This document shows positions 1-64,000 of a DNA stretch of 64,000 bases, in pieces. This stretch comes from Prolixibacteraceae bacterium. Its GTDB lineage: Bacteria; Bacteroidota; Bacteroidia; Bacteroidales; Prolixibacteraceae. Position numbers and translations under genes: made by a program. The stretch lies in the NCBI GenBank assembly GCA_019459525.1, contig JAIBEY010000084.1, positions 31,358-95,357 of the forward strand, given 5' to 3'. The stretch's first letter is position 1, and every line of letters starts with the position of its first letter. The notes below the pieces were generated by a model. That model saw only the letters and a list, made by a program, of their open reading frames with translations, searched no databases and was not told the DNA's origin.

Positions 1-1
1 G

Positions 2-1732
2 GTGGTGACTGGAAGCCCTGTAAAAGTAAACCGTGACAATGTTCCCATGTCGGTTTCGGTGGTTAACAGTGCACAAATCAACGAAAGCAGCGAATCGGCG
101 CTATTGCCTATTCTGAGTGGACGGGTTCCCGGATTGTTTGTTACCGAGCGGGGAGTTACCGGTTTTGGCGTATCGGCCGGATCGGCTGGGCAAATCACTA
201 TTCGTGGTATTGGTGGAAACCCAACCACCGGAGTTTTGATGCTGATTGACGGGCATCCCCAGTTTGCCGGAATCTTCGGGCATCCATTACCCGATTCGTA
301 TGTGGCATCCGATGTGGAACGGGTTGAGATCATTCGTGGGTCAGGATCGGTGCTTTACGGTTCAAATGCCATGGGCGGTGTAATTAACCTGATCACCAAA
401 AAACAGGCTCAGGAAGGATTTAATGGCAATGCCCGCCTGATGTACGGTTCGTTTAACACACAGAAATACATGGTTTCAGGTGGATATAAAAAAGATAAAC
501 TGAGTATATATGTTTCGGGAAACCGCGATAAAACCGATGGGCACCGCGATAATTCGGCATTTAAAATTACAAACGGCTACACCAAAATCGGGTATGAACT
601 GAACCCGCACCTGAAAATGAGCGGCGATTTTAGTTTAGCTGCATTCAAAGCATCCGATCCCGGCCCCGACACGCTTTCGGCAAAAAGAGGCTACGACATC
701 GACATTACCCGTGGTTACGGGGCTTTTACTTTCGAAAATGATTATGAAAAGGTTTCCGGATCGGCTAAACTCTTCTACAATTTTGGGGAACATGATATTA
801 CTGACGGGTTTCATTCCACCGACCACAATTATGGCCTGAATTTGCTGGAGTCGCTGAAACTTTTCAAGGGCAATACAATTACTTTGGGTGTTGATTACAT
901 CAATTATGGCGGGTTGGCCGAAAACCTGAAAGCGATGAACGGCAAAGGGATAGTTTTTGCCGATACTGCGGTTCACGAACTGGCCTGGTACGGTTTCGTT
1001 CAGCAAACGATTGCCGAAAAGCTGACATTAAACGCCGGGTTGCGTTTATCTGATCATTCCGTTTATGGCGCAGAATGGATTCCATCGGCAGGTTTGGCCT
1101 GGAGGTCTGATGAAAATACGACATGGAAAGCTTCTTTTTCCAAAGGATTCCGCAGCCCAACCGTTCGCGAATTATTCCTGTTTGGCCCCAATCCAAAGCT
1201 TCAGCCTGAAACGGTTTTCAATTACGAAGCAGGAGTGCAGAGGTCGTTTTTCAACCGGAAACTAAATCTGGAACTGACCGGATTTTTAGTTGAAGGCGAC
1301 AACCTGATTATTACGGTTCCGAATAAAGGCTTACAAAACGCAGGCGAGATATCCAACAAAGGGATTGAATTCTCAGCGGATGCCAATCCTTCGGCGAAAC
1401 TTAATTTTCATGCAACTTACAGCTACATCAACATGAAAACTCCGGTTTATGCCACTCCTGAACACCAATTGTTCTTCAGCACGCGTTACCGGTTGAATAA
1501 AACGATGTTCATGATCAGTTTGCAGCAGGTTTCCAATCTCGATACCGATCCTTCCGCAAAAACTTTTGAGGAAAGTTATACCTTGGTCAATGCTAAAATT
1601 AGTCACCGGTTTTGCAAATTCGCCGAGGTCTTTGTCAGCGCCGAAAACTTGTTGAATCAGGAATATGAGCAAAACAGGTATTACACCATGCCTGGAACAA
1701 CCGTTTTTGCCGGAGTAAATTTGAATTTTTGA
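2..1732 (+). CDS. TonB-dependent receptor (5' truncated by window edge)
   Basis: Plug motif (VERVEIIRGSGSVLYGSNAMGGVINLITK) and C-terminal beta-barrel ending in ...VFAGVNLNF; no start inside the window. Confidence 0.93.
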   Translation: MVTGSPVKVNRDNVPMSVSVVNSAQINESSESALLPILSGRVPGLFVTERGVTGFGVSAGSAGQITIRGIGGNPTTGVLMLIDGHPQFAGIFGHPLPDSYVASDVERVEIIRGSGSVLYGSNAMGGVINLITKKQAQEGFNGNARLMYGSFNTQKYMVSGGYKKDKLSIYVSGNRDKTDGHRDNSAFKITNGYTKIGYELNPHLKMSGDFSLAAFKASDPGPDTLSAKRGYDIDITRGYGAFTFENDYEKVSGSAKLFYNFGEHDITDGFHSTDHNYGLNLLESLKLFKGNTITLGVDYINYGGLAENLKAMNGKGIVFADTAVHELAWYGFVQQTIAEKLTLNAGLRLSDHSVYGAEWIPSAGLAWRSDENTTWKASFSKGFRSPTVRELFLFGPNPKLQPETVFNYEAGVQRSFFNRKLNLELTGFLVEGDNLIITVPNKGLQNAGEISNKGIEFSADANPSAKLNFHATYSYINMKTPVYATPEHQLFFSTRYRLNKTMFMISLQQVSNLDTDPSAKTFEESYTLVNAKISHRFCKFAEVFVSAENLLNQEYEQNRYYTMPGTTVFAGVNLNF

Positions 1733-1767
1733 TTACTCAACTTGAATTGATTGATAATGTGCATTTA

Positions 1768-1802
1768 AATTAAAAAAACCGGTTTATTGCCGTTTTTTTT
1801 AA
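1768..1802. terminator. Bidirectional intrinsic terminator between convergent receptor and metK
   Basis: AAAAAAACCGGTTTATTGCCGTTTTTTTT: short stem flanked by A and T tracts. Confidence 0.55.
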
Positions 1803-1821
1803 TTTACTATATTTTAGTTCG

Positions 1822-3075
1822 TTAAATGCCAAAAGCTTTTTTAATCGGATCAACATAGTCGAGTTTTTCCCAGGTAAACAATTCTACTTCTGTTTCAATC
1901 CGGCCATTGTATGGCGATTCGAAAACTTTGGTAACTGTTTTGGGTTGACGCCCCATGTGTCCGTAGGCTGCCGTTTCGCGGTAAATCGGGTTGCGAAGTT
2001 TAAGCCTTTGCTCAATGGCTGCCGGTCGCAGGTCAAAAATTTCCTGAATTTTTTCTGAAATCAGGGAATCTGAAAGTCCTACAATTGCAGTTCCTTTCGT
2101 TTCCACATAAACACCAACCGGTTTAGCGACTCCAATAGCGTACGAAAGCTGAACCAGCATTTCTTTGGCAACTCCTGCTGCAACCATGTTTTTGGCGATG
2201 TGACGGGCAGCGTATGCAGCCGAACGGTCAACCTTCGAAGGATCTTTTCCGGAGAAAGCGCCACCACCATGAGCGCCACGACCTCCATAAGTGTCAACGA
2301 TAATCTTACGTCCGGTCAAACCGGTATCTCCGTGAGGACCACCAATTACAAATTTTCCGGTCGGATTAACGTGGTAAATAATTTCACCAGCAAATAAATC
2401 CTGAACTCGTTGTGGCAACTGTGCTTTCACGCGAGGAATCAGGATTTCGATCACATCTTTTTTGATTTTGGCCAACATCGGTTCGTCAGCATCAAAATCG
2501 TCGTGCTGGGTCGAAACCACAATGGTATGAATCCGCTTGGGCGAATGATCGTCGTTGTATTCAATGGTTACCTGCGATTTAGAGTCAGGACGCAAATACG
2601 TCATCACCTTCTGTTCGCGACGGATAACGGCTAGTTCGAGCAAAATGCGGTGCGACAAATCGAGTGGAAGCGGCATGTAATTATCGGTTTCGTCGGTAGC
2701 AAAACCAAACATCATCCCCTGGTCGCCGGCTCCCTGATCCATTTTATCGGCTTTGTCAACACCACGGTTAATATCCGGACTTTGCTCGTGAATGGCACTG
2801 AAAACACCGCACGAATCACCGTCGAAACGATATTCGGCCTTGGTATAACCAATCTGGTTAATTACCCGTCGTGCAGTTTCCTGTACATCGACATACGTAT
2901 TCGATTTTACCTCGCCGGCAAGTACAACCTGTCCGGTGGTAACTAAAGTTTCGATGGCAACTTTCGAGTTGGCATCAAAAGCGAGAAATTCGTCTAAAAG
3001 GGCATCCGAAATCTGGTCGGAAACTTTATCGGGATGGCCTTCTGAAACGGACTCGCTGGTGAAAAAATAACTCAT
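1822..3075 (-). CDS. metK: S-adenosylmethionine synthetase
   Basis: [68 protein letters not shown]. Confidence 0.98.
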
Positions 3076-3298
3076 AATTTGATCAATTTAAATACCCAAA
3101 ATCAATCATAAACAGACTGATTACACTCGGATACAAGATTATACAATTAAAAGTTGTGGAATAATTGATCGAAAAGCAAATTGAAAAAGAGATTTCGTTT
3201 TAGCATTTTTTTTCGTGGTTGCAATCAGTACAAATTTATCCACATAACGAGTGCAAATTTAACAACTTTTTTAAGACAAGGAAGTCTCTATCTAAAAA

Positions 3299-4207
3299 TT
3301 AACGTGTCAAATCCTGAAATACATTTTCAAGGCTTTGCTGCTGTTCTTTCAGGGTAAGCAAAACCAGTTGACTGGAAACCGCAAAGTGAAATAAAGCCGG
3401 ACGTAAATCGGTGGTCTGATCTGATTCAGCCAGGAATGTGGTTGAGTTGATGGCCTCCAGTTTCCGAAGCCCATTGATTTTCCGGAGCAATTCCATTTCC
3501 GGAGCTTTGTTGAACTCGACCAGAACGGCTTGCTTACGTTCTATTTGTCCGGATTTTAACTCCGCAATTGATCCATCGGCAACCAGTTTACCCTGATTTA
3601 TAATGATCACCCGACTACAAATGGCTTCAACTTCCTGCATAATATGGGTCGAGAGCATCACCGTTTTGTTGGCGCTGATTGCCCGGATCAACTGCCTGAT
3701 CTCTTCCAACTGGTTAGGATCTAAACCGGTAGTTGGCTCATCCAAAATCAACACAGCGGGGTCGTGAATCAAAGCCTGGGCCAATCCAACACGCTGGCGG
3801 TAACCTTTCGAGAGCATACCAATCTTCTTGTGCTGTTCCACTTTCAGTCCGGTAAGTTCAATCATCTTCAGAACCTGTTCTTTTTTATGCTGAAGCTTAT
3901 AAAATCCGGCAACCATCTCGAGATACTCCCGCACGTACAAATCCGTATAAAGTGGGTTATTTTCAGGCAAATAACCAATTTGCGAGCGGATGGAAATATT
4001 TTTTGTCTCAACAGTTTCGCCATTAATTACTACCGATCCACCATCAGCCGACAGATAACCTGTAATAATTTTCATTAACGTCGATTTCCCGGCACCGTTT
4101 GGGCCTAAAAAACCAACCAGCTCCCCGGTTCCAATTTCAAACGAAACCTGGTCGAGAGCCTTTTGGGTTCCGTACTGTTTGCTTACCTGCGATACACTGA
4201 TACTCAT
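3299..4207 (-). CDS. gldA: ABC transporter ATP-binding protein, GldA-like
   Basis: Walker A GPNGAGKST, LSKGYRQRVGLAQALIHDPAVLILDEPTTGLDP; start chosen at MSISVSQVSKQYG. Confidence 0.8.
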   Translation of the reverse strand: MSISVSQVSKQYGTQKALDQVSFEIGTGELVGFLGPNGAGKSTLMKIITGYLSADGGSVVINGETVETKNISIRSQIGYLPENNPLYTDLYVREYLEMVAGFYKLQHKKEQVLKMIELTGLKVEQHKKIGMLSKGYRQRVGLAQALIHDPAVLILDEPTTGLDPNQLEEIRQLIRAISANKTVMLSTHIMQEVEAICSRVIIINQGKLVADGSIAELKSGQIERKQAVLVEFNKAPEMELLRKINGLRKLEAINSTTFLAESDQTTDLRPALFHFAVSSQLVLLTLKEQQQSLENVFQDLTR

Positions 4208-4439
4208 CTTACCTGATTTTTCGTTCAGCAAAAGTAAAGAAATCTGTCAATTACCCATCGTTCATAAAAACGGAACAGTTTAATCAAAATTTTTAAACCC
4301 GGATACCATTTTAGGGATTAGCGTGAAAATATAACTTTTTTGTACGCTTTTTTTGACTTTATACCGCTAATGTAGGCTTTCTGATTTCGTTTTTATTTAC
4401 TTTAAATTAACTTTGTCACCCATCTATACATCGGGTTAA

Positions 4440-6299
4440 ATGAAGGATCAGAACTTTAACTACATAGAAGACTTGACGAAGTACCAACGACAGAAGACTT
4501 CGTTGGTGCAGATATTAGGCGTATTGCTGGGCGATGGAAATCCAATCCGGATACAATCCATGACTGACACCGACACCAGCGATACTGAAGCGACTGTTGA
4601 TCAAATCATTCGGATTATCAAATCCGGAGCCGATTTGGTTCGTGTTACCGTAAGAGGAGTTCCCGATGCTGAAAATCTAAAAAATATTAAACGAGAATTA
4701 GTCGCCCGTGGATTTGAAAATCCATTGGTTGCTGATATTCATTTTAACCCCCATTTAGGCGAAATTGCTGCCAAATATGTATCGAAAATTCGCATTAATC
4801 CCGGAAATTTCTACGATAGGCGAGCTAAATTCGAGCAGCATTTATATACCGACGAAGAATACAAATCTGAACTTCAGAAAATAGAAGAACAATTCGTACC
4901 ATTTCTTCAATTTCTGAAAGATACCAAAACCGCTCTGCGTATTGGAGCCAATCAAGGTTCGCTGTCTGACCGGATTATGAGTCGTTACGGCGATACTCCT
5001 GCCGGCATAGTGGAATCGGTGATGGAATTCCTGCGCATCTGTCAAAAACAGAATTTCCACAATGTGGTTATTTCCATCAAATCGAGTAATACGAGAACGA
5101 TGGTTTATACCGTGCGTTTGCTGAATTATAAGATGCGTTTGGAGGAAATGAGCTATCCGCTTCATCTGGGCGTAACAGAAGCAGGAGAGGGTGAAGATGG
5201 TCGTATAAAATCGGCAGTTGGTATCGGCGCATTACTTGCCGATGGAATTGGCGACACCATTCGGGTTTCGTTAACCGAAGCTCCGGAAAATGAAATTGCT
5301 GTGGCAAAAAAGCTGATCAGCCACATCGAAACATACAAAGGTCACAAACCTATAAAAGCTCCGCTGTTTGCGCAGATTAACCCGTTTGAATACGAACGCC
5401 GGTCAACCAGGCCCGTATTGCGGATGGGCGATAAATTTTTGCCCATTGTAATGGCCGATTTGCGCGGAAGAACACTCTCCGAAATTCTGCCTCTGCGTGG
5501 AAAACAAATTCCGGAATACTTTTTCAACAACCACGAAGTGCTCGATTTGGAAGGAAATTCGTACCCGGTACTTACACTCGAAGAATATTTGTTTGGTGGA
5601 TCGCACTGGGGACAAACCAAGTTTATCCGCACCAACAAGGAAGAGTTTGATCATTTCATGAACGAAAATCCCGAAATCATCACCAAGCTCAAACAAACCC
5701 GTAAAACGATTTTGATTCTGGAGAGTTTCAATAAAAATCCGTTTGCCGAGCTTCGCGCTTTCTTTATGACACTCGAATCGCACATCTGGAAAGTTCCGGT
5801 TGTGATCTTCCGGAAATATAACGAACGTTACCTTGAAAACCTTCAGATAAAGGCAGCGGCCGATCTTGGCGGATTGCTCATTGATGGTTATGGCGACGGA
5901 CTTTGCATTACCAACGAACTCGATCAAACCACCTTTACCGACCTGAAAGATCTGAGTTTCTCTATCCTTCAGGCTAGCCGGATGCGTTTGACAAAAACAG
6001 AATTTATATCGTGCCCGGGCTGTGGACGAACCTTGTTCGATTTGCACGAAACCACCATTAAAATAAAAGCACATTTCAATCACCTCGATCACTTAAAAAT
6101 TGGGGTAATGGGTTGTGTGGTTAATGGTCCCGGCGAAATGGGCGATGTGGATTATGGCTTTGTTGGCGCGGGTCCCGGAAATGTGAACCTTTACAAACGA
6201 CAGGTGCTGATTAAACGGCATATTCCGTTTGAGCAGGCTGTTGAAGAACTCGAAGCCATTATTCGTGAAAACGGAGACTGGAAAGACCGTGAAGCCTAA
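4440..6299 (+). CDS. ispG: 4-hydroxy-3-methylbut-2-enyl diphosphate synthase, long form with central insertion
   Basis: GDGNPIRIQSMTDTDT..., Fe-S motifs SCPGCGRTLFDL and GCVVNGPGEMGDVDYGFVGAG; 619 aa. Confidence 0.96.
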   Translation: MKDQNFNYIEDLTKYQRQKTSLVQILGVLLGDGNPIRIQSMTDTDTSDTEATVDQIIRIIKSGADLVRVTVRGVPDAENLKNIKRELVARGFENPLVADIHFNPHLGEIAAKYVSKIRINPGNFYDRRAKFEQHLYTDEEYKSELQKIEEQFVPFLQFLKDTKTALRIGANQGSLSDRIMSRYGDTPAGIVESVMEFLRICQKQNFHNVVISIKSSNTRTMVYTVRLLNYKMRLEEMSYPLHLGVTEAGEGEDGRIKSAVGIGALLADGIGDTIRVSLTEAPENEIAVAKKLISHIETYKGHKPIKAPLFAQINPFEYERRSTRPVLRMGDKFLPIVMADLRGRTLSEILPLRGKQIPEYFFNNHEVLDLEGNSYPVLTLEEYLFGGSHWGQTKFIRTNKEEFDHFMNENPEIITKLKQTRKTILILESFNKNPFAELRAFFMTLESHIWKVPVVIFRKYNERYLENLQIKAAADLGGLLIDGYGDGLCITNELDQTTFTDLKDLSFSILQASRMRLTKTEFISCPGCGRTLFDLHETTIKIKAHFNHLDHLKIGVMGCVVNGPGEMGDVDYGFVGAGPGNVNLYKRQVLIKRHIPFEQAVEELEAIIRENGDWKDREA

Positions 6300-6327
6300 A
6301 AAAAGTTGACAGTTGCAGTTTCCAGTC

Positions 6328-7641
6328 TCAGTTATTCTTGATCAGTGTCGAGATTGCATAGAGTGGAACAATTTCGATGTTTCCGTCTCTTCCAAAATTT
6401 TCGATCGACGAACGGATTCCTCTTTTCAGGTTCTTTTCCTTCATAAACAAGCGCATGCTTTGCATCTTTCCGCTATAGCCCGACTTAATTTCAACCGGGA
6501 CAATTTCCGATCCCTGACGAATTACATAATCAACTTCGGCATTACTTCCCCGTTCCTGCCGATGCCAATAAAAAAGCTGAGGCTTTTCGAGGATCGATGA
6601 TGCTTTCATCAATTCCAATCCGGCATAAATCTCAGCCAAACAACCCTTGTTCAACACATCCATTTCTTCAACAACCAGATATTCACGGATATTTAAACCC
6701 AAAATATGCTGAAAAATGCCCGTATCATACAGCAAAACCTTAAATTTCTTCGGATCCATTTGCGCCCCAAGAGGAAATCCGTTGGCCGAAGTATGGTAAA
6801 CCGGGTAAGCCAAACCTGCCATAAAAAGCAATTCGAGCGCTTCCTTTATTTGTGGAAGGCTAGCCTTTGCAACTACATTTGAATACACGAACTTGGCGCC
6901 TGCCTGTTCTACAATGCTGGCAAACACTTCGCGAATGCGGCTTTCAGGTACGCGCTTGTGGTACTTCGAAAAATCGTCGCGCATCGACAGCGATAAATCT
7001 GCAAGCACATTCAGCCCATTGAGTGTACTTTTGTTCTCAACCACCTGCCTGACCACCTCGGGAAGCCCCCCGGTTAGTAAAAATTGTTGGAAAAGGTCGT
7101 TCAGCTTCCGGTGAAAAACCGGATCAATTGGATTTTCACATGATGCCTGATCAATAATCTTCACGTATTGATCCATCTGATGAGCCAAAAGAAATTCATT
7201 GAACGACATCGGGTACATAAACATCGAACGAATGCGTCCTACGCCAAAAGAAGGAAGCTCGGTCAAGGCAAATTCAAGCAACGATCCGGCTGCAATCACA
7301 TGCAACCCAGGTATATTTTCATAGAAGAACCTAAGCGAAGAGATGGCTCTTGGACACTTCTGAATTTCGTCAAAAAACAATAAGGTCTGATTTTCATAAA
7401 TTGGGACACCGTAGTATGACGATAACCTATCGATAATCCTCACCGGATCAAGATTTTGAATAAAAAACTCAGCCACATCAGTGTCTTTTTCAAAATTTAC
7501 CTCAACGAAGTTGGAAAAAGTTTTCCCAAGTTCGCGTACCACATAAGTCTTTCCTACCTGGCGGGCACCACGTAACAAAAGAACCTTCCTGCTTGTGGAT
7601 TCCTTCCAGTCGAGCAAATTTCTGAATATATTTCGCCTCAC
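6328..7641 (-). CDS. AAA-type ATPase with DUF4143-like C-terminal domain
   Basis: LLLRGARQVGKTYVVRELG, TLLFFDEIQKCP, C-terminal AEVDYVIRQGSEIVPVEIKSG nuclease-like motif; GTG start. Confidence 0.88.
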   Translation of the reverse strand: MRRNIFRNLLDWKESTSRKVLLLRGARQVGKTYVVRELGKTFSNFVEVNFEKDTDVAEFFIQNLDPVRIIDRLSSYYGVPIYENQTLLFFDEIQKCPRAISSLRFFYENIPGLHVIAAGSLLEFALTELPSFGVGRIRSMFMYPMSFNEFLLAHQMDQYVKIIDQASCENPIDPVFHRKLNDLFQQFLLTGGLPEVVRQVVENKSTLNGLNVLADLSLSMRDDFSKYHKRVPESRIREVFASIVEQAGAKFVYSNVVAKASLPQIKEALELLFMAGLAYPVYHTSANGFPLGAQMDPKKFKVLLYDTGIFQHILGLNIREYLVVEEMDVLNKGCLAEIYAGLELMKASSILEKPQLFYWHRQERGSNAEVDYVIRQGSEIVPVEIKSGYSGKMQSMRLFMKEKNLKRGIRSSIENFGRDGNIEIVPLYAISTLIKNN

Positions 7642-7675
7642 TACCTTGATTTTAAGCTAAAAACACCAATTTAAA

Positions 7676-7758
7676 CAAAAAGTCAAGGCAAATATACGTC
7701 ATTTTCAACAAAAAGTCAAGGCAAATTCAAGCAATAAAAACCAAAAAGTCAAGGCAAG
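7676..7758. repeat. Three direct repeats CAAAAAGTCAAGGCAA at 33-bp spacing
   Basis: Copies start at 7676, 7709 and 7742; located immediately upstream of the ATPase gene on the minus strand. Confidence 0.92.
7689..7719 (-). promoter_or_regulatory. Bacteroidetes-type promoter embedded in the repeat array
   Basis: Minus strand TTG (7719-7717) - N20 - TATATTTG (7696-7689). Confidence 0.5.
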
Positions 7759-7767
7759 TTTATCAAA

Positions 7768-8397
7768 TTAAAGAAATTTCTGAAACACTTCTTCTATTTT
7801 TTGCCCTAGCTCCAACCAGTATCCCTTCAGCCCGCAACCAATGGCAGCTTCCACATTGGGTAGCGAATCGTCAATAAAAATAGACTCTTCAGGATTTATT
7901 CCAGAAAGTCGGATGATTTCCTGAAATGATTCGGGTGATGGTTTACGGCAACCAATTTCGTTGGAATAGAAGTCTATCTCAAAAAGTGATGAAACATCAA
8001 AACCATGTAGTTTTCGAAAATCGGCATGATATTGTTTGACATGAATGGCATTGGTATTGCTGAACAGATAGATTTTATAGTTATTCCGAAGATTTTTCAC
8101 CAGTTCAACCCGGTTCGCCGGAAAATCGAGCAACATCGCTGTCCATGCGGTATCAATCTGATCATCTGTAACTTCTGCGGAAATTAACTGCCGGACACCA
8201 TTTCGAAATTCTTCCGGAGTAACTTTACCTTGTTCCATCAGGTAAAAAATGTCGTGATCGTACGAAAGACCTTTATCTCCAATAAGTTGCTCCATGCCAA
8301 GCCTGCCAAAGGCTTCAATGGTTTTTTTAGGATCAATATTCAGTAAAACACCACCCAGATCGAAAATGATATTTTTTACTCCATTCAGGATTTCCAT
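7768..8397 (-). CDS. HAD-family hydrolase/phosphatase
   Basis: IIFDLGGVLLNIDP, LFSNTNAIH, GCRKPSPESFQEI, FIDDSLPNVEAA. Confidence 0.9.
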   Translation of the reverse strand: MEILNGVKNIIFDLGGVLLNIDPKKTIEAFGRLGMEQLIGDKGLSYDHDIFYLMEQGKVTPEEFRNGVRQLISAEVTDDQIDTAWTAMLLDFPANRVELVKNLRNNYKIYLFSNTNAIHVKQYHADFRKLHGFDVSSLFEIDFYSNEIGCRKPSPESFQEIIRLSGINPEESIFIDDSLPNVEAAIGCGLKGYWLELGQKIEEVFQKFL

Positions 8398-8518
8398 AAA
8401 GTCAGATTTGTGAGACCACAAAAGTCATAAAAAATCCGGAAAATGAAAGGAACACGAATGTTATGAGTAGTTTAAATGATTGGATATTTATCTTTGGGTA
8501 TCAAAAAAATGTACAATC

Positions 8519-9613
8519 ATGGGTAATCCGCAAACTATATGGTTTAACCACCAGAAAAATAGTGTAGAAACGATTGATCAGCGTCACCTGCCGTTTCTGA
8601 ATCTGATTTATGAAATTGACACATTGGAAGAAGCCCGGTTCGCCATTACTGAAATGGTGGTGCGAGGCGCTCCGCTCATTGGTGTTACCGCAGCATACGG
8701 AATGTATCTGGCAGCCTGCAACTTCTCCGGAAATGATTTCAGAGCCGAAATGAAACGCGCTGCCGAATGGTTAAAATCATCGCGACCAACTGCAGTAAAT
8801 TTGGCTTTTGCGGTTGATGAAGCGCTTTCTGTCGTTTCGGACCAACGTAGCATTTTACAGAATACTCAACTTTTACTTGAATATGCTGAATCGCTAAAGC
8901 AGCGCGAAATTGAATTCAGCAAACAAATTGGAATGCATGGGTTCGGACTAATAAAAGCGATCAGCAAAGCAAAGAATGGTGAGCCGGTTCAAATCCTCAC
9001 ACACTGCAATGCCGGGCGATTGGCTTGTGTGGAACTGGGAACTGCCACCGCTCCCATTTATCTGGCACACGAAGCCGGCATTCCGGTTCACGTCTGGGTT
9101 GACGAAACCCGTCCACGCAATCAGGGCGCCAGATTAACTGCATGGGAACTGGGTGAAGCCGATATTCCGCATACGGTGATTCCTGATAATACCGGAGGTC
9201 ACTTGATGCAGCATCAAATGGTCGATCTGGTTATTGTTGGAAGCGACCGAACGACCATGAACTGTGATGTAGCCAATAAAATAGGAACGTACCTGAAAGC
9301 ATTGGCCGCTGCCGACAACGGTGTTCCGTTTTATGTGGCGCTGCCTTCAACCACCATCGACTGGACTATAAATGACGGCATTACTGAAATTCCCATTGAG
9401 CAACGCAATGCGAGCGAAGTTTCGATGATGGAAGGAAAATTGGGTGATGAAATCTATGAATTCCAAATACTTCCGGAGAAAAGTCCGGTAGCCAATTACG
9501 GATTTGATGTAACTCCTGCAAGGCTGGTTACCGGGCTAATTACAGAGCGAGGCATTTGCAAAGCTACACGCGAGGGTATTTTAAGTTTATTCCCTGAAAA
9601 AAGTAAAAAATGA
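8519..9613 (+). CDS. mtnA: S-methyl-5-thioribose-1-phosphate isomerase
   Basis: VVRGAPLIGVTAAYGMYLA, LTHCNAGRLACVELGTA, VDETRPRNQGARLTAWEL, DVANKIGTY. Start moved to 8519 (MGNPQTIWFN). Confidence 0.93.
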   Translation: MGNPQTIWFNHQKNSVETIDQRHLPFLNLIYEIDTLEEARFAITEMVVRGAPLIGVTAAYGMYLAACNFSGNDFRAEMKRAAEWLKSSRPTAVNLAFAVDEALSVVSDQRSILQNTQLLLEYAESLKQREIEFSKQIGMHGFGLIKAISKAKNGEPVQILTHCNAGRLACVELGTATAPIYLAHEAGIPVHVWVDETRPRNQGARLTAWELGEADIPHTVIPDNTGGHLMQHQMVDLVIVGSDRTTMNCDVANKIGTYLKALAAADNGVPFYVALPSTTIDWTINDGITEIPIEQRNASEVSMMEGKLGDEIYEFQILPEKSPVANYGFDVTPARLVTGLITERGICKATREGILSLFPEKSKK

Positions 9614-10215
9614 CAGAAGGATACATCAAATTTAATTGCAACTGGGAGCAAAAAGAAATCCAGATTCAGGATGAAATTTTCGTACAACTCGAAGCTGCAA
9701 GAACCCAACTTTATGAATTAGGGTTAATTGGCATGTACCCTGACGGAATCGGATTCGGGAATATCTCAGTCAAATCTGCCGGAAGCTCATCATTCATCAT
9801 CACTGGAAGTGCAACAGGCCAATTCGCTAAACTCGAACCAAAGCATTTTGCACTCGTTACCGACTACAATTTCACCCTGAACACCATTTCATGCACAGGC
9901 CAAACAAAAGCATCGGCTGAAAGCCTCAGTCATGCCGCCATTTACGAAACATTTCCTGAAGTCGGCGCTGTTGTTCATGTTCACAGCCTTTCGTTATGGG
10001 AAAAACTATTGAATATTCTTCCAACTACTTCTGCAGAAATTGAGTACGGAACTCCTGAAATGGCCAGAGCAATCCGGGAGCTAATTTCAGAGATGAAATC
10101 TGATGAAAAAGTGATTGTGATGGGTGGGCACCGCGAAGGAATTCTTGCATTTGGCCAAAATCTGGAAGAAGCAACATCTGAAATTATCAAAATCTATAAT
10201 CGACTATCAAAATGA
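9610..10215 (+). CDS. Class II aldolase/adducin-family protein (MtnB-like or Ald2-like)
   Basis: GFGNISVKS, SLSHAAIYETFPEVGAVVHVHS, VMGGHREGILAFG; overlaps mtnA stop by ATGA. Confidence 0.85.
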   Translation: MTEGYIKFNCNWEQKEIQIQDEIFVQLEAARTQLYELGLIGMYPDGIGFGNISVKSAGSSSFIITGSATGQFAKLEPKHFALVTDYNFTLNTISCTGQTKASAESLSHAAIYETFPEVGAVVHVHSLSLWEKLLNILPTTSAEIEYGTPEMARAIRELISEMKSDEKVIVMGGHREGILAFGQNLEEATSEIIKIYNRLSK

Positions 10216-10958
10216 CAAAAATTGCCATCATCGGCGGCTCTGGACTCGAAAACCCTGCGATTCTGAAAAATGCTACAGAACTAAAAATTGAGACTCCTTA
10301 CGGACCAACCACCTCCGATTTTAAATGCGGAATAATCAACGGTCACGAAGTAGCCATCCTTTCCAGGCACGGACGCCAGCACACCATTCCGCCCACGCAG
10401 GTAAATAACCGCGCCAACATTTGGGCCATTCGCGAAATAGGATGCACACATATTCTGGCAACTACGGCCTGTGGAAGTCTGCGTCAGGAAATTGGACGTG
10501 GCGACTTTGTGGTACTCGATCAGTTCATCGATTTTACCCGCCACCGGCCAATTACTTTTTTCGAAGTATTTGAGCCCCGCGAAATGAGACACACTCCAAT
10601 GGCCGATCCGTTTGATAGCTATTTACGGACAAAAATCATTGAAACAGCCCGTGAACTGAGCATGAATATTTTTGAGACCGGAACTGTGATTACCATCGAA
10701 GGACCCCGTTTCTCTACCCGTGCTGAGTCGAACATGTTCCGCATTTGGGGAGCTGACGTGATCAATATGTCCACAGCTCCGGAAGCCATTTTAGCAAACG
10801 AACTGGGAATTCCTTATGCAGCCATTGCCATGAGTACCGATTACGACTGCTGGAAAACCGATGAAGCCCCGGTAACCTGGGGAGATGTGCTTAAAGTTTT
10901 CAACCAGAATGTCAGCCACGTAATTGATTTACTGGTTCATACCATTGAAAAGATTTAA
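10212..10958 (+). CDS. mtnP: S-methyl-5'-thioadenosine phosphorylase
   Basis: IIGGSGL, SRHGRQHTIPPTQVNNRANIWA, TACGSLRQEIGRGDFVVLDQFIDFT; overlaps upstream stop by ATGA. Confidence 0.92.
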   Translation: MTKIAIIGGSGLENPAILKNATELKIETPYGPTTSDFKCGIINGHEVAILSRHGRQHTIPPTQVNNRANIWAIREIGCTHILATTACGSLRQEIGRGDFVVLDQFIDFTRHRPITFFEVFEPREMRHTPMADPFDSYLRTKIIETARELSMNIFETGTVITIEGPRFSTRAESNMFRIWGADVINMSTAPEAILANELGIPYAAIAMSTDYDCWKTDEAPVTWGDVLKVFNQNVSHVIDLLVHTIEKI

Positions 10959-11024
10959 TTTTCCGATCGGAATCTGAAAAAAATATTTTTTTCTTGAGAA
11001 ATTGACTGCAAAAGTTCAGCTTTT

Positions 11025-11039
11025 TGGCACATGTTTTGT
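11025..11039 (+). promoter_or_regulatory. Candidate sigma-54 -24/-12 promoter
   Basis: TGGCAC-ATGTT-TTGT compared with consensus TGGCAC-N5-TTGC. Confidence 0.45.
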
Positions 11040-11049
11040 AAAAGAGAAA

Positions 11050-11195
11050 GCATATAAGTTGTATCAAAGCCATGAACAATTTTTAATTCGATCGGTCAAT
11101 TTAGAAGGGTAAGAGAGAAAAGGTTTTTTTAGGTTGACCCGATGATATACATCAATGATAAATGCCATTCCGGAATTTTCGGAGTGGCTTTTTCA
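11050..11195 (+). ncRNA. Candidate intergenic small RNA (boundaries predicted)
   Basis: Lies between the sigma-54-like site and the terminator-like hairpin GCCATTCCG-GAATTTT-CGGAGTGGC-TTTTTC; no substantial ORF. Confidence 0.4.
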
Positions 11196-11228
11196 TTTTA
11201 GCCCCTTTCCGGATCTCCAATAATAAAA

Positions 11229-11247
11229 AAAGCCCCTTTCGGAGCTT
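11229..11247 (-). terminator. Intrinsic terminator of the HU/SPOR gene
   Basis: Minus strand AAGCTCC-GAAAG-GGGGCTT-TTTTT. Confidence 0.6.
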
Positions 11248-11256
11248 TCAGTACTA

Positions 11257-12171
11257 TTATTCGTTGGTATGAATCCAAACACCCGATTGTGGACTTTGGT
11301 ACAGAATGGTGTTGAGTTCCTTCTGAGCCTCTGCGATACTCGTAAAACCTTTCATCGCCACGCGGTGCAGTCCTTTGAAAACACCTAAATTCTTTCCGGA
11401 GTAGCCTTGTTCGCTTAATTGCTGAAGATATTTATTGGCATTTGCTTCGCTTTTAAAACTTCCGCCAATAATGTAATACTTAAATTCTTCTACAGATGCG
11501 GGAGTGGCTTCAACATTAAACTCAGCTACATTTTCTTCCTGAGTCTGAACGGAGGCAACCGGAGCGCTCTGGGTAATCGCTTCCCACAAACCCATATCCG
11601 ACTTCGACAGGTATTCTTTGTTGTTCTTCATCGGAATCAACGCCATAGCGATCAACAGCGGAACAGCTACCACGAGCTTTTGCAATTTACGTTTCTGGAA
11701 AATAACCGGAACCGGTTCTTTGTATTCAACTTTAAATGCCGGCTTCGGCATTTGGCGCTGATAAAGCTTTTCGTAAGAGAAATTCTGCAAGCCGTATGAT
11801 TCAACCAACAGGTTTTGTTTCAATTGTGGTTCGAATTGCAGATTCTCGTGCGAATCGTAATGCAAATATCCAACGCCATCGAAATAAACATTGCGGTTTC
11901 TCTCCAGATTAAGCTGGGTTTCTTCTACAAAATTTTCGAGCTTTTGCTTTGCTTCGAAGTAATTAATTCCTTCGCTATCCGAAATGTAGGTAATAAGCAA
12001 TCCATCGTTGGAAATCAGTTTGTTGTTAAAAGCGATTTCTTTCGTCGGCGGGAAAAATTGATTATTCTCAATCGTAGCAGGCTTATAATTGGCTACAAAT
12101 CCGCCAAATTCCGGAATGATTACACAATCATTCAGCAACAACAACTCTTTTATGTATTGATTAATCTCCAC
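11257..12171 (-). CDS. HU-CCDC81-type N-terminal domains with C-terminal SPOR domain
   Basis: MEINQYIKELLLLNDCVIIPEFGGFVANYKPA..., single TM (VVAVPLLIAMALI), C-terminal YYIIGGSFKSEANANKYLQQL. Confidence 0.85.
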   Translation of the reverse strand: MEINQYIKELLLLNDCVIIPEFGGFVANYKPATIENNQFFPPTKEIAFNNKLISNDGLLITYISDSEGINYFEAKQKLENFVEETQLNLERNRNVYFDGVGYLHYDSHENLQFEPQLKQNLLVESYGLQNFSYEKLYQRQMPKPAFKVEYKEPVPVIFQKRKLQKLVVAVPLLIAMALIPMKNNKEYLSKSDMGLWEAITQSAPVASVQTQEENVAEFNVEATPASVEEFKYYIIGGSFKSEANANKYLQQLSEQGYSGKNLGVFKGLHRVAMKGFTSIAEAQKELNTILYQSPQSGVWIHTNE

Positions 12172-12338
12172 GCTTTACTTGTTTAAACAGTCAAAAGTAA
12201 GAAAAAATGACATTGCTTCAAGACAAAGTTTTCAACAATAGCCCAACAATTATAGTAAACAAAACTTAACGCCAAGGTAGATAATTGCTATGCAGATAAT
12301 TCCTAAATTTGTCGCTCAACATAAATACAACTTAACAA

Positions 12339-13364
12339 ATGAAACAAATTTTAGTTACCGGAGGCACCGGGTACATTGGCTCTCATACCGCAGTAGAATT
12401 GCAAAATGCGGGCTACGAGGTGGTTATTGTTGACAATCTTTCGAATTCAAGCCTGGAGGTATTGGACGGGATTGAAAAAATTACCGGAATCCGTCCGGCA
12501 TTCGAACAGTTCGATTTGATTGAAAAAGATAAAGTGAACCAATTTTTTACTAAATATCCAAATATTGAGGCCATCATTCATTTTGCAGCTTCAAAAGCGG
12601 TAGGCGAATCAGTTGAAAAACCGTTGTTGTATTACCGCAATAACCTGGTTTCGCTAATCAATTTGCTGGAAGCAATGGATCAATTTAACGTTTCAGGAAT
12701 TGTATTTAGCTCATCGTGTACAGTTTACGGCCAACCCGAATCGCTGCCGGTTACCGAACAAGCCCCTATCCTGAAAGCCAATTCGCCCTATGGAAATACC
12801 AAACAGATTTGCGAAGAGATTATTCAGGATACGTTAGTTGCCAATCCAAAATTAAAAGCCATTGCTTTGCGCTATTTTAATCCGGTTGGGGCTCACCCAA
12901 CAGCACTAATCGGAGAGCTTCCGCTGGGAGTTCCTCAAAACCTGGTTCCTTTCATCACCCAAACTGCAGCGGGCGTGCGTCAGCAACTCAGCGTTTTTGG
13001 CAGCGATTACAATACTCCCGACGGAACTGCCATCCGCGATTATATTCATGTAGTTGATTTGGCCAAGGCTCATGTAGTTGCCGTAAGCCGTTTGGTTGAA
13101 GAAAAAAGTAAAAAGCAGTTTGAAGTTTTCAACCTGGGAACAGGTAATGGATTAACTGTTCTGGATGTAGTTAGTTCATTCGAAAAAGTTTCGGGACAAA
13201 AGCTGAATTACAAAATTGTTGACCGCCGCCCGGGCGATGTAGAGAAAGTATATGCCGACACCACATTTGCCAACGAAGAACTGGGTTGGAAAGCCGAAAG
13301 TTCGCTCGACGATATTCTGGCTTCGGCATGGAAATGGGAAAAAAAGATTCGTGGAATAAAATAG
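12339..13364 (+). CDS. galE: UDP-glucose 4-epimerase
   Basis: ILVTGGTGYIGSHTAVEL, SSSCTVYGQP, SPYGNTKQICEEI, ALRYFNPVGAHP. Confidence 0.95.
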   Translation: MKQILVTGGTGYIGSHTAVELQNAGYEVVIVDNLSNSSLEVLDGIEKITGIRPAFEQFDLIEKDKVNQFFTKYPNIEAIIHFAASKAVGESVEKPLLYYRNNLVSLINLLEAMDQFNVSGIVFSSSCTVYGQPESLPVTEQAPILKANSPYGNTKQICEEIIQDTLVANPKLKAIALRYFNPVGAHPTALIGELPLGVPQNLVPFITQTAAGVRQQLSVFGSDYNTPDGTAIRDYIHVVDLAKAHVVAVSRLVEEKSKKQFEVFNLGTGNGLTVLDVVSSFEKVSGQKLNYKIVDRRPGDVEKVYADTTFANEELGWKAESSLDDILASAWKWEKKIRGIK

Positions 13365-13481
13365 AGTCTTTTGAAACTAATACTAAGGGTCTGCTAAATA
13401 AATGTAGACCTTTTTCGTTAATACGACACAGATATTCTTTCTAAACGCGTATTTTTGGTTATAACTGATAAAACAAAATAA

Positions 13482-14534
13482 ATGAAAACAATTCTGATTA
13501 CCGGCGGAGCCGGATTTATTGGCTCGCATGTTGTGCGGCTTTTTGTAAACAAATACCCTGAATATAAAATCGTAAATCTCGATAAACTCACCTATGCCGG
13601 AAATCTGGCGAACCTAACCGATATTGAGAACAAACCCAATTACGAATTTGTAAAAGGCGACATTGTGGATGCCGATTTTATAATAAAGTTGTTTGTCGAA
13701 AGGCAATTCGACGGAGTTATCCATTTGGCCGCCGAATCGCATGTTGACCGTTCGATTAGCAACCCTACTGAATTTGTGTTCACCAATGTGATTGGAACCG
13801 TTAATTTATTGAATGCTGTTCGCCAAATATGGAAAGACAATACCGAAGGGAAACGTTTTTATCATATTTCTACTGACGAAGTTTATGGAAGCCTGGGTGC
13901 TAATGGCATGTTTACCGAAGAAACCGGTTACGATCCACATAGTCCGTATTCGGCATCAAAAGCCAGTTCCGATCATTTTGTGCGCGCCTACCACGATACA
14001 TTCGGAATTCCGGCAGTAGTTTCCAACTGCTCAAACAACTACGGTTCGTTCCAGTTTCCTGAAAAACTGATTCCACTTTTTATCAACAACATCAAGTTTA
14101 ATAAAGCTTTGCCGGTTTATGGAAAAGGCGAAAACGTACGCGATTGGCTGAGGGTTGAAGATCAAGCGAGGGCCATTGATGTGATAAATCATCAGGGCAA
14201 AAACGGCGATACTTACAACATTGGCGGACACAACGAATGGACCAACATCGACCTGATTAAAGTAATGTGCCGCATTATGGACCGCAAGCTGGGTCGCGAA
14301 ACCGGAGAATCAGAAAAGCTGATCACTTATGTGAAAGACCGTGCCGGACACGATTTGCGTTATGCCATCGATTCCACCAAATTGCAGAAAGAGTTGAACT
14401 GGGTGCCAAGCCTTCAGTTTGAAGAAGGTTTGGAAAAAACCATAGACTGGTATCTTGCCAACACCGAATGGATGGAAAATGTGACCAGTGGCGACTACCA
14501 ACGCTATTACGAAAAGCAGTACCAGAATAGGTAA
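13482..14534 (+). CDS. rfbB: dTDP-glucose 4,6-dehydratase
   Basis: ILITGGAGFIGSHVVRLF, HLAAESHVDRSI, HISTDEVYGSLG, SPYSASKASSDHFVRAY, NCSNNYGSFQFPEKLIPL. Confidence 0.95.
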   Translation: MKTILITGGAGFIGSHVVRLFVNKYPEYKIVNLDKLTYAGNLANLTDIENKPNYEFVKGDIVDADFIIKLFVERQFDGVIHLAAESHVDRSISNPTEFVFTNVIGTVNLLNAVRQIWKDNTEGKRFYHISTDEVYGSLGANGMFTEETGYDPHSPYSASKASSDHFVRAYHDTFGIPAVVSNCSNNYGSFQFPEKLIPLFINNIKFNKALPVYGKGENVRDWLRVEDQARAIDVINHQGKNGDTYNIGGHNEWTNIDLIKVMCRIMDRKLGRETGESEKLITYVKDRAGHDLRYAIDSTKLQKELNWVPSLQFEEGLEKTIDWYLANTEWMENVTSGDYQRYYEKQYQNR

Positions 14535-14566
14535 TCGGTATTTGCAATATAATATGCAGATCAAGT

Positions 14567-14603
14567 CAGGGTTTCACTCAAGTGAAGCCCTGACTTTTTT
14601 ATT
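14567..14603 (+). terminator. Strong hairpin terminator after rfbB
   Basis: GTCAGGGTTTCACTCAAGTGAAGCCCTGACTTTTTT. Confidence 0.85.
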
Positions 14604-16140
14604 TCTGAAGAGATTTTTTCTTCCGGTAGCCTATCCACCAAATGAAGAATCCGCTGATCAGCACAATCAAGATGCAAATTCCGGCAAGCGGAACGTAAAG
14701 AATATAAAACATGCCCAAAAGTGGTTCAAAGATGCGGCCGGTATGAACTTCCAGCGAGAGATTCCAAAGTGAGATTGGGCTTTTATCTGTAATTTCAGCA
14801 CTCATTTCGCCAAACAAAACGGCATTGCGAATGGGTAAAACACCCTGATTGTAATCGAAATAAAATTCATTTCCGGAGCTATCGGCAAACCAACCGTCGA
14901 TCATGTCTTTCGAAACCGGAGGGCCTGCAACCTGTGGCGCCTGGTAAAGGCTTCCGGAGAGGTAATCGAAAACCTGCCCACTGAGTGGATTCCACAAAAA
15001 CAGGCCGTTGAAGGAACCAACCAAATATATGTTTTCGCCCTTTTTCTCCAACACATTGCAGCCCATCACACTCACCGGTGGCTGATTGGCCAGTCGGCGC
15101 ATGGGTTCCTGAAAATTTTCGTCGATAAAATAAATTCCTTCGGACGTTGAAAACAAAAAAATGTGCTGCTGCTCGTCGTACAAAACACGGCGAAGCTTGT
15201 CGTACCAAGGATTTGGAGAACTCAGCACGGTTCCCGGAACGGGCGAAACAACCGAATCGGCAATCGCAATCAACAACGGCGGACGCAAAAACATACCGGT
15301 AATCGTTACGAAAATCAGGAATGGAATAAAAATCCAGCCTAACCGGTTATGCCATTTCAGGTTGAAATTTCGTGCAGCCACATGAGCTGCGTTGTCTTTC
15401 TGTTTTGCTTTCCGGCGTTTTAGCCAAGCCGGAAAAATAAAGTGCATTAAACCGGTGAATGAAATAATCAGGATGACTATTCCAAACAGATCGACAACCA
15501 ATTTCCCCGCAGAGCCCCAGATTTCGCCGCTGTGCAGCAACCACAACGTTTTAAACAGGCTGGCCTTTCTGTCGTAATCTTCCGGAGCCGGGAGAACGAC
15601 CGGATAAAAAGTTGTCCCGTCGTCTGACTTCAGTAAAAACGAGCGGGTTTGAACCAAAAGTTCATTGCCTTTCAAGATGACATCAGTGATTCGCTCTTCT
15701 TCAATCGGAAGCGGTATTTTCAGCCACTTGACTTCTTGTGCCGAATATCGATACAGCCCGAATAATGTTCCGGCAAACAATTGGCCATCGGGAGTTTTCA
15801 GTATTTTACTAATTTTCCGGTTATCGATACCTTTTGGAAAGCCAGCGTTCCAATCCTGAAATGTCTTGAACTGATCGGTACTGAGCCAGACTCCGATGTT
15901 TCCGTAAACAAGGGCAGAATCAGGACTCCATTGGAAAACTGATTTTACGGCTCCCTTATTCCAGTTCTGGTAGCTGTAATCGTCAGGCAGTAAAGACCTG
16001 TTGATATCGATGGCCGAAATCGGTCCACGGTGATTCATGAAAATTCCAGAGATGGAAAATAGGATTACAAACAGCGTAATCACGATTCCCGGCCATTTGT
16101 GGAACTTCCGAAGTATTTTCAGTATTTTATTTTTAGTCAT
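14599..16140 (-). CDS. PepSY-associated transmembrane protein
   Basis: N-terminal LRKFHKWPGIVITLFVILFSISGIFMNHR, four TM segments including WHNRLGWIFIPFLIFVTITGMFLRPP. Confidence 0.8.
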   Translation of the reverse strand: MTKNKILKILRKFHKWPGIVITLFVILFSISGIFMNHRGPISAIDINRSLLPDDYSYQNWNKGAVKSVFQWSPDSALVYGNIGVWLSTDQFKTFQDWNAGFPKGIDNRKISKILKTPDGQLFAGTLFGLYRYSAQEVKWLKIPLPIEEERITDVILKGNELLVQTRSFLLKSDDGTTFYPVVLPAPEDYDRKASLFKTLWLLHSGEIWGSAGKLVVDLFGIVILIISFTGLMHFIFPAWLKRRKAKQKDNAAHVAARNFNLKWHNRLGWIFIPFLIFVTITGMFLRPPLLIAIADSVVSPVPGTVLSSPNPWYDKLRRVLYDEQQHIFLFSTSEGIYFIDENFQEPMRRLANQPPVSVMGCNVLEKKGENIYLVGSFNGLFLWNPLSGQVFDYLSGSLYQAPQVAGPPVSKDMIDGWFADSSGNEFYFDYNQGVLPIRNAVLFGEMSAEITDKSPISLWNLSLEVHTGRIFEPLLGMFYILYVPLAGICILIVLISGFFIWWIGYRKKKSLQK

Positions 16141-16305
16141 TGCAGGTAATATTACACCCTCAAAAGTAGGATTTTAAGCGGGCGTAAACTGTAACAATCG
16201 TTACAAACCAAGAGTTTCCGGATTTTTACGTTTTACTGTACTTTGTTACTGGTTTCACTGCCTCATTTTTTTATTTTTGTCCATCAAAATTAATTCATCA
16301 TCCTT

Positions 16306-17553
16306 ATGAAAGTTTTCAAATTTGGAGGTGCCTCGGTTAGTTCTGCCGATGCTGTTCGTAATTCGGTCAATATCCTGACCATGTATCCCGGGAACAAGGT
16401 TTTGGTTATTTCGGCCATGGGCAAAACAACCAATGCACTCGAAATTGTTGCACGGAAATATTTCAATCAGGATCCTGAAGTCTGGACTATTTTTGAGGAA
16501 GTGAAAGCTTATCATGATGGTATCATTGCTGAACTTTGGGGTGAACCAACGGAACTTCCGGAGGTAGAAAAATTGTTTGATCAAATAAGCAGCCGCATAA
16601 AAGGAGAACGATCACTGAATTTTGATTACGAATATGACCAGATTGTTGCTTATGGCGAACTGATTTCGACACAGATTATCAGTCTTTATTTCAACAAAAT
16701 CGGGTTGAAGAACCGTTGGGTTGATGTCCGCAATTGCCTGAAAACCGATGATCAGTTCCGCGAAGGAAATATCAATTGGGAACTTTCGGTTCGATTGGCC
16801 AAACGGTTGTTTACGTTCGAATCGGAAGATTTATACATTACCCAGGGGTTCATTGGCGGAACGTTGACCAACCAAACCACTACACTGGGGCGCGAAGGTT
16901 CGGATTACACCGCAGCCATTCTGGCTAATTTGCTCGATGCCGAAGAGGTGAGCATCTGGAAAAATGTGCCTGGAATCCTGAATGCCGACCCCGACTTTTT
17001 CTCCAACACGCAAAAACTCGACGAATTATCCTACAAAGAAGCCATCGAATTATCGTATTCCGGGGCAAAAGTGATCCATCCGAAAACGATAAAACCACTT
17101 CAGAATAAAAATATTCCGCTGTTCGTAAAGTCGTTTCTCGAACCCGAAAAACCAGGAACGATCATCCACGCGGTAGAACATCCGCTGGAGCTGGTACCGG
17201 TTATCATTGTAAAAAAGAATATGGCCCTGATTACTTTGTCGCCAAACGATTTTTCGTTCATCAGCATCAACAGCGTTTCAGATGTGTTTAGCCTGTTTGC
17301 CAAATATCGCCTGAAAGTGGGACTTTTGCAGCAATCGGCGCTCGATCTTTCGCTGGCTTTTGACGAGCCAGAGCAAGGAATTGAAGGCCTGATCAGCCAG
17401 CTTCAGCAAAAATTTGAGGTCAAATACAACACCGGTCTCGATCTGGTAACCATTCGCTATTATTTACCCGAAACGGTAACACAAGTTTCGACCGGGCGCA
17501 AAGTTTATGTGGAACAAAAAAGCCGGAGAACCGCACGAATGTTACTGAAATAA
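16306..17553 (+). CDS. lysC: Aspartate kinase
   Basis: MKVFKFGGASVSSADAVRN, GFIGGTLTNQTTTLGREGSDYTAAILANLLDAEEVSIWKNVPGILNADP. Confidence 0.92.
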   Translation: MKVFKFGGASVSSADAVRNSVNILTMYPGNKVLVISAMGKTTNALEIVARKYFNQDPEVWTIFEEVKAYHDGIIAELWGEPTELPEVEKLFDQISSRIKGERSLNFDYEYDQIVAYGELISTQIISLYFNKIGLKNRWVDVRNCLKTDDQFREGNINWELSVRLAKRLFTFESEDLYITQGFIGGTLTNQTTTLGREGSDYTAAILANLLDAEEVSIWKNVPGILNADPDFFSNTQKLDELSYKEAIELSYSGAKVIHPKTIKPLQNKNIPLFVKSFLEPEKPGTIIHAVEHPLELVPVIIVKKNMALITLSPNDFSFISINSVSDVFSLFAKYRLKVGLLQQSALDLSLAFDEPEQGIEGLISQLQQKFEVKYNTGLDLVTIRYYLPETVTQVSTGRKVYVEQKSRRTARMLLK

Positions 17554-17663
17554 TCTCTACTGAGCGCAGGTCACAGGAACTGGGTTTAAATGTCGCATTT
17601 TTACAATATCAGGAAAAACGGCTGAACTACTTTTGAATTGTCGAACTTAAAAAACAATGAACA

Positions 17664-18020
17664 ATGAAAAAGTTAATTACCTGGGTTGATATACCCGCAG
17701 TTGATTTTGACCGCGCTGTTAAATTTTACAGCAATCTTCTAAAATTAGACCTCGAAATTTTTGACTGTGACGAAGAAAAAATGGCCTGTTTCCCTTCCGG
17801 GGAAGGAGCTATTTCTTTAGCGCCTGGTTTTGTTCCTTCAGAAAATGGCCCGATTATTAATTTCAACTGCGAAAATGATCTGGATGGCGCAATTGATCGG
17901 GTCGTGCAGATGGGTGGAAAAATCGTTCACCCCAAAACTAAAATTGAAGTAGAGGGACGTGGATATTTTGCCCTTTTTATTGATTCGGAAGGCAATCGCC
18001 TTGGCCTTTACGGCGATTAA
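17664..18020 (+). CDS. VOC/glyoxalase-family protein
   Basis: WVDIPAVDFDRAVKFYSNLLKL, GYFALFIDSEGNRLGLYG. Confidence 0.88.
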   Translation: MKKLITWVDIPAVDFDRAVKFYSNLLKLDLEIFDCDEEKMACFPSGEGAISLAPGFVPSENGPIINFNCENDLDGAIDRVVQMGGKIVHPKTKIEVEGRGYFALFIDSEGNRLGLYGD

Positions 18021-18030
18021 ATTTGTTTTT

Positions 18031-18071
18031 GCGGATTACAACTTCTTTGCACTGAGGTTGTAATCCGTTCT
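18031..18071 (+). terminator. Intrinsic terminator
   Basis: CGGATTACAAC ... GTTGTAATCCG followed by TTCTTTC. Confidence 0.6.
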
Positions 18072-18114
18072 TTCTGGTTTATACCAATCATTCGATTTAC
18101 AATGAGCTGACTCA

Positions 18115-18927
18115 ATGGGATTTTACTTTGCCAAACCATCAACGCTTTTATCGCCCTACGTGAAACAATACTGGGGACTTGAAAACTGCCTGAAGCCGGG
18201 CGAGGAGCATATGCAGCGCATTGTTCCCAATGGGCTGATGGAACTCACTTTTTACCTGGGTGACAAACCTCAACTAATCAACCACCACCAGGAAGCACTT
18301 GCACACAGTGTTCTGTCGGGTCATTGCAACAGTCCATACGATTTGGTTGTTACCGGAAACCTTCAGCTATTTTCAGTATCGTTCAGGCCATTGGGCGCAT
18401 CCATGTTTTTTAATTTGTCCATGGGCGAACTCTTTGGCTGCCTCGCTCCGGCCCGGTATTTACTCAACGAGCATATCGACAGGTTGGAAAATTCACTTTC
18501 CGAAACAGCAGATTTTAACAATAAAGTCCGGCTGATCGAAGAGTTTTTAATCGACCGGCTAACTCAAAAGGATCATGCTTCAGGACAAAAAAGACTGAAA
18601 GAAAGCATCAGCCTGATCAACAAAAACAAAGGAATTGTGGAAGTAGATGTACTGGCTTCGTCGGCTTGCTGGAGCAGAAAACAATACGAACGAAACTTTC
18701 AGGAGATTGTGGGTACATCGCCCAAACAATTCATGCGGACCGTGCGGTTTCAACATGCGCTTCATTACAAAGGTCAATATCCGGAAACCAAGCTGGCCGA
18801 ACTGGCCTACGAATGTGGTTTTTTCGATCAGTCGCACATGATCAACGAGTTTCGCGATCTGTCGGGAGTAACGCCCAAACAATATTTCGCCGAATGCGAA
18901 CCCTTCTCCGATTATTTTTCGGAATGA
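18115..18927 (+). CDS. AraC-family transcriptional regulator
   Basis: C-terminal HTH: SRKQYERNFQEIVGTSPKQFMRTVRFQHAL, LAELAYECGFFDQSHMINEFRDLSGVTPKQY. Confidence 0.9.
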   Translation: MGFYFAKPSTLLSPYVKQYWGLENCLKPGEEHMQRIVPNGLMELTFYLGDKPQLINHHQEALAHSVLSGHCNSPYDLVVTGNLQLFSVSFRPLGASMFFNLSMGELFGCLAPARYLLNEHIDRLENSLSETADFNNKVRLIEEFLIDRLTQKDHASGQKRLKESISLINKNKGIVEVDVLASSACWSRKQYERNFQEIVGTSPKQFMRTVRFQHALHYKGQYPETKLAELAYECGFFDQSHMINEFRDLSGVTPKQYFAECEPFSDYFSE

Positions 18928-18984
18928 AAGGCATTTATTTTTTGATCAATTACCTAAATAAAAGCACGTACACAGAAAAGGAAA

Positions 18985-19449
18985 CTATTTCGCCAGAATG
19001 TTGTCATCCGGCGATTTACTTTTGATGCTACTCAAAGCCTCTTTAATCAAAACTTGTTCTTCGTCAGCGTATTTCATCCAAGTCAGGCACCCATCGAGAG
19101 TACGAAAGATTTCGAGTTCCATTTTAAGCAGTTTTGCAATGGGCTTATAAATATTAAGCAAAAACTCCTGATTTGAAGTTTGGTACATGATACCAAGGCG
19201 AATTTTCTGCTTGAGGCTAACCGATTTTTTAAAGAATTCGACGTAATCCATTAAGTCCATTCGAAACCCGATGGCCAGGGAATCCCTAAAATCCATGATC
19301 ACATCGTAGGAGGAATCGTAAGCTTGATCTGCTATAAATTTCAAATTCAATTGTATGACATCATCAAGCTGAGTTTTTCCCTGAAAATTAGTCACAATCA
19401 GTCTCAGTTCGGGTAAAATCACATATGAGTTGAAATTTGTCACAACCAA
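18985..19449 (-). CDS. Hypothetical protein, possibly STAS/SpoIIAA-like
   Basis: 154 aa; YDVIMDFRDSLAIGF segment resembles STAS-like folds; family uncertain. Confidence 0.55.
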   Translation of the reverse strand: MVVTNFNSYVILPELRLIVTNFQGKTQLDDVIQLNLKFIADQAYDSSYDVIMDFRDSLAIGFRMDLMDYVEFFKKSVSLKQKIRLGIMYQTSNQEFLLNIYKPIAKLLKMELEIFRTLDGCLTWMKYADEEQVLIKEALSSIKSKSPDDNILAK

Positions 19450-19723
19450 GTGTTTTTAAGTTGTATTAAGGTATAACATTTAATTCTTAAAATTTGATCA
19501 CTGCATTACAAATTAAATTACCTATTCGATATTTTGCTTCATCCCGACACAACTAACCACATCACTTTAAACCCATTAACGAATCACATTTATGAATAAG
19601 CAAACGATTTGAACTACGAAATGTACTTTCCTTACTTAAAATCACCTGAAACTTCCGGAAAAATAACTTCTTTTAATGACAACTTACAGCGATTAAAATT
19701 TGGCTAAATTATAAACACCTGTC

Positions 19724-21052
19724 ATGATAAAAATTGTATCTCAAATCATTACTATCGCTCTTTACACCATCGCTTTGATTCCATTCATCAGTTGTACAAA
19801 TGGAACTGCCAGCAGCGAGATATCTGAACCGCACCACAAGTTCGAGCTAAATATTCCGACGCAGGGCAACAGCTGGGTGATTGATAACCCATCTCAAAAC
19901 AGCATCGTAATAACCGAAAATGGCATTGAGCAATGGAACAATAGTTCCTCCGTAATAGCTACATTCTTTAAAACCACAACCACTGGGAAAATGCAAATAG
20001 GCATACGGGCCAAATCCATTACCGGCCCATCGAAGCTGAAAGTAAAATACAACAACAAAGAAGTTCTGGTTGAAGTGGCATCGAATACTCTAAAAGATGT
20101 TTATGTAGCAACCTTCGATGTAGTATCGGTAGGTTACCAGAAAATTGAATTGCATGGAGTTGAAAAATCGGGTGCTTGTTTTGCTGAAATCACCGACCTG
20201 TTGGTTGGTGGCGAGGTATGCCGGCAAAAAATATATTGGGTGAAAGACGATTTTTATTGGGGCCGACGTGGACCTTCTGTTCACCTGAATTATGAAATAC
20301 CTCAAAATAGTGGCAATATCAAATGGTTTTATAACGAAGTTTCTATCCCGAAAGGAGAAGATGTGTTGGGCTCCTATTTCATGGCCAATGGTTTTAACGA
20401 AGGTTATTTTGGCATTCAGGTAAATTCGGATACCGAACGCCGCGTTCTATTTTCGGTGTGGAGCCCATATACGACCGATGATCCAGGTTCTATTCCTGAT
20501 GACTACAAGATCAAGTTGCTGAAAAAGGGGTCAGGAGTCCATTCCGGAGAATTTGGAAACGAAGGTTCCGGAGGTCAAAGTTACCTGGTGTATAACTGGA
20601 AACCCGGAGTTAACTATCGGTTTCTGCTGAAGGTTGAACCTGCTGGGGGCAATACGACGGATTATACCGCTTATTTTTTTGATCCGCAAAAATCACAATG
20701 GGAACTGATTGCCAGTTTTCGGCGCCCTTATACCAATACGTATCTGAAAAGTCCGTATTCTTTTCTTGAAAATTTCATGACAGAAACCGGCCAGTTTGCA
20801 CGCAAAGGAAATTACACCAATCAGTGGGTGTGTAACACCAATAGTGTCTGGTTCGAAATGGTACGTGCCCGCTTTACAGCCGATGCCACTGCCCGCAAGG
20901 AATCTCGGATGGATTACTCCGGAGGTATTGAAAATGGTGTTTTTTATCTGAAAAACTGTGGGTTCTTTAGTGAAACAACCCCATTGGATATTTACTTCAA
21001 TCGAACTGCAACCGGAATGTCGCCGGATATCGATTTCAGCAAGCTTCCGTAA
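19724..21052 (+). CDS. Secreted lipoprotein, DUF3472/DUF5077-like
   Basis: Lipobox-like signal LIPFISC; HLNYEIP..FYNEV.IP.G...SYFMANGF.EGYFGIQVNS. Confidence 0.75.
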   Translation: MIKIVSQIITIALYTIALIPFISCTNGTASSEISEPHHKFELNIPTQGNSWVIDNPSQNSIVITENGIEQWNNSSSVIATFFKTTTTGKMQIGIRAKSITGPSKLKVKYNNKEVLVEVASNTLKDVYVATFDVVSVGYQKIELHGVEKSGACFAEITDLLVGGEVCRQKIYWVKDDFYWGRRGPSVHLNYEIPQNSGNIKWFYNEVSIPKGEDVLGSYFMANGFNEGYFGIQVNSDTERRVLFSVWSPYTTDDPGSIPDDYKIKLLKKGSGVHSGEFGNEGSGGQSYLVYNWKPGVNYRFLLKVEPAGGNTTDYTAYFFDPQKSQWELIASFRRPYTNTYLKSPYSFLENFMTETGQFARKGNYTNQWVCNTNSVWFEMVRARFTADATARKESRMDYSGGIENGVFYLKNCGFFSETTPLDIYFNRTATGMSPDIDFSKLP

Positions 21053-21236
21053 CACATTGAATTAATGTCAGTTTAATCAACTTCGTAATAAATATCAGAA
21101 ACTTACTCAAAAACTTCTTTCAAGAGCCCTGAAAGCATATCCATCGTTCCGGACATCAGCATTCAAAAACAAAACCTCCTGACATAAAAAAAGCAAAACT
21201 CTGTAAATAAAGTTATTACAAAGTCTTGCTTTTCAG

Positions 21237-21308
21237 TAGTCTCACCGGGAATCGAACCCGGATCTACGGTTTAGGAAACCGCTATTCTATCCGTTGAACT
21301 ATGAAACC
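21237..21308 (-). tRNA. tRNA-Arg(CCU)
   Basis: Minus strand GGTTTCATAGTTCAACGGATAGAATAGCGGTTTCCTAAACCGTAGATCCGGGTTCGATTCCCGGTGAGACTA; anticodon loop TTCCTAA; CCA not encoded. Confidence 0.93.
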
Positions 21309-21608
21309 ATTTTCCAAAATCTTGAGTTACGAATTTTGAGTCTCGAATAAAGCCTCATTCTGCGTTTCTCCGGAAATGGAACATTCCATTTTCTTTTCTG
21401 CGGAGCTTTGAGCCTTTACGGCAATTTTCAAATCCGCTGCAAAAATATGCAAATATGCTGTTTATGCAAAAACCGGCCAACATATTTTTCAGTGGTGTGC
21501 AGGTCGCTTGTAATCGGCCAATCTTAACATTATACAAACTTGATCGATTTATATCGCGCAGTTTCTGCTTAGAAACATTATAAATTAGTTATTTTACACT
21601 TCTTTTTA

Positions 21609-21639
21609 TTGTATGTGATGCCCGTTAACTCTACTTTTG
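21609..21639 (+). promoter_or_regulatory. Bacteroidetes-type promoter for sdhCAB
   Basis: TTG-N20-TACTTTTG, ~50 bp upstream of the first gene. Confidence 0.55.
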
Positions 21640-21688
21640 TGGCACGAATAAAAATGAATCAATTATTAAAATAAAAATCTGTTATTCT

Positions 21689-22399
21689 ATGAGCAATTTA
21701 CTGACTGCCTCTATTGGACGGAAACTCCTGATGAGTGTTTCAGGTTTGTTCCTGATTTTGTTCCTCCTGGTGCATTTAACGCTGAATTCGTTCCTGCTGC
21801 TTGATAGCTGCATGGGATTTGAAGAAGGCCAGCTATTTAATGCCGGGGTTCATTTTATGGGAACCAACCCATTAATTAAAGTCATTGAGCCCTTACTGGC
21901 TTTAGGATTTGTTGTGCACATTGTTTATTCATTAATTCTGACCCTTCAGAACATGAAAGCACGTGGTTCACAAAGTTATGCTTCGGGCAAAAAAACTACT
22001 GGTGTCGAATTCGCATCCCTCAACATGTTTCCACTGGGTATTGCTATTTTTGCTTTCCTGGTCATCCACATCATTAACTTCTACATGAAAATGAAAGGTT
22101 TCATTCACTGGGAAGGTGGCGAAGTTGAATTCCCATTCTTTGGTGCAATGGCAAAAGGCGAAAATGCGTATGCTTTGGTCAACGAAACATTTCAAAACCT
22201 GTCAATCGTTCTTATTTACATTGTTGGTTCGGTAGCCCTTGCTTTTCACCTGGCTCACGGATTCTGGTCTGCTTTCCAGACTATTGGCTGGAACAATACC
22301 ATTTGGATGCCTCGCCTGAAAGTAATCAGTAATGTTGTTGCCATTATTTTAGGTGGTGGTTTTACTGTAATTGCACTGGGCCAATACCTGTTTTTCTAA
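21689..22399 (+). CDS. sdhC: Succinate dehydrogenase/fumarate reductase cytochrome b subunit
   Basis: Five TM segments, GRKLLMSVSGLFLILFLLVHL, followed directly by sdhA. Confidence 0.93.
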   Translation: MSNLLTASIGRKLLMSVSGLFLILFLLVHLTLNSFLLLDSCMGFEEGQLFNAGVHFMGTNPLIKVIEPLLALGFVVHIVYSLILTLQNMKARGSQSYASGKKTTGVEFASLNMFPLGIAIFAFLVIHIINFYMKMKGFIHWEGGEVEFPFFGAMAKGENAYALVNETFQNLSIVLIYIVGSVALAFHLAHGFWSAFQTIGWNNTIWMPRLKVISNVVAIILGGGFTVIALGQYLFF

Positions 22400-22416
22400 T
22401 TCTTAATAACTGAAAC

Positions 22417-24357
22417 ATGAGTAAATTGAATGCAAGGATTCCTGAAGGGCCTCTGGCTCAAAAATGGACCAATTATAAAGATCACCAGAAACTGGTGAAC
22501 CCTTCCAACAAACGCAAACTGGATGTAATCATTGTTGGTACCGGTTTGGCCGGCGCTTCGGCAGCTGCTTCGCTTGGCGAAATGGGGTTCAATGTTAAAA
22601 ACTTTACTATTCAGGATTCACCACGCCGCGCGCACTCGATTGCCGCTCAAGGTGGTATCAATGCTGCAAAAAACTATCCAAACGACGGTGACTCTGTTTT
22701 CCGTTTGTTTTACGATACCATTAAAGGTGGTGACTACCGTGCACGCGAAGCCAACGTTCACCGTTTGGCCGAAGTAAGTAACCTCATCATCGACCAGTGC
22801 GTGGCTCAGGGAGTTCCATTTGCCCGCGAATACGGTGGCTTGCTCGATAACCGTTCATTCGGTGGAGCACAGGTAAGCCGTACGTTCTACGCAAAAGGAC
22901 AAACCGGTCAGCAGTTGTTGCTGGGCGCTTACCAGGCGCTGATGCGTCAGGTAAATCTGGGAACCGTAACTATGCACACCCGCACCGAGTTGGTTGACAT
23001 CGTAATTGTTGATGGTAAAGCCCGCGGTATTATTGCCCGCGATTTGGTTACCGGCGAACTGCAACGCCATTTCGGACATGCAGTGGTTCTGGCTACCGGA
23101 GGCTACGGAAATACATTCTTCCTTTCAACCAACGCGATGGGATCAAACGGATCGGCTGCCATTAAAGCTTACCACAAAGGCGCTATGTTTGCCAATCCAT
23201 GTATGGCCCAAATTCACCCAACCTGTATTCCGGTTCACGGCGAAAATCAAAGTAAACTGACATTGATGTCGGAATCGCTGCGTAACGATGGACGCATCTG
23301 GGTTCCGAAAAAGAAAGAAGATGCCGAAGCCATTCGCAACGGAAAACTAAAACCGACACAAATTGCTGAAGAAAACCGCGATTACTACCTCGAACGTCGT
23401 TACCCGGCATTCGGTAACCTTGTTCCCCGCGACGTTGCTTCACGCGCTGCCAAAGAACGTTGCGATGCCGGTTTCGGCGTTGGTGCAACCGGATTGGCTG
23501 TTTACCTCGATTTCAAATCGTCGATCGAACGTTTGGGACAAAAAACCATTGAGGCCCGCTACGGAAACCTCTTCCAGATGTACGAAAAAATTGTTGACGA
23601 AAATCCATACGAAACACCGATGATGATTTATCCGGCTATCCACTACACCATGGGTGGTATCTGGGTTGATTACGAATTACAAACAACCATCCCCGGATTG
23701 TTCGCTGCCGGCGAGGCCAACTTCTCCGATCACGGAGCAAACCGTTTGGGAGCTTCGGCATTGATGCAGGGATTGGCCGACGGCTATTTCGTATTGCCAT
23801 ACACCATTCAGAATTATCTGGCTGATGATATCGCAGTAAAACGAATGACCACCAACGAGCCTGAATTTACTGAAGCCGAAAAAGCGGTAAAAACCCGTTT
23901 CGAGAAGCTGATGAACATTAAGGGAAATCGTTCGGTTGACAGCCTGCACAAGGAACTTGGTTTGGTGATGTGGGATTTCGTTGGAATGGGTCGCAATAAA
24001 GAGGGTTTGCAAAATGCCATCGACAAAATTGCAGCCATTAAAAAAGAATTCTGGAGCAACGTGCGTATTCCTGGTAACACAACCGGAATGAACATTGAAC
24101 TGGAAAAAGCCAGCCGTTTAGCCGACTTCATCGAAATTGGCGACCTGATGGCCCGCGATGCACTGAACCGCGATGAATCGTGCGGAGGTCACTTCCGCGA
24201 AGAATACCAGACTCCCGAAGGCGAAGCACTTCGTCAGGACGACAAATTTGCATACGTTTCCTGCTGGGAATTCAAAGGCAACGATGTTACTCCTGAACTT
24301 CACAAGGAAGCTTTGGTTTACGAAAGTGTAAAAATGGTTCAGCGTAATTACAAGTAA
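22417..24357 (+). CDS. sdhA: Succinate dehydrogenase/fumarate reductase flavoprotein subunit
   Basis: [78 protein letters not shown]. Confidence 0.97.
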
Positions 24358-24381
24358 TGGCTTTTTAAAAGGACATCAATC

Positions 24382-25137
24382 ATGGAAAAAAACATAAATA
24401 TCACACTTAAAGTATGGCGTCAGAACGGTGCTAAAGCAAAGGGCCGTTTCGAAACCTACAAAGTTGACAACGTGTCAACTGGCAGCTCATTTCTCGAAAT
24501 GCTTGATATGCTGAATGAGCAGCTCATCAATGAAAATAAAGAACCTGTTGCTTTCGACCACGATTGCCGCGAAGGGATCTGCGGAATGTGCTCGTTGTAC
24601 ATCAACGGCCGCCCACACGGACCAGACGATGATGTAACTACTTGTCAGTTGCACATGCGTAAGTTCAAAGACGGGCAGACCATTACCATCGAGCCCTGGC
24701 GTTCGGCTGCGTTCCCGGTGATTCACGATTTAATCGTTGATCGTCGAGCTTTCGATAAAATTATTGCTGCTGGTGGTTACGTTTCAGTAAATACAGGTGG
24801 AGTTCCTGATGCCAATGCTATCGCCATTCCAAAACCTGATGCCGACGAAGCCATGGATTCAGCTTCTTGTATTGGTTGCGGTGCCTGCGTTGCAGCTTGT
24901 AAAAACGGATCGGCTATGTTGTTCGTTTCAGCAAAAGTTAGCCAGTTGGCTTTGCTGCCACAAGGACGTGTTGAAGGCGCCCGCCGTGCCAAAGCGATGG
25001 TTGCAAAAATGGACGAACTGGGTTTTGGTAACTGCACCAACACCGGCGCCTGCGAAGTGGAATGCCCGAAAAACATTTCATTATCGAACATCGCCCGCCT
25101 CAACCGCGAATTTTTATACGCCAAACTACAGGATTAG
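24382..25137 (+). CDS. sdhB: Succinate dehydrogenase/fumarate reductase iron-sulfur subunit
   Basis: [61 protein letters not shown]. Confidence 0.97.
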
Positions 25138-25160
25138 TCTAATCGCTCACATTAATTATA

Positions 25161-25198
25161 AAGGCTCCGGAGATTCATTTCTTCGGAGCTTTTTTTAT
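25161..25198 (+). terminator. Terminator after sdhB
   Basis: GGCTCCGGAGATTCATTTCTTCGGAGCTTTTTTT. Confidence 0.7.
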
Positions 25199-25432
25199 GC
25201 TTTTGTCGAATCTCCTGACCTTCAAATTATTGATTTTACCATTAAAAAAAGATCTTTTTACCTTCCTGATAACCAAAAACATACGGTTTAAGCGCCAAAA
25301 ACAGGTAGTTTATAAGCAATGTGCTGTTGATATCTCTTCGGTAAAAATTCACAACAATCAATATATCAACAAATTAGATGGTCTTTTAAACAATTGAATG
25401 TTGATTAGTTATTTTGCGAAGATCGGAATAAT

Positions 25433-25465
25433 GTACAGCGAATTTGTATATTCGCAATAGTGTAC
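25433..25465. promoter_or_regulatory. Nested inverted repeat (candidate operator)
   Basis: GTACA-GCGAAT-TTGTAT-ATTCGC-AATAG-TGTAC, 15 bp before the ATG at 25480. Confidence 0.45.
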
Positions 25466-25479
25466 CTAAAATCCACAAT

Positions 25480-26214
25480 ATGCCTTACAGGAGATTACCG
25501 AATACAGATGTGGCAAGGCTTCGCGCCATAGAAGCCGGACTGGAACTTGGTAAAAGAACAGCATTAACGAAACTGGCATTCAGCCAGCAAACACTCGAAA
25601 AATTGCAGATATTTTATCCGCATTTTTTGGGCGCCATCCGTCAGTTGAATCTCTCCAAGCAAAATCAGTTCGACCGTTCCAAGGAGTATGGCGAAATTTT
25701 CAGGAAAGCAAAATTGTATTTATCCCATTTTCTTCAGGTGGTGAACTTTGCCATTTTACGCGGCGAAATGAAACCTGAAGTCATTGAATTTTATGGGTTA
25801 AAAGCAAATTCGAAAGCTACGCCTCCCCTCAACCTGGAAGCGAATGTTTTAACCTGGGGCGAACGGATTATTGACGGCGAACAAAAACGGATTATGAAAG
25901 GCGGAAGCCCGATTTACAGCCCATCGATAGCGCTGGTAAAAGTACACTACGAAGAATTTAAAGATGCCTACCGTCACCAAAAAATGCTTCAGAATATTAC
26001 CAACCGTGCCTCAACAAAAGTTGCTGAGTTGCGCGAGCAGGCTGATGAGCTGATCCAGACGATGTGGAATGAAGTTGAAAACTCGATGGTTCATCTTTCT
26101 GATGATGAAAAAAGGGAAAAAGCTTCGGAATACGGGATCGTTTACGTTTACCGTGCTTCTGAACAAAAGAAAATGGAAATCGAAAACTTACAGCAAAGTA
26201 TTGTCTTTTCTTAA
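25480..26214 (+). CDS. Conserved hypothetical protein
   Basis: 245-aa ORF from MPYRRLPNTDVARLRAIEAG; no recognised domain. Confidence 0.75.
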   Translation: MPYRRLPNTDVARLRAIEAGLELGKRTALTKLAFSQQTLEKLQIFYPHFLGAIRQLNLSKQNQFDRSKEYGEIFRKAKLYLSHFLQVVNFAILRGEMKPEVIEFYGLKANSKATPPLNLEANVLTWGERIIDGEQKRIMKGGSPIYSPSIALVKVHYEEFKDAYRHQKMLQNITNRASTKVAELREQADELIQTMWNEVENSMVHLSDDEKREKASEYGIVYVYRASEQKKMEIENLQQSIVFS

Positions 26215-26220
26215 TAAAAA

Positions 26221-27183
26221 TCAATCAATTCGTGATGCCTGTGAATCCACCTGATTTACGGGCATTTTTGTTTTGTGGAGTTCGCTGCGGTATATCAGAA
26301 AAAGTAAAAATCCAACAATAGCCATACTGAAAATAGCCAATGGAAGTTGTTCGGTTCCTGTGCCCCATTCTTCCACATCTTTAGAAATAACTCCTTTCCC
26401 AATAAAATAATAGCCCAGTACACCCATCGCATTATTTACAAAATGAGCCAGAATAGGCACCCACATCGTTCCGGTCCAAACCAAAAGGTATCCGAACATC
26501 GCCCCCAAGGCCATTCGTGGCAAAAAACCATAAAACTGCATGTGCATGGCGCTAAACAAAAACGCAGTGATCCAAATCCCCCAATGGTAATTTTTAGTCC
26601 AATTGGTTAAAATGCGTTGAATAACCCCGCGAAACATCAATTCCTCACCCAACGCCGGAAGGATGGCAATCATAAACAGATTAAACATTAATCCGGGAAT
26701 AGTCTCTACATTCATAAATTTTTCAACCATCAGTTCGGCTGCATCTTCCATTGTCCGCATCCAGTTCTCCAACCCGGCAAGAGATTCAGGAAACGACATT
26801 TGACTATTAATAGCTCCTAAAAAATTAATAAACGGGATGACGAATAATAAAGAAATGGCTGCAAAAAAATACGAATTCGGTTTGGTCGAACGGTTAATCT
26901 GTAAATATTCGCCAACGTTTTCGTGATAGAGATGAGCCAGAATAAAAGGTGGCACTACAAACAATCCAATTGATTGAACAACCTGAAAATATTTAAGAAA
27001 ATTAATGCTTTCCGGAGTATTTGCAGTAGCCGAAATGCTCGACATCATTCCTTCCATTCCAAAAAAAGGAATGGCAACCAACATGGCCACCACCATAAAT
27101 ATTAACACTGAAGCAACCATTACAAAAAGGGCAAACATCAATTGGGGAAAGGGTTTCATTCCGCGAAAGGCAGTAGTGGCCAT
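26221..27183 (-). CDS. CPBP-family intramembrane protease
   Basis: ALGEELMFRGVIQRIL (EExxxR), FSAMHMQFYGFLPRMALGAMFGYLLVWTG, ILAHFVNNAMGVLGYY. Confidence 0.92.
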   Translation of the reverse strand: MATTAFRGMKPFPQLMFALFVMVASVLIFMVVAMLVAIPFFGMEGMMSSISATANTPESINFLKYFQVVQSIGLFVVPPFILAHLYHENVGEYLQINRSTKPNSYFFAAISLLFVIPFINFLGAINSQMSFPESLAGLENWMRTMEDAAELMVEKFMNVETIPGLMFNLFMIAILPALGEELMFRGVIQRILTNWTKNYHWGIWITAFLFSAMHMQFYGFLPRMALGAMFGYLLVWTGTMWVPILAHFVNNAMGVLGYYFIGKGVISKDVEEWGTGTEQLPLAIFSMAIVGFLLFLIYRSELHKTKMPVNQVDSQASRID

Positions 27184-27292
27184 AGCATCGTTTTTTATTC
27201 AGGAGCAAAGATAAGTTTATATAAATACCAAAACATCAGAGGCCCGAAGTCCCTAAGTATTTCTTAAAGTTGAGTTGCTTAACGTTGTTTTT

Positions 27293-27775
27293 CTATTGCT
27301 TTGAGTTGATCAAAACTTCAATCTCTTTCAGGTGCAACTCAAAGTGAGGTAAATATCCTTCAATGTTTTGGCGCAGCGAAATAAGTTCCGACTCACTGCT
27401 TTGCCATTGGTTCTGGAGTTTGGCCACATCCACATTTCGGATAACATGAACCAGATGCAGGTTGGTATATTTCCAAAGGTAAACCAGCGTTGCCCAGTCT
27501 TCGTGCTGGTAATCCTGAATAGCGATCCATCGGTCGTTGTTACCGTGGGTGGCGTAATTGGGGAAAGAACACGGATCTTCGCGGTATTGCAGATGGATGA
27601 TCCGGTGGGTATTGTTAGATGCAGAATCGACCAAATGACCTAGAATCTGACGGATACTCCGGTTCTGGCTATTCTTCCGGTCGGTAATGATTTCTTCTGA
27701 AAGTGCCAGCAATCGGGATTCCCATTCTTCCAATAAGCGAAGAATGATTTGACATGAGGTTTCGAATGGATTCAT
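27293..27775 (-). CDS. DinB-like protein
   Basis: GHLVDSASNNTHRIIHLQ, YLWKYTNLHLVHVIRN. Confidence 0.8.
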   Translation of the reverse strand: MNPFETSCQIILRLLEEWESRLLALSEEIITDRKNSQNRSIRQILGHLVDSASNNTHRIIHLQYREDPCSFPNYATHGNNDRWIAIQDYQHEDWATLVYLWKYTNLHLVHVIRNVDVAKLQNQWQSSESELISLRQNIEGYLPHFELHLKEIEVLINSKQ

Positions 27776-27896
27776 AATTGATTCTTCTGATTGAAGTTTT
27801 TGATTTCAATATTATTTTGTACTTGCGAGACTAAAAATAATCAAACTTTTCATACCCTCCCTTGTTTACTTGTATTTACATATAAAAACAGAAAAC

Positions 27897-28985
27897 ATGA
27901 AAGCGTACAAGTTATTTACGCCTGAAAAGGTAGGTTCTATTGAAGTCAAAAATCGGATTGTAATGGCTCCAATGACCCGGTGCAGGGCAATTGGAAATGT
28001 ACCCAATGATTTAATGGCAGACTATTATAAACAGCGTTCCGGTGCAGGTTTAATTATTACCGAAGGAACTTCCCCATCACAGAACGGGCTGGGATATGCC
28101 CGCATTCCAGGAATGTTTAGCCCGCAACAGGTTGAAGGCTGGAAAAAGGTAACCCATGCCGTACATCAGGGAGGAGGAAGAATATTTGTTCAATTGATGC
28201 ACACCGGGAGGATCAGTCATTTGCTTAATATGCCTGAAGGAGCTGAAGTTTTGGCTCCATCGGCTGTAAAACCTGGCGGACAAATGTGGACTGACGCAGC
28301 AATGATGCAGGACTTTCCTGTTCCAAAAGCGATGACCACGGAAGATTTGGCCAGCACAAAAGCCGAATTTGTGGCGGCATCACAAAATGCCATGAAAGCA
28401 GGATTCGACGGGGTAGAGCTACATGCCGCTAACGGCTATTTACTCGAACAGTTCCTGTCGCCTGTAAGCAACATCCGGACCGATAATTATGGTGGAAGCA
28501 TCGAGAATCGCTGTCGGTTTGTTATTGAGGTGGTTACAGCAGTCGCCGAAGCTATTAGTAAAGACAAAACTGCCATACGGTTATCTCCGTATGGGGTGGC
28601 CAGTGACATGCCTCATTACCCTGAAATTGATGCGACTTACAATTACCTTTCAGGGCAACTCGATAAGCTCGGAATCGCTTATATTCACGTGGTCGATCAT
28701 TCGGCGATGGGCGCTCCTGCGGTGCCAGAAGCGGTGAAAAAGATTATCAGGAATAATTTCAAGAACACGATTATTCTTTCCGGTGGTTACGAAAAAGAAC
28801 GTGCAGAATCTGATCTTCAAAGCGGATTGGGAGACCTGGTAGCATTTGGCCGTCCATTCATCAACAATCCTGATTTAGTAGAAAGGATGCAAAACAATTG
28901 GTCTTTATCTGAAACACTCAACATGGACCAGTTCTACACTGCCGACGAAAAGGGCTATACCGATTATCCGTTATACCAAAACTAA
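27897..28985 (+). CDS. Alkene reductase, Old Yellow Enzyme family
   Basis: FTPEKVGSIEVKNRIVMAPMTRCRA, FVQLMHTGRISH, GFDGVELHAANGYLLEQFLSPVSNIRTDNYGGSIENR, VAFGRPFINNPDL. Confidence 0.95.
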   Translation: MKAYKLFTPEKVGSIEVKNRIVMAPMTRCRAIGNVPNDLMADYYKQRSGAGLIITEGTSPSQNGLGYARIPGMFSPQQVEGWKKVTHAVHQGGGRIFVQLMHTGRISHLLNMPEGAEVLAPSAVKPGGQMWTDAAMMQDFPVPKAMTTEDLASTKAEFVAASQNAMKAGFDGVELHAANGYLLEQFLSPVSNIRTDNYGGSIENRCRFVIEVVTAVAEAISKDKTAIRLSPYGVASDMPHYPEIDATYNYLSGQLDKLGIAYIHVVDHSAMGAPAVPEAVKKIIRNNFKNTIILSGGYEKERAESDLQSGLGDLVAFGRPFINNPDLVERMQNNWSLSETLNMDQFYTADEKGYTDYPLYQN

Positions 28986-29001
28986 CTGTAAAATACATGC
29001 T

Positions 29002-29043
29002 CGGGTGGATCGATTGATTGAAAATCGTTTCACCCGATTTTTC
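29002..29043 (+). terminator. Terminator after the OYE gene
   Basis: CGGGTG...CACCCG followed by ATTTTTCATTTTTTTT. Confidence 0.65.
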
Positions 29044-29069
29044 ATTTTTTTTGTTTCCGTATTAAATTG

Positions 29070-29077
29070 TACTTTTG
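29070..29077 (+). promoter_or_regulatory. Candidate -7 element of the queuosine cluster promoter
   Basis: TACTTTTG matches TAnnTTTG; candidate -33 TTTG at 29050-29053 is spaced 16 nt, shorter than ideal. Confidence 0.4.
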
Positions 29078-29098
29078 CGCCGAGCTTTCGGGTGAAAG

Positions 29099-29129
29099 CC
29101 GTGTACTTGGTAACCACGTAAAAAACAAG
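29099..29129 (+). ncRNA. preQ1-I-type riboswitch aptamer
   Basis: CGTG-UACUUGGUAAC-CACG-U-AAAAAA-CAAG. P1 CGTG/CACG; pseudoknot P2 CUUG (29106-29109)/CAAG (29126-29129); A6 tract; ends 3 nt before the ATG of a queuosine-precursor transporter. Confidence 0.8.
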
Positions 29130-29132
29130 AAA

Positions 29133-29813
29133 ATGAAAAGAGAAGTATCTGTATTGTTTATGCTTGCTGGCATTTTATTTGCCACCTGTTTGTTGATTTC
29201 CAACATTCTAGCCACCAAAATTTTATTGATTGGACCTTGGGCAGCACCTGCCGGAGTGCTTATTTTCCCCATTGCTTACATCCTGAATGATGTGATTACG
29301 GAAGTGTGGGGCTTCGGCAAAGCGCGCTTAATTATCTGGACCGGTTTTGCCGTAAATATTCTGGCTGTACTGTTCTTTACTATGGGAATCGCTATTCCCG
29401 GAGCGCCTTTCTGGCAAAACCAGGAAGCATTTTCAACTGTTCTGGGCAACACTCCCCGAATTGTTGTAGCCAGTTTAAGCGCCTATTTAATCGGCTCGTT
29501 CCTGAATGCTTTTGTGATGAGCCGGATGAAAGTGGCCACCAAAGGTAAAGGCTTTTCTGCGCGGGCCATTTTGTCAACCTTGGTTGGAGAAAGCGCTGAC
29601 TCGTTGATCTTTATAAGCATTGCTTTTATCGGAGTCTTTCCGATTGGTTTATTAATCACCATGATTTTTACCCAGGCTATGCTAAAAACGGTTTACGAAA
29701 TCCTGATTTTACCGGTAACCATCGGGGTAGTCAACTTCGTGAAACGAATTGAAGGAACTGACACATTCGACACCAACTTATCTTACAATCTGTTCAGGGT
29801 AAAAGAGATTTAA
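29133..29813 (+). CDS. yhhQ: Queuosine precursor transporter (YhhQ/QPTR family)
   Basis: [48 protein letters not shown]. Start set to [10 protein letters not shown] rather than the upstream TTG. Confidence 0.92.
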
Positions 29814-29815
29814 TC

Positions 29816-30469
29816 ATGAGTAAAGCATTAGTTGTTTTTTCCGGAGGACAGGATTCAACCACCTGCCTTTTCTGGGCATTGAAGGAATTTAGTGAGGTGG
29901 AAACGCTGTGTTTCGACTACGGTCAACGGCACAGCATCGAACTGGAAGCAGCCCGTGGAATTGCTGAAAAAGCAGGTGTTCCGTTTACCTTGCTGAACCT
30001 GGATTTACTGAAACAAATCACCCACAATTCGCTAACCGACAAGGCAATGAATGTGGAAGAAAATAAACCGGACAATCGTCCGCCAAACACGCTGGTCGAA
30101 GGGCGTAACATGCTGTTCCTGACGTTCGCGGCCATTTTTGCCAAAGGGAAAAACATTCCAAACCTGGTTACTGGAGTGGGACAGGCCGATTACAGCGGTT
30201 ACCCTGATTGCCGCGACGAGTTTATCCGTTCGTTGAATCAAACGCTGAATCTGTCGATGGACTACGAGTTCACCATTCATACGCCTCTGATGTGGAAATC
30301 GAAACAAGACATCTGGGCTTTATCCGACGAGCTGGGCGTATTTGAATTGGTTCGCACCCAAACCGTAACCTGCTACAACGGCATTAAAGGCGACGGCTGC
30401 GGCCATTGCCCGGCTTGCCAACTGAGGCGAAATGGATTGGAAAACTATTTACTTCAAAGAACCCAGTGA
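29816..30469 (+). CDS. queC: 7-cyano-7-deazaguanine synthase
   Basis: [65 protein letters not shown]. Confidence 0.97.
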
Positions 30470-30498
30470 GGGCTTCACTCAAAGTGAAACCCTCACTA
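30467..30498. repeat. Hairpin element between queC and queF
   Basis: AGTGAGGGCTTCACTCAAAGTGAAACCCTCACT; resembles the hairpin after rfbB at 14567. Confidence 0.7.
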
Positions 30499-30554
30499 CA
30501 AAATACAATACTTTGATTCTTAGTGTCTTTGTGGCAGAATTAAAAATTTAAACT

Positions 30555-31025
30555 ATGAGTGAATTAAAAAATCTCGGAAACGAAAGCAAATACCTGTTTG
30601 AATACAGCACCGAAATGTTGGAAAGCTTCGACAACAAACATCCGGAAAACGATACTATGGTAAAGTTCAATTGTCCCGAATTTACCAGCCTCTGCCCCAT
30701 TACCGGCCAACCCGATTTTGCGACCATTTATCTGAGTTACATTCCAGACCAGAAATTGGTAGAAAGTAAAAGTTTAAAGCTCTACCTGTTCAGTTTCCGA
30801 AACCATGGTGCTTTTCACGAAGACTGCATGAATATCATCATGAAAGACCTGATTGCGCTGATGGACCCCAAGTACATCGAAGTTTGGGGAAAATTTCTAC
30901 CGCGCGGAGGTCTAAGCATCGATCCCTACTGCAACTACGGAAAACCTGGCACTAAGTACGAGCAAATGGCAGAATACCGTATGATGAACCACGATTTGTA
31001 TCCGGAGAAAGTGGATAACCGATAA
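30555..31025 (+). CDS. queF: NADPH-dependent 7-cyano-7-deazaguanine reductase
   Basis: [54 protein letters not shown]. Confidence 0.96.
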
Positions 31026-31041
31026 CTTATTTTTCGCAAAA

Positions 31042-31072
31042 AATGCGGCAAATAAATCGATTATTTGCCGCA
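31042..31072. terminator. Bidirectional hairpin between convergent queF and clpP
   Basis: ATGCGGCAAATAA-ATCGA-TTATTTGCCGCAT, 13-bp perfect stem. Confidence 0.75.
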
Positions 31073-31113
31073 TCAGGATCATTAAAGTTATTTCGTTATG
31101 AACGAGAACGTTC

Positions 31114-31710
31114 CTACATTTTGAAGATTCCATCCACGATTCCGTATTCGACTGATTCTTTAGCGTTCATCCAGTAATCGCGTTCAAAATCTTTTAAGAT
31201 TTGTTGGAGAGGCTGGTTACAGTTTTTTGCCAGAATCTCTGCCGATAATGTTTTCGTTTTCAGGATTTGTTTGGCATGAATCTCCAGATCGCTGGCACGG
31301 CCCTGTAGATAACCAATACTGGGTTGGTGGATCATCACTTCGCCCAACGGATAAATGAACCGCTGACCTTTTTCTCCGGCAGATAAAAGCAAAGAACCCA
31401 TGGATGCAGCAAGTCCCATACAAACGGTTGAAACCGGCGAAGAGATCAGGTTCATGGTATCCAAAATTGAAAATCCGGAGGTAACCATTCCTCCCGGACT
31501 ATTAATGAAAAAGGTAATTTTTTCTCCCGGCTTATCCGATTCGAGGTAAAGTAATTTGCTTACGATGTCCTGAGCCGAATCATCGTCAACCTGACCCCAA
31601 AGGAATATCTTGCGCTGCTCCAAAAATTTCAACTCTACTTTTTTCTGGATCGATGGTTTTTTCCCTGTTTCTTCAGGTTCTTCATCTTCGTTCATTTTTC
31701 TGGCTTTCAT
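31114..31710 (-). CDS. clpP: ClpP-family serine protease, likely a paralogue
   Basis: FFINSPGGMVTSGFSILDTM, GLAASMGSLLLSAG, MIHQPSIG, ERDYWMNAKESVEYGIVDGI; not adjacent to tig/clpX. Confidence 0.88.
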   Translation of the reverse strand: MKARKMNEDEEPEETGKKPSIQKKVELKFLEQRKIFLWGQVDDDSAQDIVSKLLYLESDKPGEKITFFINSPGGMVTSGFSILDTMNLISSPVSTVCMGLAASMGSLLLSAGEKGQRFIYPLGEVMIHQPSIGYLQGRASDLEIHAKQILKTKTLSAEILAKNCNQPLQQILKDFERDYWMNAKESVEYGIVDGIFKM

Positions 31711-31898
31711 GCTTATTATAAATTAGTTAAACATCTTTTAAACACAGATACAAAAGTAAATGCATCCGAATCATCAACTTTTCTTTGATGAGAAAGAAAC
31801 TTGAATCGGATTTTAAAAGTACGATTATTTTCTGATCAGAGCCGAAGGTAAGGAATTGTTTTTAGATGTTTGGCCTAATAAACAACCGGAAATAGCAC

Positions 31899-32312
31899 TT
31901 AATTTTTCTGAATCAACAGGGTAATCAACAGATCTTCAGCGTTAGAATCTGTTCCGAATTTGGGATAGGGTTTGGCATCAACAATCTTCATGGTAAACCC
32001 ATCAGGTACTTTTTGCTGGTCGCTTAATACCGTGTGCAATTCAAAAGTAGATTTGTTCTGGTTAACAGTCAACTCACCTTTCACGGTTACTTCTCCCGAC
32101 CAAATACAGACCACTCCTTCCGGGCAGCGCGAATCGCTGATTTCCTTAATCTGTAAGGTATATTGGCCGTCAGCCGAAGTGTAAAGCTTATTGACACGGA
32201 AAGTTGATTCTTTACCAACTGCAAATACCGGGTCGAGAACAGTTTCTTCGCAACCCATTCCGGCAAAAAGGAAAAAAACAAGGAGATATTTGATGGCTGA
32301 CAGTGTTTTCAT
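31899..32312 (-). CDS. Hypothetical lipoprotein
   Basis: Signal peptide with lipobox FAGMGCEE; 137 aa. Confidence 0.65.
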   Translation of the reverse strand: MKTLSAIKYLLVFFLFAGMGCEETVLDPVFAVGKESTFRVNKLYTSADGQYTLQIKEISDSRCPEGVVCIWSGEVTVKGELTVNQNKSTFELHTVLSDQQKVPDGFTMKIVDAKPYPKFGTDSNAEDLLITLLIQKN

Positions 32313-32517
32313 TTTGAATGTGTTTGGTATGGACTAAGACGACAAAAGTGACCTCTTAGTTGCGTAAAGGTATCGAAATTAATGTACATGGGCGCAAAAG
32401 ACAAAAGGACATAAATCCGAAATTATCTGAATTTGAATTTTATGCTCAAACAATTGGGTGCGTATGTACTTGTGAACTCTTTAAACTAACTTTGCACATT
32501 CAAATAAATACAGAACT

Positions 32518-33531
32518 GTGAAAATCGGAAATATTGATTTAGGGGAGATGCCGCTGTTTTTGTCGCCTATGGAAGATGTGACATACAAATCGTTTCGGTA
32601 CATGTGCAAAAAGTATGGAGCCGATGTGATGTACACCGAGTTTGTTTCGTCGGAAGCGCTGATCCGCGACATTCAGAAAACCAAACAAAAAATGACCTTG
32701 TTCGATTTCGACCGACCTGTGGCTATCCAGATTTACGGGCACGACATCCATTCGATGGTTGAAGCCGCCAAGTTGGCTGAAGAATCGCAGCCCGATTTTA
32801 TCGACATCAATTTTGGGTGCCCCATGAAAAAGATTGTCAAGAAAGGAGCCGGGGCATGTATGTTGCAAACCCCTGAGCTGATGCAGGAAATGACAGCCGC
32901 TATTGTAAAAGCTGTGAAATTGCCGGTAACAGCTAAAACCCGGTTGGGTTGGGACGAAAACAATAAGATTATTGTCGAGGTCGCCGAACGAATGCAGGAT
33001 GCCGGGGTTTCGGCATTGGCGATTCATGGCCGGACCCGTAGCCAGTTATATACTGGCGAAGCCGACTGGGCAATGATTGGTGAAGTAAAAAACTGCCAGA
33101 GAATTCATATTCCGATCATTGGGAATGGTGATATCAACGGGCCGGAAAAAGCCAAATCGTCTCTGGAGAAAAGTGGGGTAAACGGATTGATGATTGGACG
33201 TGGGGCGATTGGCCGTCCATGGATTTTCAATGAAATAAAACACTACTTTAAAACAGGGGAACTGTTGCCCCCTCCTTTGGTTTCGGAGGTGGTCGGGCAT
33301 GTTCGCGAACACCTGGCCTTATCTGTCGAATCAAGAGACAACGCTCTCAGCGGAATTCTGATGATGCGTCGCCATTTTGCCAGATATTTTCCGACATTGC
33401 CCAATTTTCGGGAGCATCGAATCCGGTTGCTCCAGGCCGGAACACTCGAAGCAGTTCAGGAATCGCTGAATTTAATAGAAGAACTTTATGGCGATGTTCG
33501 TGTTGATTATGAAAATGTAAGCTTAAAATAG
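32518..33531 (+). CDS. dusB: tRNA-dihydrouridine synthase
   Basis: LFLSPMEDVTYKSFR, DINFGCPMKKIVKKGAGA, AKTRLGWD, ALAIHGRTRSQLYTGEADW, IGNGDI; GTG start. Confidence 0.94.
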   Translation: MKIGNIDLGEMPLFLSPMEDVTYKSFRYMCKKYGADVMYTEFVSSEALIRDIQKTKQKMTLFDFDRPVAIQIYGHDIHSMVEAAKLAEESQPDFIDINFGCPMKKIVKKGAGACMLQTPELMQEMTAAIVKAVKLPVTAKTRLGWDENNKIIVEVAERMQDAGVSALAIHGRTRSQLYTGEADWAMIGEVKNCQRIHIPIIGNGDINGPEKAKSSLEKSGVNGLMIGRGAIGRPWIFNEIKHYFKTGELLPPPLVSEVVGHVREHLALSVESRDNALSGILMMRRHFARYFPTLPNFREHRIRLLQAGTLEAVQESLNLIEELYGDVRVDYENVSLK

Positions 33532-33540
33532 CAGGAGGCA

Positions 33541-33570
33541 GAGAGCATGGAGCATGGAGCAAAGAGCATG
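33541..33570. repeat. Degenerate short tandem repeat (GAGCATG units)
   Basis: GAGAGCATGGAGCATGGAGCAAAGAGCATG. Confidence 0.7.
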
Positions 33571-33574
33571 AAAA

Positions 33575-34024
33575 ATGAAAAAATTTAGGACCATACAAAT
33601 CGGGGCCAACCTGTACAGCCTGTTTGCTGATGAATTCAAATCGGCCAAATACCGGAAACATTATTCGGATACCTCATTTTGGGATAAACTGAAAAGGGTC
33701 GCGAAAGTTTCCGGAATGAAGGTGGTATATCCGGCACTTTTGCTGCATTACCTCATGAAATCGGACGATGTGCCTCTTAAAGCCAAACTGATTTTATCGG
33801 CAGCTTTAGGTTATTTTATCCTACCCATCGATTTTATTCCCGATTTTGCGCCCTTGCTTGGCTTTACTGACGATTTGGGCGTATTGCTGCTGATTATTCG
33901 GCAAATGGCTGTTTACATTACGCCAGAAATCAGGAAACAAGCCCGCGAGCATGTTCGCAAATGGTTCGGAGAAACCGACAGCACCGAATTGGATATGCTG
34001 GATAAAGAGTACACGAAATCTTAA
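33575..34024 (+). CDS. YkvA/DUF1232-family membrane protein
   Basis: DDVPLKAKLILSAALGYFILPIDFIPDFAPLLGFTDDLGVL. Confidence 0.92.
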   Translation: MKKFRTIQIGANLYSLFADEFKSAKYRKHYSDTSFWDKLKRVAKVSGMKVVYPALLLHYLMKSDDVPLKAKLILSAALGYFILPIDFIPDFAPLLGFTDDLGVLLLIIRQMAVYITPEIRKQAREHVRKWFGETDSTELDMLDKEYTKS

Positions 34025-34027
34025 TAC

Positions 34028-34783
34028 ATGGAACTTCTCTCCTCGTTACACATCAACACCCTCGAATGGACCATTATTATGGCTTGCGGTATGCTCATTG
34101 GTATGTCGAAAGTGGGGGTTCCCGGCGTTTCGATGATTGCGGTTCCGGCGCTGGCTTTTATCTTCGGGGCCAAACAATCAACCGGCGTATTGCTCCCCAT
34201 CCTGATGATGGCCGATATTTTTGGCGTGGCTTACTACCGCCGTCATGCCAACTGGGGGCACCTGGTCAAAGTCATTCCTTGGGCCGTTGTTGGATTGATT
34301 CTGGCCCTTTGGATTGGCAAAATGGTCAACGACGAGCAATTTAAAAATTTGATTGCTATCCTCGTTTTTTTAAGCATTGGGTTAATGTTGTGGCAAGACA
34401 AACGAAAATCCAAAAATCTATTTCCGGACAAGTGGTGGTTTGCAGCAGCCATGGGTATTTTGGGAGGTTTTGCTACCATGATTGGCAATGTAGCCGGCCC
34501 CGTCTTTGCCATTTACTTATTGGCCATGCACCTACCCAAAAACAGTTTTATTGGCACCAGCGCCTGGTTTTTCATGATCATCAATTTCACCAAATTTCCG
34601 TTACAGCTTTTCGTTTGGGATAATATCAACACCGAAACACTGATGATTGACCTGGTAACTCTTCCGGCTATCGCGCTGGGCGCGTTTATCGGATTCAAAG
34701 TTGTTAAAATCATTCCTGAACATACCTACCGCGGATTCGTTATAGTGATTACTGCAATTTCGGCATTCTTACTTTTAATCTAA
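34028..34783 (+). CDS. TauE/SafE-family sulfite exporter/permease
   Basis: Eight TM-like segments; GGFATMIGNVAGPVFAIYLLAMHLPKNSFIGTSAWFF. Confidence 0.88.
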   Translation: MELLSSLHINTLEWTIIMACGMLIGMSKVGVPGVSMIAVPALAFIFGAKQSTGVLLPILMMADIFGVAYYRRHANWGHLVKVIPWAVVGLILALWIGKMVNDEQFKNLIAILVFLSIGLMLWQDKRKSKNLFPDKWWFAAAMGILGGFATMIGNVAGPVFAIYLLAMHLPKNSFIGTSAWFFMIINFTKFPLQLFVWDNINTETLMIDLVTLPAIALGAFIGFKVVKIIPEHTYRGFVIVITAISAFLLLI

Positions 34784-34785
34784 TT

Positions 34786-35499
34786 ATGGAACAACTTAAA
34801 ACATTTTTCTCCGGAAAATCCATCACTAAAGTGTTGGATATCGGCACCGGAAACGGAGATTTTATCAAATTAATCAGCCCCGATTTTCCTGGAAACGTGC
34901 ACATTACAGGTATTGATCCGAGCAACGAAGCCCTGGAAGAAGCACGCAAGGGAAATGCTTCAGCCAATGTTGAATTTATCCGGATGGAAGGCGAAAAGCT
35001 GGATTTTCCGGATCAAAGTTTTGATGTGGTTTGTTTGTCGAACGCGATGCACCATTTGGCAAATACACAAACAACCTTCGCGGAAATGAAACGGGTAGTC
35101 AAAAAAGATGGCTGGCTGGTAATCGCCGAAATTGTTTCGGACGGATTGAACGAAGCGCAGGAAAACCAGAAGATGCTACACCACTTCAAAAGTTATGTCG
35201 ATCGCAAATCGGGCATTACCCACCGCGAGACCTGGACCGAGGCCGAAGTTCTGGAGATAATCCGATCAAACGGTATTCATGCGATCCTCACTTTCCCGTT
35301 TAACCGAATGGATTCGCCGGTAACCGATCCTGAAAAATTGGGAACATGGATTCAGAACTTCTCCGGAAATTTGAACCAATTGGAAAATCAACCGGAATAC
35401 GCTGAAAAGGCTGTTCTTTTTGAACAATTCAAAAACCGACTCAACATACATGGGTTTCAGCTTGCTCGTCAGGTTGTAGTAATTGGGCAAGTGGAATAA
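34786..35499 (+). CDS. Class I SAM-dependent methyltransferase
   Basis: VLDIGTGNGDFIKL, GIDPSNEALEEARK, DVVCLSNAMHHLAN. Confidence 0.88.
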   Translation: MEQLKTFFSGKSITKVLDIGTGNGDFIKLISPDFPGNVHITGIDPSNEALEEARKGNASANVEFIRMEGEKLDFPDQSFDVVCLSNAMHHLANTQTTFAEMKRVVKKDGWLVIAEIVSDGLNEAQENQKMLHHFKSYVDRKSGITHRETWTEAEVLEIIRSNGIHAILTFPFNRMDSPVTDPEKLGTWIQNFSGNLNQLENQPEYAEKAVLFEQFKNRLNIHGFQLARQVVVIGQVE

Positions 35500-35549
35500 C
35501 CATTATTTTCTGGCTCCGAACCGAATAGACTTTTTCAGTTTTAAGAAAA

Positions 35550-35590
35550 GCAAGAAGGGGTTTCGTTTTGAACGAAACCCCTTCTTTATG
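35550..35590. terminator. Bidirectional terminator between convergent genes
   Basis: AAGAAGGGGTTTCGTTTTGAACGAAACCCCTTCTTT. Confidence 0.85.
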
Positions 35591-35612
35591 ACTGAATTGC
35601 AATTACCTGCAA

Positions 35613-37874
35613 TCAGCTTTTTAGCGATTGAGTAAAATCATTTTGAATCTTCATCATATTCGAAGTGTAAATCAGGATATTTCTGGTCTCGCCCAATATG
35701 GTCATTACCAGCATACTGTTTTTTGTCCCGATTTCATTCTTCTTGATGGACTTGATCAGGTTTTTACGTGCCTCTTTATTCAGTTCAATAATCACCGACT
35801 GCTCTTTGTAAATTTCCTCCAGTTGTTCGTTGTTGTTATTGTCGAGTGTCCGAATAACCAGGTTGATGTATTTATCCACTTCGGCAACCAAACCATTTAA
35901 TTCTTTGGCCTGTATATCGGTCAATGGTTTGTGGTTGTTATCCACATGCTTATAAACCGGATCGATCAGGAAAGAAATACAATGGGCAATTTCTTTCATA
36001 TAGTCGAGAACCAGAATGTAATAATGAGTGGCCTCAACGGTGTCGGGCGAAGGTAATGCTGATATGGTTTGATAGGTATTACTTCTCTTCTTATCAAGTT
36101 TCTTCTCCAGATCGATTGATCGCTGAAGTTGTTTCCGCAAACCCTTATGATCTTCTTTGAGCAGAAGCTGGATCGTATTGCTGTACAAACTGTTGACTTC
36201 GTTTAACGTCTTTACAATTCCATTGTTGCATTTTTCGAACATTGTTTCGGCCGAAATTAAATCTTCAACCTCTTTCTCCGATTCATTTTTTTCGCTTTCA
36301 CGTTTCTTATGGGTAAGATGGGTACGGTAAAAGGCAAATACAGCTAAGCCTGCAAGTATGATTACCCCAATAGCATTGGTATATCCAAGGAATGTTGATA
36401 GCAGAAAAGCAACCGTGAAAGCCGCAAGTCCGGTAACAAACCATCCGCCAATTACGGTAAAAACACCTGTAATCCGGTAAACAGCGCTATCCCTTCCCCA
36501 GGCTCCATCAACAAGCGAGGTACTCATAGCAACCACAAACGTAACATAGGTGGTTGAAAGTGGCAGTTTAAATGATGTACCAATAGCAATCAGGATAGAG
36601 GCAACCATCATGTTTACCGCCGCCCGTACCAAATCGAACATGGGTGGGTCTGATTCCTTTTTAAGGCTATTCTCCAATTCGGTTCTGTCGAAACGACTAC
36701 TGATTTTTTCCACAATTGAAGCCGGAATGACATTACTGAAGAAAGTAGAAGTATTTACAACACGCCGAACCAGGTACCGTGAAAAAGCCGATGATCCGAA
36801 ACGCTCCGAACCTTCATCCTGACGGCTGAGTTTTAATTCGGTATCGGCAACGGTCTGTGCCTTCTTCGAAAACCATAAAGTAAGGACCATGATAACACCT
36901 GCTCCAAACAAAAAGTACATGGGCGTTTTAATTTCAGCAAGCAAATTACCCATTAATAAGTCGGATCCATGGTTGGCCACATATGTTTTATAGGCTTCAA
37001 ACCCGGCAAGTGGAACACCTATAAAATTAACCAGGTCGTTTCCGGCAAATGCCATGGCCAAGGCAAATGTTCCGGCCAATACTACAATCTTAAGAGGATT
37101 TACCTTGAAAATCCAACTGAAAACCTGTAAAAGAACTGTCCATAAAACAAAACTTCCAATAATGATTGCAATTGTATTTTTCTGTATCACCTGGTAGTTT
37201 TCATCGGTCATAAAAGAAGCATCCTTCAATCCTTTTATCAGGATAAAATAGGTAATGGCCGAAATGGCCAGGCCGCCCCACAACGATCCGTAGTATTTGA
37301 TTGTTTTTTCAGTATTAAAACTAAAAAGTAAACGACTGATCCATTGAATAACTACCCCAAAAACAAATGAGAACGCCACAGATAATAATATTCCTGAAAT
37401 GATTGCAAGTGCTTTGGACGAATTGATAAAATCACCGATTTCAGCAATTTTCTCCACACCATCAATAACGATTGTTGCGCCATCACCAACCTTAAAAAGT
37501 GCCATTCCCACCGCGGCGCCAAGCAACCCGAAGACGAGCGAGACCGTGGTTGAAGTGGGCAATCCGAAGGTGTTGAAGAAATCGAGCAGGAGCACATCGG
37601 TAAACATGACGGCCAGGAAAATAATGATCACTTCGGTAAACAGGAAATACTGCGGATGAAAAAGTCCTTTACGGGCGACCTCCATCATACCGTTGGAAAG
37701 CAGTGCACCGGCAAGAATCCCTAAACTGGCAATAATCATGATTACCCTACGTTTAGCCACTTTGGAACCAATGGCCGAGTTCAGAAAGTTAATGGCATCA
37801 TTAGCAACACCAACCATCAGATCGGAAATAGCTAAAAGAAACAGGACAGCAATAAAAAGTACATAAATACTCAT
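35613..37874 (-). CDS. Inorganic phosphate transporter (Pit) with C-terminal PhoU-like domain
   Basis: GVANDAINFLNSAIGS, FGLPTSTTVSLVFGL, AFAGNDLVNFIGVPLAG, LPLSTTYVTFVVAMSTSLVDGAWGRDSAVYR; C-terminal helical PhoU/DUF47-like region. Confidence 0.93.
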   Translation of the reverse strand: MSIYVLFIAVLFLLAISDLMVGVANDAINFLNSAIGSKVAKRRVIMIIASLGILAGALLSNGMMEVARKGLFHPQYFLFTEVIIIFLAVMFTDVLLLDFFNTFGLPTSTTVSLVFGLLGAAVGMALFKVGDGATIVIDGVEKIAEIGDFINSSKALAIISGILLSVAFSFVFGVVIQWISRLLFSFNTEKTIKYYGSLWGGLAISAITYFILIKGLKDASFMTDENYQVIQKNTIAIIIGSFVLWTVLLQVFSWIFKVNPLKIVVLAGTFALAMAFAGNDLVNFIGVPLAGFEAYKTYVANHGSDLLMGNLLAEIKTPMYFLFGAGVIMVLTLWFSKKAQTVADTELKLSRQDEGSERFGSSAFSRYLVRRVVNTSTFFSNVIPASIVEKISSRFDRTELENSLKKESDPPMFDLVRAAVNMMVASILIAIGTSFKLPLSTTYVTFVVAMSTSLVDGAWGRDSAVYRITGVFTVIGGWFVTGLAAFTVAFLLSTFLGYTNAIGVIILAGLAVFAFYRTHLTHKKRESEKNESEKEVEDLISAETMFEKCNNGIVKTLNEVNSLYSNTIQLLLKEDHKGLRKQLQRSIDLEKKLDKKRSNTYQTISALPSPDTVEATHYYILVLDYMKEIAHCISFLIDPVYKHVDNNHKPLTDIQAKELNGLVAEVDKYINLVIRTLDNNNNEQLEEIYKEQSVIIELNKEARKNLIKSIKKNEIGTKNSMLVMTILGETRNILIYTSNMMKIQNDFTQSLKS

Positions 37875-38086
37875 AGTGTAGATATTAAGATCATTTTCCG
37901 TATTAATTTACGGGGTAGAATAACCACCCTCTTTACATTCTAAATACAAACTGGCCTTATAAATCTGACAATCAATAAACTGATTTTCCACCTGGCCGTA
38001 AAATTCGCCGCAAAATTATAGAAATATATACGCAAAGCTCAAATTATAGTTAATCAAAATAGGGTACTTTCGGGTAGAATGTCACA

Positions 38087-38136
38087 ATTAACTGTTTTGT
38101 AACATCCATTAATCGTTTTGTAATATCTATTGTTAA
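38087..38136 (+). promoter_or_regulatory. 11-bp-phased hexamer array 1 (Pho-box-like)
   Basis: ATTAAC 38087, TGTAAC 38098, ATTAAT 38108, TGTAAT 38119, TTGTTA 38130. Confidence 0.4.
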
Positions 38137-38300
38137 ATTAGTGTAGATTTCGATTCCATCCGTTATTCGGACCGTATCAAAGGGATATTTTCCACGTCCC
38201 CGATTTAATCATTCCTTAACTTAGCCAAACCCACAATTAAAACTCTATTTATTTGATTAATTGACGATTTAGTGATCAGAATTCATTACAGACCTGTTAA

Positions 38301-38339
38301 AGTAATTATTCTGTAATCAATATTTAATTTGATTGTAAT
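38301..38339 (+). promoter_or_regulatory. 11-bp-phased hexamer array 2 (Pho-box-like)
   Basis: AGTAAT 38301, TGTAAT 38312, TTTAAT 38323, TGTAAT 38334: exact 11-bp period. Confidence 0.45.
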
Positions 38340-38459
38340 TGTAAAACCGCAGCTTTGCAAAAGTAATTAAAGGATTTTAACAGATTCTCCGATTCAAATT
38401 TTAATTAACTTGGCATCAGTTAATAGCTACGGATGCAAAAACATAACAAGAAACAGATA

Positions 38460-39140
38460 ATGAGCGATACCTATAAAATACTGGTTGTTGACGATGAGAA
38501 AGATCTGTGTGAGATCCTTCAGTTCAATCTTGCAAGCGAAGGTTTTGATATCGAAGTTGCTTATTCCGGAGAAGAAGCACTGACGAAATCCATAGAACGC
38601 TTTGACCTTTTGTTGCTCGACGTTATGATGGGTGGAATGTCGGGATTTAAATTGGCCGACAAAATCAGGAAAGAACTTGGCCTATCTGTCCCGATCATTT
38701 TTTTAACTGCCCGCGAAACCGAAAACGATATGCTTACCGGCTTTAATGTGGGTGCCGATGATTACCTTTCGAAACCCTTCTCGATTAAAGAACTGGTTGC
38801 CCGGATTAAAGCAGTACTCCGTCGTGGAAAATCGGTTGAACTCAAGCCTAAGCTAATTACCGTTGACGCAATGGAGCTTGATTTAAACAGAAAATCAGTT
38901 GTTATTAACCATGATCCTGTTTTACTAACCCGTAAAGAGTTTGAAATATTGGTGATGCTCATTACAAACAAAGGCAAATACCTGAGCCGTCAGGAAATTC
39001 TCGACCGCATCTGGAGCGACGATGTGATTGTGACCGAGCGAAATGTTGACGTAAACATTGCCCGGTTAAGAAAGAAGATTGGCGATTACGGAAACTACAT
39101 CAAAGGCCGATCTGGTTACGGATACAGCTTTGAAAATTAA
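38460..39140 (+). CDS. OmpR-family response regulator, PhoB-like
   Basis: ILVVDDEKDLCEILQFNL, LLLLDVMMGGMSGF, PIIFLTARETENDML, C-terminal winged helix VTERNVDVNIARLRKKIGDYGNYIKGRSGYGY. Confidence 0.93.
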   Translation: MSDTYKILVVDDEKDLCEILQFNLASEGFDIEVAYSGEEALTKSIERFDLLLLDVMMGGMSGFKLADKIRKELGLSVPIIFLTARETENDMLTGFNVGADDYLSKPFSIKELVARIKAVLRRGKSVELKPKLITVDAMELDLNRKSVVINHDPVLLTRKEFEILVMLITNKGKYLSRQEILDRIWSDDVIVTERNVDVNIARLRKKIGDYGNYIKGRSGYGYSFEN

Positions 39141-39167
39141 GATAGTTAACCTTTAAAAATTCGAATT

Positions 39168-40940
39168 TTGATCGTTCAGCGTACCTTCCGGAAAAGTATA
39201 TTCCTAAATTTTTTCATCATCTTTTCAATTTTTACGGTTTCTGTCCTGCTGTATCAGTACGATCGCGAAAAAGATTACCGGATAAAGCAACTCGAACTAA
39301 CACTCGATAATGTTTCAGAGGTTGCGCATCGGTATATTGAACACCGGAACATATTTGATTCCGGCGATTTCAGATCACTTGATACATTGAAAAGCCTGAT
39401 TCCCATTTCAAACACGAGATTAACGGTTTTAAATTATTCAGGGGAAGTTCTTTACGATAGTTTTGTTCCCGAATACAGCAAGCTGGAAAATCACCTCTCG
39501 CGCCAGGAAGTTCAGCAGTCCCTTAAAGAAGGGCGCGGATCTTCTATCCGGCTATCGAGTTCTACCAACCAGGAATTCTACTATTATGCCAAAGATTATA
39601 AAAATTACATCATTCGTTCTGCAGCAATTTACAACATCGAAATAAAAAACTTCCTAAAAACGGAACGGATCTTTCTGCTTTTTGCCCTTTTCCTGTTTGT
39701 ACTGATGTGGGTGTTGCTCCATTTTACCACCTTACGGTTGAGCGAATTTATAGTCAAACTCAAAGACTTTGCCCTGAAAGCCGGGAATAATGAAGACATT
39801 GAAGTGTTGGACAGCGACTTTAAGGATAATGAATTGGGAATCATTCGCAAACAGATCATTCAGATTTACGATAACCTTAAAAAGACCAAAGACGAGCTAA
39901 CCATTGAACAGGAAAAACTATACGACCACCTACAGGTACTCGACGAAGGAATTGCTATTTTTTCGCCCCAGAGGAACAAAATATTAGCGAACAGTCACTT
40001 CATTCAATTCATTAATATCATTTCGGAGGCATCGACTATAACTGCCGAAAACATTTTTCAAATACCCGAATTTGAAAGGGTCGTTAATTTTTTGGATCAC
40101 CAAATCCGGAAACAGGAACAGCCTGCCGGGAAAGAGCTGTCGCAGTTGCTCTACAATATCGAGAAGAACGAAAAATATTTCCAGATCAAATGCATCGTAT
40201 TTTCGGACGAGAGTTTTGAAATCATGATTAGTGATATTACGCGTCCCGAAAGGCGTCGGCTACTCAAGCAACAGTTGACTTCGAATATTGCACACGAGTT
40301 AAAAACGCCGCTGGCGTCCATTAAAGGATACCTCGAAACGATTCTGAACAACCCAAGTATTCCGGCAGAGAAACAAACCTATTTTATGGAAAAGGCTTTT
40401 GCGCAGTCGGAACGCCTGACTGATTTGCTTAACGACATTTCGTTGCTCAACAACATCGAAGATGCCGGAGAATTGTTTGAATTTAAGCAACTGCCACTCC
40501 GTCCGGTTATTCGTGATGTGATTGAGAACCTTCGCGTTCGTATGACACAGAAACACATAAACTGCCACGTTGAGGTAGGCTCCGAAGTAACCATCAACGG
40601 AAACGAATCGTTGCTTTTTTCAGTTTTTCAGAACCTGCTTGAAAACTCGATAAATTATGCGGGCGAAAACATCACTGTTCTTATTTCCAAATACCTGGAA
40701 GACGAGAAATACTACTACTTTAAATACTCCGATTCCGGACCTGGAATTTCAGAAGAACACCTCCCCCGTATTTTTGAGCGTTTCTACCGGGTCGATTACG
40801 GAAGATCGCGTGAAACGGGTGGTACCGGGCTGGGACTTTCGATCGTAAAAAATGCAGTCCTGCTGCATAAGGGCGAGATTTCAGCACGGAATAAAGCTGA
40901 AGGTGGTTTGGAATTTTTATTCTCCTTATCAAAAAAATGA
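39168..40940 (+). CDS. Sensor histidine kinase, PhoR-like
   Basis: Two TM segments, SNIAHELKTPLASIKGYLETIL, FSVFQNLLENSINYAG, SDSGPGISEEHLPRIFERFYRVD, GGTGLGLSIVKNAV; TTG start. Confidence 0.93.
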   Translation: MIVQRTFRKSIFLNFFIIFSIFTVSVLLYQYDREKDYRIKQLELTLDNVSEVAHRYIEHRNIFDSGDFRSLDTLKSLIPISNTRLTVLNYSGEVLYDSFVPEYSKLENHLSRQEVQQSLKEGRGSSIRLSSSTNQEFYYYAKDYKNYIIRSAAIYNIEIKNFLKTERIFLLFALFLFVLMWVLLHFTTLRLSEFIVKLKDFALKAGNNEDIEVLDSDFKDNELGIIRKQIIQIYDNLKKTKDELTIEQEKLYDHLQVLDEGIAIFSPQRNKILANSHFIQFINIISEASTITAENIFQIPEFERVVNFLDHQIRKQEQPAGKELSQLLYNIEKNEKYFQIKCIVFSDESFEIMISDITRPERRRLLKQQLTSNIAHELKTPLASIKGYLETILNNPSIPAEKQTYFMEKAFAQSERLTDLLNDISLLNNIEDAGELFEFKQLPLRPVIRDVIENLRVRMTQKHINCHVEVGSEVTINGNESLLFSVFQNLLENSINYAGENITVLISKYLEDEKYYYFKYSDSGPGISEEHLPRIFERFYRVDYGRSRETGGTGLGLSIVKNAVLLHKGEISARNKAEGGLEFLFSLSKK

Positions 40941-41173
40941 AACGCTGAAGCACTTATAAATTCAGCCATTTGAGACTCAGTTAGTTAATCTGAAATATTT
41001 TCTGCACAAATATAATCCCGGATTTCACCGGAATTTCGTTTATCCCAAAGCCCCATTTTTCGTTCAAATCTTTTACATGTTTGAAAGTACCTTTTAAATC
41101 ATTTCTGAATATTTTTTTTAAATTTAACAACAAGCCTTTATAGCAGTTGTTATCAATTTGAAACGATTTAAAA

Positions 41174-42589
41174 ATGGATATAATACACATTAGTGCAGAG
41201 TGTTATCCGGCCGCAAAGGTTGGTGGGTTAGCCGATGTTGTGGGTGCATTGCCCAAATATCAGTCATTGTTGGGGCATTCGGCAACCGTAATTATGCCGT
41301 TTTATCACGGGAAGTTTAGCAAGTCAAACGAGTTTACGGTTGTTTTTTCAGGTTATGCGCGGTTAGGGCACGCCAATCTGGCGTTCAACATATTAAAACC
41401 GGTAAATAATAACCTGGGCTACGACCTGTTTTTTGTTGACATTCCGGGCTTATTTGATCGCGAAAACGTGTATTCTTACCACGACGATACTGAACGGTTC
41501 ATTACCTTCCAGATTGCTACACTAAACTGGTTGAATACACTTGAAAAAACTCCTGATGTGGTACATTGTCACGATCAGCACACGGGCTTCATCCCGTTTA
41601 TGATGTCGAAGGTTCGCGAATATTCCAGGTTTGAGCAGGTTCCATCAGTTTTTACCATTCACAACGGGCAGTACCAAGGGCAATTCGGTTTCGATAAACT
41701 GTACTTTCTTCCGCCATTTCATTCTTATTTCAACGGGTTGGTCGAATGGCATAACCTGATTAATCCACTGGCTTCGGCCATCAAATGTGCATGGAGAGTA
41801 ACCACTGTTTCACCAAGTTATCTTGACGAGATTACTTATGAAATGAAAGGAATGGAAGAACTCCTTCGGAACGAAAGGGGAAAATCATACGGCATCCTGA
41901 ATGGAATTGATGTGGAGGTATGGAATCCGGAAACCGACCCAATGCTGGAACAAAACTTTGGATTAAAAACATTGGAACAAGGTAAAAAAGCATGTAAAGA
42001 TTCCCTTTGTAACCAGTTCGGACTGAACCCAGATAAACCGCTCTTTACTTTTATTGGCAGGTTGGTTGGCGAAAAAGGCGCCGACGTGCTGCCCGAAGTC
42101 ATATACAACGTCTCGAAGTATAATCCAGGCGAACAAAACATCCTTATTTTGGGTTCAGGCGAAAAACATATCGAAAACTCGTTACTGCATCTGGAGTCGG
42201 AGTTTAAAGGAAGTTATTGCTCATACATTGGCTACAACGAAAAACTATCGCATATGATTTATGCCGGGGCCGATTTCCTGTTAATGCCATCCCGTGTTGA
42301 GCCTTGTGGACTGAACCAAATGTACGCACTCCGGTATGGCACTATTCCCATTGTAAGGCGAACCGGCGGATTGCGCGATACGGTGATTGATATTGGTGAC
42401 GATGGTTTTGGTATCTGCCACGATCAATGTTCAACCTTCGATATTATCCATTCCATACAAAGAGCTAAAACGTTGTATAAAGATAAAAGAACCTTTAAAA
42501 AGGTCAGAAAAGAAATTATGCAGATTGACCATTCGTGGAACAAGGCCGCTGCAGAATATGTAGAATTATACCAATCACTTAAATTATAA
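41174..42589 (+). CDS. glgA: Glycogen/starch synthase
   Basis: HISAECYPAAKVGGLADVVGALPK, HCHDQHTGFIP, FIGRLVGEKGADVLPE, PSRVEPCGLNQMYALRYGTIPIVRRTGGLRDTV. Confidence 0.95.
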   Translation: MDIIHISAECYPAAKVGGLADVVGALPKYQSLLGHSATVIMPFYHGKFSKSNEFTVVFSGYARLGHANLAFNILKPVNNNLGYDLFFVDIPGLFDRENVYSYHDDTERFITFQIATLNWLNTLEKTPDVVHCHDQHTGFIPFMMSKVREYSRFEQVPSVFTIHNGQYQGQFGFDKLYFLPPFHSYFNGLVEWHNLINPLASAIKCAWRVTTVSPSYLDEITYEMKGMEELLRNERGKSYGILNGIDVEVWNPETDPMLEQNFGLKTLEQGKKACKDSLCNQFGLNPDKPLFTFIGRLVGEKGADVLPEVIYNVSKYNPGEQNILILGSGEKHIENSLLHLESEFKGSYCSYIGYNEKLSHMIYAGADFLLMPSRVEPCGLNQMYALRYGTIPIVRRTGGLRDTVIDIGDDGFGICHDQCSTFDIIHSIQRAKTLYKDKRTFKKVRKEIMQIDHSWNKAAAEYVELYQSLKL

Positions 42590-42592
42590 TTT

Positions 42593-43858
42593 ATGAAAAA
42601 AGAAACATTAGCAATCATTCTGGGAGGTGGTCAGGGATCGAGGTTGTCCCCGCTGACCGAAAACAGATCGAAACCAGCCGTACCCATTGCCGGAAAATAC
42701 CGGTTGGTCGATATCCCCATTTCAAATTGTATTAATTCTGATATCGACCGCATTTTTGTACTGACCCAATTCAACTCGGCTTCGTTAAACAAACACATAA
42801 AAAACACTTACCAGTTTAGCTTCTTCAGCAATTCGTTTGTCGATATTCTGGCCGCCGAACAAACTCCCGACAACAAATCCTGGTTTCAGGGCACTGCCGA
42901 TGCTGTGCGCCAGTGCATGCAGCATTTTGTGAATTACGACTTTGATTATGCCCTGATCCTGTCGGGCGACCAACTGTATCAGATGGATTTCAATGAAATG
43001 ATCGAGGCCCACAAAAAGGCCGGCGCCGCAATTACCATTGCCAGCTTACCTGTTGTTGCCAAAGAAGCACCCGAATTCGGTATCCTGAAAGCAGATTCGG
43101 ATAATTTAATTACTGAATTTATTGAAAAACCGGCTCCGGAATTGTTGCCTGAATGGACCTCGGAAGTAAGCCCCGAAATGGAGCGTGAAGGCAAAATTTA
43201 CCTGGCTTCGATGGGTATTTATGTATTCAACCGCGAATTGCTGGTTCAATTGATGCAAGATAAAGAAACCAAAGACTTTGGCAAAGAGATTATCCCACAC
43301 GCCATTAAGGACCATAAAGTATTGAGCTTTCCATACGAAGGCTACTGGACCGATATCGGTAACATCGACTCGTTTTACGAAGCTAATCTTGGTTTAACCG
43401 ACGACATTCCGAAGTTTAACTTATTCGACAATTCAAAGTTAGTTTATACCCGTGCACGATTACTCCCACCTTCAAAAATTTCGGGTACTCAACTGGAAAA
43501 GACGGTCGTTTCCGAAGGCTGTATTATTCATGCCAGCCGCATAGAGCACTCGGTCATCGGAATCCGTTCGCGAATCGGGAAAGGCACCACCATTGCGCAT
43601 TCGTACATTATGGGTAACGATTTTTATCAAAACCTTGACGAGATTGATACCAACTACAACAACGGTACCGTTATGGGCATTGGCGAGAGGTGCCATTTAA
43701 ACAACTGTATTGTCGATAAAAATGTACACATCGGTAACGACGTTCGTGTAAACGGCGGGAAACATTTACCCGATTCGAACAACGCACTCTACTCGGTAAA
43801 AGAAGGAATTGTAGTCGTTAAAAAAGGCGCGGTTCTCCCCAACGGATATGTAATTTGA
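42593..43858 (+). CDS. glgC: Glucose-1-phosphate adenylyltransferase
   Basis: ILGGGQGSRLSPLTENRSKPAVPIAGKYRLVDIPISNCINS, SGDQLYQMDF, GYWTDIGNIDSFYEAN. Confidence 0.96.
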   Translation: MKKETLAIILGGGQGSRLSPLTENRSKPAVPIAGKYRLVDIPISNCINSDIDRIFVLTQFNSASLNKHIKNTYQFSFFSNSFVDILAAEQTPDNKSWFQGTADAVRQCMQHFVNYDFDYALILSGDQLYQMDFNEMIEAHKKAGAAITIASLPVVAKEAPEFGILKADSDNLITEFIEKPAPELLPEWTSEVSPEMEREGKIYLASMGIYVFNRELLVQLMQDKETKDFGKEIIPHAIKDHKVLSFPYEGYWTDIGNIDSFYEANLGLTDDIPKFNLFDNSKLVYTRARLLPPSKISGTQLEKTVVSEGCIIHASRIEHSVIGIRSRIGKGTTIAHSYIMGNDFYQNLDEIDTNYNNGTVMGIGERCHLNNCIVDKNVHIGNDVRVNGGKHLPDSNNALYSVKEGIVVVKKGAVLPNGYVI

Positions 43859-43885
43859 GCTTGCTGATTAGATTCAGGTTTCAAA

Positions 43886-43930
43886 AACAGCCACAACTAA
43901 TTTGTATTAGTAGTGGCTGTTTCTTTTTTG
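43886..43930 (+). terminator. Terminator after glgC
   Basis: AAACAGCCACAACTAATTTGTATTAGTAGTGGCTGTTTCTTTTTTG. Confidence 0.8.
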
Positions 43931-44000
43931 TAAAATGTTATGATTTTAATTCCTGAAATACATATATTTGATAACATAAAAACACAAACACTTATCCCCA

Positions 44001-44900
44001 ATGAGAACAAAACTGATTTCCCTATTTATTATCACATGTTTTCTTGCAGTAAATAATGCTGGTGCTGCAAACAAAGTGCTGTTACGGCTTAATCTTCAGA
44101 AAGGAAGTACCTATCAAATGACAATGGTTTCGACCAACCAGATTGAACAGGAAATGATGGGCCAAAAAATGAAGATCGACCAGAACATCGAAATGAAATT
44201 TTCATATACTGTTTTGGATGTTTTACCCGACAAAAATTTCCTGATTGAATATTCATTCGTGAAAATGAAGCTGGATATGGATATCAACGGGCAGAAAGTT
44301 GTAATGGACTCTGACGGTGATAGCGCCGATCCGATGAATGCTTCCATCAAAGATCTGATTTCACTTAAATTGAAATTAACACTGAACCCCAAAGGAGAGG
44401 TTCAAAAAGTTGAAGGATTGGAAGAATACGGTAAAAAGCTCTCTGGAAATCCGCAAATGGCGCAAACCATGCAAATGTTTTCCGACGAAAATAATTTCAA
44501 ATCGTACTTTGGCCAAACATTCAATTACTTTCCTGAAAATGAAGTTGCTGTTGGCGACCAGTGGAAAACAAGCATAAAACTGCCAGCCCTGATGAACGTG
44601 GAAATTGCCATGGCATTTGAAGTTGCTGCGATAGACAAAAATCAGGTTCATTTAAATGTCGTCTCCGACGTTGACATGGAAGCTCCGGTTGAGCAGATGG
44701 GAATGAAAATAAACGTAAAAATGACCGGAAAACAAAGTGGAAAAATGACCATCGACACCACCGATGGCTGGTTAACGTCTTCAGATTTAATCCAAAAATT
44801 TGATATGCTTATGAAAATGAAAAATCCGCAAACCGGAGAAGATATGGAAATTCCAATGATTATGAATTCGGTTGCCAACATTGCCGTCATCAAAAAATAA
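44001..44900 (+). CDS. Secreted hypothetical protein, DUF6263-like
   Basis: Signal peptide; RLNLQKGSTYQMTMVSTNQIEQEMMGQKMKIDQNIEMKFSYTVLD. Confidence 0.7.
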   Translation: MRTKLISLFIITCFLAVNNAGAANKVLLRLNLQKGSTYQMTMVSTNQIEQEMMGQKMKIDQNIEMKFSYTVLDVLPDKNFLIEYSFVKMKLDMDINGQKVVMDSDGDSADPMNASIKDLISLKLKLTLNPKGEVQKVEGLEEYGKKLSGNPQMAQTMQMFSDENNFKSYFGQTFNYFPENEVAVGDQWKTSIKLPALMNVEIAMAFEVAAIDKNQVHLNVVSDVDMEAPVEQMGMKINVKMTGKQSGKMTIDTTDGWLTSSDLIQKFDMLMKMKNPQTGEDMEIPMIMNSVANIAVIKK

Positions 44901-44931
44901 TACGATCTGGTATTTCAGGACTATAAAAACA

Positions 44932-44978
44932 TTGGGGTTTAAATCAGTTTGATTTAAACCCCAATGTTTTTATTCCTG
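44932..44978. terminator. Bidirectional terminator hairpin
   Basis: CATTGGGGTTTAAATCAGTTTGATTTAAACCCCAATGTTTTTATT. Confidence 0.85.
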
Positions 44979-44985
44979 CAAAGAA

Positions 44986-46557
44986 TTATTGCCCCTGTGC
45001 TGTTTGATAGTAAAAGAACTCCTCAGTTGATTGTATCCTGATCTGACCATGATGACCGCTATCAGCCCATCCTGCAACAGATGGCCCCCATTGACCACTG
45101 GAGCCACTGTTTCCGTTTGGGTTTCCGTTTCCTCCTCTTCCGCCAGAACCTCCATGTCCACCAGAACCATGCATGCCGCCAGAACCTCCGTCGCTGTGGG
45201 CAACAATCAAATGCCGATAGGGCATCGCATCAGCGGTGAAGTATAGCGTGATATCTCCTCCATAGCCGCCAGGGCCTCCCAGTCCGCCAGCACCACCCCA
45301 GCCGCCATTGCCGCCATCACCGCCAGGGCCTTGTTTCACTTCTTCCACAACAACTTCAATAACCTCGTCAACATAAACCGTTTCGGCAACTTCAACATCT
45401 ACCTCAACTTCATATTCTTTTCCCTCGCTATCGGTTTTCTTCTGCTTTTCTTTACGGACCACAATTTTTGTTACCGGTTTTTTAACCGTCCGCTTTTCGA
45501 TGTGTTTTTCAATCCATTTTTCACCTTCTGGTCCATCGCCACCATTGCCACCCCTACCGCCAACTCCGCCAGAACCTCCGGAACCTCCGTTCGACGAAAC
45601 ATCAAGTTTTCCTCCGTCAGGATTAATCAGGTAACGAAATTCTTCACCAGACCAAAGGTTTTGGGCGTAAACATAGAGCAAGTCGCAGTTTAAAACAGAA
45701 TCGCGGTACAGATCAGTCCATACACCAATTTCAGGACCATCGCTGCCTGATTCGCCATTTTGCCCATCCTGTCCGTGGTATCCATGATTGCCCGAAGAAC
45801 CGGAACTTCCATCAGCCCCCCAAAGTCCGGCACCACCGGCAGAACCTCTGAAATGCAAATCGTAGGCATGCTTGTAGTCCAACCGTACCGTAAAAGTATC
45901 AGCAACCGATTCATTCCTCAACGAATTAACAATAAGAGCAGCACGGTGATCCACAATCCTGGTAAAATCAGGCTCAATCGTAAATCGGCCATTCTTCCAT
46001 AAGCCACCATCAACAGAAAACTGGAAAAAATCTGCCTCCCGGCTGTTTCGCAAATTAGTGCATATTCTTTTCTGACCGTTATTAAATTCGGTGAGCAACT
46101 CACCTTTAATCTGTGTTCCGGGAGCTTTATCGAACCCAGTTACCGGTCGGTATTCAATTCGAGTTTCGTAATTCAGAGGTAGTAAAAGCTCTTTGGCCAG
46201 TTCGGGCTGCTTTCTCGGATAAGCTTTAATATCCAAATATTTTCCCTTTGATGGCACAAGCTGCTCATTAACCTCAATCCGGCCAGAAAAATTAGTTCCA
46301 CCTGAAACATCAACCTTGTACCTCCACCACCAGGCGTTTCCACCACTCATCCCAACTGTTTTCCTGATTTTTCCGTTTTTATAATACGAGATAATCCCGA
46401 TCCGGAACGATTCACCCGGAAGGATCAATTGCTGATCATCAAAAACAATTTGGATGGAATCCATTTTCGGGGTAAACGAAAACCCCGAAACAGAACACCC
46501 CATTCCGGAAATAAGGTAAAAAACCAAAGCAATGCGGAAGATTCTATTTTGTTTCAT
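44986..46557 (-). CDS. Glycine-rich/collagen-like lipoprotein
   Basis: Lipobox SGMGCS; Gly-rich tracts GSAGGAGLWGADGSSGSSGNHGYHGQDGQNG, NGGSGGSGGVGGRGGNGGDG and GPGGDGGNGGWGGAGGLGGPGGYGG. Confidence 0.85.
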   Translation of the reverse strand: MKQNRIFRIALVFYLISGMGCSVSGFSFTPKMDSIQIVFDDQQLILPGESFRIGIISYYKNGKIRKTVGMSGGNAWWWRYKVDVSGGTNFSGRIEVNEQLVPSKGKYLDIKAYPRKQPELAKELLLPLNYETRIEYRPVTGFDKAPGTQIKGELLTEFNNGQKRICTNLRNSREADFFQFSVDGGLWKNGRFTIEPDFTRIVDHRAALIVNSLRNESVADTFTVRLDYKHAYDLHFRGSAGGAGLWGADGSSGSSGNHGYHGQDGQNGESGSDGPEIGVWTDLYRDSVLNCDLLYVYAQNLWSGEEFRYLINPDGGKLDVSSNGGSGGSGGVGGRGGNGGDGPEGEKWIEKHIEKRTVKKPVTKIVVRKEKQKKTDSEGKEYEVEVDVEVAETVYVDEVIEVVVEEVKQGPGGDGGNGGWGGAGGLGGPGGYGGDITLYFTADAMPYRHLIVAHSDGGSGGMHGSGGHGGSGGRGGNGNPNGNSGSSGQWGPSVAGWADSGHHGQIRIQSTEEFFYYQTAQGQ

Positions 46558-46758
46558 TTTGCAGGGGATTTGGTTTTTGTATTATGCTATGCTAAATATC
46601 AAAAACCGTTCCGTTTAATAACTCCGCAGAAACAGATTTTGTAATCTATCCTTTTATCTGAGCCTGAAATCATCCGGATGCAGAAAACTTATTTCGCGCG
46701 GAAATGCCTGTTTGCAATTGAGAATGAATAAAAACTATCAAACCGACGTTTTTTCTTC

Positions 46759-46788
46759 TTGAAAACATGAAAAATATCGTTAGTTTTA
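46759..46788 (+). promoter_or_regulatory. Bacteroidetes-type promoter upstream of the trpB2 leader
   Basis: TTG-N19-TAGTTTTA. Confidence 0.5.
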
Positions 46789-46808
46789 CTCGCTTTTTTA
46801 AGAAAAAT

Positions 46809-46898
46809 ATGTACCAACCACCTTTATACGGAAAAGAATGGAATTGGCGTAACATTAAAATGGAAACGCGAGAATTAACTATTGATTTGCAGTCGTAA
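46809..46898 (+). CDS. Candidate Trp leader peptide
   Basis: MYQPPLYGKEWNWRNIKMETRELTIDLQS*; Trp codons at 46839 and 46845; 8 nt before a strong terminator hairpin; upstream of trpB2. Confidence 0.65.
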   Translation: MYQPPLYGKEWNWRNIKMETRELTIDLQS

Positions 46899-46906
46899 AG
46901 GCTGGG

Positions 46907-46950
46907 AAAGGGACTTTCTGCGTGTGTGCAGAAAGTCCCTTTTCTATTTC
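46907..46950 (+). terminator. Candidate trp attenuator hairpin
   Basis: AAAGGGACTTTCTGC-GTGTGT-GCAGAAAGTCCCTTT (15-bp perfect stem) followed by TCTATTTCT. Confidence 0.8.
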
Positions 46951-47008
46951 TCAGATCTGAAAATGGAGCAAAAAAAATAAATTGAACTACTAATAAAAAT
47001 GTAAAATC

Positions 47009-48385
47009 ATGACCAGACAAAAGAAAATTTACCTCGACGAATCGGAAATGCCCAAACAATGGTATAACCTTGCACCCGATCTACCCACACCAATGAATCC
47101 GCCGTTAGGTCCCGATGGGAATCCTGTTCGCCCCGAGATGCTTGCCCCGGTATTCCCAATGAACCTGATAGAACAGGAAGTTTCTCAGGACCGCTGGATT
47201 GATATTCCTGAAGAAATTCGCCAGATACTGTTTCAGTGGAGGCCAAGTCCACTGATTCGCGCCTATGAACTGGAAGCCGCCCTCGGCACCCCTGCAAAAA
47301 TTTATTATAAAAATGAAGGCGTTTCGCCTGCCGGAAGCCACAAGCCCAATACAGCCGTGCCACAGGCCTGGTACAACAAACAATTTGGTATCAAAAAACT
47401 GACTACCGAAACCGGAGCCGGACAATGGGGATCGGCACTTTCGTATGCCTGCGCCCAAATTGGGGGTATCGAGTGTAAAGTGTATATGGTTCGTGTAAGT
47501 TTCGACCAAAAACCTTTCCGCAAAATGCTGATGCAAACCTGGGGAGGTAAGTGTGTGGCCAGTCCAAGCATGGAAACTCAGGCCGGTCGCGATATTTTAG
47601 CCGAATATCCGGATACCCCCGGAAGTTTGGGGATTGCCATTTCAGAAGCTATTGAAGAGGCCGTGAGCGATTCAACCGGAAAAACCCGTTATGCACTGGG
47701 CTCTGTGCTGAACCACGTGATGATTCACCAATCCATTATTGGGCTGGAAGCAAAAAAACAATTGGCCAAAGTGGGGATCAATAAACCCGACATTGTAATT
47801 GGCTGCTGCGGTGGAGGAAGTAATTTCGCCGGAATTTCGTTCCCGTTTATGTACGATAAAATTCACGGATCCGACATTCAGATTATTGGAGCAGAACCAT
47901 TCTCCTGCCCCACACTAACCAAAGCCCCATTCATATACGACCACGGCGATGTGGCTAAAATGACCCCGTTAATGGCGATGCACAGTTTGGGCCACAACTT
48001 TGTTCCGGCACCCATCCATGCCGGAGGGTTACGTTACCACGGAATGGCCCCGTTGGTAAGCGCAGCTTTGCGCGATGGTTTGATGGAAGCGCAGGCCATT
48101 CACCAAAGCGAATGTTTCGAAGCGGGATTGCTGTTTACCAAAACCGAAGGTATTATTCCAGCCCCCGAAACGACTCATGCTATTGCAGCCACTATTCGCG
48201 AAGCGCTGAAAGCCAAAGAAGAAGGCAAAGAAAAAGTAATCCTGTTCAATTTCAGCGGACATGGTTTGATGGATCTCGTAGGCTACGACAAATACATGAC
48301 CGGCCAGTTATCGGATTACGAATATCCGGAACACGAAATTGAAAAAAACCTGGCCAAATTGGTTGGTTACCCAATGCCAAAATAA
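47009..48385 (+). CDS. trpB2: Tryptophan synthase beta-like protein, TrpB2 type
   Basis: [70 protein letters not shown]; 458 aa, solitary. Confidence 0.93.
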
Positions 48386-48423
48386 TACAGGCAAAGTAAG
48401 TTGGTTCTACGCATTGTAAAATA

Positions 48424-48460
48424 CAGAGAGGTTGTTGGTTACGGCAACCTCTCTTTTGTT
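48424..48460 (+). terminator. Terminator after trpB2
   Basis: AGAGAGGTTGTTGGTTACGGCAACCTCTCTTTTG. Confidence 0.75.
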
Positions 48461-48476
48461 CCTGCAGAATCTTAAC

Positions 48477-48662
48477 TTATTCTTCTTTATTGGTATTTAT
48501 TTTCAGCAAAGAATAAATTAAACAATACCTGAAAATGCCCGTTGCCAAAATCACAATTCCTATAAGCCCCCAGTAGCTCTCAAAAACAACACCACCGATG
48601 GCCAGACCCAAACCAATAACGATGCGGAAAACACGATCGATTGAACCCACATTGCATTTCAT
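48477..48662 (-). CDS. DUF2892 (YgaP-like membrane domain) protein
   Basis: MKCNVGSIDRVFRIVIGLGLAIGG..., 61 aa. Confidence 0.85.
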   Translation of the reverse strand: MKCNVGSIDRVFRIVIGLGLAIGGVVFESYWGLIGIVILATGIFRYCLIYSLLKINTNKEE

Positions 48663-48712
48663 AATCCATAGATTTATAGTTCAATCATGATACGGGTAAA
48701 ACAAAAAGTGGT

Positions 48713-49141
48713 TTAGAAATTCTGCTCCAGGATTTCGGCTGAAGATGCCACCAAGCCACTGCATACAGTATCGAACAGATTCTTCTCGTTGGCCTCAGCT
48801 GATCCTTCGGGAGTTGAAATGTTTACTCCGAGCAATTTTTTACATTTTAATGAGCCGTGTTTGGCAATAAACAATTCGTTGAATTTTTTAACAGCCACTT
48901 TGGTTTCAGCCTTTATTTCCTGAATAGTTTTCCCTTCAGCTTGTGCTTTCAGGCCCAAAACCATGTATGCCCCGGTAACGGCGCCACAAGTTTCGGCCAT
49001 GGCCATTCCTCCGCCAAAACCGGCTGAAATTTTCAATGCAGTCATTTCATCAAGGTTTAAATCCTGAGCAAAACTCAACAACACAGATTGGGCGCAATTC
49101 AGCGTTTTGAAGTTTTCGATGGCTAGTTCTGATTTTTTCAT
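48713..49141 (-). CDS. C_GCAxxG_C_C-family redox-type protein
   Basis: LNCAQSVLLSF, GFGGGMAMAETCGAVTGAYMVLGL, LKCKKLLG, CSGLVASSAEIL. Confidence 0.88.
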   Translation of the reverse strand: MKKSELAIENFKTLNCAQSVLLSFAQDLNLDEMTALKISAGFGGGMAMAETCGAVTGAYMVLGLKAQAEGKTIQEIKAETKVAVKKFNELFIAKHGSLKCKKLLGVNISTPEGSAEANEKNLFDTVCSGLVASSAEILEQNF

Positions 49142-49154
49142 GATGGTTGTTTTT

Positions 49155-49171
49155 TACCCCTGACGGGGGTA
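49155..49171. promoter_or_regulatory. Inverted repeat, candidate operator
   Basis: TACCCC-TGACG-GGGGTA, 13 bp upstream of the C_GCAxxG_C_C start codon. Confidence 0.55.
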
Positions 49172-49184
49172 GGTGACTAAAGTA

Positions 49185-49215
49185 AAAAACCCGAAGCAAC
49201 GACCCCGGGTTTTCT
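49185..49215 (-). terminator. Terminator after pgk
   Basis: AAAACCCG...CGGGTTTT between pgk stop and the next gene. Confidence 0.5.
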
Positions 49216-49235
49216 GTATTTGAGATTGAATATTT

Positions 49236-50429
49236 TTATTCGCCTCTTACTGCAGCAACTCCGGGAAGAACCTGTCCTTCAAGGTACTCAAGCAAAGCAC
49301 CACCGGCAGTTGAAATGTACGAAACGCCATCGGCAAAACCGAACTGGTTAACACACGATACTGAGTCGCCACCACCTACTAAAGAGAAAGCTCCTTTAGA
49401 TGTAGCTTTTACAATAGCTTCGCCAACAGCTTTTGAACCGACTGCAAATTTTTCCATTTCGAAAACACCAACCGGGCCATTCCATAAAATAGTTCCTGAA
49501 TTTTCGATTACTTCTTTGAACATCGCGATGCTGTTTGGGCCCGCATCCAAACCCTGCCATCCGGCTGGAATTGCGCTGGCTTCAACAACCTGGGTATTGG
49601 CAGTTGGGCTGAAATCATCAGCAGCAACCACATCAGTTGCCATAAAGATTTTTACACCTTTTTCAGCCGCTTTTTTCTCGATGGCCAAAGCAGTTTCAAG
49701 GTATTCCAGTTCGCAAATAGAGTTACCAACTTCGCCGCCATGAGCTTTCACGAACGTATAAGTCATACCGCCACCCAAAATCAGGTTATCCACTTTATCG
49801 AGCAGGTTTTCGATAATAGTAATTTTCGATGAAACTTTTGCACCGCCCATAATGGCAGTCAACGGACGCTGAGGATTTTTCAGAACTTTATCCAAACTGG
49901 CAACTTCGCTTTCGATGAGGTAACCAAACATTTTATCGTTCGGGAAAAATTTAGCAATAACAGCAGTTGAAGCGTGTGCACGGTGTGCAGTACCAAATGC
50001 GTCGTTAATCCAGCAATCGCCATTAGCAGCCAGTTGTTCAGCAAAAGCTTCGTCGCCTTTTTCCTCTTCCTTGTGGAAACGAAGATTTTCGAGTAACAGC
50101 ACTTCGCCTGGTTTTAAAGCTTTTGACATGGCCAAAACTTCAGCGCCAATACAATCTGGAGCCATTTTTACTTCGCGGCCAAGCAGTTCGCTCAAATGGC
50201 TAACAAGGTGACACATCGAATATTTAGCTTCCGGCCCAGCTTTTGGGCGGCCAAAGTGCGACATGATAATGGGTGATCCACCTTTTTCAATTACTTTATT
50301 GATGGTTTCAACCGCTGCACGCATGCGGGTATCATCAGTAATTACAAAATTTTCGTCGAGTGGCACATTAAAGTCAACACGGATAAGTGCTTTTTTGCCA
50401 GCGAAATCATAAGTTTCAATAGTTTGCAT
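49236..50429 (-). CDS. pgk: Phosphoglycerate kinase
   Basis: [85 protein letters not shown]. Confidence 0.97.
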
Positions 50430-50663
50430 ATATTTTATTTTTAGTGTTCAAAAATTCACACCAAATATAAAAAAAAGATCAGTGCGTTTATTTTTTGGCC
50501 TGAATGCTTTCCCGAATTTAATGTTTGGATAAAGTAATTTGAAGTCGGAAGACCAGAGTCCGAAGTTGCTCCCTGTTTCTTCGGACTGTTGAAATCTAAA
50601 TTTCGTATGAAACTGGTTTTCGCGACTGGAATTGTTATTTTTGGACTCCACAATTTATAAAGT

Positions 50664-51788
50664 ATGTTTTTCAAAGAAGTTATCGGACAAGAGGCTACGA
50701 AACAACGGCTGATTCAGTCGGTTGGAGAAGAACGGGTTAGCCATGCGCAACTTTTTGCCGGGCCTGAAGGAACGGGCAAGCTGGCCCTTGCAATTGCTTA
50801 TGCGCAATATGTGGCCTGCACAAATCGTCAGGCTGATGATTCGTGTGGCGAATGTCCGTCGTGCAAAAAATACCGAAAGCTGATTCATCCCGACCTTCAT
50901 TTTGTATTCCCGGTAATTAAAACGCCTAAGTTTAAAGAGCCCGTTTCCGATAATTTTCTGGAAGACTGGCGCATGATGATTGGCAAAAATCCCTATTTCA
51001 GCATCGACCAATGGTTCGACCAGATCGGTGTCGAGAATTCGCAAGGATTAATCTATGCCCACCAGAGCGAAGAGATTATCCGGAAACTGAACCTCAAATC
51101 ATACGAATCGGAATACAAGGTCATGATCATCTGGTTTCCGGAGAAAATGCATGTGGCCTGTGCCAACAAATTGTTGAAAATGATTGAGGAACCGCCCGTA
51201 AAAACGTTGTTTATCCTGATTACAGAAAACGAGGAAGATATTATCAGCACCATCCGTTCCAGGTGCCAACTGATCATCATTCCTCCCATCGATCCGGATG
51301 CAATGACAAAGGCCATCACCCAATTACCCGAAGCCGAAGGATGCGACATCCGCAACATTGTACACCTGGCCAAAGGAAATTTTGGCAAAGCTATTGAGTT
51401 GCTTCAACCCGACGAACAAACGGTTTTTAACCTCGAACGGTTTAAAGAACTGATGCGGTTTTCGTATGGCCGAAAATACGGCGACCTGTTTAAATGGGTC
51501 GATCAGGTTGCAGGCGTTGGCCGCGAAAAACAGAAAAGCCTGCTCAATTATTTTCTGATTATATTACGCGAAAACTTCATTTATAACCTGAAAAACCGCG
51601 AACTGACCTTCATGAGCGATCAGGAAGAAGAATTTTCAAAACGGTTTTCGCCTTTCATCAACGAACGAAACATTCAGGAATTGACTGAGGTTTTTGAAAC
51701 CGCTTTTGCTCATATTGGTATGAACGGAAATCCCCGGATTATTTTTACCGATGTGTCATTTAAAATCGTTAAACTGATCAGAAAATAA
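50664..51788 (+). CDS. holB: DNA polymerase III delta' subunit
   Basis: HAQLFAGPEGTGKLALAIAYAQYVACTNR, CGECPSCKKYRKLIHPDLHFVFPV, NKLLKMIEEPP, TIRSRCQ. Confidence 0.9.
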   Translation: MFFKEVIGQEATKQRLIQSVGEERVSHAQLFAGPEGTGKLALAIAYAQYVACTNRQADDSCGECPSCKKYRKLIHPDLHFVFPVIKTPKFKEPVSDNFLEDWRMMIGKNPYFSIDQWFDQIGVENSQGLIYAHQSEEIIRKLNLKSYESEYKVMIIWFPEKMHVACANKLLKMIEEPPVKTLFILITENEEDIISTIRSRCQLIIIPPIDPDAMTKAITQLPEAEGCDIRNIVHLAKGNFGKAIELLQPDEQTVFNLERFKELMRFSYGRKYGDLFKWVDQVAGVGREKQKSLLNYFLIILRENFIYNLKNRELTFMSDQEEEFSKRFSPFINERNIQELTEVFETAFAHIGMNGNPRIIFTDVSFKIVKLIRK

Positions 51789-51810
51789 AAAGGAGGATAC
51801 CGCTGTCGTT

Positions 51811-51880
51811 TGCTGCAAAAAGGCTCAGGTAATCAGCAACAATTACTTTTGCGGGCACCCTAAAAGCCTCTTTTTTTATC
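51811..51880 (+). other. Terminator-like structured intergenic RNA between holB and the PSP1 gene
   Basis: GCAAAA/TTTTGC stem, internal GTAAT/ATTAC, and AGGCT/AGCCT pairing followed by CTTTTTTT. Confidence 0.4.
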
Positions 51881-51964
51881 GGGTATAATAACTATTTTTG
51901 CATCATAACGAACGTTTGGTCCGAACTTCAATTTTCATTTTTTCGGTCAGCAAAATTTACTACT

Positions 51965-53092
51965 ATGGATGATCAGAATTTGGTTGATCGCGGCTGTTGT
52001 GGCGGCCACGGGGGCACCTGCTCGAAGCTGAATGTTTACGATTGGTTAGACGATGTGATCAACATTGCCAATCCGACTGATTTGGTTGAAGTTCGTTTCA
52101 AGAATACGCGCAAAGATTATTTCAGGAACGTAAACAACCTGAAGCTGAATACCGGCGACATCATTGCTGTTGAAGGCAATCCGGGGCACGACATCGGAAT
52201 TGTTTCGTTAACCGGCGATCTGGTAATCGAGCAGATGAGGAAACACAAAGTGACCCTGATTAATGGCGAGGTTCGTAAAATATACCGCAAAGCCAAACAG
52301 GCCGACATCGACAAATGGAAAGAAGCCATTGCTCTCGAACATCAAACCATGCTTCAGTCACGCCAAATTGCCCTTGAACTTAATTTAAACATGAAAATTG
52401 GCGATGTGGAATACCAGGGCGACCGCACCAAAGCTATCTTCTATTACCTGGCCGACGACCGTGTTGATTTCCGCCAACTCATTAAAGTACTGGCCGATAC
52501 ATTCCGGATCAGGATTGAAATGAAACAAATTGGAGCACGACAGGAAGCTGGGCGCATTGGAGGTATTGGCCCCTGCGGACGCGAAATTTGCTGCGCTTCG
52601 TGGATCAATAATTTTGTTTCGGTTACCACGAATGCTGCCCGTTATCAGGACATTTCGCTCAACCCGCAAAAACTGGCCGGGCAGTGCGGAAAACTCAAAT
52701 GTTGCCTCAACTTTGAAGTGGATACCTACATCGACGCCCAAAAAGATTTCCCGCCAACCAACATTTACCTCGAATCGGAAAACGGAACCTATCAATATCA
52801 GAAAGCCGATATCTTTGGCCGGATATACTGGTACACGCAAATTGGCGATAAGTCCGGAACTTTTATCCCCGTACCGGTCGATCGGGTAAAAGAAATTATA
52901 CAATACAACAAAAAAGGAAATAAAGTTGCCCGTTTGGTTCAGGAAACGGAATCCAGGCCAAAAGTCGAAAAATTCGAATTCGAAGCCGGTTCCGACCGCG
53001 ATTCCTTGACCCGTTTTGATGATCCCAAAAGCCAGGGTGGCAAAAAACGTGGCAACAATAACCGCCGCAGAAAATTCAAACCAAAATCATGA
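51965..53092 (+). CDS. PSP1 domain protein (RicT/YaaT-like)
   Basis: RIEMKQIGARQEAGRIGGIGPCGREICCASWINNF, KLAGQCGKLKCCLNFE, N-terminal RGCCGGHGGTC. Confidence 0.9.
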   Translation: MDDQNLVDRGCCGGHGGTCSKLNVYDWLDDVINIANPTDLVEVRFKNTRKDYFRNVNNLKLNTGDIIAVEGNPGHDIGIVSLTGDLVIEQMRKHKVTLINGEVRKIYRKAKQADIDKWKEAIALEHQTMLQSRQIALELNLNMKIGDVEYQGDRTKAIFYYLADDRVDFRQLIKVLADTFRIRIEMKQIGARQEAGRIGGIGPCGREICCASWINNFVSVTTNAARYQDISLNPQKLAGQCGKLKCCLNFEVDTYIDAQKDFPPTNIYLESENGTYQYQKADIFGRIYWYTQIGDKSGTFIPVPVDRVKEIIQYNKKGNKVARLVQETESRPKVEKFEFEAGSDRDSLTRFDDPKSQGGKKRGNNNRRRKFKPKS

Positions 53093-53183
53093 AATGAGCA
53101 TGATTCACAAAAACACCAATTGGAATGAATATCTCTCTATCATGCAAATTCCATTCGACAATTAAAAAACAAATTATATACGG

Positions 53184-53654
53184 ATGAAACAAATTTTCAA
53201 CTATCTGATAAGCCTGGTTATCCTGGCAGGTATCATCTCGTGCGACCACAAAAGGGTTTTCGAATCGTACTACGAACTGGATAAAAAAGGATGGCACAAA
53301 GATTCGGTAGTGGTTTTTAATGTGCAGCTCACCGACACCACAAAAAACCACAATTTGTATGTAAACATCCGGAACAAAGGGACTTACCCGTACAGCAACC
53401 TGTGGCTCTTTCTAACAGTAAATTCTCCTGACGGAAAAATGCGGACCGATACGGTTGAATTTACGCTGGCCGAACCTTCGGGCAAATGGAAAGGCAGTGG
53501 CATTGGTGGCTTACACGACAACCAGATTCTGTATAAAAACAGTGTTTATTTCCCGCGAAAAGGAGATTACACGTTCAAAATAAAGCAAGGCATGCGCGAC
53601 AACCTGCTGGAAGGAATCCGCGACATCGGCATCCGAATTGAGAAAACGTATTAA
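53184..53654 (+). CDS. gldH: Gliding motility lipoprotein GldH-like
   Basis: Lipobox [65 protein letters not shown]. Confidence 0.85.
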
Positions 53655-53665
53655 ACGAAAGCATA

Positions 53666-54406
53666 GTGGGGAAGAATAAATTATCGAAATTTGCCGATCT
53701 GGCAACCTATGAACACGTAGTTCAAATCACTTACAAAGCATTGCAAGCCGAAGAATTCCGCTTCAAAGGAAGGTGGAGCAAAGCCTTTTTTGGAAACAAC
53801 AACCCGATAATTTTGGAATTGGGCTGCGGCAAAGGCGAATACACCGTAAAGCTGGCCGCTCATTTTCCTGAATTCAATTTTATCGGTATCGACATTAAAG
53901 GTTCACGGATGTGGAAAGGCGCCACTCAGGCTAAAGATTTGGGCTTGAAGAATGTAGGCTTTTTACGCACCAACATCGAAAATATCCGGATGTTTTTTGC
54001 CGCGGGCGAAGTGTCCGAAATCTGGCTCACTTTTCCTGATCCGCAAATGAAAAAGACCCGCAAAAGATTAACGGCAACCAATTTCATCGAAAATTACCGC
54101 CAGATTATGACTCCAAACGGAATCATCCACCTGAAATCGGACAGTAATTTCATGTATCGATATACCGAAGCGATGGTTGCTGAAAACCAATTTGAAGTGA
54201 TTTGCCAAACCGATGATTTGTACCACTCGGAATTGCTCGACGAAGTACTCTCTATCCAGACTTTTTACGAAAAGCAGTGGCTCGACCGCGGGTTGAGTAT
54301 CAAATACCTGGCCTTCCGGCTCAGTCACCAAAACCCACTTCGCGAACCGGAGGTTGAAATTGAAAAAGATCCGTACCGCAGTTTTGGCCGCAGTGCAAAA
54401 GAGTAA
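53666..54406 (+). CDS. trmB: tRNA (guanine-N7-)-methyltransferase
   Basis: [52 protein letters not shown] start. Confidence 0.95.
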
Positions 54407-54473
54407 GACACCAAAAACGGAAACAGGAGGCCGAAGTCAGAAGAAATCAGCACAAATTTGATTCTTCTTCCAA

Positions 54474-54588
54474 GTCCCATTGGGACGGCATATTTGTAGC
54501 CCCGGCTTTTAAGCCGGGGAGGATGCGACGAAGAGAGTTTAAGCGCCGGTTCGCCTAATATGAGCGAAGCAATAATCCATTTCCGGCG
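54474..54588. repeat. REP-like intergenic palindromic element
   Basis: Three successive inverted repeats: GTCCCA-T-TGGGAC, CCCCGGCTTTTAAGCCGGGG, CGCCGG...CCGGCG. Confidence 0.6.
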
Positions 54589-54623
54589 TAATGGCTCAAA
54601 TTTAAAAATTGAGGTTTTTATCT

Positions 54624-54956
54624 ATGAGTGACTTTTACAACAAAGTATATGAAGTAGTCCGTTTGATCCCTGCTGGGAAAGTAACCAGCTACGGAGCCAT
54701 TGCTACTTATCTGGGCACCGCGCAATCATCGCGCATGGTTGGTTGGGCGATGAACAATGCAGGATCGCAATTCCCCTATGTTCCGGCTCATAGAGTGGTA
54801 AACCGAAACGGATTACTAACCGGGAAACATCATTTTGGTGCACCAACCATCATGCAGGAATTACTCGAAGCCGAAGGAATTCAGGTAATTGATGATCAAA
54901 TCATTGACTTTGAAAAACACTTCTGGAATCCGATGACTGAACTTGATATGGAATAA
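54624..54956 (+). CDS. Alkyltransferase-like (ATL) protein, MGMT family lacking the active cysteine
   Basis: IPAGKVTSYGAIATYLG, VGWAMNNAG, VPAHRVVNRNG where active MGMTs have PCHR. Confidence 0.9.
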   Translation: MSDFYNKVYEVVRLIPAGKVTSYGAIATYLGTAQSSRMVGWAMNNAGSQFPYVPAHRVVNRNGLLTGKHHFGAPTIMQELLEAEGIQVIDDQIIDFEKHFWNPMTELDME

Positions 54957-55006
54957 GTTGTTTTAAAGACAATCAATATTCAAACAAATACTAAAATCAA
55001 AATATA

Positions 55007-56122
55007 ATGACAGAAATACCACGTAAATTAATCGTTCCCAAAAATATTACCGATGCCCTCCGTACTGTTATTTTCCCCGGCGGAAATCAGGATGTTGTTT
55101 CGCTTGATATGGCTCAGGAAATACGTGTAGCCGGGAAGAAGGTAACCTTTTCTCTCGTCTTTCAACGGTCCGATGATCCGAATATGGCGGCAGTTATTGC
55201 GGCCTGCGAAGAAGCTATCCAGTCGCAACTGGGGCCCGATGTTGAAATTAAAGGCAACATCACCGCCAAAGCCATTCACCAGATGGAACGGCCCATTTTA
55301 CCCGGAGTGAAAAACCTGATTGCAGTTGCTTCAGGAAAAGGCGGAGTAGGAAAATCAACCGTTTCGGTGAATTTGGCCATTGCTTTGGCCAAAACCGGCG
55401 CTAAAGTCGGTTTGATTGATGCCGATATTTTTGGGCCGTCGATTCCCAAAATGTTCGGAGCCGAAGATATTAAGCCGGCTGGTGTCCGGGTTGACGGGAA
55501 AGAACGGATTCAGCCAATCAGTAAATTTGGTGTCAGCTTTCTGTCGATCGGCTTTTTTGTTGCTACCGAAGATGCCGTGGTATGGCGCGGACCAATGGCT
55601 TCCAACGCCTTGAAACAACTGATTACCGATGGAAATTGGGGATCGCTGGATTATTTGCTTTTCGACCTTCCTCCCGGAACCAGCGATATTCACCTCACCC
55701 TGGTGCAAACCGTTCCGGTAACCGGGGCCATTATTGTTACCACTCCTCAGGATGTGGCTTTGGCTGATGTGATTCGTGGGGTAAACATGTTTAAAGGGAA
55801 GGGCGTTGACGTTCCGGTACTCGGTCTGGTTGAAAATATGGCCTGGTTCACCCCGGAAGAACTTCCGGAAAACAAATACTACATCTTTGGGCAGGATGGC
55901 GGCGTTAAACTGGCCGAAAAACTTGAACTGCCTTTACTCGGACAGGTTCCGATTGTACAGGGAATTCGCGAGGGCGGCGATTCCGGCAATCCGGTAGCAT
56001 TCGATGAAAACTCGATTATCGGGAAAACGTTTGCAGAAATTGCAGCCAACGTAATACATGAAGTAGATCACCGGAATACCAGTTTAGATCCTACAAAAAG
56101 AGTAAAGGTCAGTCGGAAATAA
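55007..56122 (+). CDS. mrp: Mrp/ApbC/NBP35-family Fe-S carrier ATPase
   Basis: IAVASGKGGVGKSTVSVNLA, GLIDADIFGPSIPKMFG, WRGPMASNALKQLI, LLFDLPPGTSDIHLTL. Confidence 0.94.
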   Translation: MTEIPRKLIVPKNITDALRTVIFPGGNQDVVSLDMAQEIRVAGKKVTFSLVFQRSDDPNMAAVIAACEEAIQSQLGPDVEIKGNITAKAIHQMERPILPGVKNLIAVASGKGGVGKSTVSVNLAIALAKTGAKVGLIDADIFGPSIPKMFGAEDIKPAGVRVDGKERIQPISKFGVSFLSIGFFVATEDAVVWRGPMASNALKQLITDGNWGSLDYLLFDLPPGTSDIHLTLVQTVPVTGAIIVTTPQDVALADVIRGVNMFKGKGVDVPVLGLVENMAWFTPEELPENKYYIFGQDGGVKLAEKLELPLLGQVPIVQGIREGGDSGNPVAFDENSIIGKTFAEIAANVIHEVDHRNTSLDPTKRVKVSRK

Positions 56123-56148
56123 TAAGTTCATTATCCCAAACTTATAGC

Positions 56149-56192
56149 GGGACATTTGGTCAATCTTATGGACAAATGTCCCGTTTTTTATG
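56149..56192 (+). terminator. Terminator after mrp
   Basis: CGGGACATTTG...CAAATGTCCCGTTTTTT. Confidence 0.85.
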
Positions 56193-56348
56193 GACGTCAT
56201 CCCCATATAAAAAATCATCAGCCTTATTTTCAGGTTGTTGTACCGCACAAGGTTTTTCAAGCGCCTCTCTCCCCAACCCAAACCTCCGAGTTTTAACCAA
56301 CTTAATTCTTATTTTTGGTTATTCCCGAAATCTTAAAACTAACAACTT

Positions 56349-57758
56349 ATGACTAATCAGCCAAGTAGTAACCTAAGGATTGGAATGTCTTTTATGGCAT
56401 CTATTTTCTTCATCTTTGGGTTTATGACCAATTTTAACATTGCTATGAAAGATCAGGTGCAACTGGCCTTTGATCTGAGAACCCTTTATCCCGGGTGGGA
56501 AAACTTCTTTGCACAACTCGTTAATGGAGTTTTCTTCTTTGCCTATTTCTGCTTCAGTTTTCTGTGCGGCATGATCATCAAGAAAGTAGGCTACAAAAAT
56601 GGTGTTATTGCCGGATTAATTCTTGTTGCTACCGGAAGTTATATGTTCTTCCCTGCAGTTTCAATGCTGTCATATCCACTTTTCCTTGCTGCTATTTTCG
56701 TAATGGCAACCGGAGTTGTTTTTCTTCAAACGGCAGCTAATCCTTATGTTGTAGCTCTTGGTCCGCAGGAAACCGCTCCGGCAAGGCTCAATCTTACACA
56801 GGCATTAAATGGGGTGGCTACTACCATCGCCCCCTATATGGCCGGAATCCTGGTTTTGGCGCCTGCTGTTTTAGCTTTGAAAAACGGCGCTTCGGCACAG
56901 GAAGCAGCCAACTTTGTTAAAATGCCATTTGTGATAATTGGATCAATCGTTGTGTTGATAGCTATTGGCATTCTGTTTATCCGCTTGCCTGAAATAAAAG
57001 GTAACGAAACTGTTGCTTCAATGTCGGCATTAAAAAAGCCACAGGTGTGGCTGGGTTCCATCGGTATTTTTTGTTACGTTGGCGCCGAAGTTGGAACGGC
57101 ATCACAGCTAACCAGTTACATGACTAATTTACTCGACATAGCCAAAGACGAAGCAGTTAAGCTTACAGCTATTTATTGGGGTGGAAATATGATCGGCCGT
57201 TTTTTAGGCTCTGTTTTGCTCGGTACACTTTCTAAAAATTCGAAATTCACCTATTCACTTTTCATCCTGGCTTTTGCTTTTGTTGTAGGGTGGTTTATTT
57301 TTTCAGCCGGAGTTAAAGACGGCCAATTTATTTTTGAATCAAAACCGGTGTATGGCTTGATTTTCTTTGGTATTGCGCTTGTAAATTTTTTCCTGATGTT
57401 TCTGGGGAAAGGAATTGCCAATGTTTCGCTGGGAATTTTTGGAGCTGCCAACATGCTGCTGGTTCTTTGCGGATTTTTATTACCCCCCCAAATCGGGATG
57501 TGGTGTTTGCTTTCTGTCGGTTTTTTCAACTCCATTATGTTTCCAAGCATTTTTTCACTGGGAGTCAGCGATCTCGATCCTTCGGAAATGCCCATTGCTT
57601 CAGGGATTATTAATACGATGATTGTCGGTGGTTCAGTGGTTCCTGTGGTTATGGGAGCTATTACCGACTCGGTAAGTTTGACAAGTGCATTACTGGTTCC
57701 AATAATTTGTTACGGCTACATTACTTTTTTTGCCTTAAAAGGAAGTAAAATACGATAA
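56349..57758 (+). CDS. MFS sugar transporter (FucP/GluP-like)
   Basis: MASIFFIFGFMTNFN, VFLQTAANPYVVALGP..TAPARLNLTQALNGVATTIAPYM, 12 TM-like segments. Confidence 0.88.
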   Translation: MTNQPSSNLRIGMSFMASIFFIFGFMTNFNIAMKDQVQLAFDLRTLYPGWENFFAQLVNGVFFFAYFCFSFLCGMIIKKVGYKNGVIAGLILVATGSYMFFPAVSMLSYPLFLAAIFVMATGVVFLQTAANPYVVALGPQETAPARLNLTQALNGVATTIAPYMAGILVLAPAVLALKNGASAQEAANFVKMPFVIIGSIVVLIAIGILFIRLPEIKGNETVASMSALKKPQVWLGSIGIFCYVGAEVGTASQLTSYMTNLLDIAKDEAVKLTAIYWGGNMIGRFLGSVLLGTLSKNSKFTYSLFILAFAFVVGWFIFSAGVKDGQFIFESKPVYGLIFFGIALVNFFLMFLGKGIANVSLGIFGAANMLLVLCGFLLPPQIGMWCLLSVGFFNSIMFPSIFSLGVSDLDPSEMPIASGIINTMIVGGSVVPVVMGAITDSVSLTSALLVPIICYGYITFFALKGSKIR

Positions 57759-57872
57759 ACAACTTAATTTAGGTGGCTCAAAATAAATTTCTTATTTAAC
57801 GTTTATATAGCTGATAATCTGAATAGATTTTAAAATTAAGTAGTTTAAATTACAAATTAAAAATATCCTTGA

Positions 57873-58862
57873 ATGAAGAAAGTAGCAATTGGCGTCGATA
57901 TTGGCGGCACAAATACGGCAATCGGAGTTGTTGATGATCTGGGTAATGTTATGGTAAAAGACAACATTGTAACCCCTTCGCATGGCGATATTGACCGATA
58001 TATTAACGAATTGGCACAGGCCATTCGCGAATTAATCAAGTCAGTTAAGCTGCTCAATACCGACATCGAAATCCTGGGCATCGGAATCGGTGCGCCAAAT
58101 GGTAACTACTACACCGGTACCATAGAGTATGCGCCAAACCTATCTTTCAGGGGAGTAGTTCACCTGGTTAAACTTCTCCAGAACCAGTTTCCTGAACTTC
58201 AGACGATTGCTTTAACCAACGACGCCAATGCCGCTGCCATGGGCGAAATGATTTACGGTGGGGCAAAAGGAATGAAAAACTTTGTGATGTACACGCTGGG
58301 AACCGGAGTAGGAAGCGGACTTGTGGTAAATGGCGACCTGGTTTACGGACATGATGGTTTTGCAGGCGAATGCGGGCATACCATCCTTATTCCGGGCGGA
58401 CGCATGTGCGGCTGCGGCACTCCGGGCCATCTCGAAGCTTATTGTTCTGCTTCAGGAATGAAACGTACAGCGTTTGAACTTTTGGTCAAGTACAATGCAA
58501 ACGACAGCTTACTTTCAGACAAATCGTATCGGGAACTGGATTCGAAAATGATTTTTGAAGCCGCAGAAAAGGGCGATAAAGTAGCAATCGAAGTTTTTGA
58601 ACTTACCGGCAAATGGTTAGGACAAGGTTTGGCCGATACTGTGCATTATTTAAGTCCGGAGGCTATTTTCCTCTTTGGCGGGCCAACTGCTGCCGGCGAC
58701 TACATATTCAAACCAACCAAAGAAAGCATGGAGCAACACTTGCTTCCTATTTATCAAAATAAGATCAAAATTTTGCCTTCGCAGTTAAAGCAAGGCGATG
58801 CTGCGATTGTTGGGGCAAGTGCATTGGTTTACAAAGAACTCGAAAAAATAGAACAAATCTAA
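57873..58862 (+). CDS. ROK-family sugar kinase (glucokinase-like)
   Basis: AIGVDIGGTNTAIGVVD, NDANAAAMGEMIYGGAKG, LGTGVGSGLVVNG, GECGHTILIPGGRMCGCGTPGHLEAYCSASG. Confidence 0.95.
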   Translation: MKKVAIGVDIGGTNTAIGVVDDLGNVMVKDNIVTPSHGDIDRYINELAQAIRELIKSVKLLNTDIEILGIGIGAPNGNYYTGTIEYAPNLSFRGVVHLVKLLQNQFPELQTIALTNDANAAAMGEMIYGGAKGMKNFVMYTLGTGVGSGLVVNGDLVYGHDGFAGECGHTILIPGGRMCGCGTPGHLEAYCSASGMKRTAFELLVKYNANDSLLSDKSYRELDSKMIFEAAEKGDKVAIEVFELTGKWLGQGLADTVHYLSPEAIFLFGGPTAAGDYIFKPTKESMEQHLLPIYQNKIKILPSQLKQGDAAIVGASALVYKELEKIEQI

Positions 58863-58908
58863 TCGACTCATATACAGACGAGAACAATCTGTATAAATAA
58901 AAACACCA

Positions 58909-58946
58909 AAGGGAAGAACGCCTGAAATATGTCGTCTTCCCTTTGT
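58909..58946 (+). terminator. Terminator after the ROK kinase
   Basis: AAAGGGAAGAACG...CGTCTTCCCTTTGTTCGTTTTT. Confidence 0.7.
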
Positions 58947-59030
58947 TCGTTTTTATTAAAATTTGTTAATGGCTCAGGTTGTCTGGTTCAATTTTTATAG
59001 CTTCACCAGCGAAACAATTAAAACAGAAGC

Positions 59031-59843
59031 TTGAAATACATTAAAAAACATATCTTTTTTGTTCTGATTTTCCTCCTTCCGCTGAGTTTTATTTCCCGAA
59101 AGGCGGCAGCATCAGGAGCTTTAAAAAAAGTAAAATACAACTACCTGTTGCACGTTCCGGAAGATTACGACAAAGACCCCAATAAAAAATGGCCCGTTAT
59201 TTTTTACCTCCATGGCCGACATGCCAGTGGTAAAAATCTTCAAAGTTTACAGCGTTACGGATTACCTTATTACATCTCGAAAGGCAAAAAAATGGACTTT
59301 ATTGTGGTTTCCCCGCAATGTCCGTGGGGAAAAAACTGGGCATCGGAAGACTGGTTTAACCCCGTTTACGATGAAGTTGCCACTAAATTACGCGTTGATG
59401 ATTCGCGCATTTACCTGATCGGAATGAGCATGGGCGGTTTCGGAACCTGGGAAATTGCCAACCGGATGCCAGAGCGGTTTGCAGCTATTTCGCCCATGTG
59501 TGGTGGGGCCAACGTGAAATGGGTTGAACAACTGAGCAAAATTCCTACCTGGGTTTTTCACGGCACTGCCGACCGACAAATTCCGATTAGCCGATCCGAA
59601 GTGATGGTAAAAGCTCTGGAAAAGTTAAAGGCCGATGTCAAATTTACACGTCTCGTTAATCAGGGACACGACATCAGCAAACAATTTAACAGTGACGAAC
59701 TATACCGTTGGTTACTTAAACATTCGCTCGAAAGATTGCCTTTCTGGCAAGAATCTCTGCCTTTTATGAAAACGATCGCAGCGAAACGGGTCTCCGTCAC
59801 ACCGCCTTTCCGGCTACAACCCGGCTTGGCCTTAATCCCATGA
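59031..59843 (+). CDS. Secreted alpha/beta-hydrolase (esterase/phospholipase-like)
   Basis: [49 protein letters not shown] start. Confidence 0.88.
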
Positions 59844-60109
59844 ATCCAATTATCAAATTCATATTAAAAGCATTGGGTTGGATGCTTATGGTACCGGTTT
59901 ATTTCTATAAATATGCCATTTCGCCACTCACATCCCCTTCATGCAGGCACGAGCCTACTTGTTCGCAATATGCCATAGATGCCATCAAAATTCATGGTCC
60001 ATTCAAAGGATTCTGGCTGGGAACCAAACGGATTTCAAAATGTCATCCGTGGGGAACACATGGTTACGATCCGGTTCCGCCGAAGAAAGAGAAAAAGCAG
60101 GCTAAATAG
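59840..60109 (+). CDS. yidD: Membrane protein insertion efficiency factor
   Basis: [59 protein letters not shown]. Confidence 0.96.
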
Positions 60110-60273
60110 TTATTATTGTTCGTATTGTGTTTAGGTTATCGTTGTTGTCTGATGGCCTTGCAGTGATGTTAAAACCTGCAAATTTTCAAATCTTCTCATT
60201 TTCAAATCTTCTTTCCGGAAATCGAACTATCTTTGGGTTAAAATGTTTAAATCGCTTCACAGTAAAAGCTAAC

Positions 60274-61143
60274 ATGAAGAATTACATTTATCTGATGGTT
60301 TTCGTCTTGTTTGCCTGCCAGGCCAAACAAAAGGAAACAGCAACCATGGTTTCGGTAAGTATTTTGCCCCAGCAATATTTTGTAGAACAACTGGCAGGTG
60401 ATCTTTTGCACATCAATGTGCTGGTACCACCAGGATCGAGCCCGCATAACTATTCGGTATTACCTTCGCAGATGAAAGATTTGGCCAGATCGAAAGTTTG
60501 GCTGCAAATTGGCCTGCTTACTTTCGAAGAAGCATGGAAAGATAAGTTTGCCGAAATCAATAAAGACCTGTCCATTGTAAACTGCTCGGAAGGAATAGTC
60601 CCGATTGCCGGTATTGAATGTGAGGAAGAGGGCCACGATCATGAACACGAACATGCTGAGGCATTTGACCCACATAGCTGGCTGGCCCCTGCCGATGTAA
60701 AAATAATTGCGCAAAATACGCTGAAGGCATTAAAAACGAATTTTCCGGAACACGCTACCACTTTTGAAAGCAACTATTCCCGGTTTATCACTAAAATCGA
60801 CTCCCTTTCGGCGCATATCGATCGGAAACTTTCGCCATTAGCCAACCGTCATATTTTGATTTTTCATCCGGCACTGGGATATTATGCCCGCCAATTTAAA
60901 CTGGAACAAACACCTCTGGAGTTGGATGGAAAAGAACCTTCGCCTAAACACATGAAAACGATTGTGGACCTGGCGCGCTCGCAGAATATTAAGGTTATCT
61001 TTATTCAGAAAGAGTTTGATGCCGAGAATGCTTTGCAGCTTTCGCGCGAAATTGGCGGCGAGGTAATGACCATTGATCCGCTCGATTACGATTGGGAAAA
61101 GCAGATGCTGGATATTACCGAAAAAATAGCAACTCAGAAATGA
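60274..61143 (+). CDS. znuA: Zinc (metal) ABC transporter substrate-binding lipoprotein
   Basis: Lipobox VLFACQ; GHDHEHEHAEAFDPHSWLAP metal-binding His-rich motif; HPALGYYARQF. Start moved to 60274. Confidence 0.92.
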   Translation: MKNYIYLMVFVLFACQAKQKETATMVSVSILPQQYFVEQLAGDLLHINVLVPPGSSPHNYSVLPSQMKDLARSKVWLQIGLLTFEEAWKDKFAEINKDLSIVNCSEGIVPIAGIECEEEGHDHEHEHAEAFDPHSWLAPADVKIIAQNTLKALKTNFPEHATTFESNYSRFITKIDSLSAHIDRKLSPLANRHILIFHPALGYYARQFKLEQTPLELDGKEPSPKHMKTIVDLARSQNIKVIFIQKEFDAENALQLSREIGGEVMTIDPLDYDWEKQMLDITEKIATQK

Positions 61144-61907
61144 AGAAATTGCTTGAAATAAAAAACCTTTCGGCCGGATACGACGGAAATATGGTACTCG
61201 AAAATGTAAACCTTGAAGTTTTTTCGGGCGACTTTATTGGCATTATTGGCCCCAACGGGGGAGGAAAAACCACGCTGATCAAAACCATCCTTGGCCTGAT
61301 CAAACCTTCATCCGGAGAAATGACTTTACACATCAGCAAAACAAATATTGGTTATTTACCCCAGGTAAACCAAATCGACAAACGATTCCCGATTTCGGTA
61401 ATCGACGTGGTGCGATCGGGAAAAGCAAACACCGCCCTGTTTTCATCGTTCCACAAAAACTTAGGTGAAAAACAAAAGGCAGAATCGTTGCTGTCGGAAA
61501 TGGGTATTTTGCATATTCGGAATAAAGCCATTGGTGAACTTTCAGGAGGACAAATGCAGCGCGTATTTTTGTGCCGTGCTTTGATGAATGAACCGGAATT
61601 GTTGGTTTTGGATGAGCCCAGCACGTATGTTGATAACAACTTTGAAGGCGAACTTTACCTGAAATTGAAAGAGTTGAACGAACAAATGGCCATCCTGCTC
61701 ATTTCGCACGATGTGGGAACCATCTCGTTTTTTGTAAAAACCATTGCCTGTGTAAACCGGCATTTGCACCACCACCCCAGCAATATCATCAGCGAAGAAC
61801 AATTGGCCTCTTACAATTGTCCGCTGCAAATTATTACCCACGGAAATATTCCGCATACTGTACTGAAATTACACGACGAACACGAACACCATGGACACCA
61901 TCATTGA
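61140..61907 (+). CDS. znuC: Metal ABC transporter ATP-binding protein
   Basis: GPNGGGKTTLIKTILGLI, LSGGQMQRVFLCRALMNEPELLVLDEPSTYVD; C-terminal HDEHEHHGHHH. Overlaps znuA stop. Confidence 0.94.
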   Translation: MKKLLEIKNLSAGYDGNMVLENVNLEVFSGDFIGIIGPNGGGKTTLIKTILGLIKPSSGEMTLHISKTNIGYLPQVNQIDKRFPISVIDVVRSGKANTALFSSFHKNLGEKQKAESLLSEMGILHIRNKAIGELSGGQMQRVFLCRALMNEPELLVLDEPSTYVDNNFEGELYLKLKELNEQMAILLISHDVGTISFFVKTIACVNRHLHHHPSNIISEEQLASYNCPLQIITHGNIPHTVLKLHDEHEHHGHHH

Positions 61908-62697
61908 GCTGTTTTCCTATGATTTTTTTGTTAATGCCTTTCTGGCATCATTGCTGGCGGCCATTTCGTGCGGAATTATTGGCACTTACATTGTTTCGCG
62001 CCGGATTGTATTCATTAGTGGTGGCATCACACATGCTTCGTTTGGCGGCATCGGGATGGGCTATTATCTGGGCATTAATCCGCTGGTTGGGGCGGCCATT
62101 TTCTCCATTTTATCCGGAATGGGGATTCAACTTTTCAGTAGTAAAGGGAAAGTGCGCGAAGACTCATCAATTGCCATCTGGTGGTCGCTTGGCATGGCTA
62201 TCGGCATCATATTCGTTTATCTGACTCCCGGCTATGCGCCCAATTTACTAAGTTATTTATTTGGAAGTATCCTGACCGTTTCAACCGGCGAAATCTGGCT
62301 CATGCTGGCGCTCGTTGTACTCATCGTCTTGTTTTTCACCCTGTTTTACCGTACCATTTTATACATCGCTTTCGATGAAGATTTTGCAAAAACATCCGAT
62401 TTACCCGTAGGCTTGTTTAATTATTTACTGATGATCCTGATTTCGCTGACGATTGTGTTGAATATACGCGTGGTCGGGATTATCCTGATTTTATCGTTGT
62501 TAACCATTCCACAAGCTACTGCCAATGTGCTAACCCGGGAATTTGGCCGGATGATGTTTTATTCGGTAGGTTTTGCTTTCCTGGCTTCTTTCATCGGGTT
62601 GCTGATTTCGTATTTTGCCGACATTCCTTCCGGGGCGACAATAATCTTTACCCAGGTGGTACTTTTCGGATTCGTTAAGCTGATTAAAGCTTTCTGA
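61891..62697 (+). CDS. znuB: Metal ABC transporter permease
   Basis: FVNAFLASLLAAISCGIIGTYIVSRRIVFISGGITHASFGGIGMGYYLG; overlaps znuC end. Confidence 0.94.
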   Translation: MDTIIELFSYDFFVNAFLASLLAAISCGIIGTYIVSRRIVFISGGITHASFGGIGMGYYLGINPLVGAAIFSILSGMGIQLFSSKGKVREDSSIAIWWSLGMAIGIIFVYLTPGYAPNLLSYLFGSILTVSTGEIWLMLALVVLIVLFFTLFYRTILYIAFDEDFAKTSDLPVGLFNYLLMILISLTIVLNIRVVGIILILSLLTIPQATANVLTREFGRMMFYSVGFAFLASFIGLLISYFADIPSGATIIFTQVVLFGFVKLIKAF

Positions 62698-62723
62698 TTC
62701 AGACGGAAGCAATACCGATAACG

Positions 62724-62900
62724 ATGGAGCAAAAAAGCAATACTGTTACCTGCACCCACTGCGGAAAAACATGGGACAAAACGCAGTTAGACCGTTCGTG
62801 CGGCAACTGTTTTGCCTGCACCGGTTGCGAAGCTTATATTTGTCCGGAATGTAGGTATGAGATTGTGGTGATACCCATAAAACCTATGAAACGACAGTAA
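62724..62900 (+). CDS. Small four-CxxC zinc-ribbon-like protein (not in supplied ORF track)
   Basis: MEQKSNTVTCTHCGKTWDKTQLDRSCGNCFACTGCEAYICPECRYEIVVIPIKPMKRQ*; 58 aa, 27 bp after znuB. Confidence 0.75.
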   Translation: MEQKSNTVTCTHCGKTWDKTQLDRSCGNCFACTGCEAYICPECRYEIVVIPIKPMKRQ

Positions 62901-63310
62901 GGATATAAAATCGTATTAGTTGAAGATGCAATTTTGGAGGAATCTTTAAGAAGAATGTATTTACAGCCCATAATTTACTATCTAACAATAGGTTACAGAT
63001 AAAGTTATAAAACAATTTATAAAATAATACATGACTTTTTCCCATAACGAAAATAGATAAATCTTCCGTTTTTTGATTTTAATATTGATGTTATATTAAC
63101 ATATATGTAATACACTTCTGATTGTTATTGGTTTTATTTGCGTTATTCATAATCAATCAAAAAAATTATTGAGCAGTGTTTATAAACTGTTAGTAAACAT
63201 TTCAAAAAAGACCCCCAATACGTTTTCAAAAATATTAATTTGGAATTCATATATTACGATTATTAAAACCATCAATTCTATGAAAACAAAACTCTTAAAA
63301 TTTACTATTT

Positions 63311-64000
63311 ATGATTAAAAAAATCAGGTTTTTATTAGTAGCGCTCATTGTTTTATCAGCTACTATTATGCAAGCACAGGTAACTTCATCCAGTATGGGT
63401 GGACGTGTTACTGATGCAGAAGGAGCTGTGGTAGGTGCAACGGTGATTGCTACACACACACCTTCAGGAACAACTTATGGTACTGTAACCAACATGGAGG
63501 GCCGATTCAACCTAAACGGTATGCGTGTAGGCGGACCTTATACTGTAGTAGTTACTTTCATTGGATATGGTGCGTACACACAAAACAACATTACGTTGAG
63601 TTTAGGTGAAAACTATGTAATGAATGTTGTACTCTCAGAAGAAACAACATCATTAAATGAAGTTTTGGTTACGGCAACCCGCACAAAATTTTCTAATGAG
63701 AAAACCGGAGCAGTGACCAATATCACAAACAACCAGATAGAAAATTTGCCCATGGTGAGCCGTAGCATTACAGAAGTTACCCGCCTTTCACCTTATGGTG
63801 GTAATGGGATGAGCTTTGCCGGTACAGATGGTCGTACGGCTAACTTTACAGTGGATGGAGCTAATTTCAACAATAACTTCGTATTAATTGATAAACTTCA
63901 AGGTGGAGGCAGCGCAATTTATATTGAAGATATTGAAGAATTGAAAGTTGTTATTGATCAATATTATGTGCGTCAAAATAACTTTATTGGTTTTGGATTA
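63311..64000 (+). CDS. TonB-dependent receptor with carboxypeptidase-like N-terminal domain, Oar/SusC-like (3' truncated by window)
   Basis: MIKKIRFLLVALIVLSATIMQAQVTSSSMGGRVTDAEGAVVGATVIATHTPSGTTYGTVTNMEGRFNLNGMRVGGPYTV...LNEVLVTATRTKFSNEKTG...ADGRTANFTVDG-like plug; open to window end. Confidence 0.9.
   Translation, partial: MIKKIRFLLVALIVLSATIMQAQVTSSSMGGRVTDAEGAVVGATVIATHTPSGTTYGTVTNMEGRFNLNGMRVGGPYTVVVTFIGYGAYTQNNITLSLGENYVMNVVLSEETTSLNEVLVTATRTKFSNEKTGAVTNITNNQIENLPMVSRSITEVTRLSPYGGNGMSFAGTDGRTANFTVDGANFNNNFVLIDKLQGGGSAIYIEDIEELKVVIDQYYVRQNNFIGFGL

Follow-up and report, generated by a model that had tools for sequence, protein, structure and literature searches.

Here we report on the intergenic region between phoB and a divergent gene for a Pit-family phosphate transporter in the genome of a Prolixibacteraceae bacterium. 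The region lies in a 64-kb stretch of DNA, the whole of which is called the window here, and measures 558 bp if phoB is taken to start at its first ATG and 588 bp if it starts at the next one. It is rich in A + T (69%) and contains two arrays of simple, TGTAAT-type hexamer words, two further dimers and a predicted promoter box (Table 1).

The two genes downstream of the arrays, which a previous sequence-only reading had called a PhoB/PhoR-like pair, are phoB and phoR of the Bacteroidota type according to curated models, both with scores above the cut-off; phoB is the sole gene in the genome that exceeds the NF053854 cut-off. The same reading had described the transporter as a Pit-PhoU protein, a designation that agrees with its Pfam match and with the predicted structure of its C-terminal tail. 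The 209 residues of the tail (structure model pLDDT 90.7) are predicted to adopt a PhoU fold: ranks 1-17 of a Foldseek search were PhoU, PhoU-like proteins or an unnamed structure with a PhoU fold (TM up to 0.79), and the score against the Pfam PhoU family (PF01895) was 23.4 bits, marginally below the cut-off of 23.5. A profile search of the tail against solved structures gave no match.

Table 1. Genes and putative regulatory features around the phoB-Pit intergenic region (window coordinates)
Feature	Position	Strand	Details
Pit-family phosphate transporter	35613..37874	-	PF01384; predicted C-terminal PhoU-fold domain, residues ~545-753
Distal array 1	38087..38124	+	Dimers ATTAACtgtttTGTAAC (38087) and ATTAATcgtttTGTAAT (38108), 10-bp step between them; faces phoB
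Intermediate dimer TTTAATcattcCTTAAC	38204..38220	+	97 bp upstream of array 2; -96/-97 dimer also in L039, L041, L042 and L045
Inverted Pho-box dimer TTTAACaggtcTGTAAT	38285..38301	-	Abuts array 2; match of model R1; same offset in 8/8 subclade members
Putative proximal Pho box (array 2)	38301..38339	+	AGTAAT 38301, TGTAAT 38312, TTTAAT 38323, TGTAAT 38334
Predicted -7 promoter box CAGCTTTG	38350..38357	+	Consensus TAnnTTTG, one mismatch; TTTG 14 nt past the 4th hexamer
phoB, response regulator	38433..39140 (alternative start 38463)	+	NF053854, 320.7 bits (cut-off 270)
phoR, sensor histidine kinase	39168..40940	+	NF053855, 684.9 bits (cut-off 500)

Results

All nine hexamers listed in the sequence-only reading (9/9) were found in their places. 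The 11-bp direct repetition expected of a Pho box is exact throughout the four hexamers of array 2, as had been claimed. In array 1 the steps are 11, 10, 11 and 11 bp and the fifth unit (TTGTTA) is degenerate, so that this array is better taken as two 11-bp dimers; the claimed phasing holds within each dimer and fails at the single 10-bp step between them. In dinucleotide shuffles of the 558-bp region, runs of four [AT][GT]TAA[CT] units were never obtained across periods 7-15 (0/5000), and pairs of units at a distance of 11 bp, of which six were observed, had a mean of 0.07 and a maximum of 4 (5000 shuffles), so the observed repeats exceed the null. On both strands of the whole 64-kb window, at least three units in a row at periods 7-15 occur solely in array 2.

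Promoters recognized by sigma-A in Bacteroidota have the sequence TAnnTTTG at -12 to -5 (PMC9723704; also PMC7366714), which places array 2 at about -61 to -23; the start of transcription is predicted near 38362. The last unit of the array ends 10 nt ahead of the -7 box. The distance from the end of the fourth unit to the TTTG was exactly 14 nt in 21 of 23 sites, and in the other two TTTA stood at this place. TTTG, which played no part in the selection of the sites, occurs at the 14-nt position in 0.9% of shuffles. With this spacing, the array is predicted to overlap the -35/-33 region ahead of the core promoter, as an operator would.

The usual gene order in relatives from the Prolixibacteraceae is porin-pstS-pstC-pstA-pstB-phoU-phoB-phoR, or phoU-phoB-phoR, and in L039 the porin-pst-phoU-phoBR order occurs together with a divergent Pit gene. 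Since pst-phoU separates the promoter from phoB in most relatives and some loci lie on the minus strand, a raw alignment of upstream regions was unsuitable; the regions were re-oriented by strand, and the first gene of the operon was used as anchor. The best four-unit match reached a score of at least 27 at period 11 in 24 of the 27 upstream regions and in none of them at periods 8-10 and 12-14 (0/27), in a set of mutually related genomes whose counts are non-independent events; 0.02% of shuffles reached this score. By this phylogenetic footprinting, the period-11 array is conserved before pst, phoU or phoB in 20+ relatives. In the window and in its sister L045, the porin-pst-phoU block is absent between the promoter and phoB and the promoter is retained. 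The array 2 hexamers of the two are identical (4/4), and the differences are confined to the spacers. The gene order in relatives points to a loss of the block, not a gain.

Models of the array (R1) and of the array with spacer and TTTG (R2) were built from the sequences of 20 relatives, with the window and L045 held out. The training sites were the best four-unit matches upstream, a choice that inflates the conservation of the hexamers and leaves the spacing to TTTG unaffected. In the 5.5-Mb genome, R1 gave its top rank to array 2 and the next to array 1, and four of its top seven matches fell within the phoB-Pit intergenic region. With R2, the array 2 site was the top site of the genome (E 8.8e-7, 31.4 bits; runner-up 16.6 bits). 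Promoters of the pst type score up to 55 bits, so the array in the window may be a weaker site. The exact pattern TGTAAT-N5-TTTAAT-N5-TGTAAT matched the array 2 site and two weak sites.

Across genomes, the element lies upstream of genes of the phosphate regulon. A scan of the family gave matches at E up to 0.01 in 47 of 60 genomes, and of 30 loci retrieved from it, 22 were located directly upstream of porin-pstS or phoU-phoB. At 70 named phoB loci, nearly all from Bacteroidales (Bacteroides, Prevotella, Proteiniphilum and others), 28 of 46 matches were positioned upstream of phosphate genes, defined as at most 400 bp upstream and on the same strand as porin, pstS, phoU, phoB or Pit, with 2.4% of positions expected as background (p 5e-34). 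Inspection by eye showed a TTTG at the 14-nt spacing in Bacteroides finegoldii, Bacteroides rodentium, Proteiniphilum and Prevotella. Among 148 genomes sampled across the phylum there were just three other matches at E up to 1e-3, none of them adjoining reference phosphate genes. Because of this sample, the suggestion that the motif defines a Pho box of the Bacteroidetes was dropped at the level of the phylum; the 70 phoB loci sustain it at the level of the Bacteroidales.

The sequence-only reading had also advised a scan ahead of other phosphate genes in this genome. Array 2 ranked first, weaker candidates were found on contigs C40, C71 and C110, and a pst-like operon on C34 lacked an array. 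At C40, a reverse Pho-box-like array is situated just upstream of a gene for a VTC-domain polyphosphate polymerase (G000:C40:12354-12385, L109), which could be a repressing arrangement. The C71 candidate is a porin with a reverse Pho-box dimer; the porin is accompanied by a partner protein of unknown function both here (G000:C71:122848-125177, L110) and next to Pit in the sister genome (L045:3744-6074). At C110, the gene of a TonB receptor is divergent from a lectin-domain gene (G000:C110:4053-4137, L124), and in the region they share, an inverted repeat (CGCTACGATTACA...TGTAATCGTAGCG) encloses Pho-box-like units. A small secreted CarboxypepD_reg-like protein of ~115 residues is preceded by a Pho box with 14-nt spacing in seven loci, one in this genome (C17:8024; G000:C17:7637-8083, L112) and six in genomes of the family (L152, L156, L160, L164, L166, L168). 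The proteins of the relatives are 42-53% identical to the C17 protein, and TTTA replaces TTTG in two loci. This unstudied protein is likely a member of the phosphate regulon, as judged from its upstream sequence. A further array of four TCTAAT/TCTAAC units with an exact 11-bp period (G000:C93:13463-13507, L118) precedes a different OmpR-type regulator pair and probably serves as operator for another response regulator that has a hexamer of its own.

No match to PhoU was found in the genome (99.99% complete), nor any canonical PstB above the cut-off, so that the phoU and canonical pst genes of PstSCAB-PhoU-coupled signalling were both missing from it. The best PstB-like gene (332.6 vs 343.2 bits) belongs to the divergent pst-like operon on C34 (G000:C34:13700-17400, L070), which has neither PhoU nor a Pho box; the gene just upstream resembles an O-acetylhomoserine sulfhydrylase by sequence. 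This operon was rejected as the missing pst on account of the absent array, its 32-48% identity and this neighbour, and its substrate may be other than phosphate. Among the 31 genomes of the family with a clear phoB, a free-standing PhoU was lacking in all six that have no phoU or pst ahead of phoBR (6/6) and in none of the others (0/25), a comparison that ignores relatedness and includes one genome that is 88% complete (G016) and one whose sole match is weak and lies in a longer protein (G025).

Discussion

We interpret the intergenic region as a PhoB-activated, autoregulatory promoter of phoB-phoR with a tetrameric Pho box of a kind shared at the level of the Bacteroidales, and we assign this reading a probability of about 0.9. 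The Pho-box interpretation of the sequence-only reading is upheld by the specificity for period 11, the constant spacing to the -7 box, the association with pst, phoU and phoB, and the first rank in the genome with a held-out model. PhoB is the likely binder of the arrays.

When phosphate is scarce, PhoR would phosphorylate PhoB, and PhoB molecules would occupy the four 11-bp repeats of array 2 head to tail. The most downstream PhoB, located where a -33 element would be expected, could then bring RNA polymerase to the -7 box of the TAnnTTTG type, and phoBR would thereby activate itself. Together with the inverted dimer, the distal dimers (among them those of array 1) may serve as further PhoB sites of a complex operator. 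The ancestral promoter probably drove porin-pstSCAB-phoU-phoBR, as it does in relatives; with the block gone, it would drive phoBR directly.

In the subclade of the window, dimers are found at constant offsets from array 2: an inverted one at -16 (8/8 genomes) and direct ones at -96/-97 or -106/-107. A direct dimer at -193/-194 is present in the window and in L045, and the second dimer of array 1 has conserved counterparts at -194 in L045 and at -266 in L039. These extra dimers look like added binding sites rather than promoters because no TTTG occurs at activating distance where this was read. They also bear on the possibility that the divergent Pit gene is under the control of array 1, with PhoB repressing or activating it. 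Array 1 is positioned between Pit and array 2, and other Bacteroidales have a Pho box in activating orientation just upstream of Pit (L182, L210, L216, L219, L228). However, array 1 faces phoB and is directed away from Pit, for which reason direct activation of Pit was rejected as the leading reading, and the probable Pit -7 box (TAATTTTG) has no Pho-box hexamer 14 nt before it. Oriented dimers moreover persist upstream of the porin in loci where the neighbour is TauE and not a divergent Pit gene (L040, L041, L046, L047). The oriented dimers were therefore assigned to the pho operon and not to Pit; by orientation and spacing, neither array appears to be placed to activate Pit, and control of Pit through array 1 is unlikely.

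It is much less probable still that the arrays are bound by another response regulator of the OmpR family and that PhoB is a mere neighbour. The genome encodes about a dozen OmpR-type regulators, an 11-bp TCTAAT array adjoins another response regulator/kinase pair (G000:C93:13472), and an OmpR-type regulator of Riemerella anatipestifer is reported to bind a similar motif (PMC9603813). Other regulators would not explain, however, why the motif follows phoB, pstS, phoU, porin and Pit across the Bacteroidales, and PhoB of Bacteroides fragilis is reported to bind the pstC promoter of its own genome directly (PMC3547664). A chance product of simple words in an AT-rich region is already refuted, as far as sequence can show, by the shuffles, by the restriction to period 11 in relatives and by the constant 14-nt spacing.

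The autoregulatory phoBR promoter proposed here would belong to a lineage that runs the PhoR-PhoB-Pho-box circuit with neither free PhoU nor canonical Pst, and in which the PhoU-fold tail of Pit could signal PhoR off when phosphate is plentiful. We consider this scheme doubtful, and the Pit-PhoU fusion is a purely hypothetical substitute for PhoU; relatives that retain pst-phoU have the same Pit tail. With PhoU and Pst apparently lost and the PhoBR circuit kept, this lineage can serve as a natural test of phosphate sensing by PhoR. A four-repeat element at a constant distance from the promoter precedes the phosphate genes of numerous related bacteria from the gut and the environment, and the rule (four 11-bp units, 14 nt, TTTG) should make the phosphate regulon of Bacteroidales, including gut Bacteroides and Prevotella, predictable from sequence. 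It would also indicate where an OmpR-type activator is placed relative to the unusual -7 promoter of the phylum.

Comparison with known systems

A published Pho-box motif or PhoB operator for Bacteroidota was not found in the searched literature, and since subscription journals lie mostly outside its coverage, the novelty of the element is provisional. In B. fragilis, PhoB of the PhoRB system (BF1575/BF1576) is reported to be needed for growth at low phosphate and for induction of pstC, and to bind a 512-bp fragment of the pstC promoter in EMSA; the accessible text of that study gives no binding motif, and pst forms a separate locus there, with pstS head to head with pstCAB-phoU (PMC3547664). 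The R. anatipestifer regulator, PhoP, is reported to bind its own promoter, and its motif TTTAACA resembles one unit of the arrays described here; PhoPR controls virulence and many membrane genes, and neither a repeat architecture nor a phosphate role is described in the accessible part of that report (PMC9603813). The PHO regulon of Flavobacterium johnsoniae includes a phoBR cluster with an OprP porin, and many of its members are induced by phosphate starvation; the cluster contains TonB receptors and lipoproteins, and the accessible text reports no operator motif (PMC8115612).

PhoB of Escherichia coli binds 11-bp direct repeats in tandem, and its operator overlaps the -35 position (PMC4415409, PMC3348028). 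The unit of the Pho box varies among species (PMC4415409); the sequence found here, CTGTAAT, is one base apart from the E. coli unit CTGTCAT, which is not a general criterion, and a different unit does not disqualify the element because the name Pho box is also used for GTTCACC of Streptomyces. With the phoA and pstS Pho boxes of E. coli, the promoter described here shares 11-bp direct repeats, an OmpR-type PhoB and a predicted operator over the -35-equivalent position. Unlike these, it has TGTAAT/TTTAAT units, usually four in number, a TAnnTTTG -7 box at a constant 14 nt to TTTG and, in the subclade of the window, additional inverted and distal dimers.
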